From Archaeoglobus sp. (GTDB taxonomy: Archaea; Halobacteriota; Archaeoglobi; Archaeoglobales; Archaeoglobaceae): a stretch of DNA of 59,634 bases. Each line of letters opens with the position of its first letter. Position 1 is the first letter of the stretch. This document shows, one piece after another, positions 1 to 59,634 of the stretch. Where the stretch lies: the NCBI RefSeq assembly GCF_017656475.1, contig NZ_JACDNT010000009.1, positions 1-59,634 of the forward strand, written 5' to 3'. Position numbers and translations under genes: made by a program. The notes beneath the pieces are model-generated. The model did not search any database. It saw only the letters and a list, made by a program, of their open reading frames with translations, and was not told the origin of the DNA.

Positions 1-1
1 T

Positions 2-1360
2 ATGGAGGTTGGAGACTTAAGCTTCTTCTTCAATGCGGAGAGTGTGGCGGTTGTTGGTGCTTCGAGGAATCTCCTCAAGCCCGGCGGAATGGTTCTGAAC
101 AATCTCAAAAATTTGGGGTTTAAAGGAAAAGTCTATCCCGTCAATCCCAATGCTGAGGAGATTCTGGGCTTCAAGTGCTATCCTTCTGTTAAAGCTATTC
201 CCGACAGAGTCGACCTCGTGATTATAGCCATTCCTTCGAAAAATGCGACAAAAATTGTTGAAGAGTGTGCAGAAAAGGGTGTTAAAGGGATAGTAGTATT
301 GAGCGGAGGGTTTGCAGAGGGCTGGGAGCTGGGAAAGGAGCTTGAGAAGCAGATTGTAGAAGTAGCCAGAAAAAGCGGAATGAGGATAATCGGGCCAAAT
401 ACGATGGGAATTCTTGATCCAGAATCAGGCTTGACTTCCTTTTTCGCAATGCTCAGGAGATTGGGTAAAGGAAACATTGGTGTTTTAGCTCAAAGCGGTG
501 CGGTTGCCAACTTCATCCTTTTGCCCCTCTGGCATGTCGGGTTTAGCAGAATCGTGGCTATAGGCAACAAGGCTGATGTTGGAGAAGTAGAGGTGCTGAA
601 CTATTTGCTGAAAGACCAGAAAACAAGAGTTGTGGCAACTTATCTTGAAGGCTTCACGAACGGCAGGAAGTTCTATGAGCTAATGAAGTCTGCTAAAAAA
701 CCCATTGTAGTTTTAAAGTCTGGCAGAACTGAAGCCGGAAAGAGGAGTGCCCTAAGTCACACGGCATCAATATCAACGAGCGAGGAGATTTTTGAGGCCG
801 CTTGCCGACAGGCTGGTGTGGCGAAGGTTTACGACTTCGAGGAGCTTGTGGATACTGCGAAGGGTTTTGCCCTACAACCCCTCCCCAGAGGTTCGAGAGT
901 TGGGGTAATCCAGCCTTCAGGTGCTGAATGTGTTATGTCTGCCGATGCTGTGATAGAGAACGGCCTAACTCTGGCGAAGTACTCGGAGGAGACACTTGAA
1001 AAGCTCTACGAACTCGCACCAGAATGGCACAGCATCAACAACCCCCTCGATTTGTATCCGATTGCCGAAAAGAGCGGAGATACGGTTTTCAATGAGGTTC
1101 TGAAAATATTCAACGAGGACGAGAACATCGATGCAATTGTTGCCGGCGTCTTCATCCCCAGCCTCATGAAGCTGGGTGTTGACTTTTCATGGACTAAGGA
1201 ATTCAAGAAGCCTGTTCTCTTCAACATGAAGGATGATGTAGAGGAGCTCAGGAAAGCGAGGATTGAAATTGAGAAAAGTGGTATTCCTGTTTATCCTACA
1301 CCTGAAAGGGCCGTGAGGGTGCTAAGACACATGGTAACGGTTGCAAAGAGGAAATTTTAA
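2..1360 (+). CDS. Acyl-CoA synthetase (ADP/NDP-forming), alpha-type subunit
   Basis: Member of the ADP-forming acetate/acyl-CoA ligase superfamily, which makes ATP from acyl-CoA in archaea or activates acids. Residues about 8-130 form the CoA-binding Rossmann domain (VAVVGASRN near the N terminus, then YPVNP). The two succinyl-CoA-ligase-like domains follow, with the phosphohistidine motif SHTAS near residue 252. At 452 residues it is an alpha-type protein: no ATP-grasp beta domain is present, so a separate beta subunit is expected elsewhere. The ATG lies at base 2 and aligns well with family N termini, but upstream sequence is outside the window. Downstream crotonase and hydroxyacyl-CoA dehydrogenase genes suggest acyl-CoA catabolism. 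A paralogue lies at the other end of the window. The substrate is not predictable. Confidence 0.88.
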   Translation: MEVGDLSFFFNAESVAVVGASRNLLKPGGMVLNNLKNLGFKGKVYPVNPNAEEILGFKCYPSVKAIPDRVDLVIIAIPSKNATKIVEECAEKGVKGIVVLSGGFAEGWELGKELEKQIVEVARKSGMRIIGPNTMGILDPESGLTSFFAMLRRLGKGNIGVLAQSGAVANFILLPLWHVGFSRIVAIGNKADVGEVEVLNYLLKDQKTRVVATYLEGFTNGRKFYELMKSAKKPIVVLKSGRTEAGKRSALSHTASISTSEEIFEAACRQAGVAKVYDFEELVDTAKGFALQPLPRGSRVGVIQPSGAECVMSADAVIENGLTLAKYSEETLEKLYELAPEWHSINNPLDLYPIAEKSGDTVFNEVLKIFNEDENIDAIVAGVFIPSLMKLGVDFSWTKEFKKPVLFNMKDDVEELRKARIEIEKSGIPVYPTPERAVRVLRHMVTVAKRKF

Positions 1361-1401
1361 GTATTTTCCAGTATATTTTCTTTTGCCCGGAGGTGTACCT
1401 G

Positions 1402-2229
1402 TTGAAGTTTCAGGACATAATCTACGAGAAAGAAGGTAGAGTGGCGAAGATAACAATAAACCGCCCTGAAAAGCTGAACGCCTGCACTCCTGTGACTGTT
1501 TATGAAATCAGCAAGGCATTCATCGATGCCTGGACTGACAGAAAGATTGGTGTTGTGGTTTTCACAGGTGCGGGAGATAAAGCCTTCTGCGTTGGTGGGG
1601 ATCAGTCCATCAGAGATTTGGGAGGATACAAAGGATACAGCAGTGAGGAACTTGAGGGGACTATTGCTGCTCTACCACTTGAAGTGGGATGGCAGATCGT
1701 CACATTTCTGATAAGGCACATTCCAAAGCCGGTCATTGCAAGAATTAACGGCTACGCTGTTGGTGGAGGGCACGTCTGGCAGGTGAACTGCGATTTTTCG
1801 ATAGCATCAGAGAAGGCGAAGTTCGGCCAGGCAGGGCCGAGAGTCGGCAGTTTTGATCCCGGATTTGGGACGGGAGAGCTGTGGAGAAATGTGGGGATGA
1901 AAAAAGCCAAGGAAATCTGGTTCCTCTGCAGGCTTTACTCTGCAGAAGAGGCTCTCAAGATGGGGCTTGTGAACGCTGTAGTTCCCCACGAAAAGCTTGA
2001 CGAAGAGGTGGAGAAGTGGTGCAACGAGCTGCTTGAGAAAAGTCCTACAGCACTGAAAATGCTGAAGTACGCTTTTCTGGCGGACACTGAAGGACTGGCG
2101 GGTGTTACAGAGCTCGGAGTTGGTGGGCTGAGCCTGTATTATGGAACTGAAGAATCAGTAGAGGGCAGGAACGCCTTCATGGAGAAGAGGAAGCCAGACT
2201 TCTGGAAGTTTGTTGAGGGAGGTGATTGA
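1402..2229 (+). CDS. Enoyl-CoA hydratase/isomerase family protein, MenB/BadI-like
   Basis: Crotonase-fold enzyme acting on a CoA thioester. Family features: FCVGGDQ near residue 55, the oxyanion-hole segment YAVGGGH, then FGQAGPRVGSFD and KEIWFLCR, which match the MenB (dihydroxynaphthoyl-CoA synthase) / BadI (2-ketocyclohexanecarboxyl-CoA hydrolase) branch more than ordinary enoyl-CoA hydratases. The frame opens at GTG 1393, but a strong Shine-Dalgarno GGAGGTG at 1389-1395 lies 6 nt before TTG 1402, so I chose TTG, giving MKFQDIIYEK. It abuts the following dehydrogenase gene, so the pair is probably one operon. With no other men genes nearby, a ring-opening hydrolase or hydratase of aromatic/alicyclic acid breakdown is as likely as menaquinone synthesis. 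Confidence 0.85.
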   Translation: MKFQDIIYEKEGRVAKITINRPEKLNACTPVTVYEISKAFIDAWTDRKIGVVVFTGAGDKAFCVGGDQSIRDLGGYKGYSSEELEGTIAALPLEVGWQIVTFLIRHIPKPVIARINGYAVGGGHVWQVNCDFSIASEKAKFGQAGPRVGSFDPGFGTGELWRNVGMKKAKEIWFLCRLYSAEEALKMGLVNAVVPHEKLDEEVEKWCNELLEKSPTALKMLKYAFLADTEGLAGVTELGVGGLSLYYGTEESVEGRNAFMEKRKPDFWKFVEGGD

Positions 2230-3117
2230 ATGAAGCTGGAAGATATTAAAGTTATAGGTGTTGTTGGTGCTGGAGTGATGGGGCACGGAATTGCCCAGGT
2301 AGCTGCGAGAACCGGATATGAAGTTATTATGGTTGATGTTAGCGAGGAAGTGCTGAAAAAGGCGATGGAGCTAATCGAGTCGGGACCTTTTGGCCTGAAG
2401 AGGTTGGTTGAGAAGGGGAAGATGAGCGAGGATGATGCGAAAGCGGTGATGGCTAGAATAAAAACCTCAACTTCTCTTGAGGCTTTGAAAGATGCGGACT
2501 TCGTTATTGAGGCTGTAACTGAGAAAGCAGACCTTAAAAAGAAGATTTTTGCAGAACTCGATAAAATCTGTAAGCCCGAAACTATCATTGCCTCAAACAC
2601 CTCAGCAATAATGATATCCGACCTCGCAACTGCCGTAGAAAGGAAGAGCAAGTTTATAGGCATGCACTGGTTCAATCCCGCTCCAGTAATGAAGCTGATT
2701 GAGGTTGTAAGGGGAGCTTTGACGAGCGATGAAACATTCAACCTCACCGTGGAACTTTCAAAGAAGATGGGGAAAATACCCATCGAAGCTGGAGATGGCC
2801 CTGGATTCTTCACTACAAGATTCATCAACTCGTGGCTCGTCGAAGCCGTAAGACTCTTCGAGATCGGCATTGGCGGGATAAAGGAAATCGACGAGATGTG
2901 CAAGCTTGCCTTTGGTTTCCCAATGGGCCCATTTGAGTTGATGGATCTCATCGGCTTGGACACTGCGCTTCATATTGCCGAATATCTTTACAACGAGACA
3001 AAAGAGCCGCACTATGCCGCTCCAAACACGCTGAAGAAGCTTGTTCTCTCAGGATACATTGGAAGAAAGCCCGGCAGCAGGGGAGGCTGGTACGACTTTT
3101 ACGGCATCGAAAAATGA
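2230..3117 (+). CDS. hbd: 3-hydroxyacyl-CoA dehydrogenase
   Basis: NAD-dependent oxidation of 3-hydroxyacyl-CoA to 3-ketoacyl-CoA in beta-oxidation. The N-terminal Rossmann domain carries GVVGAGVMGHGIAQ; the catalytic region SNTSAI and MHWFNPAPVM is intact, and the C-terminal helical domain ends with a typical family tail (GRKPGSRGGWYDFY). The length of 295 residues fits the short, single-domain bacterial/archaeal HBD form with no fused enoyl-CoA hydratase. The ATG directly follows the TGA of the crotonase gene, with GGGAGGTGA inside that gene serving as ribosome-binding site, so the two are co-translated. Together they supply hydration or ring hydrolysis and oxidation steps for an acyl-CoA pathway. 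Confidence 0.93.
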   Translation: MKLEDIKVIGVVGAGVMGHGIAQVAARTGYEVIMVDVSEEVLKKAMELIESGPFGLKRLVEKGKMSEDDAKAVMARIKTSTSLEALKDADFVIEAVTEKADLKKKIFAELDKICKPETIIASNTSAIMISDLATAVERKSKFIGMHWFNPAPVMKLIEVVRGALTSDETFNLTVELSKKMGKIPIEAGDGPGFFTTRFINSWLVEAVRLFEIGIGGIKEIDEMCKLAFGFPMGPFELMDLIGLDTALHIAEYLYNETKEPHYAAPNTLKKLVLSGYIGRKPGSRGGWYDFYGIEK

Positions 3118-3150
3118 CCTCTCTTTTTTCTTTCTTGGTATTACTACTGG
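3118..3150 (+). terminator. T-rich archaeal terminator after hbd
   Basis: Immediately after the stop codon the non-template strand has T runs interrupted by C (CTCTTTTTTCTTTCTT). Archaeal RNA polymerase stops at such oligo-T tracts without a hairpin. The next gene has its own promoter, consistent with a unit boundary here. Confidence 0.45.
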
Positions 3151-3173
3151 TAATATATTGCTTCTCCAACATT

Positions 3174-3188
3174 ACAAAAGTTTATATA
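3174..3188 (+). promoter_or_regulatory. BRE/TATA promoter of the DUF39 gene
   Basis: ACAAAAG followed by TTTATATA at 3181-3188 is a good BRE-TATA pair. The TATA centre is about 25 bp before ATG 3210, so the transcript should be leaderless, and no Shine-Dalgarno sequence is seen before that start. Confidence 0.7.
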
Positions 3189-3209
3189 CCTTAACATGAT
3201 GCTGAGTGC

Positions 3210-4685
3210 ATGGTCAAAACGATTGAAGAGATTAATCAGAAAATCAGAGAGGGGAACGCCGTAGTTGTCACCGCAGCCGAGATGAAAGAGATTGTGGAGG
3301 AGCTTGGGGCTGAGAAGGCGGCGAAGGAAGTTGATGTCGTCACTACCGGTACATTCGGGGCAATGTGCTCAAGTGGAGCCTTTTTCAATTTTGGCCATTC
3401 AGACCCCCCTATCAAAATGCAAAGAGTATGGATGAACGACGTTGAAGCTTACACTGGTATAGCAGCAGTTGATGCTTATCTTGGTGTTGCTCAACTGTCC
3501 GAAACTGTCGAGGAGTACGGAGGGAGTCATGTCATTGAGGAGCTTGTCAAGGGAAGAGAGGTTGAGCTAAAGGCTACTGCTTACGGAACGGATTGCTATC
3601 CGAGAAAGGAGATCGTCACGGAAATATCGCTGGAAGACGTTAACCAGGCAGTCATGCTCAACCCAAGAAACGCTTACCAGAGATACAACGCTGCAACAAA
3701 CAGCTCAAACAGGATTTTGAGGACATACATGGGCACCCTTCTTCCAAACTTTGGAAACGTCACCTTTGCAGGCACCGGAGAGATTAGTCCCCTCAACAAC
3801 GACCCTGAATACAGAACGATAGGTGTTGGAACAAGAATATTTCTTTGCGGGGCAAAAGGATATGTTATTGGCGAGGGGACGCAGCATGCACCACCTTACG
3901 GAACCCTTATGGTCAAGGGAAATCTGAAGGAGATGAAACCTGAATACATGAAGGCAGCATACTTCCCTGGCTACGGTGCAACGCTTTTCGTTGGCATAGG
4001 CATCCCAATCCCAATACTCGATGCAGACATGGCAAGATTCACGGCAGTTAGAAACAGCGAGATAGAGACCAAGATTATTGACTTCGGTGTTGCAAGGAGG
4101 GATAGGCCGGTAGTAAGGAAGGTAACTTACGAGGAGCTGATCAGCGGAAAAGTTGAGATAAACGGCGAAGAGGTGAGAGTTTCACCACTCTCAAGCTTTT
4201 ACATGGCGGAGAAGATAATGAAAGAACTTAAGCGAGAAATTGGGATGGGAGAGTTCTCCCTCACAGCTCCGGTGGATAGAATCCCCACAAAAAGAGTGTT
4301 CAAGCCCATGAGACAGAGGGAGATAAAGGTTGTGAAAAGTGTTATGGTTAAAGCATACACAATCCCGCCAGAAACTCCTATTGAGGAGGCCGCCAGGCTG
4401 ATGATAGATAAGGGACTCAACCATCTGCCAGTGGTTGAAAACGACGTTCTTGTGGGCATAATTACCTCGTGGGATATTGCAAAGGCTGTAGCAAGGAACA
4501 AAAAAGGAATGGTTAGGGAGATAATGACGAAAAATGTAATTTACACGTATCCTGATGAGCCAGTGGAGGTTGCGGCGAGAAAAATGGAAAAGAACGACAT
4601 CTCAGCATTGCCTGTAGTGGATTCAAAAAAGAGAGTGTTGGGGATAGTGACAAGTGAAGATTTGAGCAGGTTGATAGCGAGGTGA
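3210..4685 (+). CDS. Homocysteine biosynthesis protein, DUF39 with two CBS domains
   Basis: Matches the COG1900 (DUF39) family typified by MA1821 of Methanosarcina acetivorans. That protein, with its ferredoxin partner, is genetically required to make homocysteine from aspartate semialdehyde by a direct sulfur-insertion route. Residues about 1-365 are DUF39 (TTGTFGAMCSSGAFFN near the N terminus, with conserved Cys residues here and in YGTDCYPRKE). Residues about 378-490 hold two CBS motifs (VKSVMVKAYTIPPETPIEEAA and VREIMTKNVIYTYPDEPVEVAA), a likely adenosyl-ligand sensor. It has its own TATA box and a leaderless ATG. The NIL/ferredoxin gene follows with almost no gap, the same order as MA1821-MA1822. 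Confidence 0.88.
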   Translation: MVKTIEEINQKIREGNAVVVTAAEMKEIVEELGAEKAAKEVDVVTTGTFGAMCSSGAFFNFGHSDPPIKMQRVWMNDVEAYTGIAAVDAYLGVAQLSETVEEYGGSHVIEELVKGREVELKATAYGTDCYPRKEIVTEISLEDVNQAVMLNPRNAYQRYNAATNSSNRILRTYMGTLLPNFGNVTFAGTGEISPLNNDPEYRTIGVGTRIFLCGAKGYVIGEGTQHAPPYGTLMVKGNLKEMKPEYMKAAYFPGYGATLFVGIGIPIPILDADMARFTAVRNSEIETKIIDFGVARRDRPVVRKVTYEELISGKVEINGEEVRVSPLSSFYMAEKIMKELKREIGMGEFSLTAPVDRIPTKRVFKPMRQREIKVVKSVMVKAYTIPPETPIEEAARLMIDKGLNHLPVVENDVLVGIITSWDIAKAVARNKKGMVREIMTKNVIYTYPDEPVEVAARKMEKNDISALPVVDSKKRVLGIVTSEDLSRLIAR

Positions 4686-4691
4686 TTGGAA

Positions 4692-5078
4692 GTGAGGTTG
4701 TTGCTGAGATTTGACTCAAAGACTGTTAGAGAGCCGGTGATTTCCAGAACAACTCTCGAGACAGGAGCTTTGATAAATATCCTCAGAGCATCAGTTGGAG
4801 CAAGGAGGGGTGAAATACTCATCGAAATTGAAGACAAGAAAGCCAAAGAAGTGGAGGAAGTTCTGGAGAGGCTTGGTGTTGATGTCGTGGAGCTTGCGGA
4901 GGCTGTTCAGAAGGATGATGAACTGTGTGTACATTGCGGAGCATGTGTGAGCATCTGTCCAACTGAGGCTATAACTTTCAACGGAGAGAGGAGAGTGGTA
5001 ATAACTGCAGAGAAATGTGTACACTGTGGAGCGTGCGTGAAAGTCTGCCCTACGAAAGCTCTCAGCCTTCCCCTTTAA
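4692..5078 (+). CDS. NIL domain / two [4Fe-4S] ferredoxin, MA1822-like
   Basis: Partner of the DUF39 protein. The N-terminal 70 residues form an ACT-like NIL domain (LLLRFDSKTVREPVIS), a small sulfur amino-acid or ligand-binding module. The C terminus has two ferredoxin motifs, CVHCGACVSICP and CVHCGACVKVCP, predicting two [4Fe-4S] clusters that supply electrons for reductive sulfur transfer. The frame begins at TTG 4686, directly after the DUF39 stop, but GAGGTGA at 4679-4685 is 6 nt before GTG 4692, so I chose GTG. Its last 17 bases overlap the convergent histidine kinase gene. Confidence 0.87.
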   Translation: MRLLLRFDSKTVREPVISRTTLETGALINILRASVGARRGEILIEIEDKKAKEVEEVLERLGVDVVELAEAVQKDDELCVHCGACVSICPTEAITFNGERRVVITAEKCVHCGACVKVCPTKALSLPL

Positions 5079-6447
5079 TTTTCGGTATTTTTATCTCGAA
5101 AATTGCACCGGTTGGCTTGTTGTCCTTAACCTTTATTTCTCCACCAAAGATTTCGAGAATTCTTTTTGTAATGTAAAGGCCCAGTCCCATTCCGTCTCCT
5201 TTTGTAAAGCCTTCCTCGAAAATTTTCTCCTTGATTTCGTCGGGTACACCTTTCCCGTAGTCAATAACTCTTATTATCCCACTACTCTCGTTCGCTAAAA
5301 CTTCCACCTTAGCCTTACCCCCTCCGTGCACAATCGCATTCTGCAGGACGTTGTTCAATACAGTCCTCAACCCCTCATTTGCCCTTACGAACACGTTTTC
5401 TCCCTTAACATCTATATCTACGTTTTTGAACTGCCCAACCACATCTTTCACAATTTCAACAACATTTATCGGTTTAAGCTCCTCAAGAGCCTTTTCAAGC
5501 TCTCTTGCATCGTTAATAAGCCTGAAAACGTAATCAGACCGCCTAATTGCGAGAGGAATTAACCTTTCAGCCTCCTCAGGAGAGTCCTTTATGATTTCCA
5601 GAATACCTCTGATTGCTGTAATCGCATTGGCGATATCGTGCCTCATAACCTTGTTCACGAACTCTAAATACTCTCCCTTTTTTTTGAGTTCGAGATTTAA
5701 ATTGTGAATCTCAGTTGTGTCAATAACAGTAGCAGCAACAGCAGGCTTTCCCCTATAAGTGACCCTTCCTGGCCTCGCTGTAACCCACCTCACCTCACCA
5801 TCCTTCCTCACTATTCTCCAGCTGTATGTTTCAATGATATCTCTCAGACCCTTTTCCCTCTCAACGTACCTTTTGTAAACAATCCCTCTGTCATCCGGGT
5901 GAATGAGGAAAAAAGGGTTTCTGCCAACGATTTCCTCTCTTTTGTATCCAGTAGCCTCTTCAAAGGCCTTATTAACGTAAATCATCACCCCATCTTGGAG
6001 GAGGTAAACAGGGGTCAAAGAGTCCTCTACAAGCGTTTTGTAGAACTCCTCACTTTCTCTCAAAGCCTGTTCAAGCTCTTTCGCCTTTGTTACGTCAATC
6101 CAGTTCCCTATGATGTAACTCTTACCCAAAAAGTTGAATTTTGCGGTGAAGCCCCAGACATATCTCACCCTGCCATCTTTGGTTATATAACGCGACTCGT
6201 AAAATTTCCCCTCCTCTCCAAGCTCGTTGAATTCCTTTTTCAGGTATTTACGATCTTCAGGATGAGCCAGCTCGAAAATACTGTCCATTGAATAAATTTC
6301 CTCTTTGGAGTATTTGGTGGCCCTTTCCACAATATCGTTGACGTAAAGAACCTTACCACTCTCATCTGTTATATAAATAGCTGCGAGGGATTTATCCACA
6401 ACTTTTCTCCAAAAACTTACGTCGAATTCCATCTCTTCTTTCCTCAT
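5062..6447 (-). CDS. PAS-domain sensor histidine kinase
   Basis: Soluble two-component kinase of the type common in Archaeoglobus. Residues about 8-125 and 130-250 are two PAS domains, each ending in a PAC-like stretch (RYITKDGRVRYVWGF; WRIVRKDGEVRWVTARPG). The dimerisation/phosphoacceptor helix has MRHDIANAITAIRG near residue 277, with His as the phosphosite. The ATPase domain has the N box (LNNVLQNAIVHGGG) and G boxes (DYGKGVPDE; DGMGLGLYITKRI). No transmembrane segments are visible, so it should sense an internal signal such as redox state or a ligand. No receiver domain gene is adjacent. ATG 6447 and the in-frame ATG five codons later are both possible starts; a TTTAAATA element close upstream favours the later one. 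Confidence 0.9.
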   Translation of the reverse strand: MRKEEMEFDVSFWRKVVDKSLAAIYITDESGKVLYVNDIVERATKYSKEEIYSMDSIFELAHPEDRKYLKKEFNELGEEGKFYESRYITKDGRVRYVWGFTAKFNFLGKSYIIGNWIDVTKAKELEQALRESEEFYKTLVEDSLTPVYLLQDGVMIYVNKAFEEATGYKREEIVGRNPFFLIHPDDRGIVYKRYVEREKGLRDIIETYSWRIVRKDGEVRWVTARPGRVTYRGKPAVAATVIDTTEIHNLNLELKKKGEYLEFVNKVMRHDIANAITAIRGILEIIKDSPEEAERLIPLAIRRSDYVFRLINDARELEKALEELKPINVVEIVKDVVGQFKNVDIDVKGENVFVRANEGLRTVLNNVLQNAIVHGGGKAKVEVLANESSGIIRVIDYGKGVPDEIKEKIFEEGFTKGDGMGLGLYITKRILEIFGGEIKVKDNKPTGAIFEIKIPKIKGEG

Positions 6448-6555
6448 TTAAACGATTATTTAAAATTATCTAACTGCAAAAAATACGCCAAAAACACAAC
6501 CTGAGTTGGTAATTTTGCAAGAGGCTACGAAGCTATGGTTGAAAGGCCAAATAAG

Positions 6556-7089
6556 CTAAGTCAAACCCCTCTCCATAAGCTCCCTGTAGCACTTCCTTAA
6601 AACCTTTCTTATCTCCCCCCTCTTCCTTGCCCCTCCGAGCTTTCTCGCGGCCCTCCTTATGCTCCCGTACTTCAAAAAAGTCTCCAACACCCTCCTGTCC
6701 CTCTCATCCAGTTCAAGATGCTCAAGGCTTTTTCTTGCAATCTCTTCCAGGTCAGCGTCTCCGTAGTAAAGGTTGTGAGGATTTACAGCTTCAAGCGGTT
6801 CGAAGTCGAAATGAATGAGATAAACTTCTCCATCATACCCAATCTTCTCAATTTCCCTTCTTAGCTCTTCAGCATCCCTGAAGCCATCAAGTCTCGCTTC
6901 CTCATCGGTTATATCCGTAATGTGTTTCTTCTGAACGGAAAGTATCCTCGCCTTACCTATAATCTTACCACCGCTGTGGACAAGAACCTCATCACCCTCT
7001 TTAAGATTAGTCCACTTTCTTATGGTGAGCTTTTTTTTACCCTCTATCAAAGCCTTTGCGTATCTCCGCTTGAACTCAAGGTGCTTCAT
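6556..7089 (-). CDS. ASCH/PUA-like RNA-binding domain protein with C-terminal helical region
   Basis: The N-terminal 100 residues resemble the ASCH branch of the PUA superfamily: strand pattern with KKLTIRKW, GDEVLVHSGGKIIGKARI and ITDEEARLDGF. These domains bind RNA or modified nucleotides. The C-terminal 60 residues are basic and helical (GSIRRAARKLGGARKRGEIRKVLRK) and look like a helix-turn-helix. The frame opens at TTG 7107, but ATG 7089 (MKHLEFKRRY) fits the domain start better. It is the last gene of a minus-strand operon and overlaps the purH2 stop by 14 bp. Its exact role is unknown; an RNA-linked regulatory or modification role is only inference. Confidence 0.75.
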   Translation of the reverse strand: MKHLEFKRRYAKALIEGKKKLTIRKWTNLKEGDEVLVHSGGKIIGKARILSVQKKHITDITDEEARLDGFRDAEELRREIEKIGYDGEVYLIHFDFEPLEAVNPHNLYYGDADLEEIARKSLEHLELDERDRRVLETFLKYGSIRRAARKLGGARKRGEIRKVLRKCYRELMERGLT

Positions 7090-7549
7090 TTTCCAACCAC
7101 TCCGCAATCATCCTGTCGTATTCGGAAGTGAAGCGGAAAACTCTGGCTGCTGTATAATTCTTCTCTCCCTTCAGAATCTTTACTAGCTCGTTGAGACTCT
7201 CCAAGTCATAGGCCACCGGAATCCCGGCCTTGGCTGCAGCCCGCAAAAGAGAAATGCCGCCTATATCGATGTTCTCTCTGCATGGATTCTCTCCGAAATT
7301 GTAAGGTGTAACTACAACAGCCTTTATCTCTCCGGAAAAAATCATCTCGTAAACTCTCGGATGCAGAGTTTTAATAGTGCTGCTCTCAGCGATTCCGGTA
7401 ATTTCAGACAACCTTCTAACTTTTAACCCCTTTAAGGCTAAATATTCAGCCGTACCGTCAGTTGCGAGAATTTCATAACCCATCTCTGAAAGCTGCCTTG
7501 CCGGAGTTTCTATTCCTTCTTTGATGCTTGATGATATCAAAACTTTCAC
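7076..7549 (-). CDS. purH2: Stand-alone IMP cyclohydrolase domain (PurH N-terminal type)
   Basis: Corresponds to the MGS-fold N-terminal domain of bacterial PurH, which closes FAICAR to IMP in the last purine step; the formyltransferase domain is absent. Signature segments are TDGTAEYLALKGLKV, STIKTLHPRVYEMI and ENIDIGGISLLRAAAKAG, matching PurH's VKTLHP and NIDIGG motifs. Archaea differ in how they complete IMP synthesis (PurP, PurO, PurH variants), and a single-domain PurH2 has been proposed for some. The GTG start at 7549 overlaps the TGA of the radical SAM gene (GTGA), so translation is coupled. purS and purL are in this window, but 48 kb away. Confidence 0.82.
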   Translation of the reverse strand: MKVLISSSIKEGIETPARQLSEMGYEILATDGTAEYLALKGLKVRRLSEITGIAESSTIKTLHPRVYEMIFSGEIKAVVVTPYNFGENPCRENIDIGGISLLRAAAKAGIPVAYDLESLNELVKILKGEKNYTAARVFRFTSEYDRMIAEWLENEAP

Positions 7550-8688
7550 CTTTCCACCCCAACAATTATTCCGTCTTTCGTGCTTACGACCTCAAACTCC
7601 ACGAAATCTCCAACCTTTCTGTCTGTATTGACGGCAATGCTTCTGTTTCTCGCAACGCAGATTTTTTCTCCCTTCAACCTGCCTTCGCACACTATTCTGG
7701 CTCTAACTCTCTCACCCCTTCTGAAAGGACACTCCAGCCTGGGCCTCCTCTCCATACCAAAATCCTCCGGGCTTAAAACCAGCTTAACACCGTATTCCTT
7801 CTCATACTCTCTCAGCTTCTGGTAGAATTCCTTAAAGGGCATGCTTTTCCCTACTTTCCTCCCATAGCGATACGGGATGTATTTCTGAATTCCGAGAGGC
7901 GGATACCTCTTTCCCGCACCGATTTCGAGTGCAAATTCTATGATTTTGGGAATTTCTTTATTGTTATAGCCCGGAATCCAGACAGGGGCTATCAGCAAAT
8001 CCATCTTGCTGTTGGCAATCATCTCCGCAACTTCCTTTACCTTCTTCACGCTGTACAGGCCATGCAGCGTTTTAGCAGTTTTTTCATCAAGAGAGCTTAT
8101 TGAGAGATTTATTCTTGTAACGTAATCCTCAATAGCCGAAATTTTTTCATCGTTCAGCAATGTGCCGTTGCTCTGTATCGAAACAACCCCAATACCCTTT
8201 ATTTTGCTGGCCCTTTCAAGGAAGTACTCCATGTAGGGGTAGAGGAAAGGCTCTCCCTGCCCGTCAAGGTGAAGCTCCACACCCTCCCCTTTAAACTCAA
8301 CGACACTCTCAAGCTCTTCAAGCATATAGTCTGGATCCACTATAAAGTCAGCATTTCTCGTCCTGCTACTCCTGCCCTCATCAACGCTGCAGAAGATGCA
8401 GTTAAGGTTGCAGCCGGTTACGTTCCTTACCTGAAGGAGATTCGTCCCTCTGTCTATTATACCAAAAGCAGAGTGGCCGAACAAAGGGATTCCGCTCTCT
8501 TTCGTAATAAAAACAAGTTCTCTTCCCGTTACTCTGTTCAGAACTTTTTTCTCCTCGGCAAAGGAGATTATATACTCCTTCGAGTGCCTTTTCTCCAGCT
8601 TTTTGTAAACATCTTTCGGAATTCTTATTTCGATTAAACCTCTCAGGATGAATACTTTCTCGCCACCCTCTTCTCTTTCCCTTAACAT
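7546..8688 (-). CDS. Radical SAM protein with C-terminal TRAM-like domain (COG2100-like)
   Basis: Predicted Fe-S oxidoreductase. The CX3CX2C cluster motif (CNLNCIFC) is near residue 93, followed by typical radical SAM strands (LHLDGQGEPFLYPY; VVSIQSNGTLL; NLSISSLDEKTAKTLHG). The C-terminal 60 residues (RARIVCEGRLKGEKICVARNR then GDFVEFEVVSTKDGIIVG) form a small beta domain like TRAM, suggesting contact with RNA. It is widespread in archaea and of unknown substrate. It sits one base after the stop of the winged-helix gene and overlaps purH2 by 4 nt, so the four genes from 8962 to 6556 form one operon. Its linkage to an ASCH protein hints at RNA modification; that is inference. Confidence 0.83.
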   Translation of the reverse strand: MLREREEGGEKVFILRGLIEIRIPKDVYKKLEKRHSKEYIISFAEEKKVLNRVTGRELVFITKESGIPLFGHSAFGIIDRGTNLLQVRNVTGCNLNCIFCSVDEGRSSRTRNADFIVDPDYMLEELESVVEFKGEGVELHLDGQGEPFLYPYMEYFLERASKIKGIGVVSIQSNGTLLNDEKISAIEDYVTRINLSISSLDEKTAKTLHGLYSVKKVKEVAEMIANSKMDLLIAPVWIPGYNNKEIPKIIEFALEIGAGKRYPPLGIQKYIPYRYGRKVGKSMPFKEFYQKLREYEKEYGVKLVLSPEDFGMERRPRLECPFRRGERVRARIVCEGRLKGEKICVARNRSIAVNTDRKVGDFVEFEVVSTKDGIIVGVER

Positions 8689-8689
8689 T

Positions 8690-8962
8690 TCAAACCTTCA
8701 AACTCTTAAGGGCTTTTTTGCCTTCTTCTGTTGCAGAGTAAACACCCTCTTTTTCCTCGACAAAGCCATCTTTCACGAGCTCATCAAGAAGCCCGTTCAC
8801 GAGATTTCCAGGCATTCTTGTGGACTTTACAATTTTTTCCTTCGTTAGCTCCCTCTTTATTAGAAGGTTCATAATTTTAAGCTTGTTGGGGTTTGAGGCT
8901 AACGAACCGGCTTTCATGTATTTAAATATCCTGTGGGGTTTAAGGAGTTTGCCCACTAACAT
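8690..8962 (-). CDS. Small winged-helix DNA-binding protein
   Basis: 90 residues with an ArsR/MarR-like winged helix: [25 protein letters not shown] (helices 1-2), then [24 protein letters not shown] (recognition helix and wing) and a short tail [14 protein letters not shown]. No metal-binding Cys cluster. ATG 8962 is about 20-25 bp from an AT-rich TATA-like element on the minus strand, so a leaderless start is likely. It leads the radical SAM-purH2-ASCH operon and may autoregulate it or the divergent HxlR-like gene. Confidence 0.75.
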
Positions 8963-9034
8963 AACTGTAATTTCTCAAATATAATTATCAAGTAAAAAGA
9001 TAAATTTAAGAAGTGCTCTTGATGACTTGATCAT
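8963..9034. promoter_or_regulatory. Divergent promoter region between two winged-helix regulators
   Basis: 72 bp, very AT-rich. For the minus strand, AATTATATTT (plus positions about 8978-8987) is a TATA candidate for ATG 8962. For the plus strand, ATAAATTTA at about 9000-9008 is a TATA candidate for GTG 9035. Both starts lack clear Shine-Dalgarno sequences. The two regulators could cross-regulate from this shared space. Confidence 0.55.
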
Positions 9035-9346
9035 GTGTCAGAGATAACGAAAATTAGCGAGAACACGGGAAACCTAGATTATAATGTGGGGGAAGTGCTC
9101 AAGATTATTGGCAGAAAGGGCATGAGTGACATACTCTACTGTCTGGGAAGCGAGCCGAAAAGGTTCTCACAGATTATGTTCGAAACCAAGCTGAATCCCA
9201 GCATTTTGGACAGACACCTGAAGGTTCTGCTGAAATACGGTCTGGTAGTAAAGGACGGCAACTTTTACAGGCTTACAGAGTCTGGAATCAGAGTTGTTGA
9301 GACCATTGACGATCTTCTCGATGTTTTTAGAAGGGGTGAGGGTTAG
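9035..9346 (+). CDS. HxlR-like winged-helix transcriptional regulator
   Basis: 103 residues. The central GRKGMSDILYCLGSEPKRFSQIM, then LNPSILDRHLKVLLKYGLVVK and YRLTESGIRVVETIDDLLDVF, follows the HxlR/MarR winged-helix pattern: a repression-like helix, a recognition helix with a DRHLK core, a wing, and a C-terminal dimer helix. Start GTG 9035 (MSEITKISEN) is chosen because the overlapping ATG at 9033 is in a frame that stops at once. It is transcribed divergently from the smaller winged-helix protein and is followed by topA on the other strand. Ligand and targets are unknown. Confidence 0.78.
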   Translation: MSEITKISENTGNLDYNVGEVLKIIGRKGMSDILYCLGSEPKRFSQIMFETKLNPSILDRHLKVLLKYGLVVKDGNFYRLTESGIRVVETIDDLLDVFRRGEG

Positions 9347-9392
9347 TCCTTATAGTTTAGCCACACGCTTTATGCTCGCAAAGAAGTTTCAA

Positions 9393-11378
9393 TTAGCTAT
9401 TCTCCTCCTTCCACTTTAAGTAGTTGCAGTACGGACAGCCAAGGTTCCAGTAACCCTTCTTCGTTCTTATTTTGACTTCCTTAATCCCGTGATCCTTGCA
9501 AAGTTTGGATGTGATGTAAAGAGTACCGTTCTGAGGCAAAGGAAGCGTAAAGGTGCAGTCTGGATAGTTGCTGCATCCTATAAATCTCTTTCCAGCTTTA
9601 GATTTTCTCACAACCAGTTCTGCACCACATTCCGGGCATTTCCCGACAATCTTGTCCTTCTTAACCCCTTCCCTTAAATCCTTGCTGAGCTTTCTGTAAT
9701 CTATCGCTTTTAGTATTTGAAGGAGCATCTTCCTCGACTCGTCCACAACTTCTGGTTCTCGCTTCTTCCCTTCCGCAATTAGATCCATCTCGTTCTCAAG
9801 CTTTGCCGTCATGTCAGGCAGCGTTATCGTCTCAGCGCTCTCTTTCAGAACGTTTATTACGGAAAATGCCGTCTCACTCGGTCTGAATGGGTTGCCGTGA
9901 ATGTAACGCCTGCTGATAAGCTTCTGAATTATTTCGTGTCTGGTAGACTTCGTGCCGAGATTAAGCTTCTCCATCATCTTGATTAGAGATGAAGCGGAGT
10001 ATCTTCCCGGTGGCTTCGTTTCTTTCTCCTCAAGCCTTTTCTTCAGAATCTTCAACACATCTCCTCTCTTCAAAATCGGTAGCTCTGTCTCTTCAGCTTT
10101 TGAGTAGATGTAGATAGCCCTCCATCCCGCATCGATCAGCTTTCTGCCGCTTGCATTGAACTTCACACCATTGCTCTCAAGCACAGCCCTCCTCACATCC
10201 CACACAGCTTTTGGAGCGAGAGTTGCCAGAAATCTCCTCACCACAAGCTCGTATATTGTCCACTCGTCCTTGGAGAGTTCCCCTCTTTTCGCAATACCTG
10301 TCGGGTATATGGGTGGGTGATCCCTCGTCTCCCTCCTCCCCCTCGAAGGCACTATCCTCTCCTGCGAGAGCACGATTTTTGCTTCTCTTGGAAAAACTGC
10401 AGAAAGTGCTGAAACTATCTCTACAAGATTGATTGTTGAGGGGTAGACTGTGTTATCCGTTCTGGGATAGCTGATGTAACCGTTCATGTAAAGCGTTTCT
10501 GCGATGTTCATGGCTTTGTGCGGGGACATGAACTTCGACGCTTCTCTCAGAAACTCAGTTGTGTTGAAGGGAATTGGTCTGTTCTCTTCCACATTTTTTC
10601 TCGTAAACTCCTTGACTTCTGCCGTCTCGCCTATTTTGTTGAATACCTTTTCAGCTTCCTCCTTGCTGCTGTACTTTTTGGGATGTTTCGCAACGAATCC
10701 TTCAAACTCCGCGAAGATTTCGTAGTACTTCTCAGGTTTGAAATTCTGGATCTCAATCTCTCTGTCAACGATCAATCGCAGAGTTGGGGTTTGAACTCTT
10801 CCGACACTCAGAAAATCCTTGCCCATCCTGCCGGAGTGAATTGAAACGAGTCTTGTGAGTGTTGCACCCCAGATCAGGTCTATTTTCTGCCTCGCAAGGG
10901 CCGCGTTTGCCAAGTTGAAGTCAACTTTAACGGGTTTGGAAAAGGCCGCCTTTATCTCCCTCTCAGTCACGCTGCTGTACCTGACTCTATCAATCTTGAC
11001 CTTGGGATTGACGGACTTGACGATTTCGAGAGCCTCAACGCCAATCAACTCTCCCTCTCTGTCGTAGTCGGTCGCAACCGTAACCCTGTCTGCCTTCTTC
11101 GCGATTTCCTTTAGGATTGATGAGATTGTCCTTTCTTTGGTTTTTTTCACAAGCTCAACCTGAAGAAGATTTTCAAGTGGAGTTTTAGACCAGTTGTTCA
11201 GCTCTTTCGGAAAATCAAGCTCTACAATGTGTCCTTTCAATCCAACAACGTAAGCGTCTTTTGAAGGGGAGTGGTAGTAGCTCACCCTGCCCTTTTTTAG
11301 AGTCTTAACATCTTTAAAAAGGATGGACGCTATTCTTCTAGCGGTGTTGTCTTTCTCGGTAATTATGAGCCAGCTCAT
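9393..11378 (-). CDS. topA: DNA topoisomerase I (type IA)
   Basis: Relaxes negative supercoils by a tyrosine-DNA transesterification. The TOPRIM domain starts the protein (MSWLIITEKDNTARRIA; DYDREGELIG), and the active-site region is GYISYPRTDNTVYP with catalytic Tyr near residue 305. The C terminus has a classic zinc ribbon (CPECGAEL then GCSNYPDC) and a second Cys pair region (LCKDHGIKE, GCPYCNY). About 661 residues, full length for archaeal TopA. The frame extends to TTG 11384, but ATG 11378 overlaps the KH gene stop as ATGA and matches family starts. It ends the rio1-KH-topA operon. Confidence 0.96.
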   Translation of the reverse strand: MSWLIITEKDNTARRIASILFKDVKTLKKGRVSYYHSPSKDAYVVGLKGHIVELDFPKELNNWSKTPLENLLQVELVKKTKERTISSILKEIAKKADRVTVATDYDREGELIGVEALEIVKSVNPKVKIDRVRYSSVTEREIKAAFSKPVKVDFNLANAALARQKIDLIWGATLTRLVSIHSGRMGKDFLSVGRVQTPTLRLIVDREIEIQNFKPEKYYEIFAEFEGFVAKHPKKYSSKEEAEKVFNKIGETAEVKEFTRKNVEENRPIPFNTTEFLREASKFMSPHKAMNIAETLYMNGYISYPRTDNTVYPSTINLVEIVSALSAVFPREAKIVLSQERIVPSRGRRETRDHPPIYPTGIAKRGELSKDEWTIYELVVRRFLATLAPKAVWDVRRAVLESNGVKFNASGRKLIDAGWRAIYIYSKAEETELPILKRGDVLKILKKRLEEKETKPPGRYSASSLIKMMEKLNLGTKSTRHEIIQKLISRRYIHGNPFRPSETAFSVINVLKESAETITLPDMTAKLENEMDLIAEGKKREPEVVDESRKMLLQILKAIDYRKLSKDLREGVKKDKIVGKCPECGAELVVRKSKAGKRFIGCSNYPDCTFTLPLPQNGTLYITSKLCKDHGIKEVKIRTKKGYWNLGCPYCNYLKWKEENS

Positions 11379-11911
11379 AGCCAATCGAGACTTCTCGTTT
11401 TCAAGTCCCTCCTCTTTCTCTCCATGAACTTTATGACTGTAGAATGCTGCGCTCCATCGACGAGCATCATAACAGCCTCTCTGGCAGCAGCAACGTTTTC
11501 AGGGTCGCCAATAATGGCGACATGTTTGTCTGAAACGGAAATATTCACGTTCAGCATGTCCTCAATCTGTTTTCTCATCTTTCCCTCTTTTCCTATTATC
11601 CTGCCCTTTATTCTCCTCAATGCGTTGTCTGAAAGGTAATCTGACAGGTTTATAACATCAAGAACTAGATTTTCGTCATACAGGAGTTTTAAGGCCACGT
11701 CTGGAGAGAATCCGTAGGATATTGCGGAGACAACATCCTTAGCTCTCATGAAACCAAGAGCATCATCGCATTCAATCTTAACAACGTTGTGTTTCCCCAT
11801 AACGGTCAACTTGCATCCTGTTTTCTCTTCAATAAGCTTCTTTACCTCCCCATCCTTGCCTATAAGCACTCCCACTCTATCTTCTGGAAGTTCCAACTCC
11901 ACAACATTCAT
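11375..11911 (-). CDS. KH-domain RNA-binding protein, Pno1/Dim2-like
   Basis: Archaeal relative of Krr1/Pno1 (Dim2), small-subunit ribosome assembly factors that in archaea are often encoded next to RIO1. Two KH modules are visible: RVGVLIGKDGEVKKLIEEKTG near the start and RIIGKEGKMRKQIEDMLNVN near residue 95, each with a GKxG loop. The frame continues to ATG 11932, but AAGGGTGAT just before ATG 11911 is a good ribosome-binding site, and that ATG follows the rio1 TGA by one base. About 178 residues. Coupling with RIO1 kinase supports a shared role in 30S maturation. Confidence 0.9.
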   Translation of the reverse strand: MNVVELELPEDRVGVLIGKDGEVKKLIEEKTGCKLTVMGKHNVVKIECDDALGFMRAKDVVSAISYGFSPDVALKLLYDENLVLDVINLSDYLSDNALRRIKGRIIGKEGKMRKQIEDMLNVNISVSDKHVAIIGDPENVAAAREAVMMLVDGAQHSTVIKFMERKRRDLKTRSLDWL

Positions 11912-11912
11912 T

Positions 11913-13672
<1,760 letters not shown>

Positions 13673-13675
13673 AAT

Positions 13676-14902
13676 ATGAGAATTATTTCGAATGTGGACA
13701 GGGAGAGGGCGGAAAAGCTAATCGCGATGAACAGAGCATTCAAAACTCTGAGGGAGAGGCAGAAGGTAAACCTGAAATTCTATCATGAGATTAAAGAACT
13801 GGCAAAAGAGGTGAGGGAGAAAAGAGAACGGTGTGTGGGAAACCAAAAACTCTTTGAAAAGGTGGTTGAAAACCTGAGAGGAAGAGGTTTTAACGTTTAC
13901 GTCGCTTCAGACTCTGAAGATGCGATAAGCAAAGTTCTGGAAGTTGTTGGAGATGAAAAATTGGTTGTAAAGTCAAAATCGAACGTTACGAAGGAGATAG
14001 GGCTAAGAGAGGAGCTTGAAAAGAGAGGTGTGGCAGTTGTGGAGACTGATATCGGAGACAGGTTGCTGCAAATTCTCGATGAATCCCCCTCTCATCCAAC
14101 CGGCCCTGCTGTCCACCTTTCGGTCAAAAGCATTGCAGAACAGCTCTCAAAACATTACGGAGTCGAAATCCCACCGGATGCAGAGAAAATTGTTGAGTTC
14201 CTCAGAAGAGACATCGAAAAATCGGTGGAAGAGGCAAAGATTGGAATTACGGGGGCGAATGCTGTTACAGCCGAGGGAAGTGTTGTAATTCTTCACAACG
14301 AGGGCAATGTTTTCGAGGTGCTTTCAAGGCCTGAAAAATGGATTGTTGTTACCGGAATCGAGAAAGTATATGAGAGCGTTGAGGATGCAGTAAAAGCAGC
14401 AAAGCTCCAGAGCTTTTATGCCACTGGCGAAATCCTCCCCGCATTCATAGAAATTGTTTCCGGAGTGGCGAGAACTGCGGACATCGAAAAGAAGTTGATA
14501 AAGGTGGGAAAGCCCAAGGAAGTCACTGTTATTCTGCTCGATAACGGAAGGAGTGAGATTGCAAACACTGAGTTCAGAGAAACGCTTTACTGTCTCGGCT
14601 GCGGTAACTGCGTTGCAAACTGTCCTGCTCACTCTGTCTATGGTGAAAAATTTTCTGGTGGGAGGTTTGCACTTTTAGATGCTTTTATGGGGGAAAAGGA
14701 GGCTTTGAAGCTGTGCCTATCATGCGGAAAGTGCAAGAAAAACTGTCCGATGAAAATAGACATTCCGGGAATGATACGAAGAGCCAGAGATGGTAATGAG
14801 CTTTACAACTTCCTCTTTTCCCACCTCCGCTGGATGAACGAGAGATTGAGACTTGAAATTCTGAAAATCGTTCTGGAGTTTGAAGGGAGAAAGAAAGATT
14901 AA
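13676..14902 (+). CDS. LutB-like LUD-domain iron-sulfur protein
   Basis: Resembles LutB/YkgF, a component of lactate-oxidising complexes, with a LUD domain (residues about 50-290: KLVVKSKSNVTKEIGL; DRLLQILDESPSHPTGPAVH; GANAVTAEGSVV) followed by a ferredoxin-like segment. Two cluster motifs are visible, CLGCGNCVANCP and CLSCGKCKKNCPMK. The usual LutA and LutC partners are not adjacent, so the actual electron-transfer partner is unknown. It follows dph2 by 3 bp and precedes trmJ, so it is probably co-transcribed with RNA/protein-modification genes. That context does not explain its role. Confidence 0.85.
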   Translation: MRIISNVDRERAEKLIAMNRAFKTLRERQKVNLKFYHEIKELAKEVREKRERCVGNQKLFEKVVENLRGRGFNVYVASDSEDAISKVLEVVGDEKLVVKSKSNVTKEIGLREELEKRGVAVVETDIGDRLLQILDESPSHPTGPAVHLSVKSIAEQLSKHYGVEIPPDAEKIVEFLRRDIEKSVEEAKIGITGANAVTAEGSVVILHNEGNVFEVLSRPEKWIVVTGIEKVYESVEDAVKAAKLQSFYATGEILPAFIEIVSGVARTADIEKKLIKVGKPKEVTVILLDNGRSEIANTEFRETLYCLGCGNCVANCPAHSVYGEKFSGGRFALLDAFMGEKEALKLCLSCGKCKKNCPMKIDIPGMIRRARDGNELYNFLFSHLRWMNERLRLEILKIVLEFEGRKKD

Positions 14903-14923
14903 CTTTTGGTCATACGAGAGTCA

Positions 14924-15619
14924 ATGGAAATATGGCCAGTGCTCGTCGAGCTGAAAATTCCTGAGAATGTTGGTTTCATGGCGAGAGTTGCAAAAAATTT
15001 CGGAATAAAGCGGCTGTGCCTTTATAACTGCAAGGTCACTGAGGAGAGCTACCACACCGCAGCGAATGCGAAGGACATGCTGGAAAATGCTGTAGTAATC
15101 GAAGACCTGCAGGAGTTTCTTCAAAAAATGAATCTGGTGGTTGGAACAACAGGAGTTCCGGGAGGGGATTACAAGTACCTGAGAAAGGAGCTTTTGCCAC
15201 CTGAAGACTTACCATCAATTGCTAAAGGTAGGGTCGCCATTTTATTCGGCAGAGAAGATTACGGACTCTACAACGAAGAGCTTGAAATGTGCCATGTTCT
15301 GGTCAGAATTCCAACAAGCGAGGAGTATCCGGTTATGAACGTCAGTCATGCTGCTGCCGTGATACTCTACTTTCTCAGAGAAGTTGAGAGTTCTGGTGAA
15401 GATGACGAGACTGCCACTTCAAGGGATATCGAAATTCTTCTTTCCAACCTCGTTGAAATGTTAAAAATGGTGCGGTATCCGGAACACAGGATAAAAAGAA
15501 CAGTTGTAATTCTGAGAAGAGTACTCGGAAGGGCAAGGGTTAAGAAGTACGAGGTTCACAGCCTGAATGCAATATTTCGAAAAACCGTTAGTTACATAAA
15601 GAGGATGAATAGAATATAG
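14924..15619 (+). CDS. trmJ: TrmJ-like tRNA 2'-O-methyltransferase (SpoU/SPOUT)
   Basis: SPOUT-fold methyltransferase; the family methylates the 2'-OH of nucleotide 32 of tRNA in characterised members. Motif 1 is PENVGFMARVAKNFG, motif 2 LFGREDYGL, and motif 3 IPTSEEYPVMNVSHAAAVILY, which forms the trefoil knot and binds SAM. The C-terminal tail (KMVRYPEHRIKRTVVILRRVLGRA) matches TrmJ rather than TrmH. The frame begins at TTG 14906, but ATG 14924 (MEIWPVLVELK) starts right at the conserved domain and is preferred. It sits between a LutB-like gene and a membrane protein, with 2 bp to the latter. Confidence 0.88.
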   Translation: MEIWPVLVELKIPENVGFMARVAKNFGIKRLCLYNCKVTEESYHTAANAKDMLENAVVIEDLQEFLQKMNLVVGTTGVPGGDYKYLRKELLPPEDLPSIAKGRVAILFGREDYGLYNEELEMCHVLVRIPTSEEYPVMNVSHAAAVILYFLREVESSGEDDETATSRDIEILLSNLVEMLKMVRYPEHRIKRTVVILRRVLGRARVKKYEVHSLNAIFRKTVSYIKRMNRI

Positions 15620-15621
15620 AC

Positions 15622-16644
15622 ATGAACAAATACTGGAGCTTGGTTCTGCTGGTGTCAATCCTTGCTGTTCTTTCTCTCACCTTCTACTTCTTCACACCAC
15701 TGCTGGACGGCATTATTATGGGTGTGGTCTTCGCCTATGTCGCCAAACCGGTTAAGAGAAGAATTGAGAACATCGGAAGGATTAAGGCTTCAGTAATTGC
15801 TACCATGATCGTCATCCTTCCAGTATCGGTTTTAATGTTTTACGGGCTTATACAGGGTCTAAACCAGGCTATTTACCTTATCACGCACTATAAAGTTATA
15901 GAGTCCGGCATTCTCAACTTTCTGAACAAAATAGGTATTGAGGAGGGTGAGGAGTACGTGAGATGGATAACCTCCAATATCTTCTCGCTTTTACAGAGCA
16001 CCATCCAGCCCTCAGCAGTCGAGATAACCAAGAAGGCAACTCTGCTGATTCTCAACTTCTTCATCTCAATAGTGGTTTGCTTCTACGCTCTTGCTGACAT
16101 GGAGAACTTCGTTCGTAGAACAACGAGTGTTGTTCCTGAAGACAGGAGAGAGGAGTTCAGGAGATTTGTTGAGGAGATTGACGTTACCTTCGAATCCCTC
16201 TGGTTTGGTAACTTCGTTGTTGCAATTCTTATTGGCCTGGCCAGTCTTCCGTTCTTCCTGCACTTCAATGTCCCCTTCGCACCTCTGCTTTCAGGTCTGA
16301 TGTTTCTCGCCGCTCTGATCCCCATTTTCGCAGAGTGGATGATCATCCTTCCCGTATCGCTCTACCTGCTTCTTGTTGACATTGAGAAGGGGCTGACTTT
16401 TCTCCTGATAGGCGTCATCTTCCTCTACATCCTCCCGGAACTCATTCTCCGCCCTTACTTCGTTGGCTACACATCAAAAATACACCCTCTTGTTTTGATG
16501 CTCGCCTTCATCGGAGGTGGGCTGGTTGGAGGGATTAGCGGTTTCTTCATCGCACCTATGGTTGTGGGGCTTGCAACTGCCATCTACAATTACTATACAA
16601 AAGAGGAATTAGCGACCGAGAACCATGATTCTGAATCTGTCTGA
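15622..16644 (+). CDS. AI-2E family transporter (PerM/UPF0118)
   Basis: Integral membrane protein of 340 residues with about seven or eight hydrophobic segments (near 5-25, 28-40, 58-80, 138-155, 195-215, 220-255, 258-275, 290-330). The C-terminal half has the family's conserved stretch (PFAPLLSGLMFLAALIPIF and PLVLMLAFIGGGLVGG). Named for a proposed autoinducer-2 exporter, the family also includes Na+/H+ antiporters, so the substrate is uncertain. ATG 15622 follows the trmJ stop by 2 bp. The last 36 bases overlap the convergent DUF47 gene. Confidence 0.85.
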   Translation: MNKYWSLVLLVSILAVLSLTFYFFTPLLDGIIMGVVFAYVAKPVKRRIENIGRIKASVIATMIVILPVSVLMFYGLIQGLNQAIYLITHYKVIESGILNFLNKIGIEEGEEYVRWITSNIFSLLQSTIQPSAVEITKKATLLILNFFISIVVCFYALADMENFVRRTTSVVPEDRREEFRRFVEEIDVTFESLWFGNFVVAILIGLASLPFFLHFNVPFAPLLSGLMFLAALIPIFAEWMIILPVSLYLLLVDIEKGLTFLLIGVIFLYILPELILRPYFVGYTSKIHPLVLMLAFIGGGLVGGISGFFIAPMVVGLATAIYNYYTKEELATENHDSESV

Positions 16645-17289
16645 GGCTCTTGAAGCTGCGTTGGCTACGTAACCCAAATGAACTACCCAGGTAACCATCA
16701 GGTGGATGTCAAGGGGGTCGGCATTTTCGAGGTTGAATAGCTTCGTATGTAGCCCAATCTGAACCAAATCGCACTCATGTTCCAACTGCTCAATTATTGG
16801 CACATACTCTAAGGCTCTGTTTACCTCCTTCTTGCTGAAAGAGGTTTCAACAAGCTGTGTGATTCTTTCGACCATCTCTTCGTAGTTGTTCACGATCTCC
16901 ATTAGCTTTGAAAGCAGTACAGAGAACTCCTCCCAGACGTCTTCAGGAGCTCTCACCTTCCTGAACGTGACCATGTGGCCGACATGTTCGCAGTTGTTGA
17001 GTATGTCATCCTGAACCTTCAAAAACTCAAGCAAATCATGCCTGTCTACAGGAAGCATCAGAGATTTTGTTACTTTACCCCTTATCTCCTCCTTTATCTG
17101 ATCAGCATGGTGCTCAAGCTCGTCTATCTCCTCTCTCAACTCCTCAACTTCGTCATAGTTACCCTTTCTCAAAGCTTCAAACTGCTGCTCGAGAAGCCCG
17201 ACAGCCCAACCGCACATTCTGGCGTGCTGGGCTAAGGAGCGGAAAGGAGAGTAGCCGAACACTTCACCCACTGACCTGAAGAACTTCAT
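16609..17289 (-). CDS. DUF47 family PhoU-like protein, Pit partner
   Basis: PhoU-like helical-bundle protein (COG1392) usually encoded with Pit phosphate permeases and thought to regulate them. The sequence is almost all charged helices ([44 protein letters not shown]), with the conserved E..D metal-binding style motifs. The frame opens far upstream at 17358, but ATG 17289 ([12 protein letters not shown]) overlaps the pit stop as ATGA and fits the family. About 226 residues. Convergent overlap of 36 bp with the AI-2E transporter. Confidence 0.88.
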
Positions 17290-18287
17290 ATGAACACCAC
17301 CATCACGGTGTACAGGCTTATCGTCATTGCTGCCGCCACTGGAACCGTTACAATCCATGAGAATATAATCTTTTGCACTATTTTCAGGTTCACACTTGCC
17401 AAACCACCGGCAAGACCCACACCTATCACACTTCCGACAAGAGTGTGAGTTGTAGAAACTGGCATTCCAAAGTTAGATGCCAGCAGAACCGTTGTGGCGG
17501 TTGCAAATTCAGCAGAGAATCCTCTTGTGAAAGTCAACTCTGTGATTTGCTTTCCTACGGTCTCAATAACCCTATAACCCCAGGTGGCAATTCCTATTGC
17601 TATGCCAAGGCCGCCGAAGAAGAGAACCCAGAATGGCACGGTTCCGCTGTAGCCAAGTATCGCAGCAATAGGCCCCGTAGCATTTGCAACATCGTTGCTT
17701 CCGTGGGCGAAGGCCATGTAGCAAGCTGTCAATACCTGAAGATAGCGAAAAACGTGTTCTACACTTTCGCTCGCATATCTATCAAGAAGAATAAAGCGAA
17801 TTAGGGAGAAGGTGATAAAAGCAAGAGCTGCACCAAAAAGTGGCGAGATGAGCCAGCTTAAAGCAATTTTTGCCAGCACATCCCATTTGATCTGGTCGAG
17901 TGTCAGGTGGTTCTGAGAAACCGCAGCGAGGCCAAAACCGAGCATAGCCCCGACAATCGAGTGAGTGGTGGAAATGGGCAGATTGTAGTAAGTGGAAACC
18001 GTAATCCAGAATCCGGCAGAAAGAAGGGCTGCTAAAGCTCCATAAACCACCAAGTTGTGGTCAAGGAGTTCTATTGGGACTATACCTTTCGCAATGGTGT
18101 GGGTTACTTTTTTACCGAACAAAGTAGCTCCAGTAAATTCTAAAACCGATGCAATGATTATGATCTGCTTCAACGTTAAAGCCCTGCTACCGTACGATGT
18201 GGCCATTGAGTTGGCGGCATCGTTGGCACCGATGTTCCACGCCAAATAGAAGCCGACGATTGCAGCAGCGATAAGAAACAAATCCAT
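17286..18287 (-). CDS. pit: Inorganic phosphate permease, Pit family
   Basis: Cation-coupled low-affinity phosphate transporter. It carries the two PiT signature repeats, [17 protein letters not shown] near residue 19 and [16 protein letters not shown] near residue 195, and about ten transmembrane helices over 333 residues. The ATG at 18287 lies about 24 bp from GATATATATC (18306-18315), so the transcript should be leaderless. It is co-translated with the DUF47 protein through a 4-nt overlap and diverges from an AbrB-PhoU regulator, so the three genes form a phosphate uptake and control module. Confidence 0.94.
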
Positions 18288-18300
18288 GCACAGCGTCTGG

Positions 18301-18374
18301 TCTTTGATATATATCTTTTTCCTTTAGCAGTAGAACATCGATAGAGATATATACCCAATAAATGGCTATATACC
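18301..18374. promoter_or_regulatory. Divergent pit / AbrB-PhoU promoter with repeated ATATA elements
   Basis: Three TATA-like elements lie in 74 bp: the palindrome GATATATATC at 306-315 (TATA of pit on the minus strand), GAGATATATACCC at about 344-356 (centre about 26 bp from ATG 18375, TATA of the regulator), and GGCTATATACC at 363-373, right before that ATG. The ATATACC core recurs 19 bp apart, a spacing suited to a dimeric regulator. Binding of the AbrB-type protein encoded alongside is an inference. Confidence 0.55.
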
Positions 18375-19340
18375 ATGCTTGAAAACAGGAAGGTTTACTT
18401 CAGCGGAAAGAGCAGTTTAATTCTTACACTTCCAAAGAAGTGGGCAATATTGAACGGCATAGAACCGGGAAGTGAGGTTTTGCTGAATGTCGGTAAGAAC
18501 TTCATAACGATATATCCCAAAAATCCGGGGCTTAAAGTTAAGAGGGTGGAAATTGACGCAAAAGATGTGAAACATGAGGCACTTTTAAGGAGAATAATTT
18601 CTCACTACTTGGCCGGGGTAGATTCGCTAAAAATAAGAGTCTACAATGAGGAGCAGAGAGGAGCAATCTCAAGAGCATCAGAAATCCTGATGGGTGTCGA
18701 AATAGTTGAAGATACGGGGAAAGAGGTTATTCTGGAAATTTTCCTTGATAACTCAAGGCTAAGGCCAGAAGGGATAATCAGGAGAATGGGGAACACGTGC
18801 GTGGGGATGGTTTCGGATTTTTGTTCCGCTTTAAGGAGGTATGATAGGTATATCTGCAATTCAATAATTTTCAGAGAAAGAGAGGTGGATAGACTCTACT
18901 TCCTGCTGCTCAGACAGTTAAAGCAGGCAAATCTTCACGCAGATATTGCTACTCAGCTTGACATTCCAATTGAGGCCATACAGGAGTATAGAACGGTCGT
19001 AAGAGCGATGGAAAGAGTTTCCGACCATGCTGCAAACATGGCCTTGAATTTAATTGAGCTTGGAAAGCCGATCAAGTACCTCTGCGATTTTGTTGACATA
19101 GACCTTGAAATGCTAAGAACTGCAATGGTGGCGTTTCTTGAAAACGAATTGGAGCTTGCGGAGGTTGTTCTCGAGGAATTTGATGACATTCAGGATATAG
19201 AAAGGAAGTATTACAGCAGAATATTGCAGGAAGATGTTGAGGAGGCTCTGTATCTGAAATCGATTGTCGACAGTCTTTCAAGAATTGCTGGCTACTCAGC
19301 AGACATTGCTGAGGTTGTGGTTAATATGGTGGTGGTATAG
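18375..19340 (+). CDS. AbrB-PhoU phosphate uptake regulator
   Basis: 321 residues. The N-terminal 45 residues are a SpoVT/AbrB swapped-hairpin DNA-binding domain (NRKVYFSGKSSLILTLPKKWA, GSEVLLNVGKNFITIYPK). The rest is PhoU-like three-helix repeats (LDIPIEAIQEYRTVVRAMERVSDHAANMALNLIELG; EALYLKSIVDSLSRIAGYSADIAEVVVNMV). The AbrB-PhoU fusion is typical of archaeal phosphate regulators. It is divergent from pit and the DUF47 gene, with a leaderless ATG 26 bp from a GATATATA box, so autoregulation and control of pit are likely. Confidence 0.9.
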   Translation: MLENRKVYFSGKSSLILTLPKKWAILNGIEPGSEVLLNVGKNFITIYPKNPGLKVKRVEIDAKDVKHEALLRRIISHYLAGVDSLKIRVYNEEQRGAISRASEILMGVEIVEDTGKEVILEIFLDNSRLRPEGIIRRMGNTCVGMVSDFCSALRRYDRYICNSIIFREREVDRLYFLLLRQLKQANLHADIATQLDIPIEAIQEYRTVVRAMERVSDHAANMALNLIELGKPIKYLCDFVDIDLEMLRTAMVAFLENELELAEVVLEEFDDIQDIERKYYSRILQEDVEEALYLKSIVDSLSRIAGYSADIAEVVVNMVVV

Positions 19341-19378
19341 TTAGTGTTAAAAACAGAGAAAAAACTAAATAGATAGCT

Positions 19379-19945
19379 ATGGTGGGAGAAACCATGCTAA
19401 AGTTTCTGGAAGTTGTCGCTGAGCACATAAAAAACCTCAGAAACCACATAGACCTTGAAAAAGTAAAGGAAATGATAAATCTCATTGACTCCGCTCGGTC
19501 GATATTTGTTATAGGAGCAGGAAGGAGCGGTTACATCGCCAAAGCATTCGCAATGAGGCTGATGCACCTCGGATACACGGTTTATGTAGTAGGTGAGGCA
19601 GTCACTCCAAGAATAACCGAGCAGGATGTGCTGATAGCAATATCGGGAAGCGGAGAGACAACATCTGTTGTTAACATAAGTAAAAAGGCTAAAGACATTG
19701 GTTCCAAGCTTGTCGCTGTGACCGGAAATAAGGATTCCAGTCTTGCAAAGATGGCTGATATCGCAATCCTCGTGAAGGGGAAGATGAAGCAGGAGAGGGA
19801 TGAAATGCTCTCCCAGCTTGCCCCCCTCGGAACGATGTTTGAACTCACAGCCATGATATTCCTCGATGCGCTTGTTGCCGAAATAATGATGCAGAAGCAT
19901 CTTACTGAAAAAGATTTAGAAGCGAGACATGCAGTTCTCGAATGA
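19379..19945 (+). CDS. phi: 6-phospho-3-hexuloisomerase (SIS domain)
   Basis: Interconverts 3-hexulose-6-phosphate and fructose-6-phosphate; in archaea this reaction of the ribulose monophosphate pathway runs in reverse to supply ribose phosphates. It is one SIS domain: FVIGAGRSGYIAKAFAMRLMHLG, GEAVTPRITEQDVLIAISGSGET, then the C-terminal KHLTEKDLEARHAVLE, which fits characterised archaeal PHI. No hexulose-phosphate synthase is adjacent. The first ATG is 19379; ATG 19394 (MLKFLEVVAEH) follows GGTGGGAG and may be the real start. It is followed 9 bp later by the M42 peptidase. Confidence 0.88.
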   Translation: MVGETMLKFLEVVAEHIKNLRNHIDLEKVKEMINLIDSARSIFVIGAGRSGYIAKAFAMRLMHLGYTVYVVGEAVTPRITEQDVLIAISGSGETTSVVNISKKAKDIGSKLVAVTGNKDSSLAKMADIAILVKGKMKQERDEMLSQLAPLGTMFELTAMIFLDALVAEIMMQKHLTEKDLEARHAVLE

Positions 19946-19954
19946 GGTGATATT

Positions 19955-20989
19955 TTGAAGGAACTTATCGCCAGATTGAGCAACGCTCATGGGATTAGCG
20001 GTTATGAAGACGAGATTAGAGAAGTCATCAGGGCAGAACTTGAAGACTGGGCTGATGAGATAAAGATAGACAGCATGGGGAATCTGATCTGCACGAAGAA
20101 TGGAGGAAAGCCAGAAATAATGGTTGCGGCCCACATGGACGAGATAGGGTTTGTGGTGAAATACATCGACGACAAGGGCTTCATCAGGATTGCCCCGATT
20201 GGTGGCTGGTTTTCACAGATTGCGTTAGCCCAAAGAGTTGTTCTCTACGGAAAAAAGAAGATTTATGGTGTTATCGGCTGTAAACCTCCACACCTGATGA
20301 AAGATGAGGAGAGAAAGAAGGGTATTGAGATTAAAGACATGTTTGTTGATATTGGGGCAAGCAGCAAGGATGAAGTTCTTGAGCTTGGCATAAACGTTGG
20401 AACTCCAGTTGCTCTTGACAGAGAAGTTGCAGAGCTCTCCAACGGAAGGATTACGGGTAAGGCCTTTGACAACAGAGTTGGCGTTGCTGTGATGATTGAG
20501 GCTGTAAAGAGGGCTAATGCTGATGCTACAGTTCATGCAGTTGCGACGGTTCAGGAAGAGGTGGGATTAAAGGGGGCAAGAACCTCGGCCTTCGCTATCG
20601 AACCGACTGCTGCGATAGCTGTTGACACCTGTGTTGCTGCAGACTTTCCGGGAAGCGAGTCAGCACACATGGATGTAAAACTCGGCAAAGGTGCAGCAAT
20701 AACTGTCGTTGACGCTTCTGGCAGAGGGCTGATAGCTTCTCCAAAGGTTCTGCGGTGGCTTACGGAAACTGCAGACAAATATAACATTCCCTATCAGCTC
20801 GAGGTGGCGGAAGGTGGAACTACTGATGCAACTGCAATTCACCTCACAAAGGCCGGAATTCCAGCAGGAGTTGTTAGCGTGCCTGCAAGATATATCCACA
20901 GCCCTGTAGAGGTTGTTGACTTGAAAGACGTTGAAAGTGCTGTAAGTATTGTGGCAAGAGCCATAGAGACTTCCAAAAACTACTTCTAA
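19955..20989 (+). CDS. M42 family aminopeptidase (TET-like)
   Basis: Dinuclear metal aminopeptidase or deblocking peptidase; archaeal members form tetrahedral dodecamers and finish peptide breakdown after the proteasome. Metal and catalytic motifs are intact: AAHMDEIGF (His, Asp), KAFDNRVGVAVM (bridging Asp), VATVQEEVGLKGA (catalytic Glu-Glu), AVDTCVAADFPG and ARYIHSPVEVVDLKD (His). 344 residues, full length. The start is TTG 19955 with GAGGTGAT just upstream, overlapping the end of the phi gene, so the two are co-translated. It could equally be annotated as a glutamyl aminopeptidase or endoglucanase-like protein, an old misname of the family. Confidence 0.92.
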   Translation: MKELIARLSNAHGISGYEDEIREVIRAELEDWADEIKIDSMGNLICTKNGGKPEIMVAAHMDEIGFVVKYIDDKGFIRIAPIGGWFSQIALAQRVVLYGKKKIYGVIGCKPPHLMKDEERKKGIEIKDMFVDIGASSKDEVLELGINVGTPVALDREVAELSNGRITGKAFDNRVGVAVMIEAVKRANADATVHAVATVQEEVGLKGARTSAFAIEPTAAIAVDTCVAADFPGSESAHMDVKLGKGAAITVVDASGRGLIASPKVLRWLTETADKYNIPYQLEVAEGGTTDATAIHLTKAGIPAGVVSVPARYIHSPVEVVDLKDVESAVSIVARAIETSKNYF

Positions 20990-21040
20990 GGAAATTTTTT
21001 ATTCCGAAAGGCAAGAGAAAAACTGAACATCAATTTCTTC

Positions 21041-21049
21041 GGAGGTGAT
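21041..21049 (+). promoter_or_regulatory. Strong Shine-Dalgarno of ino1
   Basis: GGAGGTGAT, a full anti-Shine-Dalgarno match, ends 5 nt before ATG 21055. Many genes in this window look leaderless, so this leadered strong site may mark a highly translated gene. Confidence 0.8.
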
Positions 21050-21054
21050 GGTTC

Positions 21055-22233
21055 ATGAAAGTTTGGCTGATAGGCGCTTACGGTATAGTTTCTACAACTG
21101 CCATGGTTGGAGCAGAGGCCATAAAGAAGGGAGTTGCTCCGAAAATTGGTCTTGTTTCGGAATTACCGCATTTTGATGGGATAGAGAAATACGCTCCTTT
21201 CTCATTCGAATTTGGCGGGCATGAGATTAGAATGCTAGATAATGCATACGAGGCTGCAAAGGAGCACTGGGAGCTGAACAGACATTTCGACAGAGAAATT
21301 CTGGAGGCCGTCAAAGATGACCTTGAGGACATAGTGGCAAAGAAGGGGACTGCACTGAACTGCGGTAGCGGAATAAAGGGGCTTGGAGATATCAAAACTC
21401 TCGAAGATGAGGGGCTGAGCCTTGCAGAAATAGTTTCGAGGATTGAAGAGGATATCAAGAGCTTTGCCGATGATGAGACGGTAGTGATAAACGTTGCCTC
21501 TACTGAGCCTTTGCCCAAGTACAGCGAGGAATACCACGGCTCTCTCGAAGGTTTCGAGAGGATGATTGATGAAAACAAAAAGGAGTACGCTTCAGCAAGC
21601 ATGCTCTACGCTTATGTAGTCTTGAAACATGGTTTGCCTTATGCGAACTTCACACCCAGCCCCGGTTCGTCCATTCCAGCTTTGAAGGAGCTTGCAGAGA
21701 AGAAAGGGGTTCCACATGCTGGTAACGACGGAAAGACGGGAGAGACTCTTGTTAAAACCACTCTCGCCCCAATGTTCGCCTACAGGAACATGGAGATCGT
21801 AGGGTGGATGAGCTACAACATCCTCGGAGACTACGATGGAAAAGTGCTATCTGCGAGAGATAACAAGGAAAGCAAGGTTCTGAGCAAGGACAAGGTTCTG
21901 GAGAAGATGCTTGGATACTCTCCTTACAGCATAACCGAGATTCAGTACTTCCCGAGCCTCGTTGACAACAAAACTGCTTTCGACTTCATTCACTTCAGGG
22001 GCTTCCTGGGCAAGCTTATGAAATTCTACTTCATCTGGGACGCAATAGATGCCATCGTTGCAGCACCGCTCATCCTCGACATAGCCAGATTTCTCCTGTT
22101 CGCAAAGAAGAAGGGAGTAAAGGGTGTTGTCAAGGAAATGGCCTTCTTCTTCAAGAGTCCAATGGACACGAACGTAATCAACACTCACCAGCAGTTTGAA
22201 GTCCTGACGGAGTGGTACAGAAGGCTGAAATAA
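21055..22233 (+). CDS. ino1: myo-Inositol-1-phosphate synthase
   Basis: NAD-dependent cyclisation of glucose-6-phosphate to inositol-1-phosphate. In Archaeoglobus this feeds di-myo-inositol phosphate, the compatible solute accumulated at supra-optimal temperature, and inositol lipids. The Rossmann motif IGAYGIVSTTAMVGAEA opens the protein; the catalytic region includes NFTPSPGSS, NDGKTGET and YNILGDYDGKVL, all expected for the family. 392 residues, the archaeal short form. A TATA-like TTTTTATT precedes by about 55 bp and a strong GGAGGTGAT lies 5 nt before ATG. T-rich sequence after the stop suggests a monocistronic unit. Confidence 0.95.
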   Translation: MKVWLIGAYGIVSTTAMVGAEAIKKGVAPKIGLVSELPHFDGIEKYAPFSFEFGGHEIRMLDNAYEAAKEHWELNRHFDREILEAVKDDLEDIVAKKGTALNCGSGIKGLGDIKTLEDEGLSLAEIVSRIEEDIKSFADDETVVINVASTEPLPKYSEEYHGSLEGFERMIDENKKEYASASMLYAYVVLKHGLPYANFTPSPGSSIPALKELAEKKGVPHAGNDGKTGETLVKTTLAPMFAYRNMEIVGWMSYNILGDYDGKVLSARDNKESKVLSKDKVLEKMLGYSPYSITEIQYFPSLVDNKTAFDFIHFRGFLGKLMKFYFIWDAIDAIVAAPLILDIARFLLFAKKKGVKGVVKEMAFFFKSPMDTNVINTHQQFEVLTEWYRRLK

Positions 22234-22255
22234 ATTTTCTTTTTGGTTCTTTAAC
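22234..22255 (+). terminator. T-rich terminator after ino1
   Basis: The stop codon is followed by ATTTTCTTTTTGGTTCTTT on the coding strand, a tandem oligo-T signal typical of archaeal intrinsic termination, and alaS downstream has its own TATA box. Confidence 0.45.
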
Positions 22256-22301
22256 TCTACCTACTGCGTAAAACTCAAAGCAATTAAATTAGCAAAGGCA
22301 A

Positions 22302-22311
22302 GAGATATAAA
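22302..22311 (+). promoter_or_regulatory. TATA box of alaS
   Basis: GAGATATAAAC, centre about 28 bp before ATG 22334, giving no leader or a very short one. The 9-mer CATCCGATG occurs twice, at 22312-22320 and 22328-22336, the second copy containing the chosen start. The first ATG (22318) is out of frame with alaS. Confidence 0.6.
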
Positions 22312-22333
22312 CATCCGATGCAAAGGGCATCCG

Positions 22334-25057
22334 ATGACTCTCGATGAGGAGTATCTGGACATCACTTTTCTAACTGAGAACGGATTCGTCAGGAAGAAGT
22401 GTCCCAAGTGCGGTAAGCACTTCTGGACGGCTAATCCAGAGAGGGAAATTTGCGGAGACCCGCCGTGTGAGAGTTACAGCTTCATCGGCAATCCTGTATT
22501 CAAAAAACCCTTCGAGCTTGATGAGATGAGAGAGTACTACCTCAGCTTTTTCGAAAAGAGGGGTCACGGAAGGATTGACCGCTACCCTGTTGTAGCAAGA
22601 TGGAGAACTGACATATACCTCACAATTGCCTCAATAGCAGACTTTCAGCCCTTCGTAACTTCTGGGGTTGCTCCACCACCAGCAAATCCTCTCACAATCT
22701 CCCAGCCATGTATAAGGCTTGACGACCTCGACAGCGTGGGCAGGACGGGGAGACATCTGACTCTGTTTGAGATGATGGCCCACCACGCCTTCAATAATCC
22801 TGAAAAAGAAATTTACTGGAAGAATGAGACGGTTGCTTACTGCACAGAGCTTCTCAATGAGCTTGGCGTGAAGAATGAGGATATTATTTACAAAGAAGAG
22901 CCTTGGGCTGGTGGTGGAAATGCTGGCCCGTGCCTTGAGGCCATTGTCGGTGGACTTGAGGTAGCAACTCTCGTTTTCATGAACCTTGAGGAGCATCCTG
23001 AGGGGGATATAGAGATAAAGGGTGAGAAATACAGAAAAATGGACAACTACATCGTTGACACTGGTTATGGTCTTGAGAGGTTTGTGTGGGCGAGCAAGGG
23101 TACTCCAACCGTTTATGATGCTGTTTTCCCCGAAGTTGTTGACACCATCATGGATAACAGCAACGTAAACTTCAGCAGGGAGGACGAGAGGGTTAAGAGG
23201 ATTGTGGCTGAGAGTTCTAAACTTGCAGGGATAATGGGGGAGTTGAGGGGTGAGAAATTAAACCAGCTCAGGAACAGCGTTGCTAAAACTGTTGGAGTTA
23301 GTGTTGAGGAGCTTGAGGCCATCGTTGTTCCTCTTGAGAAGGTTTACTCACTTGCAGACCACACGAGATGCATTCTTTTCATGCTTGGGGATGGTTTAGT
23401 CCCATCCAATGCAGGTGCTGGTTATCTGGCGAGGCTGATGATAAGGAGAAGCTTAAGAATTGCTGAGGAGCTTGAACTGGGCGTTGATATCTACGACCTG
23501 ATTGAACTGCACAAGAAGATACTCGGATTCGAGTTTGAAGTGCCTTTAACAACGATTCATGAAATAATAGAGCTGGAAAAGGCAAGATATAAGGCGACTG
23601 TTTCAAAGGGAACACGGCTTGTGGAGAGGCTTGTTGAGAGGAAAAAGAAGCTTGAAAAGGATGATTTAATCGAGCTTTATGACTCACACGGCATTCCTGT
23701 TGAGCTTGCTGTAAGTATTGCCACCGAAAAAGGTGCAGAGGTGGAAATACCAAAGGACATTTACGCCGAGCTTGCAAAGAGGCACTCAAGGGCTGAAAAA
23801 GTTCAGGAAAAGAAAATCACTCTCCAGAAGGAGTATCCCAAGACGGAGAAGCTTTACTACGATGACCCAACCTTGCTGGAGTTTGAGGCAAAAGTCATAG
23901 GTGTCGAGGGCGATTTTGTAATTCTCGACAGAAGCGCATTCTATCCGGAGAGTGGTGGCCAGGACAACGATGTTGGGTATCTAATGGTGAATGGCAACAA
24001 GTACGAGGTAGTTGATGTTCAGGATGCTGATGGTGTGGTGCTCCACGTGGTAAAGGGAGCAAAGCCAGAAGTTGGTAGAAAAGTAAAGGGCATCATCGAC
24101 TCAAACGTGAGATGGAGGCACATGCGCCACCACTCTGCAACTCACGTTCTTCTTTACTCACTCCAGAAGGTTTTGGGCAACCACGTGTGGCAGGCTGGAG
24201 CAAAGAAGGAGTTCGGAAAGGCGAGGCTGGATGTCACTCACTTCAAAAGACCGAGTGAGGAAGAGGTAAAGGAAATCGAGATGTTCGCAAACAAAGAGAT
24301 TCTGGCGAACAAGCCAATCAAGTGGATGTGGATGGACAGAATTGGGGCTGAAAGAAAGTTCGGGTTCAGGCTGTATCAGGGAGGTGTACCTCCGGGCAGG
24401 GAAATAAGGGTTGTGATGGTTGGAGATGATGTTCAGGCCTGTGGAGGCACTCACTGCCGCTCTACTGGAGAAATTGGAATGCTCAAAATCCTGAAAGTTG
24501 AGTCGATACAGGACGGTGTGATAAGGTTCGAGTTTGCTGCGGGAGAGGCTGCGATTGAGGCAGTTGAGGAGATGGAGAAAATACTGAGGGAGGCAAGCTC
24601 AATTTTGAGGGTTGAGCCTGCAAAGCTTCCCAAGACTGTTGAGAGGTTCTTTGAGGAGTGGAAAGACCAAAGAAAGGAGATTGAGAAACTGAAGGCTGAA
24701 TTGGCCGAGGCGAAGGCTGATAGACTTTTCGAGAAGGCTGAGGAGTTCGATTCCATAAAGGTCGTGGTTGACTACATCGATGGGGACATGCAGGTTTTGC
24801 AGAAGCTTGCTGAAATTCTTGCATCAAAGGGAGCGGTGGGCTGTCTGATGGCCAAGGGAGAGGGGAAGGTTTTCGTTGTAACTTTCAGCGGGCAAAAGAA
24901 GTACGACGCAAGGGAGCTGATTAAGGAAATCGGCAGAAGGGCAAAGGGAAGTGGGGGAGGAAGGAAAGATTTAGCTCAGGGAGCCGTGCAGCAGACGCTG
25001 GACAGGGAGGAAATACTGGACATCGTGTTTGAGCTCCTGTCTAAGCATGAAGGTTGA
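22334..25057 (+). CDS. alaS: Alanyl-tRNA synthetase (archaeal type)
   Basis: Charges tRNA-Ala. The archaeal N-terminal extension has a zinc motif (CPKCGKHF, then CGDPPC). The class II catalytic core, tRNA-recognition domain and editing domain follow; the editing site has HHSATH and the distal CGGTHCRSTGEIG. The C-terminal C-Ala dimerisation domain begins around residue 770 (EEWKDQRKEIEKLKAELAEAKADR, a coiled coil). 907 residues, full length. The last 11 bases overlap cofE, so the two are transcribed together. Confidence 0.97.
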   Translation: MTLDEEYLDITFLTENGFVRKKCPKCGKHFWTANPEREICGDPPCESYSFIGNPVFKKPFELDEMREYYLSFFEKRGHGRIDRYPVVARWRTDIYLTIASIADFQPFVTSGVAPPPANPLTISQPCIRLDDLDSVGRTGRHLTLFEMMAHHAFNNPEKEIYWKNETVAYCTELLNELGVKNEDIIYKEEPWAGGGNAGPCLEAIVGGLEVATLVFMNLEEHPEGDIEIKGEKYRKMDNYIVDTGYGLERFVWASKGTPTVYDAVFPEVVDTIMDNSNVNFSREDERVKRIVAESSKLAGIMGELRGEKLNQLRNSVAKTVGVSVEELEAIVVPLEKVYSLADHTRCILFMLGDGLVPSNAGAGYLARLMIRRSLRIAEELELGVDIYDLIELHKKILGFEFEVPLTTIHEIIELEKARYKATVSKGTRLVERLVERKKKLEKDDLIELYDSHGIPVELAVSIATEKGAEVEIPKDIYAELAKRHSRAEKVQEKKITLQKEYPKTEKLYYDDPTLLEFEAKVIGVEGDFVILDRSAFYPESGGQDNDVGYLMVNGNKYEVVDVQDADGVVLHVVKGAKPEVGRKVKGIIDSNVRWRHMRHHSATHVLLYSLQKVLGNHVWQAGAKKEFGKARLDVTHFKRPSEEEVKEIEMFANKEILANKPIKWMWMDRIGAERKFGFRLYQGGVPPGREIRVVMVGDDVQACGGTHCRSTGEIGMLKILKVESIQDGVIRFEFAAGEAAIEAVEEMEKILREASSILRVEPAKLPKTVERFFEEWKDQRKEIEKLKAELAEAKADRLFEKAEEFDSIKVVVDYIDGDMQVLQKLAEILASKGAVGCLMAKGEGKVFVVTFSGQKKYDARELIKEIGRRAKGSGGGRKDLAQGAVQQTLDREEILDIVFELLSKHEG

Positions 25058-25793
25058 AGTGATTCCCGTTAAGGGCTTACCCCTCATAAAGGAAGGTGAT
25101 GACATAGCCAAGCTTTTAGCGGAAAAATTTGAGCTGATGGACGGAGATGTGGTGGTCATTTGCTCGACAATAGTGTCCAAAGCTGAGGGAAGAGTGAAGT
25201 TGCTGAAAGAATACAAACCGTCTGAAAGAGCAAGGGAAATCGCAGACAAAGTGGGAAAACCGCCAGAATTCGTTCAGGCAGTTCTGGAGGAGAGCGAAGA
25301 GGTGCTGATTGATTCCCCATTTTTGCTTGTTAAAGCAAAATTTGGTAATATCTGTGTGAATGCAGGCATTGATGCATCTAATGTGGAGGAGGGGAAGATA
25401 ATTCTCCCCCCCGAAAATCCCGACGAGAGTGCGAGAAGGCTCAGGGAGAGGCTCAGGGAGTTGACTGGCAAAGATGTTGGAGTAATAATCACCGACACAA
25501 ATGGAAGGTGTTTCAGGAAAGGCGTTGTTGGCTTTGCCATTGGTCTTGCGGGAGTAAAGGCAATGAAAGACTGGATCGGGGAGAGAGACCTTTACGGGAG
25601 AGAGCTTGAAGTGACCGTTGAGTGCATAGCGGATGAAATCGCAGCATTTGCCAACCTCCTCATGGGCGAGGGTGGAGATGGAATTCCTGCTGTAGTTGTG
25701 AGGGGACTCGATGTTGCGGGAGAGGGCAGCATGGATGAGATTTACCGACCAGAAGAGGAGGATGTAATAAGAAGATGCCTGAAAAAGTGCTGA
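25047..25793 (+). CDS. cofE: Coenzyme F420:L-glutamate ligase
   Basis: GTP-dependent addition of gamma-linked glutamates to F420-0, the last step of F420 synthesis; F420 is the electron carrier used by mtd in this window. Family signatures are DVVVICSTIVSKAEGR, VNAGIDASNVEEG and ITDTNGRCFRKGVVGFAIG, and the C-terminal ELEVTVECIADEIAAFANLLMGEG. The frame opens at 25029, but ATG 25047 (MKVEVIPVKGLPL) matches the known start; it overlaps the alaS end by 11 nt. The protein has 248 residues and is close to, but diverged from, the A. fulgidus enzyme I remember. Confidence 0.95.
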   Translation: MKVEVIPVKGLPLIKEGDDIAKLLAEKFELMDGDVVVICSTIVSKAEGRVKLLKEYKPSERAREIADKVGKPPEFVQAVLEESEEVLIDSPFLLVKAKFGNICVNAGIDASNVEEGKIILPPENPDESARRLRERLRELTGKDVGVIITDTNGRCFRKGVVGFAIGLAGVKAMKDWIGERDLYGRELEVTVECIADEIAAFANLLMGEGGDGIPAVVVRGLDVAGEGSMDEIYRPEEEDVIRRCLKKC

Positions 25794-26830
25794 TAGCGGG
25801 GAACAACGTAAGGAATGTTGCCGAGTCCGCGGCAAAGGCGGGTTATGAGGTTTATGCGTTAACCAAGTTTTCAGATGCTGATTTAAAGATTTACTGCAGA
25901 GAAGTGGTCAGAATTGGCGACTCTCAGCCGGAAAAGGAGATTAAAAAGAGGGTTGAAGAGCTTGCAGAAAGTCTCAACCTTAAAATCGTGCTCTGCTCGG
26001 GATTTGAAACTCTTAAGATTAGGGGTGAGCTTCTCTGCAACTCTCCTGAGCTAAGCGAGAAGGTGTCGAACAAGCTAAAATTTTATAAGGAGCTTGAAAA
26101 AGCAGGTTTGCCTTTTCCGGAGCTTCTCGGAGATAATGAAAAAGGAATAATCAAACCTATAAAGGGAGGAGGTGGGGAGGATGTTTCAATCTCATCAAGA
26201 GCAGAAAAGGGATTTTTGAAACAGAGGTTCATTGAGGGCATCCCTTGCAGCGTTTCTCTGATCGCTTCAGACGGTAAAGCTGTTCCTATAGCATGCAATT
26301 TCATTTACGCGGGCTGGAAGGAAATGAACGCTCACGGATTCAGATATTCTGGCAATCTGACTCCTCTTGCCGTCGAGGATGATGTCAGAAGAGAGCTTGA
26401 AAGGCTTGCTGTTGAGGCTGTTGAACTTTTCGGTTTAACTGGATCAGTGGGTGTAGACTTCATTCTGGCAGAGAAGCCATACATCCTCGAAATAAATCCA
26501 AGATTTCAGGGTTCTCTGGACAGCGTGGAGTGGAGCAGCGATATCAACATCTTCAGGATGCATGCAGAGGCTTTTGAAGGAAAGCTGCCAGCAAAACCCA
26601 AAACGAGACGATTTGCACTGAGAGCGATTCTATTTGCACCGGAAAAAGTCGAAATAAAGGAGAACCTCGCGGGAAATCCATTTTTTGCAGACGTGCCGGA
26701 TAAAGGGGCAGTCTACCAGAAAAATGACCCCTTGGTCTCGATTCTTGCTACAGGGAACAGCAGAGAGGAGGTTGAGAGGAAGGTTGTCAAGAGAAGAGAT
26801 TTGTTTTTGAGTTTGGCTGTTAGAGCCTGA
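25775..26830 (+). CDS. ATP-grasp superfamily protein (COG2232-like)
   Basis: Probable ATP-dependent carboxylate-amine ligase of unknown substrate. The N-terminal 100 residues form a Rossmann-like pre-ATP-grasp domain (VLIAGNNVRNVAESAAKAGYEVYALT). The ATP-grasp part has GIIKPIKGGGGEDVSI (nucleotide-binding loop) and SVGVDFILAEKPYILEINPRFQGSLD (metal-binding Glu and Asn). ATG 25775 lies inside the end of cofE (19-bp overlap), so co-translation is expected. Association with cofE might suggest a pterin, F420 or amino-acid conjugate, but that is inference. A T-rich convergent boundary with the metallo-beta-lactamase gene follows. Confidence 0.82.
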   Translation: MPEKVLIAGNNVRNVAESAAKAGYEVYALTKFSDADLKIYCREVVRIGDSQPEKEIKKRVEELAESLNLKIVLCSGFETLKIRGELLCNSPELSEKVSNKLKFYKELEKAGLPFPELLGDNEKGIIKPIKGGGGEDVSISSRAEKGFLKQRFIEGIPCSVSLIASDGKAVPIACNFIYAGWKEMNAHGFRYSGNLTPLAVEDDVRRELERLAVEAVELFGLTGSVGVDFILAEKPYILEINPRFQGSLDSVEWSSDINIFRMHAEAFEGKLPAKPKTRRFALRAILFAPEKVEIKENLAGNPFFADVPDKGAVYQKNDPLVSILATGNSREEVERKVVKRRDLFLSLAVRA

Positions 26831-26850
26831 TTTTGAAAAAATAAAAACCC

Positions 26851-27642
26851 TTAAACCTCAAACACACTCCCACTCCCGACCATAACATACTTCTCTCCCA
26901 GCTTCTCCTTGAGCACGAACTCGTAAGCGAGCCCGGTGCAGTGGCAGGGGGCGATCTTCTCCACCTTGGCATCAAGCCATCTGATTATCTCAGAAAGCTC
27001 GCTTGGCTTGAAGGCTATCAAATGAGTCCCTCCCACCACAAACTTAACCTCGTCACCAACAACCTCCTCAGCCCACTCGATGGTATTCCTCAACCCGGCA
27101 TGACAGCATCCGAGAACTAACAACACACCCTTGTCCGTCTTCACCGCCAAAGAAGTGTCGTCCAGAATCCTGTCCTCCTGCTTTTTACCATCCACGACGA
27201 TATAGGAGTCCTCAAGTACCGCCTCCTCATACTTTCTCGGAATCTCACCCAGCATCCAGACGTTCTTTGCAACCTCTGTGGGTTCGCTAACTTCCACCAC
27301 ATCCGCCACCGACTCGATTCTCTCCTTCACAAAAGGTATGCCAATGTGCACACCCTTGTAAAATCTCGGCAGAAAAGCGTGTGGATGTGCGTAGAGCTTC
27401 ATCTTTGGTCTTAGCATGCTCATCAGCCCTCCGGTGTGGTCGTAGTGGCCGTGACTCAGCACCATCTTTTGCGGTAACTCAAGCCCCCTGATCAACATGT
27501 TCCTGAAGGCGGTATCCGACTGCCCAGAATCCATCAAAACTGGCTCTTCGGAATCGATGTACGCTGAAAAACCCCACTCCGCCTTCATTCCTAGTGGCCT
27601 TAAGTCAACCACCTTGTTGTCCACGAGAACGTAAACCTTCAT
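26851..27642 (-). CDS. Metallo-beta-lactamase fold protein (COG1237, MJ0301-like)
   Basis: Contains the HxHxDH zinc motif in LSHGHYDHTGGL, then GCCHAGLRN, GGTHL and PCHCTG, the pattern of the COG1237 branch. Methanocaldococcus MJ0301 of this branch was reported as an archaeal dihydropteroate-synthase-type enzyme in methanopterin synthesis, so a role in tetrahydromethanopterin synthesis is plausible but not proven here. The frame opens at TTG 27648; ATG 27642 (MKVYVLVDNK) is preferred and lies about 25 bp from an ATTAAAAA element. The nearby mtd gene uses the methanopterin cofactor. Confidence 0.85.
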   Translation of the reverse strand: MKVYVLVDNKVVDLRPLGMKAEWGFSAYIDSEEPVLMDSGQSDTAFRNMLIRGLELPQKMVLSHGHYDHTGGLMSMLRPKMKLYAHPHAFLPRFYKGVHIGIPFVKERIESVADVVEVSEPTEVAKNVWMLGEIPRKYEEAVLEDSYIVVDGKKQEDRILDDTSLAVKTDKGVLLVLGCCHAGLRNTIEWAEEVVGDEVKFVVGGTHLIAFKPSELSEIIRWLDAKVEKIAPCHCTGLAYEFVLKEKLGEKYVMVGSGSVFEV

Positions 27643-27665
27643 AACCAACTTACGATTCTACCTTT

Positions 27666-28310
27666 TTAATCCTTTTTATTTTGGATACTTAGCTCAGCCT
27701 CAAGTTCCAGGAGTTTGTCGATTTTTCCAGCGACGGCGATTCTGCAGCCTTCTTTAATCCTGTAATCCAAGTCGGTAATAATCTCACCATTGCATTCTGC
27801 GGCAATCACCATTACTTCTCTGCTTTCAAGCTCTTTCAAAGCCTTTCCGATTATCTTAGATCCCTTCTTTACCTCATAAACAGCAATCTCGATGTTCTCG
27901 AATCCCATTTTCCTTCTTATGGACTCTCCAAACACCTCTGAGAGAATCATCTCAGCCGTGACCATTGGCAGAACAACAACGTAATTCGCTCCTGCAATGT
28001 ACATCTTTTCAGCGTTTTCCGTTTCATTGCATCTGACATATATCTTCAAGTCTTCCTTCAACTTCCTAAGAGTTAGGATGCCGAAAATTGCATGTGTGTC
28101 TTCGGGAAGCGCGACAATAGCGGCATCGAAATCGGAGAGATCGATATTTTCCCAGAAGGATTCAGAGGTGACATCAGCCATTGTGAATTCCACGTTTCCC
28201 TCAGGCTCGTGTGCTTCCTTGTCAACAACTACAGTATCCACACCTCTCGATGTCAGAATTCTTGCTGCGGTTCTTCCCACATCACCGTAGCCTAAAATGA
28301 GTACCTTCAT
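27666..28310 (-). CDS. RCK (TrkA-N/TrkA-C) protein, channel partner
   Basis: 216-residue cytosolic protein with an NAD-binding RCK_N domain (MKVLILGYGDVGRTAARIL; VVVDKE; ADVTSESF) and a C-terminal RCK_C domain (EIAVYEVKKGSKIIGKALKEL). Such proteins gate potassium channels or Trk transporters. The frame opens at TTG 28316, but ATG 28310 has AGAGGAA upstream and is preferred. It overlaps the end of the channel gene by 29 bp, so the two subunits are made together. Confidence 0.88.
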   Translation of the reverse strand: MKVLILGYGDVGRTAARILTSRGVDTVVVDKEAHEPEGNVEFTMADVTSESFWENIDLSDFDAAIVALPEDTHAIFGILTLRKLKEDLKIYVRCNETENAEKMYIAGANYVVVLPMVTAEMILSEVFGESIRRKMGFENIEIAVYEVKKGSKIIGKALKELESREVMVIAAECNGEIITDLDYRIKEGCRIAVAGKIDKLLELEAELSIQNKKD

Positions 28311-29241
28311 GGACAATTCCTCTTATGGCCTCATCAGTCCCAGCTAAAAGTGCAACACATCCCTTCTCAAGTGTTCTGTCCTTGGGAGGGTTGAACTCCA
28401 GTTTTCCGAGACGGCATGCTGCGATAACTTTCAAACCCTTATCCTCAAGTTCAGAGACCGAAACCTTTGACGGCAATACAATCTCAATCGCCTGCAAACC
28501 GTCAAAAATTACCCTTTTCTTCCCGATTTCTACCTCCTGAAGTATCATCCTTGCAATACTCGAAGCAATCAAGCTTTTCGGCAAAAATACCTTCTTTGCT
28601 CCCGCGTAAAGAAGGTACTTCGTGTACTTGTAGTCTCCATGCACTACATACTTCGGAAGGTCGTACTCTCTGAGTGTTAGCAGCGTGTCGAGAATATCCT
28701 CCAGCCTTTCCCACGCTATTATCATTGCGTTTGCTCTCGTTACACCATTATCCAAGAACGACCGCTCAGAACCGTCAGTGTGGACGCACACAATTTTCTC
28801 ATTCATAGCCTTCCTGACCCTCTCTGGATCTTTTTCAAGAACGACGTAATTAACACCAAATTCGCTTAGTATTTTGCAGAATTCAACCGTAAAGAGGTTG
28901 TAGCCGCAAATAACCATGTGATTACTCAGCTTAACCGATGTGGGCAGGACAAGTTTTAGCCTCTCCTCGGCCCATGGCAGTATGGCGTATGGCAAGACAA
29001 AGCCGAAGAAGTAGAGCACACCGCTCACCATCACCACTACGGAGAATATCCTTCCGACCGTCGTTGTGAAGTAAATATCCCCGTAGCCAACGGTTGTTAT
29101 TGTGGAGATTACCCAGTAAAGTCCATCGACAATTGAGTAGCTCTTCCCTTCAAAATTTTGCATGAGGGCAACGAAAAGCGCTGAGTAGAATAAGAGCAGA
29201 AAAATAAAAATTAAAATAGAAATTAAAATCCTTGACCTCAT
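28282..29241 (-). CDS. Potassium channel with RCK domain (Kch/MthK type)
   Basis: 319 residues. Two transmembrane segments (residues about 6-26 and 68-90) flank a pore helix and selectivity filter ITTVGYGD. A cytosolic RCK_N domain begins at about residue 105 (HMVICGYNLFTVEFCKILSEFG), followed by an RCK_C region. It is a two-TM potassium channel of the MthK/Kch type, in the cell membrane. It overlaps the mtd stop as ATGA and is followed by a free RCK protein, so a hetero-gating ring is possible. The link to mtd is by operon only; no functional reason is evident. Confidence 0.9.
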   Translation of the reverse strand: MRSRILISILIFIFLLLFYSALFVALMQNFEGKSYSIVDGLYWVISTITTVGYGDIYFTTTVGRIFSVVVMVSGVLYFFGFVLPYAILPWAEERLKLVLPTSVKLSNHMVICGYNLFTVEFCKILSEFGVNYVVLEKDPERVRKAMNEKIVCVHTDGSERSFLDNGVTRANAMIIAWERLEDILDTLLTLREYDLPKYVVHGDYKYTKYLLYAGAKKVFLPKSLIASSIARMILQEVEIGKKRVIFDGLQAIEIVLPSKVSVSELEDKGLKVIAACRLGKLEFNPPKDRTLEKGCVALLAGTDEAIRGIVHEGTHFRLR

Positions 29242-30059
29242 TCAGGCTTTGCCATAAGCTGAGTCTTGCTTAAGATCTTTCCGTCCTTGGAGTGCGGGGT
29301 TCTGTAAACCGTATCGTTACCCTTCTCAATCTCCCTCGCCTGGTCGGCAAGGATTGCTGCTACCCTCATCATTTCATGGGCTGAAGCAACGAGCGGGATG
29401 TACTTCTCCGGATCCTTCTCGATGAAGCATCCCTTAACATCTATGTCGGCAACCTTCTCGGCGATGTAGAACGCGGCCATGGCCTTTGCCTTTGCGTATG
29501 GGTTGCTGAACTTTCCTGCCTCAACAGCTCTTTCTGCCGTAACCACTACCTGCGGGAGTTCTGGCTGCTTGCCAGCCTTGATGTCCTCAATAACCTTATC
29601 AATAGCCTCCTGAACGAGCCTAAATGCTCCGGTGGCTGCAAGAACCTTCACAACATCAGCGTTGAAGAGGGCCATCTCGGTTGGATCGAGGAACTCCCTC
29701 CTTGCACCGATCATGGAGTCCGCGTTGATGAGGATGTAACCGAACCCCTTCTCCTTCAGCTCGTCTTTTGCCTTCTTCGCCGGAGCGTCGCTGATCACTA
29801 TTACAGGCTTGCCTTCAAAGGCCTCTCTTGCGGCCTTTGGCCCCGGAAGGGCAGCGTTTGGAGACACAACAATAACAACATCTGGATCGAACTCCTTGAG
29901 CTTCTCCGCCACAACAGCCTCTTCAGGCTGCATCTTAGCGCCACTTGTTACAACTCTAACCTCAATATCCTCTCTGTCAGCCCTCTCGTCGAGCAGATAT
30001 TCAACAAGCAGAGCAGTGCCAATAGCACCCATCTTCAAAACTCCAACTTTCACAACCAT
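29238..30059 (-). CDS. mtd: F420-dependent methylenetetrahydromethanopterin dehydrogenase
   Basis: Reversible F420-linked oxidation of methylene-H4MPT to methenyl-H4MPT. In sulfate-reducing Archaeoglobus it works in the oxidative direction of the reverse C1 pathway. Conserved family segments are VGVLKMGAIGTALLVEYLLDERADR, TSGAKMQPEE, SPNAALPGPKAARE and ISDAPAKKAKDELKE. 273 residues, full length. ATG 30059 has AGGTGAT a few bases upstream; a GTTAAATAAA element about 30 bp upstream is the likely TATA box. The potassium channel gene follows with a 4-nt overlap. Confidence 0.96.
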   Translation of the reverse strand: MVVKVGVLKMGAIGTALLVEYLLDERADREDIEVRVVTSGAKMQPEEAVVAEKLKEFDPDVVIVVSPNAALPGPKAAREAFEGKPVIVISDAPAKKAKDELKEKGFGYILINADSMIGARREFLDPTEMALFNADVVKVLAATGAFRLVQEAIDKVIEDIKAGKQPELPQVVVTAERAVEAGKFSNPYAKAKAMAAFYIAEKVADIDVKGCFIEKDPEKYIPLVASAHEMMRVAAILADQAREIEKGNDTVYRTPHSKDGKILSKTQLMAKPE

Positions 30060-30130
30060 TTTATCACCTGATGTCCGTATGCTTCGGTTTATTTAACATT
30101 TCCTTTTTAATCTCATCGCGACTTGAAGGT

Positions 30131-30802
30131 ATGAAAGTGTTCTTTGTTGTGGACATCAAGGACGGGAAAGTTGTTGCAGGCAAGAGCGGTGAAAGGGAGA
30201 AGTATCCTCCCATATCATCCGTGAGCGGCGTTGTAAATTCCGATGATGCTGTTGAAGTGGTTGAAGAAATAAGGCCAAGATTTCTGTACGCTGCAGACCT
30301 TGACAGGATAATGGGAAATGGGAATAACTCGGATGTTCTTCTCAAGCTATCAAAAAGAGTTGAAGAACTTATTGCAGACTGCGGATTCAGAAAACCCGAA
30401 GAGCTGGAAAATCTTCCCTTCACTCCTGTTGTCGGAACTGAGACTTTCGACATTACGCAGCTTGACAGAAAATGCTACGTGAGCATCGATTTCAAAGAAA
30501 AATTTCTGGATGCATCCGGGAAGTTCGATAGCTGGGAGGAGGCTGTAGAATTTCTGAATTCCCTCAGCTTAGAGGGGATAATCGTTCTGCCGATACATGC
30601 TGTTGGCACCATGAAGACGGACTTTTCAATCCTCGAGCAAGCTCTTGAAATTTCCGAACATCCCATTTTGCTTGGTGGCGGGATTTCCGGCATTGAAGAC
30701 CTTGAAAGGCTCAAGGAGATGGGTTGCAGTGGAGTTTTGATTGCAACGGCTATTCATAAAGGCAGAATACCTGTTAGTTTGGTGAGAAAAGGAGGATTTT
30801 AG
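30131..30802 (+). CDS. HisA/HisF-related TIM-barrel protein (COG1411-like)
   Basis: 223 residues related to phosphoribosylformimino-AICAR-P isomerase. The N-terminal strand FFVVDIKDGKVV carries the acidic residue at the position used by HisA, and the phosphate-binding loop GGGISGIEDLERLKEMG is present; the centre diverges (VSIDFKEKFLDASGKF). It is a paralogue of histidine-pathway HisA found in organisms with H4MPT/methanofuran C1 metabolism; its reaction is unknown to me. The frame opens at 30071, but ATG 30131 (MKVFFVVDIKDG) is the domain start and lies about 25 bp from TTTTTAATC. It diverges from mtd and ends in a 4-bp convergent overlap with the VKOR gene. Confidence 0.8.
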   Translation: MKVFFVVDIKDGKVVAGKSGEREKYPPISSVSGVVNSDDAVEVVEEIRPRFLYAADLDRIMGNGNNSDVLLKLSKRVEELIADCGFRKPEELENLPFTPVVGTETFDITQLDRKCYVSIDFKEKFLDASGKFDSWEEAVEFLNSLSLEGIIVLPIHAVGTMKTDFSILEQALEISEHPILLGGGISGIEDLERLKEMGCSGVLIATAIHKGRIPVSLVRKGGF

Positions 30803-31149
30803 CCGTAAAGCTTTTCGGAGATTGCTACAAGCAAAACTCCAATTCCATACGCTGTAAAGCAGTAAGGGCAGAAGTAGCTGTGCAGAATGGCGTATGTTCC
30901 CAAGAACGAGGCACCAAAAACACCCGAAAACCTCCAGATGATGAGCAGTGTCCTGTTAACGTTTGTGATGAAAATAAAAACGGAAAGAATGAACCAGCAT
31001 AAACCAAAGAGGGCTGGAAGGAATGGGGGAAGGGAGAAAACAGATATCGAAGTACACGTACCCGTTGGACATGAAACGAAATCTCCAAGCAGCAGATATG
31101 CGGAATCCACAATCCCTGCCAGAGATAGCAAAATTGCCATCTTCTTCAT
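30799..31149 (-). CDS. VKOR family disulfide-forming membrane protein
   Basis: 116-residue membrane protein with four hydrophobic segments. It has the vitamin K epoxide reductase pattern: a loop Cys pair in SCPTGTC, a Ser in the same loop, and the quinone-side CxxC in SYFCPYCFTAYG. Prokaryotic VKORs reoxidise a DsbA-like thioredoxin and pass electrons to quinone; Archaeoglobus has menaquinone. The gene overlaps the upstream thioredoxin-like gene as ATGA. In several bacteria the two are fused in one polypeptide; here they are separate and co-translated. Confidence 0.85.
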   Translation of the reverse strand: MKKMAILLSLAGIVDSAYLLLGDFVSCPTGTCTSISVFSLPPFLPALFGLCWFILSVFIFITNVNRTLLIIWRFSGVFGASFLGTYAILHSYFCPYCFTAYGIGVLLVAISEKLYG

Positions 31150-31502
31150 TTCAATCCCTCAATGGCCTTTATAACCTCATCAGAACCGATAAAGATGTGA
31201 GTTTCCTTATCTATTACAACCAATGTCGGCACATATTTTATCCCCAACTCTTCTGCTACTTTGGAGCAGTTTGAATCCATCTTCGCCACATTGCACCATG
31301 TCAAATTGTGCTTTTCAGCAAATTCCTCAACGTAAGGCTTTACTTCGCGGCAGTGAGGACAGGAATCGGAGTAGAAGAAGTAAATTTTAGCGTTCTGGAG
31401 GTTTATATCATGATTGCTACCATAATACAGGGTGTTTCCTGCTGCAGCAAGAATAACGCCTGAAATGATTGCAGCAGCGTAAAATACAGCCTTGTTCACC
31501 AT
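31146..31502 (-). CDS. Membrane-anchored thioredoxin-like (DsbA-type) protein
   Basis: 118 residues: a hydrophobic N-terminal anchor (residues about 4-22), then a thioredoxin fold with active site YSDSCPHCREVKPY and the cis-Pro loop YVPTLVV. CPHC is the DsbA-type redox motif, favouring oxidation of exported proteins. Start ATG 31502 is about 25 bp from TTAATATATT, giving a leaderless message. The VKOR gene follows with a 4-nt overlap. Together they should form an extracytoplasmic disulfide-bond system. Confidence 0.87.
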   Translation of the reverse strand: MVNKAVFYAAAIISGVILAAAGNTLYYGSNHDINLQNAKIYFFYSDSCPHCREVKPYVEEFAEKHNLTWCNVAKMDSNCSKVAEELGIKYVPTLVVIDKETHIFIGSDEVIKAIEGLK

Positions 31503-31522
31503 CAGAATTCGTGATTTGGTGC

Positions 31523-31532
31523 TTAATATATT
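31523..31532 (-). promoter_or_regulatory. TATA box of the thioredoxin-VKOR operon
   Basis: TTAATATATT on the plus strand (AATATATTAA on the minus), centre about 25.5 bp from ATG 31502, consistent with a leaderless transcript. Confidence 0.6.
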
Positions 31533-31594
31533 ATTTGCGCTCGCATTACCTAAAATTTTTTAAGACTTCTCTCAACTCAGAACGAGGTGAGTAA

Positions 31595-33853
31595 ATGCCG
31601 GTACTCTGGTTGGCAGACGTTGATAAAGATGATATCCCGCTTGTGGGTGGAAAAGGCGCAAATCTCGGCGAGTTATTAAGAGCGGAAATTCCGGTTCCTG
31701 ATGGATTTGTTGTTGATGCTCGAACTTTTCGTGAATTTATCCAGAAAACGGGGATTGGGGAGAAAATATACTCACTTCTCAGAGACCTTGATGTTGAGGA
31801 CACTGATAAGCTCGATGCAGTTTCAAAGCAGATCAGAGAACTTATCGAGAAAACCAAGATGCCAGAAGAGATTGAGAAGGAAATCAGGGAGGCTTACAGA
31901 AAGCTGTGCGAGGAGGAGGGAAAGGAAGTTTACGTTGCAGTAAGAAGCTCAGCCACAGCCGAAGATTTGCCTGATGCAAGTTTCGCAGGTCAGCAGGAGA
32001 CGTATCTCAACGTTGTTGGGGAAGACGAGGTTGTTGAGAAAGTTAAGAAGTGCTGGGGAAGTCTTTTCACGCCGAGAGCGATTTACTACAGAGTTCAGAA
32101 GGGTTTCAAGCACGAAGATGTAAGCATCGCCGTAGTTGTTCAGAAGATGGTGAACAGTGAAAAGAGCGGAGTGATGTTCACATCCCATCCAGTAACGGGA
32201 GAGAAGAAGTGCATTATCGAGGCCATTTTCGGCCTCGGAGAGGCAATTGTCAGCGGTCTTGTGACCCCTGACACCTACGTTTATGACAGAGTAAAGAGAA
32301 AGCTCGAAGAAGTAAAGATTGGTGAGAAGGAGTTTATGCTTACCAAGAAAGACGGAAAAACCGTTAAGGTTGAACTTCCACCTGAGAAAGCCAAGGAGAG
32401 AGTGCTGAGCGATGAAGAAATAGAGAGGCTCGTAACCCTTGGCGAGCTAATAGAAGAGCACTACGGAAAACCACAGGACGTTGAGTGGGCGATAGAAGGT
32501 GGAAAGATATACATAGTCCAGTCAAGACCGGTCACAACCATTAGAAAGGAGAAAAAGGTCGAGGAAGAAGTTTCCGAGGAGACTGAGGGCAAAGTTCTTT
32601 TGAAGGGACTTGGAGCCTCGCCTGGCATTGCTTCAGGTAAGGTCAAAGTAATTTTCAGCGAGAAGGAGATTTCAAAGGTTGAAGAGGGGGACATTCTGGT
32701 TACAACGATGACCACACCTGACATGGTTCCCGCAATGAAAAGGGCTGCGGCTATTGTTACTGACGAGGGCGGAATGACCTGCCATGCTGCCATCGTTTCA
32801 AGAGAGCTTGGAGTGCCGGCTGTTGTTGGAACCAAGAAGGCCACAAAGGTTCTGAAAGATGGAATGATAGTCACTGTTGACGGTGAGAAGGGGATTATCT
32901 ACGAGGGCAGAATTGAGAAAAAGGAAGAGCCGAAGCCGGTTGTGGCTTCGGCACCAATAATAACTGCAACGGAAGTGAAGGTAAACATCTCAATCCCCGA
33001 TGTTGCTGAGAGGGTGGCAAAGGAGACAAATGCCGACGGAGTTGGACTGTTCAGAATCGAGCACATGGTTCTCGGACTTGAAAAGCACCCGATGAAGTTC
33101 ATAAAGGATGGGGAAATTGACAGGTATGTCGATTTGCTCTACCAAGAAATGAAAAAGGTTGTAAAGGCCTTCTATCCAAGGCCCGTCTGGATTAGAACCA
33201 TTGATGCTCCAACAGATGAGTTCAGAGCAATGGAGGGCGGAGAGAACGAGCCGATAGAGGCAAACCCAATGCTTGGTTTCAGAGGAATCAGGAGAGACCT
33301 GGCAGAGGAGGAGCACTTCAGGGCTGAAATGAGGGCAATAAAGAAGCTGGTTGATGAGGGATACACCAATGTTGGAGTTATGCTACCCCTCATAACATCT
33401 CCAGAAGAAGTGAGAAAGGCGAAAGAGATAGCAATTAGTGAGGGATTACCGCTGGACAAAATAGAGTTCGGAGTGATGGTGGAAACGCCAGCAGCGGCTC
33501 TGATACTTGAGGACATAATAAAAGAGGGGATTGACTTCGTTAGCCTCGGAACGAATGACCTTACTCAATACACCCTCGCTGTTGACAGAAACAACGAGAA
33601 CGTTGCCTACCTGTACGACGAGACTCACCCTGCAGTGCTGAAGCTCATTGAAAGAACAATCAAGGTCTGCAAGGAGCACGGAGTGAAGAGCTCAATCTGC
33701 GGTCAGGCGGGAAGCTATCCGCACGTTGTTGAGAAGCTTGTTGAGTTCGGAATCGACAGCGTTTCAGCCAACCCCGATGCGGTTCAGAAGATCAGAGAGG
33801 TTGTAGCCAGAGCAGAGAAGAAGATAATTCTTGAAAAGCTCAGAAAGCTTTAA
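31595..33853 (+). CDS. ppsA: Phosphoenolpyruvate synthase
   Basis: Pyruvate + ATP to PEP + AMP + phosphate for gluconeogenesis (it can also run toward pyruvate in some archaea). N-terminal ATP-binding domain (GGKGANLGELLRAEIPVPDGFV; RSSATAEDLPDASFAGQQETYLN). The swivelling phosphohistidine domain has GGMTCHAAIVSRELGVPAVVG. The C-terminal TIM barrel ends with EFGVMVETPAAAL, LGTNDLTQY and SICGQAGSYP. 752 residues, full length for archaeal PpsA. ATG 31595 has GAGGTGAG upstream; a TTTTTTAAG element about 35 bp before the start is the TATA candidate. The 3' end overlaps the bactofilin-like gene by 4 bp. Confidence 0.97.
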   Translation: MPVLWLADVDKDDIPLVGGKGANLGELLRAEIPVPDGFVVDARTFREFIQKTGIGEKIYSLLRDLDVEDTDKLDAVSKQIRELIEKTKMPEEIEKEIREAYRKLCEEEGKEVYVAVRSSATAEDLPDASFAGQQETYLNVVGEDEVVEKVKKCWGSLFTPRAIYYRVQKGFKHEDVSIAVVVQKMVNSEKSGVMFTSHPVTGEKKCIIEAIFGLGEAIVSGLVTPDTYVYDRVKRKLEEVKIGEKEFMLTKKDGKTVKVELPPEKAKERVLSDEEIERLVTLGELIEEHYGKPQDVEWAIEGGKIYIVQSRPVTTIRKEKKVEEEVSEETEGKVLLKGLGASPGIASGKVKVIFSEKEISKVEEGDILVTTMTTPDMVPAMKRAAAIVTDEGGMTCHAAIVSRELGVPAVVGTKKATKVLKDGMIVTVDGEKGIIYEGRIEKKEEPKPVVASAPIITATEVKVNISIPDVAERVAKETNADGVGLFRIEHMVLGLEKHPMKFIKDGEIDRYVDLLYQEMKKVVKAFYPRPVWIRTIDAPTDEFRAMEGGENEPIEANPMLGFRGIRRDLAEEEHFRAEMRAIKKLVDEGYTNVGVMLPLITSPEEVRKAKEIAISEGLPLDKIEFGVMVETPAAALILEDIIKEGIDFVSLGTNDLTQYTLAVDRNNENVAYLYDETHPAVLKLIERTIKVCKEHGVKSSICGQAGSYPHVVEKLVEFGIDSVSANPDAVQKIREVVARAEKKIILEKLRKL

Positions 33854-34251
33854 CCGTAAGCAATTATCTTTCTGGCCTCCATTTTCCCAATTTTTGAATT
33901 TCCTTCAATCAAAAGTCTGTTTCCAGCTTTTATCTCACCAATTTCACAGTTCTTTGCAACCCTTACATCGCTTTTCGCCGTTATCCTGTTGCCTCTGCAC
34001 CCCACGAGTACGACGACGTCCTCGGCCTCAATCTCGTTAAAACTGCTGTACGCTCCAACAGTGACTTCTTCAGCCCTGATAACTCCCCCAACTACACAAC
34101 CCCTTCCCAGATTCACCTCTTTGGCCTCTATACTGCCGAGAAAGCTGCAGTCGATTCCGGCAACAACAGTTCCGTCGAACTTCAAGTTTTTCGTAATAAC
34201 GCTTCCAGACTTCACGCTTAAAACCATGTTCTTCCTGTCTATCCGCATCAT
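33850..34251 (-). CDS. Bactofilin/polymer-forming-like beta-helical protein
   Basis: 133 residues of short beta-strand repeats with glycine-rich turns and alternating hydrophobic residues (LKFDGTVVAGIDCSFLGSIEAKEVNLGRGCVVGGVIRAEEVTVGAY), the pattern of DUF583/bactofilin right-handed beta-helices. Bactofilins polymerise on membranes in bacteria; a scaffold role in this archaeon is inference. It overlaps the PUA gene upstream as ATGA and is the last gene of the prenyltransferase-like, PUA, bactofilin-like operon. Confidence 0.68.
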   Translation of the reverse strand: MMRIDRKNMVLSVKSGSVITKNLKFDGTVVAGIDCSFLGSIEAKEVNLGRGCVVGGVIRAEEVTVGAYSSFNEIEAEDVVVLVGCRGNRITAKSDVRVAKNCEIGEIKAGNRLLIEGNSKIGKMEARKIIAYG

Positions 34252-34712
34252 TTTTTGACACCCTGTCTTACTTTCACAGCCATCCCTCTCTCCATCTCAC
34301 GCATTTCGAAGGCTGAGAGTACAGCTCTGCCAGTTGCAAGAAGCTCGTCTGCCGTATTGACCACAACAACCTCGTCATTTGCTCTAATTTCATCATCAAC
34401 CTCAACAACGTGCTTGGCAAAAACGCTCTTGCCAGCAGCAATGAATTCAGAAACTTCATCCAGCACCACTACTCTCATTTTCGGAAAGGGCAGAGCTTCC
34501 TTAACCCTCCTCGCCCCTTCAATACTCAACGTGAACCATCCGGAATCGGGCTTCAGTGTTGCTATTCTCACACCACCGTCAACAACCTGCCTGACTCGGC
34601 CTGAGCTGGAGAGCATGAACTTGCATGTATCCGGAAAAAGCACCCTACCAACACCTTTTCCGAACTGGTAGTCTGCTATGACCCTCAGCATCCTGAGATT
34701 CTCATCTTCCAT
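34248..34712 (-). CDS. Stand-alone PUA-domain protein (ArcTGT C-terminal type)
   Basis: 154 residues. The opening LRVIADYQFGKGVGRVLFPD followed by a PUA domain (GRVRQVVDGGVRIATL; DEVVVVNTADELLATGRAVLSAFEM) matches the C2-PUA region of archaeosine tRNA-guanine transglycosylases, but the catalytic TGT domain is absent. Such free PUA proteins are common in archaea and probably bind RNA. Gene order: overlaps the prenyltransferase-like gene upstream by 11 bp and the bactofilin-like gene downstream by 4 bp. The substrate is unknown. Confidence 0.82.
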   Translation of the reverse strand: MEDENLRMLRVIADYQFGKGVGRVLFPDTCKFMLSSSGRVRQVVDGGVRIATLKPDSGWFTLSIEGARRVKEALPFPKMRVVVLDEVSEFIAAGKSVFAKHVVEVDDEIRANDEVVVVNTADELLATGRAVLSAFEMREMERGMAVKVRQGVKK

Positions 34713-35256
34713 ACCTTCTTTCCCTCCTCTGGTACTCCCTCAATATTCTCAGAAAGTCCACATATCTGAGATTCTGCCAGTCAATATCTGCAAAGTATAT
34801 TTCAGCATATATGCTTTGCCAGATGAGAAAATCAGGGATGTCGTTACCGGCCTTTATTATTATGTCAGGCGGAGATTTTATGGTCAAAAATTTCTCAAAG
34901 AGTTTCTCGTCCACATCTTCAATGTTAAACTCTCCTCTCTCCACCAGTTTAGCGATTTTCTTAACCACGTTGATTATCTCCTCTCTTCCGGTAAAAGTGA
35001 GAATGTTAATTGTCGGTTTGGAGCCTTCCTTCACTTCAACACCTTCATTCGTGATAACCCTCACACGAAATCCTTCGAAAAAGAAGCTGTCAAGCTGGAA
35101 GTTCCCACAGATTGTAATTTCATCCACTCCAAACTTTCTGCACCAGCGTGCAAGCCTCAGAAACCCTTCTCCCATGCTGTCAGTCACGACAACGATGTGT
35201 TCCGGAACCTTATGGATCTCTCTTTCGAGCAACTTTTCGTAAACTCTCAACAGCAT
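34702..35256 (-). CDS. Cis-prenyltransferase-like protein lacking the MDGN motif
   Basis: Homologous to undecaprenyl/dehydrodolichyl diphosphate synthase. The C-terminal dimer region is clear: PDFLIWQSIYAEIYFADIDW then FLRILREYQRRERRYG. At the N terminus the catalytic MDGNRRWA segment is replaced by VTDSMGEGFLRLARW, and the following GHRAG-type loop is missing. About 184 residues from ATG 35256, which aligns with normal family starts (LLRVYEKLLEREI); the frame itself extends to GTG 35331. Loss of the active-site motif with retention of the C-terminal partner-contact motif recalls the Nus1/NgBR noncatalytic subunits of heteromeric enzymes. It diverges from the DUF92 gene. Confidence 0.78.
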   Translation of the reverse strand: MLLRVYEKLLEREIHKVPEHIVVVTDSMGEGFLRLARWCRKFGVDEITICGNFQLDSFFFEGFRVRVITNEGVEVKEGSKPTINILTFTGREEIINVVKKIAKLVERGEFNIEDVDEKLFEKFLTIKSPPDIIIKAGNDIPDFLIWQSIYAEIYFADIDWQNLRYVDFLRILREYQRRERRYGR

Positions 35257-35265
35257 CTCATCAAA

Positions 35266-35273
35266 GTTTAAAT
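35266..35273 (+). promoter_or_regulatory. TATA-like element of the DUF92 gene
   Basis: GTTTAAAT, centre about 28 bp before ATG 35298. The 41 bp between the divergent starts hold both promoters; on the minus strand an AAGTTAAGTA element near 35289 may serve the prenyltransferase-like gene. Confidence 0.45.
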
Positions 35274-35297
35274 GCAAGGAATACTTAACTTTTCCCA

Positions 35298-36509
35298 ATG
35301 CTTCCAGCCTTAGCGCTTGCAGGGATAGCACTAACTGCGATTAAACTCGATCCAAGACTCGTTGTTGGACTGCTTACTTTATCCACCCTAATATATGCCA
35401 GAAGGACGGGAATCAGCTTAAAGTTGAGAAATGTAACGGAAGAGGAGTCATATTTGAATGCTTACTTGTTTTCGACATTTCTGGCAGTGCTTTCTTGCTT
35501 CGGGCTCTCCAGGGATGTCGTCTTCGCATCAATTTTTCTCGTTTTGGTTCACAATTTTAGAAAGAATGCTTTGTGGGACATTGCAATTTACACAACTGCT
35601 GCCCTATTTTACTTTCTCAGCTACCATGCAATTAACGGTATTGGAATTAAGCCTGCTCAGGTCTTTTTTCTCTCTCTATCAGGCGGTTTAACAGCAGCGT
35701 TGGTAGAAAGCGTTGATACGAACGCAGATAAAAGGCTAACTTTACTCATAGCCCTCTCAACGGTCTTCACGATCTTCAAGATGTACATACCCTCAGCCTC
35801 AATGCCCAGCCTGACGTTCGCTTTTCTGTTCTCCTTCTTAGTGAGCCTTCTCGCCCTTTACGCGAAAGTTGCTGACGAGTCAGGGTTGATGAGTGCAACG
35901 ATTGTAGGAACAACGCTTATACTTTTCACCGACATTAGGTTTTTTGCCGTAATCTTGCTCTTTTACGCTCTCGGCTCCGTAATAACGAAGTACAAGTACA
36001 GCGTAAAGCTGGAGAAGGGAATTGCAGAGCAGGCTGGAGGGGCAAGAGGTTATGCAAATGTCTTCGGTAACAGTCTTGCCCCACTGTTCTTTGCGATTCA
36101 ATACGGCGTTTCTGGAGAAAGTACTTTTGCAGCAGCCTTTGTTACAGCAGTTGCTGCAGCTCTCGCTGACACCATGGCAAGTGAAATCGGAAAAGCGGAA
36201 GAAAAAGTCTATTTGATAACCAACCTGGATAGAGTTGAGCCGGGTACAAGCGGTGGTGTTTCGTTTAAGGGCGAGCTGGCAGCGTTGGTTGGATGTATTA
36301 TTACGGCACTGCTGGCTTATACCCTCGGAATTGCTCAATCCAACACGCTTTTTTTCATCGTGCTATCATCCTTCGCCGGTGTTCACATTGACAGCCTGCT
36401 GGGTGCGACGCTTGAAAAAAAAGGGTATTTGACGAACTCCGCCGTAAACTTCTTAGGAACTCTTTCTGCCGGAATTATCTGCGTCTTACTGCTATTGCAG
36501 CCACTGTAA
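35298..36509 (+). CDS. DUF92 family integral membrane protein (VTE6-like)
   Basis: 403 residues, about eleven hydrophobic segments. The C-terminal half is the DUF92 domain with SMASEIGKAEEKVYLITNLDRVEPGTSGGVSFKGELAALVG and the terminal FAGVHIDSLLGATLEKKGYLTNSAVNFLGTL. The plant member VTE6 is a phytyl-phosphate kinase, so a polyprenyl-phosphate kinase role in isoprenoid salvage or lipid/dolichol metabolism is likely. The divergent cis-prenyltransferase-like gene fits that theme. The last 35 bases overlap the convergent Lon-like protease gene. Confidence 0.85.
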   Translation: MLPALALAGIALTAIKLDPRLVVGLLTLSTLIYARRTGISLKLRNVTEEESYLNAYLFSTFLAVLSCFGLSRDVVFASIFLVLVHNFRKNALWDIAIYTTAALFYFLSYHAINGIGIKPAQVFFLSLSGGLTAALVESVDTNADKRLTLLIALSTVFTIFKMYIPSASMPSLTFAFLFSFLVSLLALYAKVADESGLMSATIVGTTLILFTDIRFFAVILLFYALGSVITKYKYSVKLEKGIAEQAGGARGYANVFGNSLAPLFFAIQYGVSGESTFAAAFVTAVAAALADTMASEIGKAEEKVYLITNLDRVEPGTSGGVSFKGELAALVGCIITALLAYTLGIAQSNTLFFIVLSSFAGVHIDSLLGATLEKKGYLTNSAVNFLGTLSAGIICVLLLLQPL

Positions 36510-38250
36510 TGGAGATCGCTGCCGCTAAACCTTCAAAACCCGGAGTTTCGATTACCCTCTCTATTGTTGACTTTCCAGATGATGGAGTTGAGTATGTGTA
36601 GGGGTTGAACTCTGCATGGACGAGCTCTTTCACCCCACCTGAACTCACCATGAGTGACAGCAGCTTTGCCAGCCTCATTGAGAGCTTGTAGTACATCAGC
36701 TTCACATACGGGTTGTCGAGGTTTTCAGCATACTCGAAGTATGCGGCAGGTAACACTGGAAAGAGTGATTTTTCAGCCTCTGAAATTGCTACCATTGCTG
36801 CCTCTCTCGCCCCTTGTACTTTATCGTCTATTTTACCGTAGGTGACTTCAATTGAGAGGCTTGCATCGGTTATCGAGTTTAATGCCATGAATGCGGCACC
36901 AGCGTACAACCCCTCTGATAGCAACCTTTTAGCCGTTTCAAGCGAATCAAAACCCTCGTTTATTAGGTACTCGTTTCCGTTCAGTGATGAGGCATATATC
37001 AGTAGCGAGCTCGCCTCAGTAACGTAAAACTCTGCTCTTCTCTTCAAAACCTCCGGGGAGACTTCATAGTCATTCTTCAAATCGGGAAGTATGGACAGCC
37101 ACACCTTAGCGCTTTCAACTCTTTCCTTGGCGTAGGCAAGGTTTTGCAGCGCCTCATCATCCGTTCTCGCATTTTTTGCATCCTCAAGTAAGTTCTCAGC
37201 CTCGGCAACTCTTTCCTGTGCAGCAGCAATAATCTGCAGTGAGTTGACACCCACACTTTCTTCAGAGAGATAGTTTTTCATCTGGTCTATCTCATTCTGG
37301 ATTTTTTCAACTTCTTCGTCAAACTGCTGGGCTGTGATGATTTTATTCCTGTACTCTTCATACCTCTTGAGAATTTTTGCCTGGAAGTATGTGCTGGTTG
37401 CAGTGTAATACTTACCCTCGTTGTAGTATTGATTTGCCTTTTCAATCAGCTTCTCTGCGTCATCATTAGTTGCGCTAATCTCATCGAGGGATGATTTCAT
37501 GCGATCAGCAAGCTTTTTCAAAATGGTGGAGTAGCTTCCGATGTTGAACTGTCCTTCCGGATGCTTTATCTCGAAACCCGTAAAAAATTTCAGAGCATCA
37601 TTGATTGTTGCAACTTCGTAAACATTCACACCGATCTGCTTCCCATATTCCACAAGATCGAGTTCTTGGTACTCCACTTCAATGTAGCTGATAATCCCGA
37701 CTCTCCTGACCTTTTTCTCTTCAACATAAGTTATCCTTTGCCCTTGAGGTATTAGAAAGATCTTAGCTCCATTTTTTGCAGCAGCTTCAAGTTTATACTT
37801 CAGCCCTCCTACAGGGCCGATGTAACCATCGGGGTAGATCATTCCTGTCATGTAAACGTCATCCCTGATTGAGAGGTTCTTGAGTGCTGCTATAGTAGCG
37901 ACTGTCATGACACCTCCAGCAGAAGGGCCTCCGACAATTGGAGCTTCCGCCTCTATAGTGTAGAAAAAGTCATATTTGGTAAAATCTATTCCGAGCAAAT
38001 CGCAGGCAGTAATAGCTGCAAGCTGTGCACTTCCCTGCATGTCAATTTCAGTATATGGTGTAGTGGAGACGAAGACTCTCCCGTCTCCAGGAGTTACGAT
38101 TACAGAGATGTTTATAACAACACCTGTTGGCTGGTCACCGCTTGTAACGGCTACTGCCTTTATACTTGCTTTTTGAGCGTTCTCAAACTGTGCTCCTGCA
38201 GGAGTGATCAGAACCAGCATCAATATCAGAAATATAATAGCGGATCTCAT
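36475..38250 (-). CDS. Secreted/membrane-anchored Lon-like serine protease
   Basis: Archaeal S16-family extracytoplasmic protease (COG1750-like). Residues 1-20 are a signal peptide ending in AGA. Residues about 25-225 form a Lon proteolytic domain: GGPSAGGVMTVATIAAL has the catalytic Ser, and GPVGGLKYKLEAA the Lys; no AAA+ domain is present. Residues about 240-520 are charged helices (EKANQYYNEGKYYTATSTYFQAKIL), TPR-like or coiled, perhaps a substrate-holding arm. A C-terminal hydrophobic helix followed by RRR (last 20 residues) anchors it. ATG 38250 is about 25 bp from ATAATTAAAA, so leaderless. Confidence 0.85.
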   Translation of the reverse strand: MRSAIIFLILMLVLITPAGAQFENAQKASIKAVAVTSGDQPTGVVINISVIVTPGDGRVFVSTTPYTEIDMQGSAQLAAITACDLLGIDFTKYDFFYTIEAEAPIVGGPSAGGVMTVATIAALKNLSIRDDVYMTGMIYPDGYIGPVGGLKYKLEAAAKNGAKIFLIPQGQRITYVEEKKVRRVGIISYIEVEYQELDLVEYGKQIGVNVYEVATINDALKFFTGFEIKHPEGQFNIGSYSTILKKLADRMKSSLDEISATNDDAEKLIEKANQYYNEGKYYTATSTYFQAKILKRYEEYRNKIITAQQFDEEVEKIQNEIDQMKNYLSEESVGVNSLQIIAAAQERVAEAENLLEDAKNARTDDEALQNLAYAKERVESAKVWLSILPDLKNDYEVSPEVLKRRAEFYVTEASSLLIYASSLNGNEYLINEGFDSLETAKRLLSEGLYAGAAFMALNSITDASLSIEVTYGKIDDKVQGAREAAMVAISEAEKSLFPVLPAAYFEYAENLDNPYVKLMYYKLSMRLAKLLSLMVSSGGVKELVHAEFNPYTYSTPSSGKSTIERVIETPGFEGLAAAISITVAAIAVRRR

Positions 38251-38387
38251 GGAAATTCTCCGACAGCATAATTAAAAACTTTAGTGGTGTACACAAAGCT
38301 TCCAACGAAAAGAAGTCTTCTAATTCACATACTCATTTCATCTGAAAGTTGGAAAATCTTCATAAATTATCCCGGAATATTTTCATC

Positions 38388-38642
38388 ATGTACAGGCTGA
38401 AAATTGTCGTGGAAGACGTGAAAGGAACGTGCTATGCCGGATATGAAAAGGGAGATACAATCGAGGTTGAGGACCCGGTTGTAAAGGGTAAGATCTGCAT
38501 ATACGCTCTGTCGGCCTTAATTCCGTACATCACAGCAGTTTACAGAGAGACACCATCGGATGACTGGATAAATGCTGTTGAAGTCCTTCAGTGCCCGGAT
38601 CCACAAAACACAGTAAGATTTAGAATCATCAGGGAAAAATGA
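38388..38642 (+). CDS. TIGR04076-like small protein
   Basis: 84 residues: YRLKIVVEDVKGTCYAGYEKGDTIEV, then CIYALSALIPYITAVYRE and a C-terminal CPDPQNTVRFRII. This matches the TIGR04076 family of small Cys-containing proteins of unknown function, with Cys at the conserved positions. The frame opens at 38349, but ATG 38388 (MYRLKIVVED) begins at the domain and lies about 23 bp from CATAAATTA. It overlaps the next gene by 4 nt (ATGA), so the two are co-translated. Confidence 0.75.
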   Translation: MYRLKIVVEDVKGTCYAGYEKGDTIEVEDPVVKGKICIYALSALIPYITAVYRETPSDDWINAVEVLQCPDPQNTVRFRIIREK

Positions 38643-39085
38643 AGGGTGTAAGGTGGCTTGAGAGTTACATCAATGAGAAAAATATCGATGCAAAGATCAT
38701 AGAAGTCAGAAAGGCTTCAACTGTCAAAGAAGCTGCTGAAGAGCTTGGTTGCAGTAAAAGGCAGATAATTAAGTCCATTGTGCTTGTTGCTGGAGATGAG
38801 GCAGTTATTGCAATCGTTGACGGCACCTCATCTGTTGACTTAAAGAGGGTTGAAAAGCTGATTGGGAAGAGTGTAAGAGTTGCAGAAAGAGAGGAAGTGT
38901 TGGACTTGACAGGATTTCCAGCCGGTGGTGTTCCACCTGTGGGGCATAACTGCAAGGTTATCCTTGATGAGAGGGTTCTCAAGAACGAGAAAGTTTACGG
39001 CGGTGGAGGGGACGAAAAGCATCTGCTTCTAATCTCTCCTTCCGAGATTGTGGAGAGGGCAGTTGTAGCGAGGATAAGGAAATGA
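38639..39085 (+). CDS. YbaK/ProX-type aminoacyl-tRNA deacylase-like protein
   Basis: 148 residues of the YbaK/EbsC fold that hydrolyses mischarged tRNAs in trans. Visible are the motif KRQIIKSIVLVAGDEAVIAIVDG with the conserved Lys, the glycine loop GFPAGGVPPVGH, and GGGGDEKHLLLISPSEI. It is a single-domain, free-standing editing factor. Which amino acid it clears is not predictable. The start ATG overlaps the upstream stop as ATGA. Confidence 0.9.
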   Translation: MKGVRWLESYINEKNIDAKIIEVRKASTVKEAAEELGCSKRQIIKSIVLVAGDEAVIAIVDGTSSVDLKRVEKLIGKSVRVAEREEVLDLTGFPAGGVPPVGHNCKVILDERVLKNEKVYGGGGDEKHLLLISPSEIVERAVVARIRK

Positions 39086-39284
39086 AACTTTAGGTTTTTC
39101 TACGTAGGAAGTAACTCTACGGAGTTCGTTGATAAGTGAGATATTAAGTGTGTTCCACCAATTCACCATTTAATCTCAATTCAGACAGTCCCATACTAAA
39201 AAAACAACTGATTCACTTCCTATTCCAAAAGGAAAGAGCCATATCGGTCATAACTCCAATATTTCACCCTTAAACCAGAGAAAA
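39086..39284. other. Intergenic region, no gene recognised
   Basis: 199 bp between convergent genes. It holds a small hairpin, AACTC-TACG-GAGTT (39113-39126), an AAAAAAA run near 39198-39204 and TTCC-AAAA-GGAA (39223-39234). I see no ORF of useful length, no tRNA-like fold and no clear C/D box pair. Confidence 0.6.
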
Positions 39285-40106
39285 CTACAGCACCCTCAAA
39301 TCCACAACATACCTGTTGACGTACGGAGCGAAGTTGCCGCACTTCCTGACCTTTAAAACCTCAACATTCAACCCTTCCTCCTCAAACCTTTTTTTGACCT
39401 TATCAGGCAGCTTTTCCTCCTCATTCTGGCTGTCAAACGTGTAGTAGTGAATAAAGCCACCCCTCCTGACTTTGCCCTTTAGAAGGTGAATAAAGCTCTC
39501 TGCCGAATACGGGGCGGGCATAACAATTCTGTCGAACTCTTCCGGAAGATTTGGAACAACCTCTTCAACATCCCCCTCTATTACCTCAACAACGTCCTCA
39601 ACCTTGTTGAGTTTAATATTCTTCCTGAAGTACTCGGCAGCATGCGGGTTGAGCTCAACTCCTACGACCTTTTTTGGTCTTGCAAGCTTTGCTATTACAA
39701 TTGGATACGGCCCAACTCCTGCGAACATCACCAAAACTCTCTCCCCCTCTCTCACAAGCCTTGCTATCCTTTCCCTCTCTCCAGAAAGCTTTACGGAGTA
39801 GTAAGCTTTCGTTGGATCAACTAAAAACCTGCAACCGTGCTCCTTCACAACTGTCTCTGTTTTCTCTCCATAAACATGCTCGTATCTTGCTACTCTGTAA
39901 ACACCATCCACCTCTCCGACTTTCCTCAACACGGTTTTGACGTGTTTGTGTCTCTTAAGTATGGCCTCGACGATATCTTTGCTGCGATGAAGTATCTCAT
40001 CAGGAATCTCAATGATTACAACATCTCCTATAATCTCGAAACTCCTCCTGACAAACTTCAGTTCCTCCTCGTCGAACTTATCTTTAAGCAACTCTTTCAA
40101 CGACAC
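39285..40106 (-). CDS. Trm5-family tRNA methyltransferase (COG2520)
   Basis: Class I SAM methyltransferase related to archaeal Trm5 (m1G37) and the Taw22/Taw2 wyosine enzymes. The N-terminal small domain (D1-like, residues about 1-60) is followed by KTVLRKVGEVDGVYR and GCRFLVDPTKAYYSVKLSGERERIA. The SAM loop is MFAGVGPYPIVIAKLA, then VVGVELNPHAAEYFRKNI. The motif after strand 4 is MPAPYSAES, differing from the canonical NPPY, which hints at a Trm5b/c or Taw variant. Start GTG 40106 is weakly supported; TTG two codons later would sit better behind AGAGGT. No tight operon partners. Confidence 0.85.
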   Translation of the reverse strand: MSLKELLKDKFDEEELKFVRRSFEIIGDVVIIEIPDEILHRSKDIVEAILKRHKHVKTVLRKVGEVDGVYRVARYEHVYGEKTETVVKEHGCRFLVDPTKAYYSVKLSGERERIARLVREGERVLVMFAGVGPYPIVIAKLARPKKVVGVELNPHAAEYFRKNIKLNKVEDVVEVIEGDVEEVVPNLPEEFDRIVMPAPYSAESFIHLLKGKVRRGGFIHYYTFDSQNEEEKLPDKVKKRFEEEGLNVEVLKVRKCGNFAPYVNRYVVDLRVL

Positions 40107-40190
40107 ACCTCTACTTCAGCCAAAGAGCTAAAACGGTTGCGACGACTTACTGATTGAATGTTATTATAATACTCATGAGGTCAGCAAAGA

Positions 40191-40200
40191 TTAAATATTT
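40191..40200 (+). promoter_or_regulatory. TATA box of the 60-residue membrane protein gene
   Basis: TTAAATATTT, centre 25.5 bp before ATG 40221; this spacing supports transcription of the short ORF with a leaderless start. Confidence 0.55.
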
Positions 40201-40220
40201 GAATTTAGCCAGAATTGACA

Positions 40221-40403
40221 ATGATAGGAATCTTGATACCGTTGCTGCTACCGATAATCCTTCTGGAGGTTGTTTCTTTCATCCCAGTCCTTCTTTTCGT
40301 TCCGTTGTATCTTCTGGGAAGTGTGACTTCTCAAAGCTCTGCTGAAATGGCAGTGAGCCTTGTTGGATTTGTGGGGCTGATGTACTACTTTTTGAGAGGT
40401 TAG
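40221..40403 (+). CDS. Small two-helix membrane protein, unknown
   Basis: 60 residues with two hydrophobic helices (about 3-33 and 43-58) separated by GSVTSQSSAEM. A TATA box sits 25 bp upstream of ATG 40221, so the gene appears real and leaderless. I do not recognise a family. It is followed 47 bp later by thi4, which has its own TATA box. A role as a small membrane subunit is possible, but nothing in the sequence identifies a partner. Confidence 0.6.
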   Translation: MIGILIPLLLPIILLEVVSFIPVLLFVPLYLLGSVTSQSSAEMAVSLVGFVGLMYYFLRG

Positions 40404-40420
40404 AGACTGGATAATGAAAC

Positions 40421-40429
40421 TTATAAATT
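40421..40429 (+). promoter_or_regulatory. TATA box of thi4
   Basis: TTATAAATT, centre about 26 bp before ATG 40451; the transcript would start at or next to the start codon. That leaves no room for a leader-borne thiamine riboswitch. Confidence 0.65.
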
Positions 40430-40450
40430 CCGCTGAAATTTACTGAGCCT

Positions 40451-41209
40451 ATGGAGGCAGAAATCACAAAGGCAATAGTCGAAACCGCATCGGAGGAATG
40501 GGTTGAGTACGCTGAATCTGATGTCATAGTCGTTGGGGCTGGGCCTTCCGGGCTGACTGCTGCTAAATATCTCGCTGAAAGTGGCCTCAAGACCCTCGTT
40601 CTTGAGCGAAGATTGAGCTTCGGTGGTGGTATCGGCGGAGGAGGGATGCTGTTTCACAAAGTGGTGATTGAGAGAGAGGCAAAGGACATACTCGACGACT
40701 TTGGAATAAGGTATGTTGAGCACAGAAACTTTCTCGTGGCAGATTCTGCTGAATTCATGGCAAAACTGGCAACAAAGGCTATTGATGCTGGGGCAAAGAT
40801 AATCCACGGGGTTTCGGTTGAGGATGTTATTTTTAGAGATGACCCGCTTGGGGTCAGGGGAGTCTGTATCCAGTGGAGCGCTGTTGAGATTTCCGGGCTG
40901 CACGTTGACCCGCTCTTCCTCAGGAGCAGGGCGGTGGTTGATGCTACCGGACATGATGCTGAAGTTATATCGGTGGCTGCGAGAAAGATGCCCTTGGATA
41001 TTACCGTTACTGGAGAGAGGTCTGCATACTCCGAAGTTGCGGAGAAGGAGATTGTTGAAAAAACAGGGAAGGTTGTAAAAGGCCTTTATGCAGCCGGAAT
41101 GGCGGTTGCAGCAGTACACAACCTGCCGAGAATGGGCCCGATTTTTGGCGGAATGCTGCTAAGCGGAAAAAAGGTTGCTGAAATAATAGCTGAAAACCTG
41201 AAAGCATGA
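40451..41209 (+). CDS. thi4: Thi4 family thiazole synthase
   Basis: Makes the ADP-thiazole precursor of thiamine from NAD and glycine. FAD/NAD-type Rossmann start [19 protein letters not shown], then [19 protein letters not shown]-terminal [34 protein letters not shown]. Yeast Thi4 sacrifices an active-site Cys as sulfur donor. Archaeal enzymes with His at that place use free sulfide and iron catalytically, and here the segment reads [10 protein letters not shown], with His and no Cys. 252 residues. Leaderless start from its own TATA box; the next gene overlaps as ATGA. Confidence 0.92.
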
Positions 41210-42018
41210 AGATCGTTTACACCTCTCCAAGAGTTGAGAACCTTCAATTTTTAAAGTCAGAATTTTTAAGCCACAGCGTCATAATACTGGAGGAGCCGAA
41301 AAACGACCTCTTTTACGATGCTTTGGAGGGAAAAATTACTGTGGATTTTTATGTGAGAAAAATCGGTACGCAGTTTCCAATCTACACAGGAAAACTCATA
41401 GAAATGCTGAAAGAGTTCAAGGGAAAAGAGATAATGCAGATAGAGCCTTATTTGGAGGAGGTTCAGAAGCTGAAAAACCTTGGTGAGGGTGATGAGAAAG
41501 TAAAAGAGATGGAAAAGAAGGTAAATGAGCTTTACGTTGATTACACCGAATCATTCCTCAAAGCGGATTTTGAGGAGATTGTCGAAAAAATCCTGAGGTT
41601 CTCAAAGGCAGAGGCTGAGAGAATAGCGCTGAGAGATGAGATGAGAGCAAAAGCTCTGGAAAATTTAGATAATGCAGCAATAGAGGCTGGGATGAACCAC
41701 TTTAAGCTCGCAGAAATTCTTGACGCCAAAAATGTGAGAATACCCGAAATCATCGCTGAAAGGATAGGGACGAGATATCTCGAAAGTCCGGGAGAGAAGA
41801 TCCTGAGAGCATTTATCTTCGAAGAGGATGAGGATTTTAATCTTCTTGCTGCCAGAAATCTTATTTTCATAACGCTCCTTGAAAAGAGGGAAATGGAGCC
41901 GGATTTTGATGGCGACTTTCCCCACTTCATGCAAGAGCAGAAGCTCGTCAGGTTTGTCGATAAACTTGATTATGAAAAATGCAAAAAGCTCTTTCACAAG
42001 TTCTGGAGCCCCAAGTAG
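41206..42018 (+). CDS. Unrecognised protein, co-translated with thi4
   Basis: 270 residues, soluble, highly charged, mostly helical by composition. An N-terminal strand-helix segment ([31 protein letters not shown]) leads into a Lys/Glu-rich middle ([30 protein letters not shown]) and a C-terminal region with [32 protein letters not shown]. No Cys cluster, signal peptide, P-loop or other motif that I know. The ATG overlaps the thi4 stop by 4 nt, so the two are made together, and ask follows. I do not recognise the family; association with thiamine synthesis is only from position. Confidence 0.7.
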
Positions 42019-42026
42019 CTCAGCAA

Positions 42027-42036
42027 GATTTATATT
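42027..42036 (+). promoter_or_regulatory. TATA box of ask
   Basis: GATTTATATT, centre about 28 bp before ATG 42060; this supports the internal ATG as the start over the longer open frame that overlaps the previous gene. Confidence 0.55.
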
Positions 42037-42059
42037 CCTTGCTAAAATCAGGCAAAAGG

Positions 42060-43448
42060 ATGAGAATCGTAATGAAATTTGGAGGAGTGAGTGTTAAGGA
42101 TGGGGAAAACATTTACCATTGTGCTAATCTTGTGAAAAAGTTCTCAGAAGGAAATGAAGTGGTAGTAGTTGTTTCAGCGATGCAGGGGGTGACTGATGCA
42201 CTCATAAAAGCTGCAGAGAGGTGCTGCTCCGAACCCTCTGCCGGTTTCATCAAGATGTTCATAGCTGATATGATGAAGAAGCACTACGAGGCGATTGAGT
42301 ACGCTGTTAGAAACGATGAGATAAAGAGCAAGGTGATAGCGGCGGTGGAAAGACTTCTCGACGAGCTCGAAAAAGTTCTGCTTGGCATAAGTTACCTCGG
42401 TGAGCTGACCAGAAGAAGCGAGGACTACATAGTGTCATTCGGGGAGAGGCTCTCAGCCCCGATATTCTCAGCAGCTTTGCTTTCCCTTGGCGTTGACTCA
42501 GTCGCGCTAACAGGAGGAGATGCTGGCATCATCACAGACAGAAACTTCGGAAGAGCTAAGCCGCTTCCCGGTGTATATACAACGATTAAAAACAGGCTTG
42601 AACCTCTGCTGACGATAAAGAAGACCGTCCCTGTTGTTACGGGCTTTATTGGAGCAACCGATGACGGAAGCATAACTACGCTCGGTAGAGGTGGGAGCGA
42701 CTACACCGCAACAATACTTGCAGCAGCCCTTGATGCGGATGAGGTCTGGCTCTGGAAGGAAGTTGACGGAATCATGACATGCGATCCAAAATACGTTCCG
42801 AACGCCAAGGTTATCCCGGAAATTTCATACCAGGAGGCAATGGAGCTATCCCACTTCGGAGCGAAGATACTCCATCCAAGAGCTCTGGAGCCTGTAATGA
42901 GGAAGAAAATTCCGGTAAGAATCAAGAACACGTTCAACCCCGACGCTCCCGGAACTGTAATTGGCCCAACTACGAGTAACACCAGTGAAATAGTCAAAGC
43001 ATTGAGTCTGATTCCACAGGCGGGAATAGTCAACGTGAGCGGTGCGGGCTTTGATTTTGCAGAGATAATGTCCGAAGTTTTCGGCAGACTTGCCGAGGCG
43101 AAAGTGAACGTCATTATGGTGGCTCAGAGTTCGTCAGAGCTAAACCTCTCGATAGTTGTCGACATAAGGGATTTGGACAAAGCCTACAACGCCCTGAAAA
43201 ACCTTGAAAACGGTGTTATAAAGGTCGAAAAGATTCCCTATGTGGCAGTTGTGAGTGCTGTCGGCTCAGGAATGGCGGGGACTCCCGGTGTTGCCGGAAA
43301 GATTTTCTCGGCTCTCGGGAAGAACAGCATAAACGTCATAATGATTAGCCAGAGCTGCTCTGAGTACAACGTTTCTTTCGTTGTTGACGGCAGCGATGGG
43401 GTGAATGCCGTAAGGGTTGTGCACGATGAGTTCGGGCTCGGCAATTAA
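42060..43448 (+). CDS. ask: Aspartate kinase
   Basis: First step of the aspartate family: aspartate to aspartyl phosphate, then semialdehyde for threonine, lysine and, by the DUF39 route, homocysteine. Kinase motifs KFGGVSVKDG (start), SFGERLSAP, TLGRGGSDYTA and WKEVDGIMTCDP are intact. Two ACT domains at the C terminus (VNVSGAGFDFAEIMSEVFGRLA; VSAVGSGMAGTPGVAGKIFSAL) indicate feedback control by an amino acid. The frame opens at 41979, but ATG 42060 (MRIVMKFGG) lies 28 bp from a TATA box and matches the family. The GAN-like nuclease gene overlaps its end. Confidence 0.95.
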   Translation: MRIVMKFGGVSVKDGENIYHCANLVKKFSEGNEVVVVVSAMQGVTDALIKAAERCCSEPSAGFIKMFIADMMKKHYEAIEYAVRNDEIKSKVIAAVERLLDELEKVLLGISYLGELTRRSEDYIVSFGERLSAPIFSAALLSLGVDSVALTGGDAGIITDRNFGRAKPLPGVYTTIKNRLEPLLTIKKTVPVVTGFIGATDDGSITTLGRGGSDYTATILAAALDADEVWLWKEVDGIMTCDPKYVPNAKVIPEISYQEAMELSHFGAKILHPRALEPVMRKKIPVRIKNTFNPDAPGTVIGPTTSNTSEIVKALSLIPQAGIVNVSGAGFDFAEIMSEVFGRLAEAKVNVIMVAQSSSELNLSIVVDIRDLDKAYNALKNLENGVIKVEKIPYVAVVSAVGSGMAGTPGVAGKIFSALGKNSINVIMISQSCSEYNVSFVVDGSDGVNAVRVVHDEFGLGN

Positions 43449-44742
43449 CCTGCTTAGAGAGAGGGCAAGAAAGGCAGCAGACCTCGTTGCAAGGCACGAC
43501 TTCGTGAGGATTTACACCCACCATGATGCTGATGGAATCTCAGCAGGAGCCATTCTGGCAAAGTCGCTCCTGAGGGCCGGCAAAGCGTTCCACATAACTT
43601 TTTTGAAGGGTCTAAACGAGCCGTTTGAGTACGAACAGGGTGAGCTTCTGCTTTTTGCCGATATGGGGAGTGGTTATGCCGATTTGATTTCCCAAGTCGA
43701 TACAGATGTTGTCATACTCGACCATCACATCCCGAATGGGGAGATAAGGCCGAAGAGAAACTTTGCCCACGTCAACCCCCATCTTGTCGGGATGGACGGG
43801 ACCTACGAGCTTTCCGCCAGCGGCGTATGTTATTTCTTCGCCAATGAACTCGGAAGGAACAGAGACCTAGCATCTCTAGCGTTGATAGGAGCGCTCGGAG
43901 ATAAGCAAAAGATGACGGGCGGAAATGAGGAGATTTTGAGAAATGGTGTGGAGGCTGGAGTTGTTGAGGAGAGAAAAGGATTGAACCTTCCATCCGGAAG
44001 GCTGAGAGATGCGCTGGTAAAAAGTCTGGAGCCCTACCTCGATTTCTACGGCAAGGAGGGAGAGCTTGAGGAGTTTCTTGAAAAAGCCAAGCTTGATGGA
44101 GACAGGGAGTTTGATGAGCTTGGTGAGGATGAAATGAGGCGTCTTGCGGATGCCGTAGTCCTCAGACTTCTCAAGATGAACGCCTACACTGGAATATTCA
44201 GCCAGATTATCGGGAAAAGACTCATCCTGAAAAACCTGCTTATCAAGAATGCCGTTATGGCCGTCGATGTTGTAAACTCCTGCGGAAGAATCGGAGCTAT
44301 GAGCACAGCCTTGGCCATGCTCCTCGGCGATGTAGAGGCGATGAACAGAGCTATCAGAATAAACGACGAATATGTAATCCAGACTCTCGAAGAGCTCAAA
44401 AAGTGGAGGGATGAGGTAAAAGAGGGTTTCTGCATAAGATACCTCGTAATGGAGAACGGGCTGTCAGCAAGTCCAATAGCAACCATATTTTCCCGCTACG
44501 TTTTTACGGACAAACCTCTTATCGTCGTTAACATAAAAAATGAGTACGCGAAGGTTTCTGCAAGAACAAATGAAGCTTTGGCAGAGAGGGTCGACCTGGC
44601 TGAGATTATGAGAATTGCTGCCGAGAAAGTTGGGGGAAGGGGTGGCGGGCATAGAGTTGCTGCGGGAGCTAACATAACTCCCGATAAAGTGGAAGAGTTT
44701 CTGAAGGAGGTTGACAGGCTTTGCTGTACCATGCTCGCTTAG
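43426..44742 (+). CDS. RecJ/GAN-like DHH phosphoesterase
   Basis: Archaeal RecJ-family single-strand nuclease; in Thermococcales the homologue GAN binds GINS at the replication fork, and others work in RNA or DNA repair. Motifs: HHDADGISAGAILAKSL (DHH metal site I), LLLFADMGSG, VILDHHIP, and the DHHA1 end GGRGGGHRVAAGA. 438 residues from ATG 43426; the frame begins at TTG 43417. The first 23 bases overlap ask. The last bases overlap the Pcc1-like gene, so nuclease and KEOPS subunit are probably co-translated. Confidence 0.88.
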   Translation: MSSGSAINLLRERARKAADLVARHDFVRIYTHHDADGISAGAILAKSLLRAGKAFHITFLKGLNEPFEYEQGELLLFADMGSGYADLISQVDTDVVILDHHIPNGEIRPKRNFAHVNPHLVGMDGTYELSASGVCYFFANELGRNRDLASLALIGALGDKQKMTGGNEEILRNGVEAGVVEERKGLNLPSGRLRDALVKSLEPYLDFYGKEGELEEFLEKAKLDGDREFDELGEDEMRRLADAVVLRLLKMNAYTGIFSQIIGKRLILKNLLIKNAVMAVDVVNSCGRIGAMSTALAMLLGDVEAMNRAIRINDEYVIQTLEELKKWRDEVKEGFCIRYLVMENGLSASPIATIFSRYVFTDKPLIVVNIKNEYAKVSARTNEALAERVDLAEIMRIAAEKVGGRGGGHRVAAGANITPDKVEEFLKEVDRLCCTMLA

Positions 44743-44941
44743 AATTGGACTCAAAGGATCCTGAGGCAGTTGTCAAAGCTCTAAAGCCGGATGATCCTGA
44801 GTGGTGTAAATGCTGGTCAGAGAAGGGCCAAATCATGATAGAGGTTAAGGTTGAGAAAATCGGAACACTTCTTTCGGCACTCGATGATTATCTCATGAAC
44901 ATAAAAATGTGTGAAAAAATATTAGAGGTTCTTGAATATAG

Positions 44942-44945
<4 letters not shown>
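44721..44945 (+). CDS. pcc1: KEOPS complex subunit Pcc1-like
   Basis: 74 residues with the Pcc1 pattern: an N-terminal strand with Asp-rich turn ([21 protein letters not shown]) and a C-terminal helix ([26 protein letters not shown]). Pcc1 is the dimerisation subunit of KEOPS, which makes t6A37 in tRNA with Kae1, Bud32 and Cgi121. The start is TTG 44721, inside the GAN-like gene, with GGAGGT at 44706-44711 as ribosome-binding site. The 3' end overlaps the convergent small coiled-coil gene by 4 bp. The short length leaves some doubt. Confidence 0.82.
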
Positions 44946-45945
<1,000 letters not shown>

Positions 45946-46013
45946 CTAATACTCATTATGAACTTCTCACTATTTAAATATTTTGAATGTCAAGGCAAAA
46001 AATTCATTCGAAA

Positions 46014-47099
46014 CTAAATCAGCTCCATTGCCCTCTCAACGACCTCTGCGTCATACTTCCGGTGTACATACCTCGTCTTACCCCTCCTCTTTTCTCCGAA
46101 GGATATTTCAATCAACTTCAGCCTTTCGAGCTTTTCGAGGATGTTGTAGTATTTTCTGTAGCTCATCTTCACCTCGTTGCTCACCTGCTCGTACAGGTCG
46201 CCAGTAGAAATCGTGTCGTTGGAGTATATAATTCTCAGAACAGCCCTCTCCTCACTGTTCAATGCTGTGAGAATTTTGGCGACAAAGGATAAAGACTCTC
46301 CGGCATGTGCAACCTCAACATCCCTCTCCTCAACTTTTCTGCTTCCCCTGCTTTCTGCGTTCACTCCTGCAGCCTTTAGAAGGTATATCCCATACCTAAC
46401 ATCGCTCGCATTGTAAGCAAGCTCAACAACTCTTCTGAAAGCTCTGCTATCAAAAACACCCTCGTAAAACCCGTATTCAACCCTCTTTCTAAGAATTTCC
46501 TTCATCTCCCGGTAGCCGTATGAGGGATAGTGTATCTCCATGTAGTGGAATGACGCACCGACAAAAGGGTCGAGCAGCAGGGGGAATTTGACATCGGTTG
46601 CTGCCGCAACAATACCCACCTTAACCCCATACTCGTCAGGCGCTTTGAGGATTTCATACAGAATCTCGTTCGCGTAGGCTTTGCTGAGGAAGTTTATATC
46701 GTCAAGGACGATTAAAAGAGGCTCGTCAAGGTTGCTCCACACCCTGTCCATCAGAACCGTTTTGCTTATTCCAGATGGCGGGGACTGCTGTCCGAGAACA
46801 TCCTGAAAAATCTTTGAGAAGACCTTGTAGGGCTCTCTGAACCTCGGTATTCGTATGTAGGAGTACAGAATTCCTGCCTCGCTCTCCGCCTCCCTGAGAA
46901 CGTACTTTATTGTCGAAGTTTTTCCCGTTGACGGTGGGCCGAGGCAGAAGGCGTTGATCGGGGATGAGTTGAGCATTGCAGGTCTTATACAGGACACAAG
47001 CTGCCTGATCTGGCTATCCCTGAAAAGCAGCTCGTCCGGAACGTAATCCGGATCGAAGATCTCAGGATTTCTGAATATCGTTTCGTCCCATGAGAGCAT
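46014..47099 (-). CDS. cdc6: Orc1/Cdc6 family replication initiator (second type)
   Basis: AAA+ protein: Walker A GPPSTGKTSTIKYV near residue 55, Walker B LLIVLDDINFLS, sensor-like VGIVAAATDVKF, and a C-terminal winged helix (YRKYYNILEKLERLKLIEISFGEKRRGKTRYVHR). Archaeoglobus has two Orc proteins, and this one lies beside minD and polB2. The frame opens at 47144, but ATG 47099 (MLSWDETIF) is about 25 bp from ATTATACATA on the minus strand. 361 residues. No origin recognition boxes are seen around it, so initiation here is not supported; a regulatory paralogue is possible. Confidence 0.92.
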   Translation of the reverse strand: MLSWDETIFRNPEIFDPDYVPDELLFRDSQIRQLVSCIRPAMLNSSPINAFCLGPPSTGKTSTIKYVLREAESEAGILYSYIRIPRFREPYKVFSKIFQDVLGQQSPPSGISKTVLMDRVWSNLDEPLLIVLDDINFLSKAYANEILYEILKAPDEYGVKVGIVAAATDVKFPLLLDPFVGASFHYMEIHYPSYGYREMKEILRKRVEYGFYEGVFDSRAFRRVVELAYNASDVRYGIYLLKAAGVNAESRGSRKVEERDVEVAHAGESLSFVAKILTALNSEERAVLRIIYSNDTISTGDLYEQVSNEVKMSYRKYYNILEKLERLKLIEISFGEKRRGKTRYVHRKYDAEVVERAMELI

Positions 47100-47119
47100 T
47101 AATGTAAAGCACACGTCAA

Positions 47120-47129
47120 TATGTATAAT
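47120..47129 (-). promoter_or_regulatory. TATA box of cdc6
   Basis: Minus-strand ATTATACATA, centre about 25.5 bp from ATG 47099, predicting a leaderless transcript. Confidence 0.6.
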
Positions 47130-47156
47130 CTTTTTCACTTGCATCCGGGGGTCGAA

Positions 47157-47166
47157 GCTTATATTG
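47157..47166 (+). promoter_or_regulatory. TATA box of the PolB2 cassette
   Basis: GCTTATATTG, centre 25.5 bp before ATG 47187. It places the start of the RecA-like gene at 47187, not the earlier ATG 47121, and drives the whole three-gene unit. Confidence 0.6.
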
Positions 47167-47186
47167 ACTTAGAAGCATTACATTAT

Positions 47187-47693
47187 ATGATAGAGGTACT
47201 TTCGGTTGAGGTGTTTGGGGGGTTTAACGCTGTTGCTGCACCACAAGAGGTATGTCTCGACTTTTTGAACAGATATAGAAGCAGATTTCCGGCATTGTAC
47301 GTCTGTGGGAACAGATCAAAAGTTCTGGATGGTGTCAGGGGGAACTTCGGGGTTAGGAGAGGCTTCACCATACATCAGGTAATAGAGATTCTCCTTAATG
47401 CGTATCAGGACACTGTTTTCATTGAGCATGATGCGATGCTCTTCGAAGACTGCGATTTTCATACTCTCGAAGACTTCGTGATGCTGTTGAGGCAGATAGG
47501 GAGAGATAGAACGGTCGTTTACTTCACCACCAAGAGAGACAGAATCTTCGACTTCATAACGACGCTTGCTGATCGCTACATCCTCGTTGAGGCGGAGGAA
47601 GGTGGTTACTTCATAGCAGATGTTGATGACGAGGGAATAACTCAGCGTTTCTATCCTAAGAGAGCCGGACAGCTGACACTGGAGGTGTTCTGA
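47187..47693 (+). CDS. Degenerate RecA-like protein of the PolB2 cassette
   Basis: 168 residues. The order of strands and the acidic second strand end (QDTVFIEHDAMLFED, Walker B-like) followed by DFVMLLRQIGRDRTVVYFTTKRD and FITTLADRYILVEAEE resembles RecA/KaiC-fold proteins. The Walker A region is not conserved (VEVFGGFNAVAAPQEV), so ATPase activity is probably lost. Start ATG 47187 is leaderless from its own TATA box; the frame extends back to 47121. It heads a unit with a 90-residue protein and PolB2. Published surveys describe an inactivated RecA-family partner of PolB2; identity with it is an inference from fold clues and position. Confidence 0.7.
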   Translation: MIEVLSVEVFGGFNAVAAPQEVCLDFLNRYRSRFPALYVCGNRSKVLDGVRGNFGVRRGFTIHQVIEILLNAYQDTVFIEHDAMLFEDCDFHTLEDFVMLLRQIGRDRTVVYFTTKRDRIFDFITTLADRYILVEAEEGGYFIADVDDEGITQRFYPKRAGQLTLEVF

Positions 47694-47965
47694 TGGGAAG
47701 GAGTATATCAAGCGTAAGAATGGGGGTAAAAAGAATAGCAGAGAGGTGGGAAAGGACTGCCAAGGCGATGAAGAAAGAGGATAGAGTTTACGCCATAAAG
47801 CTCGCCGGCTTGGTGAAGAAGCACAGCAGCGAGGTGTTCTACACCTTCGACGATCCCTTGGAGGCGGCGGTGTTCTCCGTTCTAATTGAGCTCGTGAAGG
47901 AGCTTGATGGGGATGTGGATACTGGACTGCTTACCTTTCAGAAACAGCGTCGATCTCTGGATTAA
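47693..47965 (+). CDS. Small helical protein between RecA-like and PolB2 genes
   Basis: 90 residues, basic N terminus (SISSVRMGVKRIAERWERTAKAMKKEDR) and a helix-rich remainder (AIKLAGLVKKHSSEVFYTFDDPLEAAVFSVLIELVKEL). No recognised domain; it could bind DNA or bridge partners. It starts by a TGATG one-base overlap with the previous gene and its end overlaps polB2 by about 59 bp, so all three are tightly coupled. PolB2 clusters in other archaea also carry small uncharacterised proteins. Confidence 0.72.
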   Translation: MGRSISSVRMGVKRIAERWERTAKAMKKEDRVYAIKLAGLVKKHSSEVFYTFDDPLEAAVFSVLIELVKELDGDVDTGLLTFQKQRRSLD

Positions 47966-49823
47966 GAAGGAGAATGGAAAGGTTGTTAAAAGAAGATTCA
48001 AGTTCGAAAACTACTTTTTTCTGCATTTTCCCGACAGAACTCTTCACGTTGAGCTTTTAGAAGCTCTTGAAACGCGATACAGAGTTGAAGAGTGCACATT
48101 CAAAACGATTTATGGAGAATGCGAGGGATACAGAGTTTACGCCGGAAAAAAGGTTGCAGAGATGATAGAAAGGCAGGCCAAGGATGTGAAACTGTACAAC
48201 GTTGATGTGAGGTTAGAGCAAAAGTTCATGGCTGAAAAGGGGATTTTCCCATGCTCACACATACTCGAAGACGTTTCCGAGAGATTCGAGGTCGATTTCG
48301 ATTTGCCGTTTGACGTTTTAAAGGTGGGTGTGAAGGGGGACGTATTCAAGCCGGAAATTAGGGAGATAAGCATAAACGGGAGGAGAATTAGGAGTAAAGA
48401 GAAAGAACTCATTGAGGAGCTTTCCGGAGTCATTGAGGATCAAAATCCTGACATAATTCTGATGGAAGACGCGGATTTCTGGATGCCGCATATTTGCCTG
48501 AAGGCTGTGAGCAGAACCGGAAAGTTCCGCAGACTCTCTCAGAAAATCTACTGGAGCTACGGGAAAGCAAGGTATAGAAAGCAAGCTCTAATACCTGAGG
48601 GGAGGATTCTCATAGACACGAACTCCTTCAACTTCAGAGAAGGGGGGCTTAAAGGCATTCTCCTCGCCTCAAGAATCTCTGCGATCTCACCAAACCACGC
48701 ATCTCGTGTCACTCCCGGGTCGCTCATTTCCCTCTACGAAGTTTTCGAGGCTTTGATGAGGGGCATAGCCGTGCCCTTCAGAAAGAGCGATGCGGAGAGG
48801 ATGAAGGACTTGGAGGAGCTCAGATTTTCGGACAGGGGAGGGATGATCTTCCAGCCTGAGCCGGGAGTTTATGAGAACGTATGGCAGCTCGACTTCACGT
48901 CGATGTATCCGTCAATAATCGTGAAGTACAACCTCTCTCCAGAGAGCATAGGAAGCAAGCGAAGAGGATTTCTGGCTGAGGTTCTCGAACCTCTTTTAAG
49001 AATGAGGATAAAAACAAAGAGTCTGAAGAAGAAAAACCCCAGATACGCCGGTGTTGACTCAATCCTGAAGTGGATGCTCGTTACGTGCTTTGGCTACACG
49101 GGCTACAGAAATGCCAAGTTCGGTAGAATAGAGGTTCATGAGGAGATAAACAGGATTGGAAGGGAGATTCTGATAAAAATGAAGGAGATTGCAGAGGAAA
49201 TGGGATTTGAGGTTCTGCACGGGATAGTCGACTGTCTGTGGGTTAGAGGGGGCAACATCGACGAGCTGAAGGCGAGGGTCGAGGAAGAGACTGGCCTGCT
49301 TACTGATGTGGAAAAATACGACTGGATAGTCTTTCTTCCAATGAAGGACGGCAGTGGGGCTTACAACCGCTATTACGGCAGGCTTTCCAGCGGAGAAATG
49401 AAGCTCAGAGGTGTCATGGCCAGAAGGCGCGACACTCCAGAATACGTGAGAAGAATGCAGATGGAGTGCTTTGAAGTGATGAAAAAGGCCAGAAGCGTAA
49501 GAGAGCTTCGCGGGCTTTATCCTGAGCTAATGCAGATTTACAGGAAGCACTCTGAAAACATGAGAGGGGCGAGGCCTGAAGAGATGGTAATAAGGAAAGT
49601 TGCAGGAAAAGCAGAGTACGGAAAAAAGCTGCTGGAATCTTCGGCGATTCAAGAGTACAGGAAAGCTGGAATAAGCGTCAAACCGGGGATGGCGATAGAA
49701 TATGTCGTGGTTGATGCAAGAAGAAAGGTTGTGAGTGTGAGAGGGCATTCAGCCTTTGACGTGAAATACTACAGAAAACTACTTGACAAGGCGTGGGAGG
49801 AGGTGAGCTGGTTTTTAAATTAG
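47907..49823 (+). CDS. polB2: Family B DNA polymerase PolB2 with altered motifs
   Basis: About 638 residues. Motif A is standard (LDFTSMYPSII) with its Asp. Motif B reads ILKWMLVTCFGYTGY: the Lys is kept but the N-S-x-Y is lost. Motif C reads HGIVDCLWV where YGDTDSLFV is expected: the first Asp is replaced and the second is kept. Exonuclease motif I (DIE) is missing from LKVGVKGDVF. This is the PolB2 branch, described as partly inactivated; the homologue Dpo2 in Sulfolobales has a reported role in DNA damage tolerance. The frame opens at TTG 47904; AAGGAG at 47897-47902 suits ATG 47907 or 47913. Co-translated with the two upstream genes. Confidence 0.88.
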   Translation: MGMWILDCLPFRNSVDLWIKKENGKVVKRRFKFENYFFLHFPDRTLHVELLEALETRYRVEECTFKTIYGECEGYRVYAGKKVAEMIERQAKDVKLYNVDVRLEQKFMAEKGIFPCSHILEDVSERFEVDFDLPFDVLKVGVKGDVFKPEIREISINGRRIRSKEKELIEELSGVIEDQNPDIILMEDADFWMPHICLKAVSRTGKFRRLSQKIYWSYGKARYRKQALIPEGRILIDTNSFNFREGGLKGILLASRISAISPNHASRVTPGSLISLYEVFEALMRGIAVPFRKSDAERMKDLEELRFSDRGGMIFQPEPGVYENVWQLDFTSMYPSIIVKYNLSPESIGSKRRGFLAEVLEPLLRMRIKTKSLKKKNPRYAGVDSILKWMLVTCFGYTGYRNAKFGRIEVHEEINRIGREILIKMKEIAEEMGFEVLHGIVDCLWVRGGNIDELKARVEEETGLLTDVEKYDWIVFLPMKDGSGAYNRYYGRLSSGEMKLRGVMARRRDTPEYVRRMQMECFEVMKKARSVRELRGLYPELMQIYRKHSENMRGARPEEMVIRKVAGKAEYGKKLLESSAIQEYRKAGISVKPGMAIEYVVVDARRKVVSVRGHSAFDVKYYRKLLDKAWEEVSWFLN

Positions 49824-49876
49824 CAAAAAATAGTTGAGTCAGAGTCAATAACACCCATGAGAAATTGGTTGGAAAA

Positions 49877-51226
49877 TTACATCCCGAGCATCTTCTCCTC
49901 CCACTTCTTGAGGTAGGCTGAGCTCTGGCTTACGTCGGCGAAAATGCTCGCAGCTCTCTCCACATCATCAAGTTCCACTTTTCCGGAGTTCCTCATCTTG
50001 GCAAACTCGTATGCGGGGGCGAGGAGCTGCACTGCATATCTCAGGCTAGTCTTCTCTCCAATATCGGTGAGCTTCTCCATAGCCTCATCGCTCAGCATCA
50101 TTCCCGATTCAGCAGCCCTTATCTCGATGATCGTTCTGATCTCATCCCTGCTGTATGGCTCGGTTGTGATGATCAGCAGCCTGTCGAGCAGATCGAGTGG
50201 AATGCCGTGTGGGGCGGTGATGTCAGTACCCCTAATCTTCGAAAATCCTCTGTTTGATGCGAGTATTATGATAGGCGCCATCTCCGACTCCATTGCTCTG
50301 TTCATGAATGCAAATAGCTCAATGTCCATAAGGTGGGTCTCATCGATGAACAGAACTCCCGGCACAAGCTCCGCTCTTCCCTCTTCAACAAGCTTCTTTA
50401 CCTGCTCATCCACTGCCTCTCTCACCTCGTTGTCCACCTCTCTACTTGGCGGGGAGAACAGGCTGAAAATGCTCGTCCTTCTCGCATTTGCTTCATCGAG
50501 GTCGTGGAGAGTTACGACATACGTGAACTCCTTCTCCTTCTCTACTTTTCCTGAAGGGACTGGCACGACTTCATCATCGCCAAGATCGTACTTCTTTTTG
50601 GCTTTCTCACTCCTTCCAAGCTTGCTAATCCTTCCGGTCTCCTTGTCGATCACTATAACATCTCCGACCTCTATTCCCTGAGCCATGAACTGCATGGCCA
50701 GTCTTCCTCCAACGCTGAAGGTTCTTTTCTCATCTTTTGTTGCAAGGGTTAGCGTTGCTGATTCGGGAATCTTCTGCGTTGGGTTGTAAGGATTAGGAAC
50801 CATGTTGTAGTCGAGACCTGCCACCTCACCCTCAAGAACCGTTCTCGTTTCCCTTATTCTGACACCAATAGCCTTCCTCATTGCCTGAATGAGTGCTTCA
50901 GTTTTCTTTATCTCCGCACTGTAAAACTCACTCGCTGACACCTGCACGAACGGGATGTCTTTTCCAAGCTCCTTGCTTATTGCCACAGCTATGGCGGTTT
51001 TTCCCGTCCCAGGAGGGCCGGCGATCAGTATTCCCCTACCAGCCATCTTTCCTGATTTTATCAGCCTTACTACGACTCCTGCAGCCTCTCTTGCCTTTTT
51101 CTGGCCAACAAGTCCGTCTGCAACGTCCTTAGCCCTTAAGTTCTCATCCAGTCCCAGACCGCGAATGTGTGAGTGAGCGCTTATCCTCTCAAAAGTTTGA
51201 GCAATCTCTCTAATCTCGCCCGCCAT
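49877..51226 (-). CDS. TIP49/RuvBL-like AAA+ ATPase
   Basis: Archaeal homologue of Pontin/Reptin. Walker A GPPGTGKTAIAV near residue 60, a domain II insertion after about residue 110 (VGVRIRETRTVLEGEVAGLDYNMV), Walker B FIDETHLMDIELFAFMNRAME (DETH in place of the usual DEVH), and sensor ILASNRGFSKIRG. Eukaryotic relatives act in chromatin remodelling and snoRNP assembly; archaeal roles are unknown. The frame opens at 51274, but ATG 51226 (MAGEIREIAQTFE) has GGTGGTGG upstream and a TATA box about 35 bp away. About 449 residues. Confidence 0.94.
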   Translation of the reverse strand: MAGEIREIAQTFERISAHSHIRGLGLDENLRAKDVADGLVGQKKAREAAGVVVRLIKSGKMAGRGILIAGPPGTGKTAIAVAISKELGKDIPFVQVSASEFYSAEIKKTEALIQAMRKAIGVRIRETRTVLEGEVAGLDYNMVPNPYNPTQKIPESATLTLATKDEKRTFSVGGRLAMQFMAQGIEVGDVIVIDKETGRISKLGRSEKAKKKYDLGDDEVVPVPSGKVEKEKEFTYVVTLHDLDEANARRTSIFSLFSPPSREVDNEVREAVDEQVKKLVEEGRAELVPGVLFIDETHLMDIELFAFMNRAMESEMAPIIILASNRGFSKIRGTDITAPHGIPLDLLDRLLIITTEPYSRDEIRTIIEIRAAESGMMLSDEAMEKLTDIGEKTSLRYAVQLLAPAYEFAKMRNSGKVELDDVERAASIFADVSQSSAYLKKWEEKMLGM

Positions 51227-51231
51227 AGCCA

Positions 51232-51247
51232 CCACCAAAATTGGTGG
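51232..51247. repeat. Perfect inverted repeat in the TIP49 leader
   Basis: CCACCAA-AA-TTGGTGG: 7-bp arms with a 2-bp centre. The predicted transcription start (about 26 bp from the TATA centre near 51262) falls inside it, and its left arm adjoins the GGTGGTGG ribosome site. A protein-binding operator is more likely than an RNA hairpin. Confidence 0.5.
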
Positions 51248-51257
51248 AAAAGTAGGA

Positions 51258-51267
51258 CTATATAAAG
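51258..51267 (-). promoter_or_regulatory. TATA box of the TIP49 gene
   Basis: Minus-strand CTTTATATAGT, centre about 35 bp from ATG 51226, leaving a leader of some ten bases that contains the Shine-Dalgarno. Confidence 0.6.
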
Positions 51268-51344
51268 ATTCCACTTTAGATGCGTTGGTGACCTATTGAA
51301 ATGTTGAAGTAGTTTTGCAAGAAGCGTGTTGAAGTCCATTGGAA

Positions 51345-51386
51345 GGATTTTTATTTAAAAATCTTTTAAAATAAAAATTAAAAAAC
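51345..51386 (-). terminator. T-rich terminator of the lipoprotein gene
   Basis: Read on the minus strand just after the stop, the sequence is GTTTTTTAATTTTTATTTTAAAAGATTTTT, a series of oligo-T tracts typical of archaeal termination. Confidence 0.5.
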
Positions 51387-52076
51387 TTAGTAAAGAACCT
51401 CTCCTCCCTCTTCGTTAACTTTGAGAATGATCTTTTGATCTATCTGCTGGTAATCAAATCTGCTTTTTTCCAGAAACAGAGTTACGGTCAATGGATATTC
51501 ACCACTCTGTTCCGGCAGTACTATTTCAAAGGTAAAACTCTTCGCCTCATCTGCAGAAATTTCAAACTTATACCGCACGTTTGATTTTAGCTCAAATCCA
51601 ATTGGTAATCTCTTTATTCCGACCATTCCGTTGCAGTTGGAGTAGGCCCTGACATTTGCGGTTATGTTTACAGATGATCCTAGTTTTAACTCTCCGTCAA
51701 CATCCACTGCAAGCTCCCCAAGCGCTTCGGGCGGGTAGTAATCGCGGATAATGTCCAACGCCGCATAAGCCGCAGCGACCACATTTTGATCATCAGACGT
51801 GGTTGCAACGTCTTTCAAATACTCGACCACTCTATCACTGTCGTTCAGCATAATTGCAATCTGAGCCATTTCCAGTATCGCCGTTTCTTTTTCTTTCGGT
51901 GATGAATCTCCATCAATTATTTCCTTGAACTTCTCAAAATAACTGCTGTCGAGAGTTACATTGTAAACAATGGAAGACTGATTTTTTTGCTCAATTCCAG
52001 GCTTTTCCTCTGGTTGTGTGCACAAAGAAACCATGGACGCCAACAAAATTGCCAGAAAGAGTAAAATCCACCTCAT
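51387..52076 (-). CDS. Secreted lipoprotein, unknown function
   Basis: About 229 residues from ATG 52076: a hydrophobic signal MRWILLFLAILLASMV then the lipobox-like SLC, after which the mature protein begins with Gln-rich sequence. The middle has helical repeats (EKETAILEMAQIAIML; VVEYLKDVATTSDDQNVVAAAYAAL), and the C terminus is beta-rich (KYKFEISADEAKSFTFEIVLPEQSGEYPLTVTLFLE), like a CARDB/immunoglobulin domain. AGGTGAT precedes the ATG and overlaps the stop of the upstream gene. The open frame reaching 52265 is a shadow of that gene's displaced end. Probably exported and anchored with the neighbouring protease. Confidence 0.78.
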   Translation of the reverse strand: MRWILLFLAILLASMVSLCTQPEEKPGIEQKNQSSIVYNVTLDSSYFEKFKEIIDGDSSPKEKETAILEMAQIAIMLNDSDRVVEYLKDVATTSDDQNVVAAAYAALDIIRDYYPPEALGELAVDVDGELKLGSSVNITANVRAYSNCNGMVGIKRLPIGFELKSNVRYKFEISADEAKSFTFEIVLPEQSGEYPLTVTLFLEKSRFDYQQIDQKIILKVNEEGGEVLY

Positions 52077-52080
52077 ATTA

Positions 52081-55000
52081 TCACCTACACGCATTGTAAT
52101 GCACAAATATCTGCTCAACTCTGCTAAGCATGGTCGAATCGAGCCTGTGATCCAGCTTATTATGCATTTCACAGAGATCAGGCGCGTCATACCAGTGATC
52201 GAGCTCGCTGTCCAGCATCTTGAAGATGATGTCATCAAGCCCTTCAACAGTGTCAAAAGGCTCATCTATGTATCCGGCGAACTGGAATTGTCAAACATGT
52301 CCCACAGCACCGCTGCCACGGTTGCTTCAATATCGTCATCCGACTTGGTGCAGTAGGGGTCTTCGATTGAGGAGTATCCTACATTTGGATGCGATAGATG
52401 GCTGTTTAGAGCAACTATTAATGTACCATAGTACTCGGCAAACCCCTCGCTCCATGCGAACTCTGTGTCATCTTTGTCGGAGCAGAATGTGTGAGAAGAG
52501 TCTCCTGTGTACACATCCTCTTCGCTTATATGATCTTCAAGAAAATGACCGTATTCGTGGATAACAGTACCATCATCAAATCCATGGTCGCCCCGTGGAC
52601 CTCTGTATAGTGTTATTTCATCCCACCAGTGAGGATCATACTCCGACCAATCATCGTCAGGGTACTGCACGTCAACTCTTCCAATACCGTCATCATCGCT
52701 TCTGTGGAAGTCTGCATAAGCCCTGGCAGCAAGCAGAGCATCAGCTATGTTCAGATAAACCGACCCGCCTTGAATTTGGTGAGTACTTCCTCCACAAATG
52801 CAGAGGTCAAATAAGCAGTAATTTTTTGGTTCCATCCAGTAAGCGCTGAAGTCATGGTTTGTGTCCTTTCCGATCCTCAGTTCACCCAGATCAACTCTTC
52901 CCTTGTCTGGCACAGTAATTTCAGTGGAGAGGAACCAGACATATTCGTTACAGTAATCCAGGTCTCTCGCTATTTTTGCAGCGTAGTTTATATCCCATGG
53001 CTCAATCTTAATTCTGAATTTCTTTCCAGCAAGGTTTTGTGATAAAGGTATTCGGAAATTGCCGTCGCTGTCTGTCAGGAAAGGACCCCATTTAATGTCT
53101 CCATCTGTTCTAAACTTTATAAACTTGGCTGGAAGCCAGCTCCCATCATCATCTTCATACACAATTCTTCCCCTGACCTCAACAAAACCGCAGGGGATGC
53201 AGTAATGCCCACCACAGTCAATTCCTACTTCATCTCTGTTTCTGACACCGTCGTCACACCCTACACCTTCTATAGTTATAGTTTTAGTGATGCAGTTATT
53301 TGTCTCCATGGGAACCTCATCAACAAAGTTTCCGCTGTCTGCACAAACACTTATACGATTTTCTGGCCACTGGGCAGTAAATCCTGATACTCTAAGCTCC
53401 ACGCTCTCATCGGGGTCGAGTGGTGGGATAGAGGAGCTTCCAGCAGGGTTGTAGTTGACTGTCACCTCCGCGTTAGTAGCACTGCTCGCAGCGAGACCGA
53501 TGTTTCTAACTCTGAAAACTATGTCAAGGTCAGAAACCCCTTCACCCTCAATCCATACATCCTCGACAGTCAGATCGGGCTTTATCAGCGGATATTCCAC
53601 ACACTGGATTGTGACACTTTTTTCATTGTTGCCTTCGTCGGATTCAGCAACATCGTTGTTGACATCTGCCTTTACTGTCAGCGTGTCGCTGGTGCCACTG
53701 CAACTCTCCCAGTCATATTGGTAACTGAAAGTTTTTGTTATTGACTCACCGGGAGCGAGCGGGGGAAGATACTCATATGCGTGAAGTACATTATCGATAA
53801 GCAAACCGGTCTCTGAATTACACGAGTAGTCGTTTCCAATGTTTTTAACCGTGTAGCTTATCACTGATTTGAGGGGGTAACTTTCTCCATTGGCCAATAG
53901 TAGTTCCTCTACAACCGAGGTAGTTACATTGCTCACTACAAGATCCGCTGTTCCTGATGGCATAGGGACGCATTCGGTGGTAAAGGTAAACTCGTTGTCA
54001 TCCTCGTTGCTCTCCGGAACGTAGTTTCTGTTATCAACAACAATTCTGATGGTGTCTGTATTTCCAGAACAGTACATGTTATAGTTCATCTCCACTGTTG
54101 CAGTTTCTCCGGGTTGTAAAGCGGGAATGCTAAATGATCCGGCTGAATTGTCATCGATGTATAACCATCCGTTAGTTGCCGGAGATGCTTGATTGCCTGC
54201 ATTCTTGACAACAACCACAACGCTGCTGTTCTGGTAGTTAAGCGCCCTGCAGTAGTCTGCGTAGTCAATGTACGCATCGCTTACTTTAAGATTTGGCATA
54301 CCTCTCCCGCTGCACTGGAAGGGACGAGGATTTTTGTAGTAGTTGTTGTTCTCATCGGATTCTGCAACTTCTTTGTAGTAGTCAGCCTCTGCTGAAACGG
54401 TGTCGGTGATTCCTTCACAGGGGTGGGGGTAGCTCAGCCTTGCTACTGTATTTTCGTTCACACCAAGTCCATTAACCTCCACCTCTCCAACGTAGTCGCC
54501 ATCAATGAAGAAGGCAACGGTAAAACTACCAGCGTACCCGTCACCTCTGTTGTAAATCAAAGCCCTGAGTTCAGAGTAAACCCCTGGTGTGGTGTTGTAC
54601 CACCAAACATCGCTAATAGCCAAATCTGGCTTTCCTCTTGAATAGCAGTATTTTTCCTGCCCTTTTTCATAGCTGCAAAACAGACCGGTTGGTCCATCCC
54701 ATTTTTCTCTGCTTCTTCCGGAGTTAAATACTCAGTTCCTTCAGGACACTCAACAACCTCTCTATAACAGTACATCGGTGTTTTTGTAAGAGCTGCAAGT
54801 CCTGAGATCTGGTATCCACATACTTCATCGGAAAGTCGGACGTAGTTTCCGGAAGCTTGCTCTGCCGTCATGCAGCTCCAGTTCTCAGGACACTCGATGA
54901 AAACGTCGAAAGTGCATGAAGTGTCGTATTCATGGCAAATTTCTCCTTTGCCTGTCAGAACGCAAACTCCTGGGTATACTTCCAACTCTCCTGAGTTTGC

Positions 55001-55318
55001 AGGTTTAAATGAGGATTTGACCTGTAGGCCTTTTCCTGGGTCTAAATTGACGCCATTGTAGAACGAAAAAACATCACCAGCACTGGTCTTGAGGAAAACG
55101 CCCCCTTTGCCGACCTTCACTGGCTCTGAACCGACATTTTCCACATAGAAACTGTAGTAAACCGTATCTCCAACTCTAACCGGTTTATCGGCAGAAACGG
55201 TAAAATCTGAGAGTTTTAGGTATCCCCACGTCCCACTCTCTCCCTGTTCGCAAATGGTTGATGCAGTTACGGCCGACATCGAAAGCAGCATGGCTATTAG
55301 AACCAATTCCACCCTCAT
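52081..55318 (-). pseudogene. Large secreted CARDB/zinc metalloprotease, two frameshifts
   Basis: One coding unit in three pieces. Piece 1 (from ATG 55318): signal peptide (MRVELVLIAMLLSMSAVTA) and a Cys-rich domain (ECPENWSCMTAEQASG; ECPEGTEYLTPEEAEKNG). Around 54677-54680 the frame changes; the new frame continues CSYEKGQEKYCYSRGKPDLAISDVWW with no start codon. Piece 2: three or more CARDB beta-domains (PDLVVSNV-like starts; GETATVEMNY; GESITKTFSY) and a catalytic region with VIHEYGHFLEDHI (HExxH zinc site). Its stop is at 52266, but another frame continues FAGYIDEPFDTVEGLDDII to a TGA at 52081, just where the next gene's Shine-Dalgarno lies. Each shift is cured by adding one base. The repaired protein would be about 1080 residues. 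Confidence 0.8.
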
Positions 55319-55454
55319 TCAACCACCATTTAAGTTAAGAACAGCCAGAGGCGTTCTCAACTCTCTCCCTCCTTTTTTGGATTCTTCCTATATAAAAGTT
55401 ATTATTTATTACATGAAGATTATCATTACAATTATACACTGTCATATCGCTTGA

Positions 55455-55463
55455 TTTTTAAAG
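55455..55463 (+). promoter_or_regulatory. TATA box of purS-purL
   Basis: TTTTTAAAG, centre about 25 bp before ATG 55484, which selects this ATG over the earlier open frame and predicts a leaderless transcript. Confidence 0.55.
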
Positions 55464-55483
55464 TCAGGTGTGAAAAGACCACT

Positions 55484-55726
55484 ATGATTGCCGACGTTTA
55501 CATCGAGCTGAAGGAAGGTGTTGCCGATCCTGAAGGTGAGGCAACGCTCAAGGCTCTCAGGCTGCTCGGTTTTAAGAGGGTTAAGAAGGTCTCAACCGTG
55601 AAAGTTTTTCGCATAGACATCGAATCGAGGAGCAAAGAGGATGCGGAAAGAGAAATTGAGGAGATGTGCGAAAAGCTACTCGCCAATCCTGTCATCCAGA
55701 AGTACAGCATAGTCTGGAGAGAGTGA
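55484..55726 (+). CDS. purS: Phosphoribosylformylglycinamidine synthase subunit PurS
   Basis: 80-residue bridging subunit that, with PurQ and small PurL, forms FGAM synthase in purine synthesis. It has the expected start [26 protein letters not shown] and the helix [23 protein letters not shown]. The frame reaches 55451, but ATG 55484 ([11 protein letters not shown]) matches the family and the TATA spacing. purL follows 4 bp later; purQ is not in the window. Confidence 0.93.
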
Positions 55727-55730
55727 GAGC

Positions 55731-58028
55731 ATGTACAGGAAAGTCGATGTACCTTTCGAGCTTTACGAAATCCTCATTCTGGATGCTGACGATGAGCAGC
55801 TTGCCAAAATCAGTGAGGAGCTCGGACTGGCTTTGAATGTGGATGAAATGAAGAGAATCAAAGAATACTTCCGTCAAAAAGGAAGAAATCCATACGACAT
55901 TGAGCTTCAAAGCATTGCCCAAGCTTGGAGTGAGCACTGCTGCTACAAGAGCTCCAAATACTACCTGAGACAGTACCTTCTCGAAGCGTCAAAAGCACCT
56001 CACGTCATATCTGCTATAGAGGAGGACGCAGGGGTTGTGGAATTCGATGAGAAGTACGCTTACGTTACAGCCTTTGAGAGTCACAACCACCCCTCGGCAA
56101 TAGAGCCATATGGTGGGGCTGCGACGGGAATTGGTGGAATTCTAAGAGATGTGCTCTGCATGGGTGCGCAGCCTGTAGCTCTAATCGACCCCCTGTTTTT
56201 CGGAAATCTTGACACGCCTTACGAGAAGCTTCCGAAGGGAACAAAACACCCTCTTTACCTGCTCAAAGGTGTTGTTGCCGGCATAAGGGACTACGGCAAC
56301 AGGGTTGGAATCCCAACTGTTGCAGGAATGGTTTTCTTCGACGATTCCTACCTCACCAACTGCCTCGTTAATGTGGGCTGTGTTGGGATAGTCAGAAAAG
56401 ATAAAATTGTCCACAGCCGTGCCGGTGGGGCCGGAGATCTCTTTGTGCTTGCCGGTGGTAAGACTGGGAGGGATGGTATTCACGGCGTAACCTTCGCCTC
56501 TGCTGAGCTTGACGAGAAGAGTGAGGAGGAAGCAAGAGGAGCTGTTCAGCTTGGAAATCCGATAATGAAGGAACCACTCATCCACGCCTGCCTTGAGGTT
56601 GTTGAGAAAGGATTGCTGACGGGAATGAAGGACTTGGGCGGTGGAGGGTTGAGCTGCGTTATTGGAGAGATGGCTCTGGCCGCTGGATATGGGGCGGAGG
56701 TTTATCTGGACAAGGTTCCGCTGAAGGAGGAAGGGATGGCCCCCTGGGAGATATGGATTTCAGAGAGCCAGGAGAGGATGATGCTAACTGTAAGGCCTGA
56801 GCATATTGATGAGGTGCTTTACATTTTCCAGAAGTGGGATGTTCCGGCTACAGTCGTTGGAAAGGTCATTCCTGAGAAAGTCACAAGAATTTACTACAAA
56901 GGATACAAAATTTACGAGATGGACACGGAGTTCGTTACTGGTGGCCCCGAATACTGCCGCCCTTACGTTGCAAAAAAGCCCGAAAAGGAGCTGCATGAAG
57001 AAGTTAAACCCCCTGAAGACTACGTAAAGGTCTTTTTGAAAATGCTCTCCCACCCGAATGTTGCGTTTAAGGAGTGGATTGTCAGGCAGTATGATCATGA
57101 AGTGAGGGCCTCGACAATTCTGAAGCCCTTACAGGGCAGAGTGAACTTTGAAACGCACGGTGATGCGGCGGTAGTAAAGCCGACAAGGTCGTTTAAAGGG
57201 CTTGCGATTACAGCCGACGTCAATCCGTGGATGTGCAAGATAGACCCCTACTGGGGCTCCGCCAGCTCCTTCGACGAGATGGTGAGAAATCTTGTGGCAG
57301 TTAATTCCACTCCGCACTCTTTCAACGACTGCCTGAACTTCGGCAACCCGGAGAAGCCTGAGAGAATGGGGGAGTTTGTTGAGGCTGTGAAGGCGATAGG
57401 GTGGATGGCCAGAGGAACAGCAATTCCGTGCGTCAGCGGGAATGTTAGCTTCTACAACGAAACGCCCTATGGTTCTGTGGCTCCGACTCCTTCCCTGCTC
57501 GGCGTGGGCATAGTGGAGGATGTCAGGAAGGCAATAACGAGCGAGTTCAAAGGCAAGGGGGCGGTGGTACTTGTTGGTGAGACTGAAAAGGAGTTTGGTG
57601 GGAGCCTGTATTCTGCAGTAATGCGGCAGAGATGCTATATAGTCCCAAGAACATCCCCTGAAAGGCTCAAGGCTTACAGCGATGCCATGCTTGAATCCTT
57701 CAGAAAGTTTGAGGTTAAAGCCTGTCATGATGTCAGCATGGGTGGGATAGCGGTCTGTATTGCGGAGATGAGCTTCGGGAGAGGCGTGGGTTTTGATACT
57801 GTGCGGGAGCTAAGCTTTGTTGAACTGTTTTCCGAGTCTAACACAAGGTGGGTGGCTGAAGTTTCCGAAAGTCATGCAGAGAACTATGTGCACTTTTTCA
57901 GGGAGAGAGGACTTAGGGCAGAAATCATAGGGTACAGCAGTGGAGATAAGCTGAACTTCGGGACATTCAGCGTAGAGCTTGATGATGCAGACGGGGCTTG
58001 GAGGGAGGGACTTACAAAATTTTTATAA
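55731..58028 (+). CDS. purL: Phosphoribosylformylglycinamidine synthase subunit PurL (small type)
   Basis: ATP-dependent amidation of FGAR. Small PurL, 765 residues. Catalytic elements: [102 protein letters not shown]. It needs PurS (immediately upstream) and PurQ for glutaminase. ATG 55731 starts 4 bp after purS. No coding signs of damage. Confidence 0.96.
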
Positions 58029-58111
58029 TTTTATACGATAACATTGAAATTTTTCATCATAATCACATTACAGTTATTATAATGGCAATAATAATATAAT
58101 TTAGCGAAAAA

Positions 58112-58120
58112 ACTATATAC
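58112..58120 (+). promoter_or_regulatory. TATA box before a 38-codon ORF
   Basis: ACTATATAC, centre about 25 bp before ATG 58141: the same spacing as the leaderless genes in this window. The region 58029-58110 upstream is AT-rich with a T-rich stretch after purL. Confidence 0.6.
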
Positions 58121-58140
58121 TTCCGCATCTAATTTAAACT

Positions 58141-58257
58141 ATGCTAGAATTAAAAAGATTTCGGGAGATAAAAGAATCCGTCTCTAAGAATACCGACAAA
58201 CTAACGAGAATGGACATTTTCGAGATGGTAAGAAAAAAGAAGAGAATTCAAGATTGA
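58141..58257 (+). CDS. Short leaderless ORF, 38 residues
   Basis: Starts MLELKRFREIKESV and ends VRKKKRIQD; helical, strongly basic (Lys/Arg about one third), no Cys. A good TATA box is 25 bp upstream, so expression is likely although no family is recognised. It overlaps the convergent acyl-CoA ligase end by 10 bp. Its size and charge would suit a small nucleic-acid-binding or regulatory peptide, but that is speculation. Confidence 0.5.
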   Translation: MLELKRFREIKESVSKNTDKLTRMDIFEMVRKKKRIQD

Positions 58258-59618
58258 ACACTCTTCTTGGCGTATTTCGTTACCTTTCCGAGAACATTTA
58301 CTGCGTTTATCACGTTTGAATAAACCGGAATGCCGTTGAGTTCAAGAGCGTTCTTGTGGTCGAAAACAACGTCTCTCGCCCCCTCAACGCAGAAGTAAAT
58401 GGGCTTGCCGTATTTCTTCAGACTCTTGTAGTCTGGCTCGAAGTCGGCGTTTATTAGTCTGTTTGCCCAGACACATGCGATGACGGAATCCACACCCTCG
58501 TCCTCCATCACAGCCTCTATTGCAGTCTGATATGCCCTGAAGGCTCCGTAGTATTCAACCATTGGCCAGATGTCTATCGGGTTGTTTACGTTGTGCCATT
58601 CGGGTGTTACCTCACTTATCCTTTCCACGGTCTCTTTTGAGAACTCTGCAAGCTTTAATCCTGCAAAGTATGCCGCATCTGACCCCTGAACACAGCCTGA
58701 GCCAGTGTAATGTATGATTGCCACTCTATTTCCTTTTGGAAGTGGCTGCAGGGAAAATGCCTTGGTAACGTCAAAAAGCTCGTCAAAGCTGTGGACTCTG
58801 ACCAGGTTCGCCTGATTGCAAACCGAATCAAAAACATCATCATCTCCACAAATTGAAGCAGTATGGCTCATCGCTGCCTTCTGCCCGTATTCTGTCCTAC
58901 CACTCTTAAAAACGACGATGGGCTTTTCAGCCTTAGCGGCAACATCGTAAAAAGCTCTCCCGTTCTTCACACCTTCCATGTACATGCCTATAACCTTGGT
59001 CTGCTCATCTCTTAAGAGAAAATCCAGAACCTCGTAGTCCTCAACGTCTATCTTGTTGCCCATCCCCACAATTTTGCTGAAGCCGATACTTGGATGGTTT
59101 GTGGTGACTATGTCCATCATAATCCCGAGAAAGAGCCCAGTCTGTGCGATTATGCCAATACTCCCCTTTTTGATAACGGGCTGTATTGCAAAGGAGGTTA
59201 TGAATCCGTTTTCAGTGTTGAGCACACCTGTTGTGTTGGGTCCAAAAATTCTTATTCCATGCTTCTTGGCGGTTTCGAGAACTCTTCTTTCATATTCAGC
59301 CCCCTTCTCCCCCTCCTCACTGAAGCCGGAGCTTACAATAACTGCCCCCTTTATCCCCTTCTGAGCACACTCTTCCATTGCATCCGGAACCAGTCTTGCG
59401 GGAACGGCAATTATCGCCACGTCAACCTCATCTGGAATGTCGAGAATTGAAGGGTAGCACTTCAACTCGAGGATTTTATCTGCGTTGGGGTTTACTGGGT
59501 AAATTTTGCCACTGAATCCATTCTGCTTAAGGTTCCAGACTATGTTGAATCCTGGCTTGCCTACTGTTCTTGAGGCTCCTATTACAGCAACGCTTTTCGG
59601 ATAGAAAAGGTCTCTCAA
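58248..59618 (-). CDS. Acyl-CoA synthetase (ADP/NDP-forming), alpha-type, 5' end uncertain
   Basis: Paralogue of the first gene in the window. It has the CoA-binding Rossmann segment (KSVAVIGASRTVGKPGF; YPVNPNADKI), ligase domains, and the phosphohistidine motif SHTASICGDD near residue 245. There is no ATP-grasp beta domain. 456 residues from TTG 59618 (MRDLFYPKSVAV), but the frame stays open to the window edge at 59634, so the real start may lie outside. Convergent with the short ORF at 58141. Substrate unknown. Confidence 0.86.
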   Translation of the reverse strand: MRDLFYPKSVAVIGASRTVGKPGFNIVWNLKQNGFSGKIYPVNPNADKILELKCYPSILDIPDEVDVAIIAVPARLVPDAMEECAQKGIKGAVIVSSGFSEEGEKGAEYERRVLETAKKHGIRIFGPNTTGVLNTENGFITSFAIQPVIKKGSIGIIAQTGLFLGIMMDIVTTNHPSIGFSKIVGMGNKIDVEDYEVLDFLLRDEQTKVIGMYMEGVKNGRAFYDVAAKAEKPIVVFKSGRTEYGQKAAMSHTASICGDDDVFDSVCNQANLVRVHSFDELFDVTKAFSLQPLPKGNRVAIIHYTGSGCVQGSDAAYFAGLKLAEFSKETVERISEVTPEWHNVNNPIDIWPMVEYYGAFRAYQTAIEAVMEDEGVDSVIACVWANRLINADFEPDYKSLKKYGKPIYFCVEGARDVVFDHKNALELNGIPVYSNVINAVNVLGKVTKYAKKSVQS

Positions 59619-59634
59619 ATCAGGAATGGTGTAG

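Follow-up and report, generated by a model that had tools for sequence, protein, structure and literature searches.

A PolB2 mutasome operon in Archaeoglobus and a conserved promoter element that may make it damage-responsive

The pairing of the archaeal family-B polymerase PolB2 with inactivated RecA-family proteins, which an earlier note on this DNA mentioned with reference to comparative work, is indeed documented. Makarova et al. (2014) described an operon encoding a degenerate RadA (arCOG07763/04294/08101), a protein of arCOG07300 and PolB2, joined by an orc gene in many Euryarchaeota (PMC4104785). The two partners of the polymerase were later named iRadA and PPB2, and a heteropentamer of PolB2, iRadA and three PPB2 subunits, modelled with AlphaFold-Multimer, was called the PolB2 mutasome (Timinskas et al., 2025; PMC11791011). 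It has been likened in the literature to Pol V of E. coli, consisting of UmuC, UmuD' and RecA. In Sulfolobales, the PolB2 homologue Dpo2 is the only damage-inducible polymerase and promotes error-prone tolerance (PMC7390963), and it serves as an extender in translesion synthesis (PMC8764526), in line with the role in damage tolerance that the earlier note ascribed to it.

Two promoter elements described in archaea are also relevant here. UV-inducible promoters of S. acidocaldarius depend on the hexamer ANTTTC (ACTTTC or ATTTTC; PMC5817253), to which Orc1-2 binds in S. islandicus (PMC9738581). In Halobacterium, the motif TTTCACTTTCA precedes the UV-B-induced genes radA1 and top6B and was noted at radA of Methanospirillum as well (Boubriak et al., 2008; PMC2556686). 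A link between the Halobacterium motif and either the PolB2 operon or the Sulfolobales ANTTTC/Orc1-2 system was not found in the literature searched, which covered few subscription journals.

The locus analyzed here lies in a stretch of 59,634 nt from an Archaeoglobi genome, referred to as the window. Its relevant features are as follows.

46014 to 47099, minus strand: cdc6/orc1 homologue, a second-type Orc of the NF001624 subfamily (453.4 bits, cut-off 354), divergent from the operon
47123 to 47128, minus strand: TATA box of cdc6, TTATAC, 29 nt 5' of the ATG at 47099 (sequence reading)
47132 to 47156, plus strand: 25-bp promoter element TTTTCACTTGCATCCGGGGGTCGAA, resembling a damage-response element and filling the space between the TATA boxes of cdc6 and iRadA
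47159 to 47164, plus strand: TATA box of the iRadA-PPB2-PolB2 operon, TTATAT, 28 nt 5' of the ATG at 47187 (sequence reading)
47187 to 47693, plus strand: iRadA, a degenerate RadA/RecA-fold protein of 168 aa without Walker A (AlphaFold2, Foldseek, orthologues, alignments A2 and A6)
47670 to 47690, plus strand: C-terminal motif QLTLEVF of iRadA, resembling a clamp (PCNA)-binding motif (motif count in 35 iRadA)
47693 to 47965 (ATG to TAA), plus strand: PPB2, an arCOG07300-like small helical partner of 90 aa (profile, model)
47907 to 49823, plus strand: PolB2 family-B DNA polymerase, 638 aa, start at 47907 or 47913 and stop TAG (NF004416, alignment A3)
48891 to 48893, plus strand: motif A aspartate D329 of PolB2 in LDFTSMYPSII, invariant in alignment A3
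49224 to 49232, plus strand: motif C of PolB2, IVD replacing DTD (first aspartate lost, second kept), within HGIVDCLW at 49218-49241

The three plus-strand genes occupy 47187-49823, each overlapping the next. iRadA and PPB2 meet in a TGATG junction, where the TGA of the former ends and the ATG of the latter begins at 47693, and PPB2 and PolB2 overlap by approximately 55 nt. The start codons of cdc6 and iRadA diverge at a distance of 87 bases, each with a TATA box 28-29 bases before it, which corresponds to the layout of leaderless archaeal promoters. The co-translated gene trio, its single TATA box and the neighboring cdc6 had all been recognized in the earlier note and were found again in this reading. 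The iRadA start at 47187 is preferred over an alternative at 47121 because of the TATA box 28 nt upstream and because homologous proteins begin there; the longer reading frame was rejected since it would cross the promoter.

The assignment of the last gene to PolB2, already proposed from the sequence, is confirmed by a score of 975.6 bits against the NCBIfam equivalog NF004416 (cut-off 516), and the closest named record is a protein from an Archaeoglobi MAG with 92% identity. The first position of motif C is without aspartate in all PolB2 listed. The D(K/R) loop motif reads DRGG, and its aspartate (D309) is invariant in alignment A3, while reading of the exonuclease region in the same alignment revealed no conserved DxE. 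An intact motif A, an altered motif C and the DRGG loop occur together in the PolB2 of Archaeoglobi and in most other Halobacteriota PolB2 examined. A second, ordinary PolB of 783 aa is encoded elsewhere in the genome (C1).

For iRadA, Pfam and NCBIfam searches returned no family match, comparison of its sequence profiles with PDB sequences gave nothing usable, and the profile-profile match to RadA is weak (E 0.066; hhalign with four RadA sequences). As sequence profiles were unhelpful, the relation to RecA/Rad51 was settled by fold comparison and intermediate sequences. An AlphaFold model built with 12 homologues as input (pLDDT 85.8, pTM 0.82) matches RAD51, RecA and KaiC structures in Foldseek with E-values of 1e-6 to 1e-5 and a probability of 1.00; BcsE structures are likewise matched. 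Furthermore, two longer iRadA orthologues from other PolB2 operons (L112 and L114) pass the Pfam Rad51 cut-off of 22 bits with 30.1 and 28.1 bits, respectively. The Walker A motif GxxxxGK[ST] was sought in iRadA and is absent. The suggested RecA/KaiC likeness with loss of Walker A is thus upheld by structure match and orthologues, and judging from the predicted fold and the alignments, iRadA would represent a RadA/Rad51 core devoid of both the N-terminal domain and the ATPase residues.

The pattern Q..[LMI]..[FYW], to which the C-terminal QLTLEVF conforms, is present within the last 22 residues of 23 of 35 iRadA sequences (shuffled mean 0.3), and the looser form Q..[LMI].. in 32 of 35. This location agrees with the published preference, as clamp motifs in a fraction of PolB2 mutasome members sit mostly on iRadA (PMC11791011). 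The QLTLEVF codons additionally contain a Shine-Dalgarno-like GGAGGTG (47681-47687) for PPB2. Conservation of the motif merely as the PPB2 ribosome-binding site was rejected, since two other loci (L039 and L041) keep the motif with the Shine-Dalgarno-like sequence moved downstream.

The middle protein is, as previously described, a 90-residue protein predicted to be helical (model pLDDT 80). It begins with the arm MGRSISSVR, including R3 and R9, in which M1, G2, R3, S4, S7 and R9 are invariant in 14 Archaeoglobi sequences. A likeness of PPB2 to sigma factors has been reported (PMC11791011) but was not reproduced by a Foldseek search of the PPB2 model, which gave no significant match, and a sequence-profile search with PPB2 returned nothing usable.

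A search for PolB2 across 59 genomes of the class identified full-length or near full-length copies in approximately 11 and remnants only in several more, indicating that the module is patchy and has been repeatedly lost. All intact Archaeoglobi operons have the order iRadA-PPB2-PolB2. At the level of the phylum, the PPB2 profile matches 104 of 393 Halobacteriota genomes. Gene order was checked in 40 loci drawn from PPB2-positive genomes, and each of the 19 non-Archaeoglobi loci with all three genes detected shows iRadA-PPB2-PolB2 on one strand. This gene order is far beyond chance, and the proposed synteny of the polB2 neighbors is borne out.

The operon very probably encodes a PolB2 mutasome. 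It shares with the described system the three proteins and their order, the IxD motif C, the D(K/R) loop, the MGR[ST] arm, the iRadA clamp motif and the orc1/cdc6 neighbor; nothing essential differs, and the window adds a promoter element common to cdc6 and other operons. As such, the cassette adds one more example to an archaeal module that was described only recently, and is not new. The same holds for the suggestion that the genes form an archaeal tolerance module: a translesion role is well supported, if by homology, because gene order and motif loss fit it along with the literature on Sulfolobales, but it had already been published. The accompanying comparison with ImuA-ImuB-DnaE2 stands as an analogy only, the published analogue being Pol V. 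In both Pol V (UmuC-UmuD'2-RecA) and ImuA-ImuB-DnaE2, a lesion-bypass polymerase likewise has a small accessory subunit and a RecA-family protein as partners; however, their polymerases belong to family Y or C and their accessory proteins are non-homologous. Neither a C-family DnaE2 nor a Y-family-like ImuB is present in the cassette; its polymerase is a family-B enzyme, and Pfam and NCBIfam searches gave no Y-family match for either small protein.

What seems to be new is a conserved promoter element common to cdc6, the mutasome operon and other operons. No prior description of a promoter element of the PolB2 operon was found in the literature searched, few subscription journals being covered. 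The 25-bp element has a single match in the window and none in 100 shuffles. Its counterparts at the same operon in three further genomes (G001, G002 and G006) are identical or carry one C/T change, with no match for the mirrored control, and it is kept in G002 even though iRadA has drifted to 69% identity there. It is also recognizable in another genus (L039). Besides the copy in the operon, there is a second one in the same genome (G000:C12:47166-47190) and four more in the sister genome G006, each directly preceding a TATA box and an open reading frame. The operons behind these extra copies encode two small proteins, termed geneA and geneB, and after them either an AbrB-DUF488 protein or a radical SAM protein of the spore-photoproduct-lyase type; other extra copies precede a geneB-like protein or an HD-type hydrolase (HD assignment by eye). 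In one genome (G011), the same pair of small genes is part of the PolB2 operon, placed between iRadA-PPB2-PolB2 and the divergent cdc6, which links the pair to the mutasome independently of the promoter argument.

Across Halobacteriota, upstream regions were readable in 34 operons. ACTTTC[AG]C precedes iRadA in 22 of them, in every case at -50 to -59 relative to the start codon, and one of these promoters has a further copy at -181. Of the other open reading frames in these loci, 3 of 377 have the motif, and none of 1000 shuffles gave more than 3 of 34. The count alone is not an independent test, as the motif was first spotted in the sequences that were then counted; independent support comes from the core having been defined beforehand in Sulfolobales and from a genome-wide search. 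In 197 genomes, the 13-mer ACTTTCRCCCCGC has 202 matches as opposed to 13 for the mirrored pattern. Among 70 sites read, 45 are followed, after 30-115 bases, by the start of an open reading frame of 100 aa or more, and approximately 28 of these 45 reading frames encode repair or replication proteins (count by reading). They include RadA (4), Hef (6), RPA (5), DinB (2), Topo VI B (2), radical SAM proteins of the DNA-repair kind (2), RecQ, XPB, an Lhr-type helicase and one iRadA, as well as three Orc/Cdc6 proteins, all of the NF001624 subfamily like that of the window. Some of these associations had already been reported in the Halobacterium study (PMC2556686). The core is present in 4 of 30 Archaeoglobi radA promoters, none of them in the genus of the window.

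The window's genus itself has no exact ACTTTC. The first two bases differ, giving TTTTTC at the same position. The variant of the window is TTTTTCACTTGCATCCGGGGGT; its TTTCAC keeps the register seen in relatives, the aligned 8-mer starting at -56. Position, the TTTCAC core and the shared context are the grounds for treating this variant as the damage element. The ANTTTC system of Sulfolobales has the core of the ACTTTC element in common with the promoters of the relatives, and a cdc6/orc1 gene adjoins the element in the window. By contrast, ANTTTC is located at -44 to -39 of the transcription start, whereas the element considered here lies approximately one helical turn further, about -50 to -59 relative to the start codon; the window has its own variant, to which Cdc6 is proposed to bind. 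In Halobacterium, the ACTTTCA core of TTTCACTTTCA likewise lies about 50 bases before the start codons of radA1 and top6B, but that study concerned a few haloarchaeal genes and Methanospirillum radA and did not name polB2 (PMC2556686).

From its sequence context, the 25-bp element probably, if by no means surely, makes the operon damage-responsive. It has further been considered, as a tentative proposal that may well fail, that an SOS-like regulon with an ACTTTC-core element, read by Orc1/Cdc6-type proteins, is common to at least two archaeal phyla. The PolB2 mutasome would be a core member together with radA, RPA, hef, dinB, recQ, xpb and SPL-type radical SAM genes, geneA and geneB would be mutasome-linked members, and the cdc6 and mutasome genes of the window would be regulator and target on one switch. 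Through the promoter element, the mutasome is connected with the classical repair and recombination genes of Halobacteriota as well as with the Sulfolobales damage switch. Whether a conserved archaeal SOS-like regulon exists, and what reads it, is a long-open question that can now be directly tested in tractable species such as Haloferax and Methanosarcina.

Still more tentatively, the adjacent Cdc6 could be the reader of the 25-bp element, acting like Sulfolobus Orc1-2. It is a reasonable guess because the protein is a second-type Orc, has a diverged winged helix and shares the promoter region. Its Cdc6_lid domain scores above the cut-off and its Cdc6_C winged helix below, and the other Orc of the genome (G000:C11), with 26% identity to it, belongs to NF001625 and has a strong Cdc6_C.

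As a whole, the locus is likely best explained as a damage-switched PolB2 mutasome operon with the element as the probable regulator site. DNA damage would switch on the operon from the leaderless promoter at 47159-47187. PolB2, a family-B polymerase whose active site is altered and whose exonuclease is predicted to be dead, would then bind iRadA, whose ATPase residues appear lost, and a PPB2 trimer whose MGRS arm may reach the polymerase cleft. The C-terminal QxxLxxF of iRadA would dock the complex on the sliding clamp, and the docked complex would extend primers past lesions at the cost of mutations. The element between the TATA boxes of cdc6 and iRadA would serve as the site of a damage-responsive regulator, plausibly the adjacent second-type Cdc6/Orc, as with Orc1-2 in Sulfolobus. 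With the biochemical steps transferred from Sulfolobales, and with polymerase activity, damage induction and the modeled complex taken from work on homologues, the product would very probably be a lesion-bypass PolB2 mutasome docked to PCNA through iRadA.

Origin recognition boxes have a dyad-like half and a G run. The element likewise has a dyad-like half, TTTCACTTG, and a G run, and a divergent cdc6 adjoins it, so the module could instead be replication-linked and, with Orc/Cdc6 and an ORB-like element, mark or regulate a replication origin. A role in replication initiation was also raised by Makarova et al. (2014; PMC4104785). Nevertheless, this is improbable: the window has one copy of the element, where several are usual at origins, and it has neither ORB clusters nor a mini-ORB consensus match. 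The cumulative skew shows a weak, broad extreme at 49.9 kb, the spacing between the element and TATA boxes is fixed, further copies occur at operons unrelated to this one, and the cdc6 of the window falls in a different subfamily from the other, initiator-like Orc of the genome. The element might also be a general or mobile sequence, such as a repeat or transposon end, with copies spread by duplication instead of shared regulation, as several of the copies in G000 and G006 stand at the front of paralogous geneA-geneB operons beside transposase-like reading frames, and IS605-type genes follow some of the 13-mer sites in G184. This, too, is unlikely, since the copies at the PolB2/cdc6 promoter and at G006:C57 and G006:C15 have nothing in common with the others apart from the element and the TATA spacing, and repair genes that are not homologous to one another have the element in front of them at a nearly constant distance throughout the phylum.

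The remaining alternative concerns the enzyme. The loss of the first motif C aspartate and of the exonuclease motif, together with the original prediction of inactivation discussed by Makarova et al. (2014; PMC4104785), could mean that PolB2 is catalytically dead and the complex structural or regulatory, e.g., clearing stalled forks. This appears very unlikely, given that S. islandicus Dpo2 with IID, the same kind of aspartate loss, is active and takes part in translesion synthesis (PMC11791011, PMC8764526), and that motif A and the remaining aspartate are kept in the PolB2 of the window.

The distribution of the element at cdc6 genes themselves was also recorded. The NF001624 class is generally without it, with 2 of 30 such genes having the element upstream, an observation that weighs on the guess of Cdc6 as reader; on this count, general autoregulation of cdc6 through the element was dropped. 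Three NF001624 cdc6 genes in one genome (G169) do have the element upstream.

Decayed copies of PolB2, with split frames, stops or only C-terminal remnants, are present in six genomes (loci L047 in G013, L049 in G029, L050 in G020, L051 in G057, L052 in G023, and L053 in G025), and these copies show that the PolB2 module has been lost repeatedly within Archaeoglobi. Genome G011 carries three PolB2 operons. Here, two small unnamed proteins without a match in Pfam, geneA (~66–82 aa) and geneB (~90 aa), are incorporated in the PolB2 operon, and in the window's own genome (G000) and in G006 they lie downstream of the window's promoter element (loci across these three genomes: L129 at G000:C12:41000-53000, L138, L139, and L038).

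The window's PolB2 is followed by a convergent gene:

49877-51274, minus strand: TIP49/RuvB-like ATPase gene

On contigs G003:C38, G018:C4, and G018:C137, from genomes of two genera, a cdc6 of subfamily NF001624 is accompanied by a second radA-like gene ~2 kb away on the opposite strand.

In the window's genus, the codons for LEV in the PCNA-binding-like clamp motif of iRadA (CTGGAGGTG, window 47681-47693) also form a Shine-Dalgarno-like sequence for PPB2. Directly upstream of iRadA, next to its start, L044 and L047 contain a short palindrome whose arms covary between the two loci (ATCACAACCAAATGTGAT vs. ATTACAACCAATTGTAAT) and which is possibly a further operator.

The 13-mer form of the damage-response-like promoter element, ACTTTCACCCCGC, precedes a small protein family of ~130 aa in four methanogen-type genomes (L180, L191, L207, and L210). 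Two further sites in G184 (L174 and L177) have IS605-type/TnpB-like genes downstream, which suggests that the same switch may be used by mobile elements.
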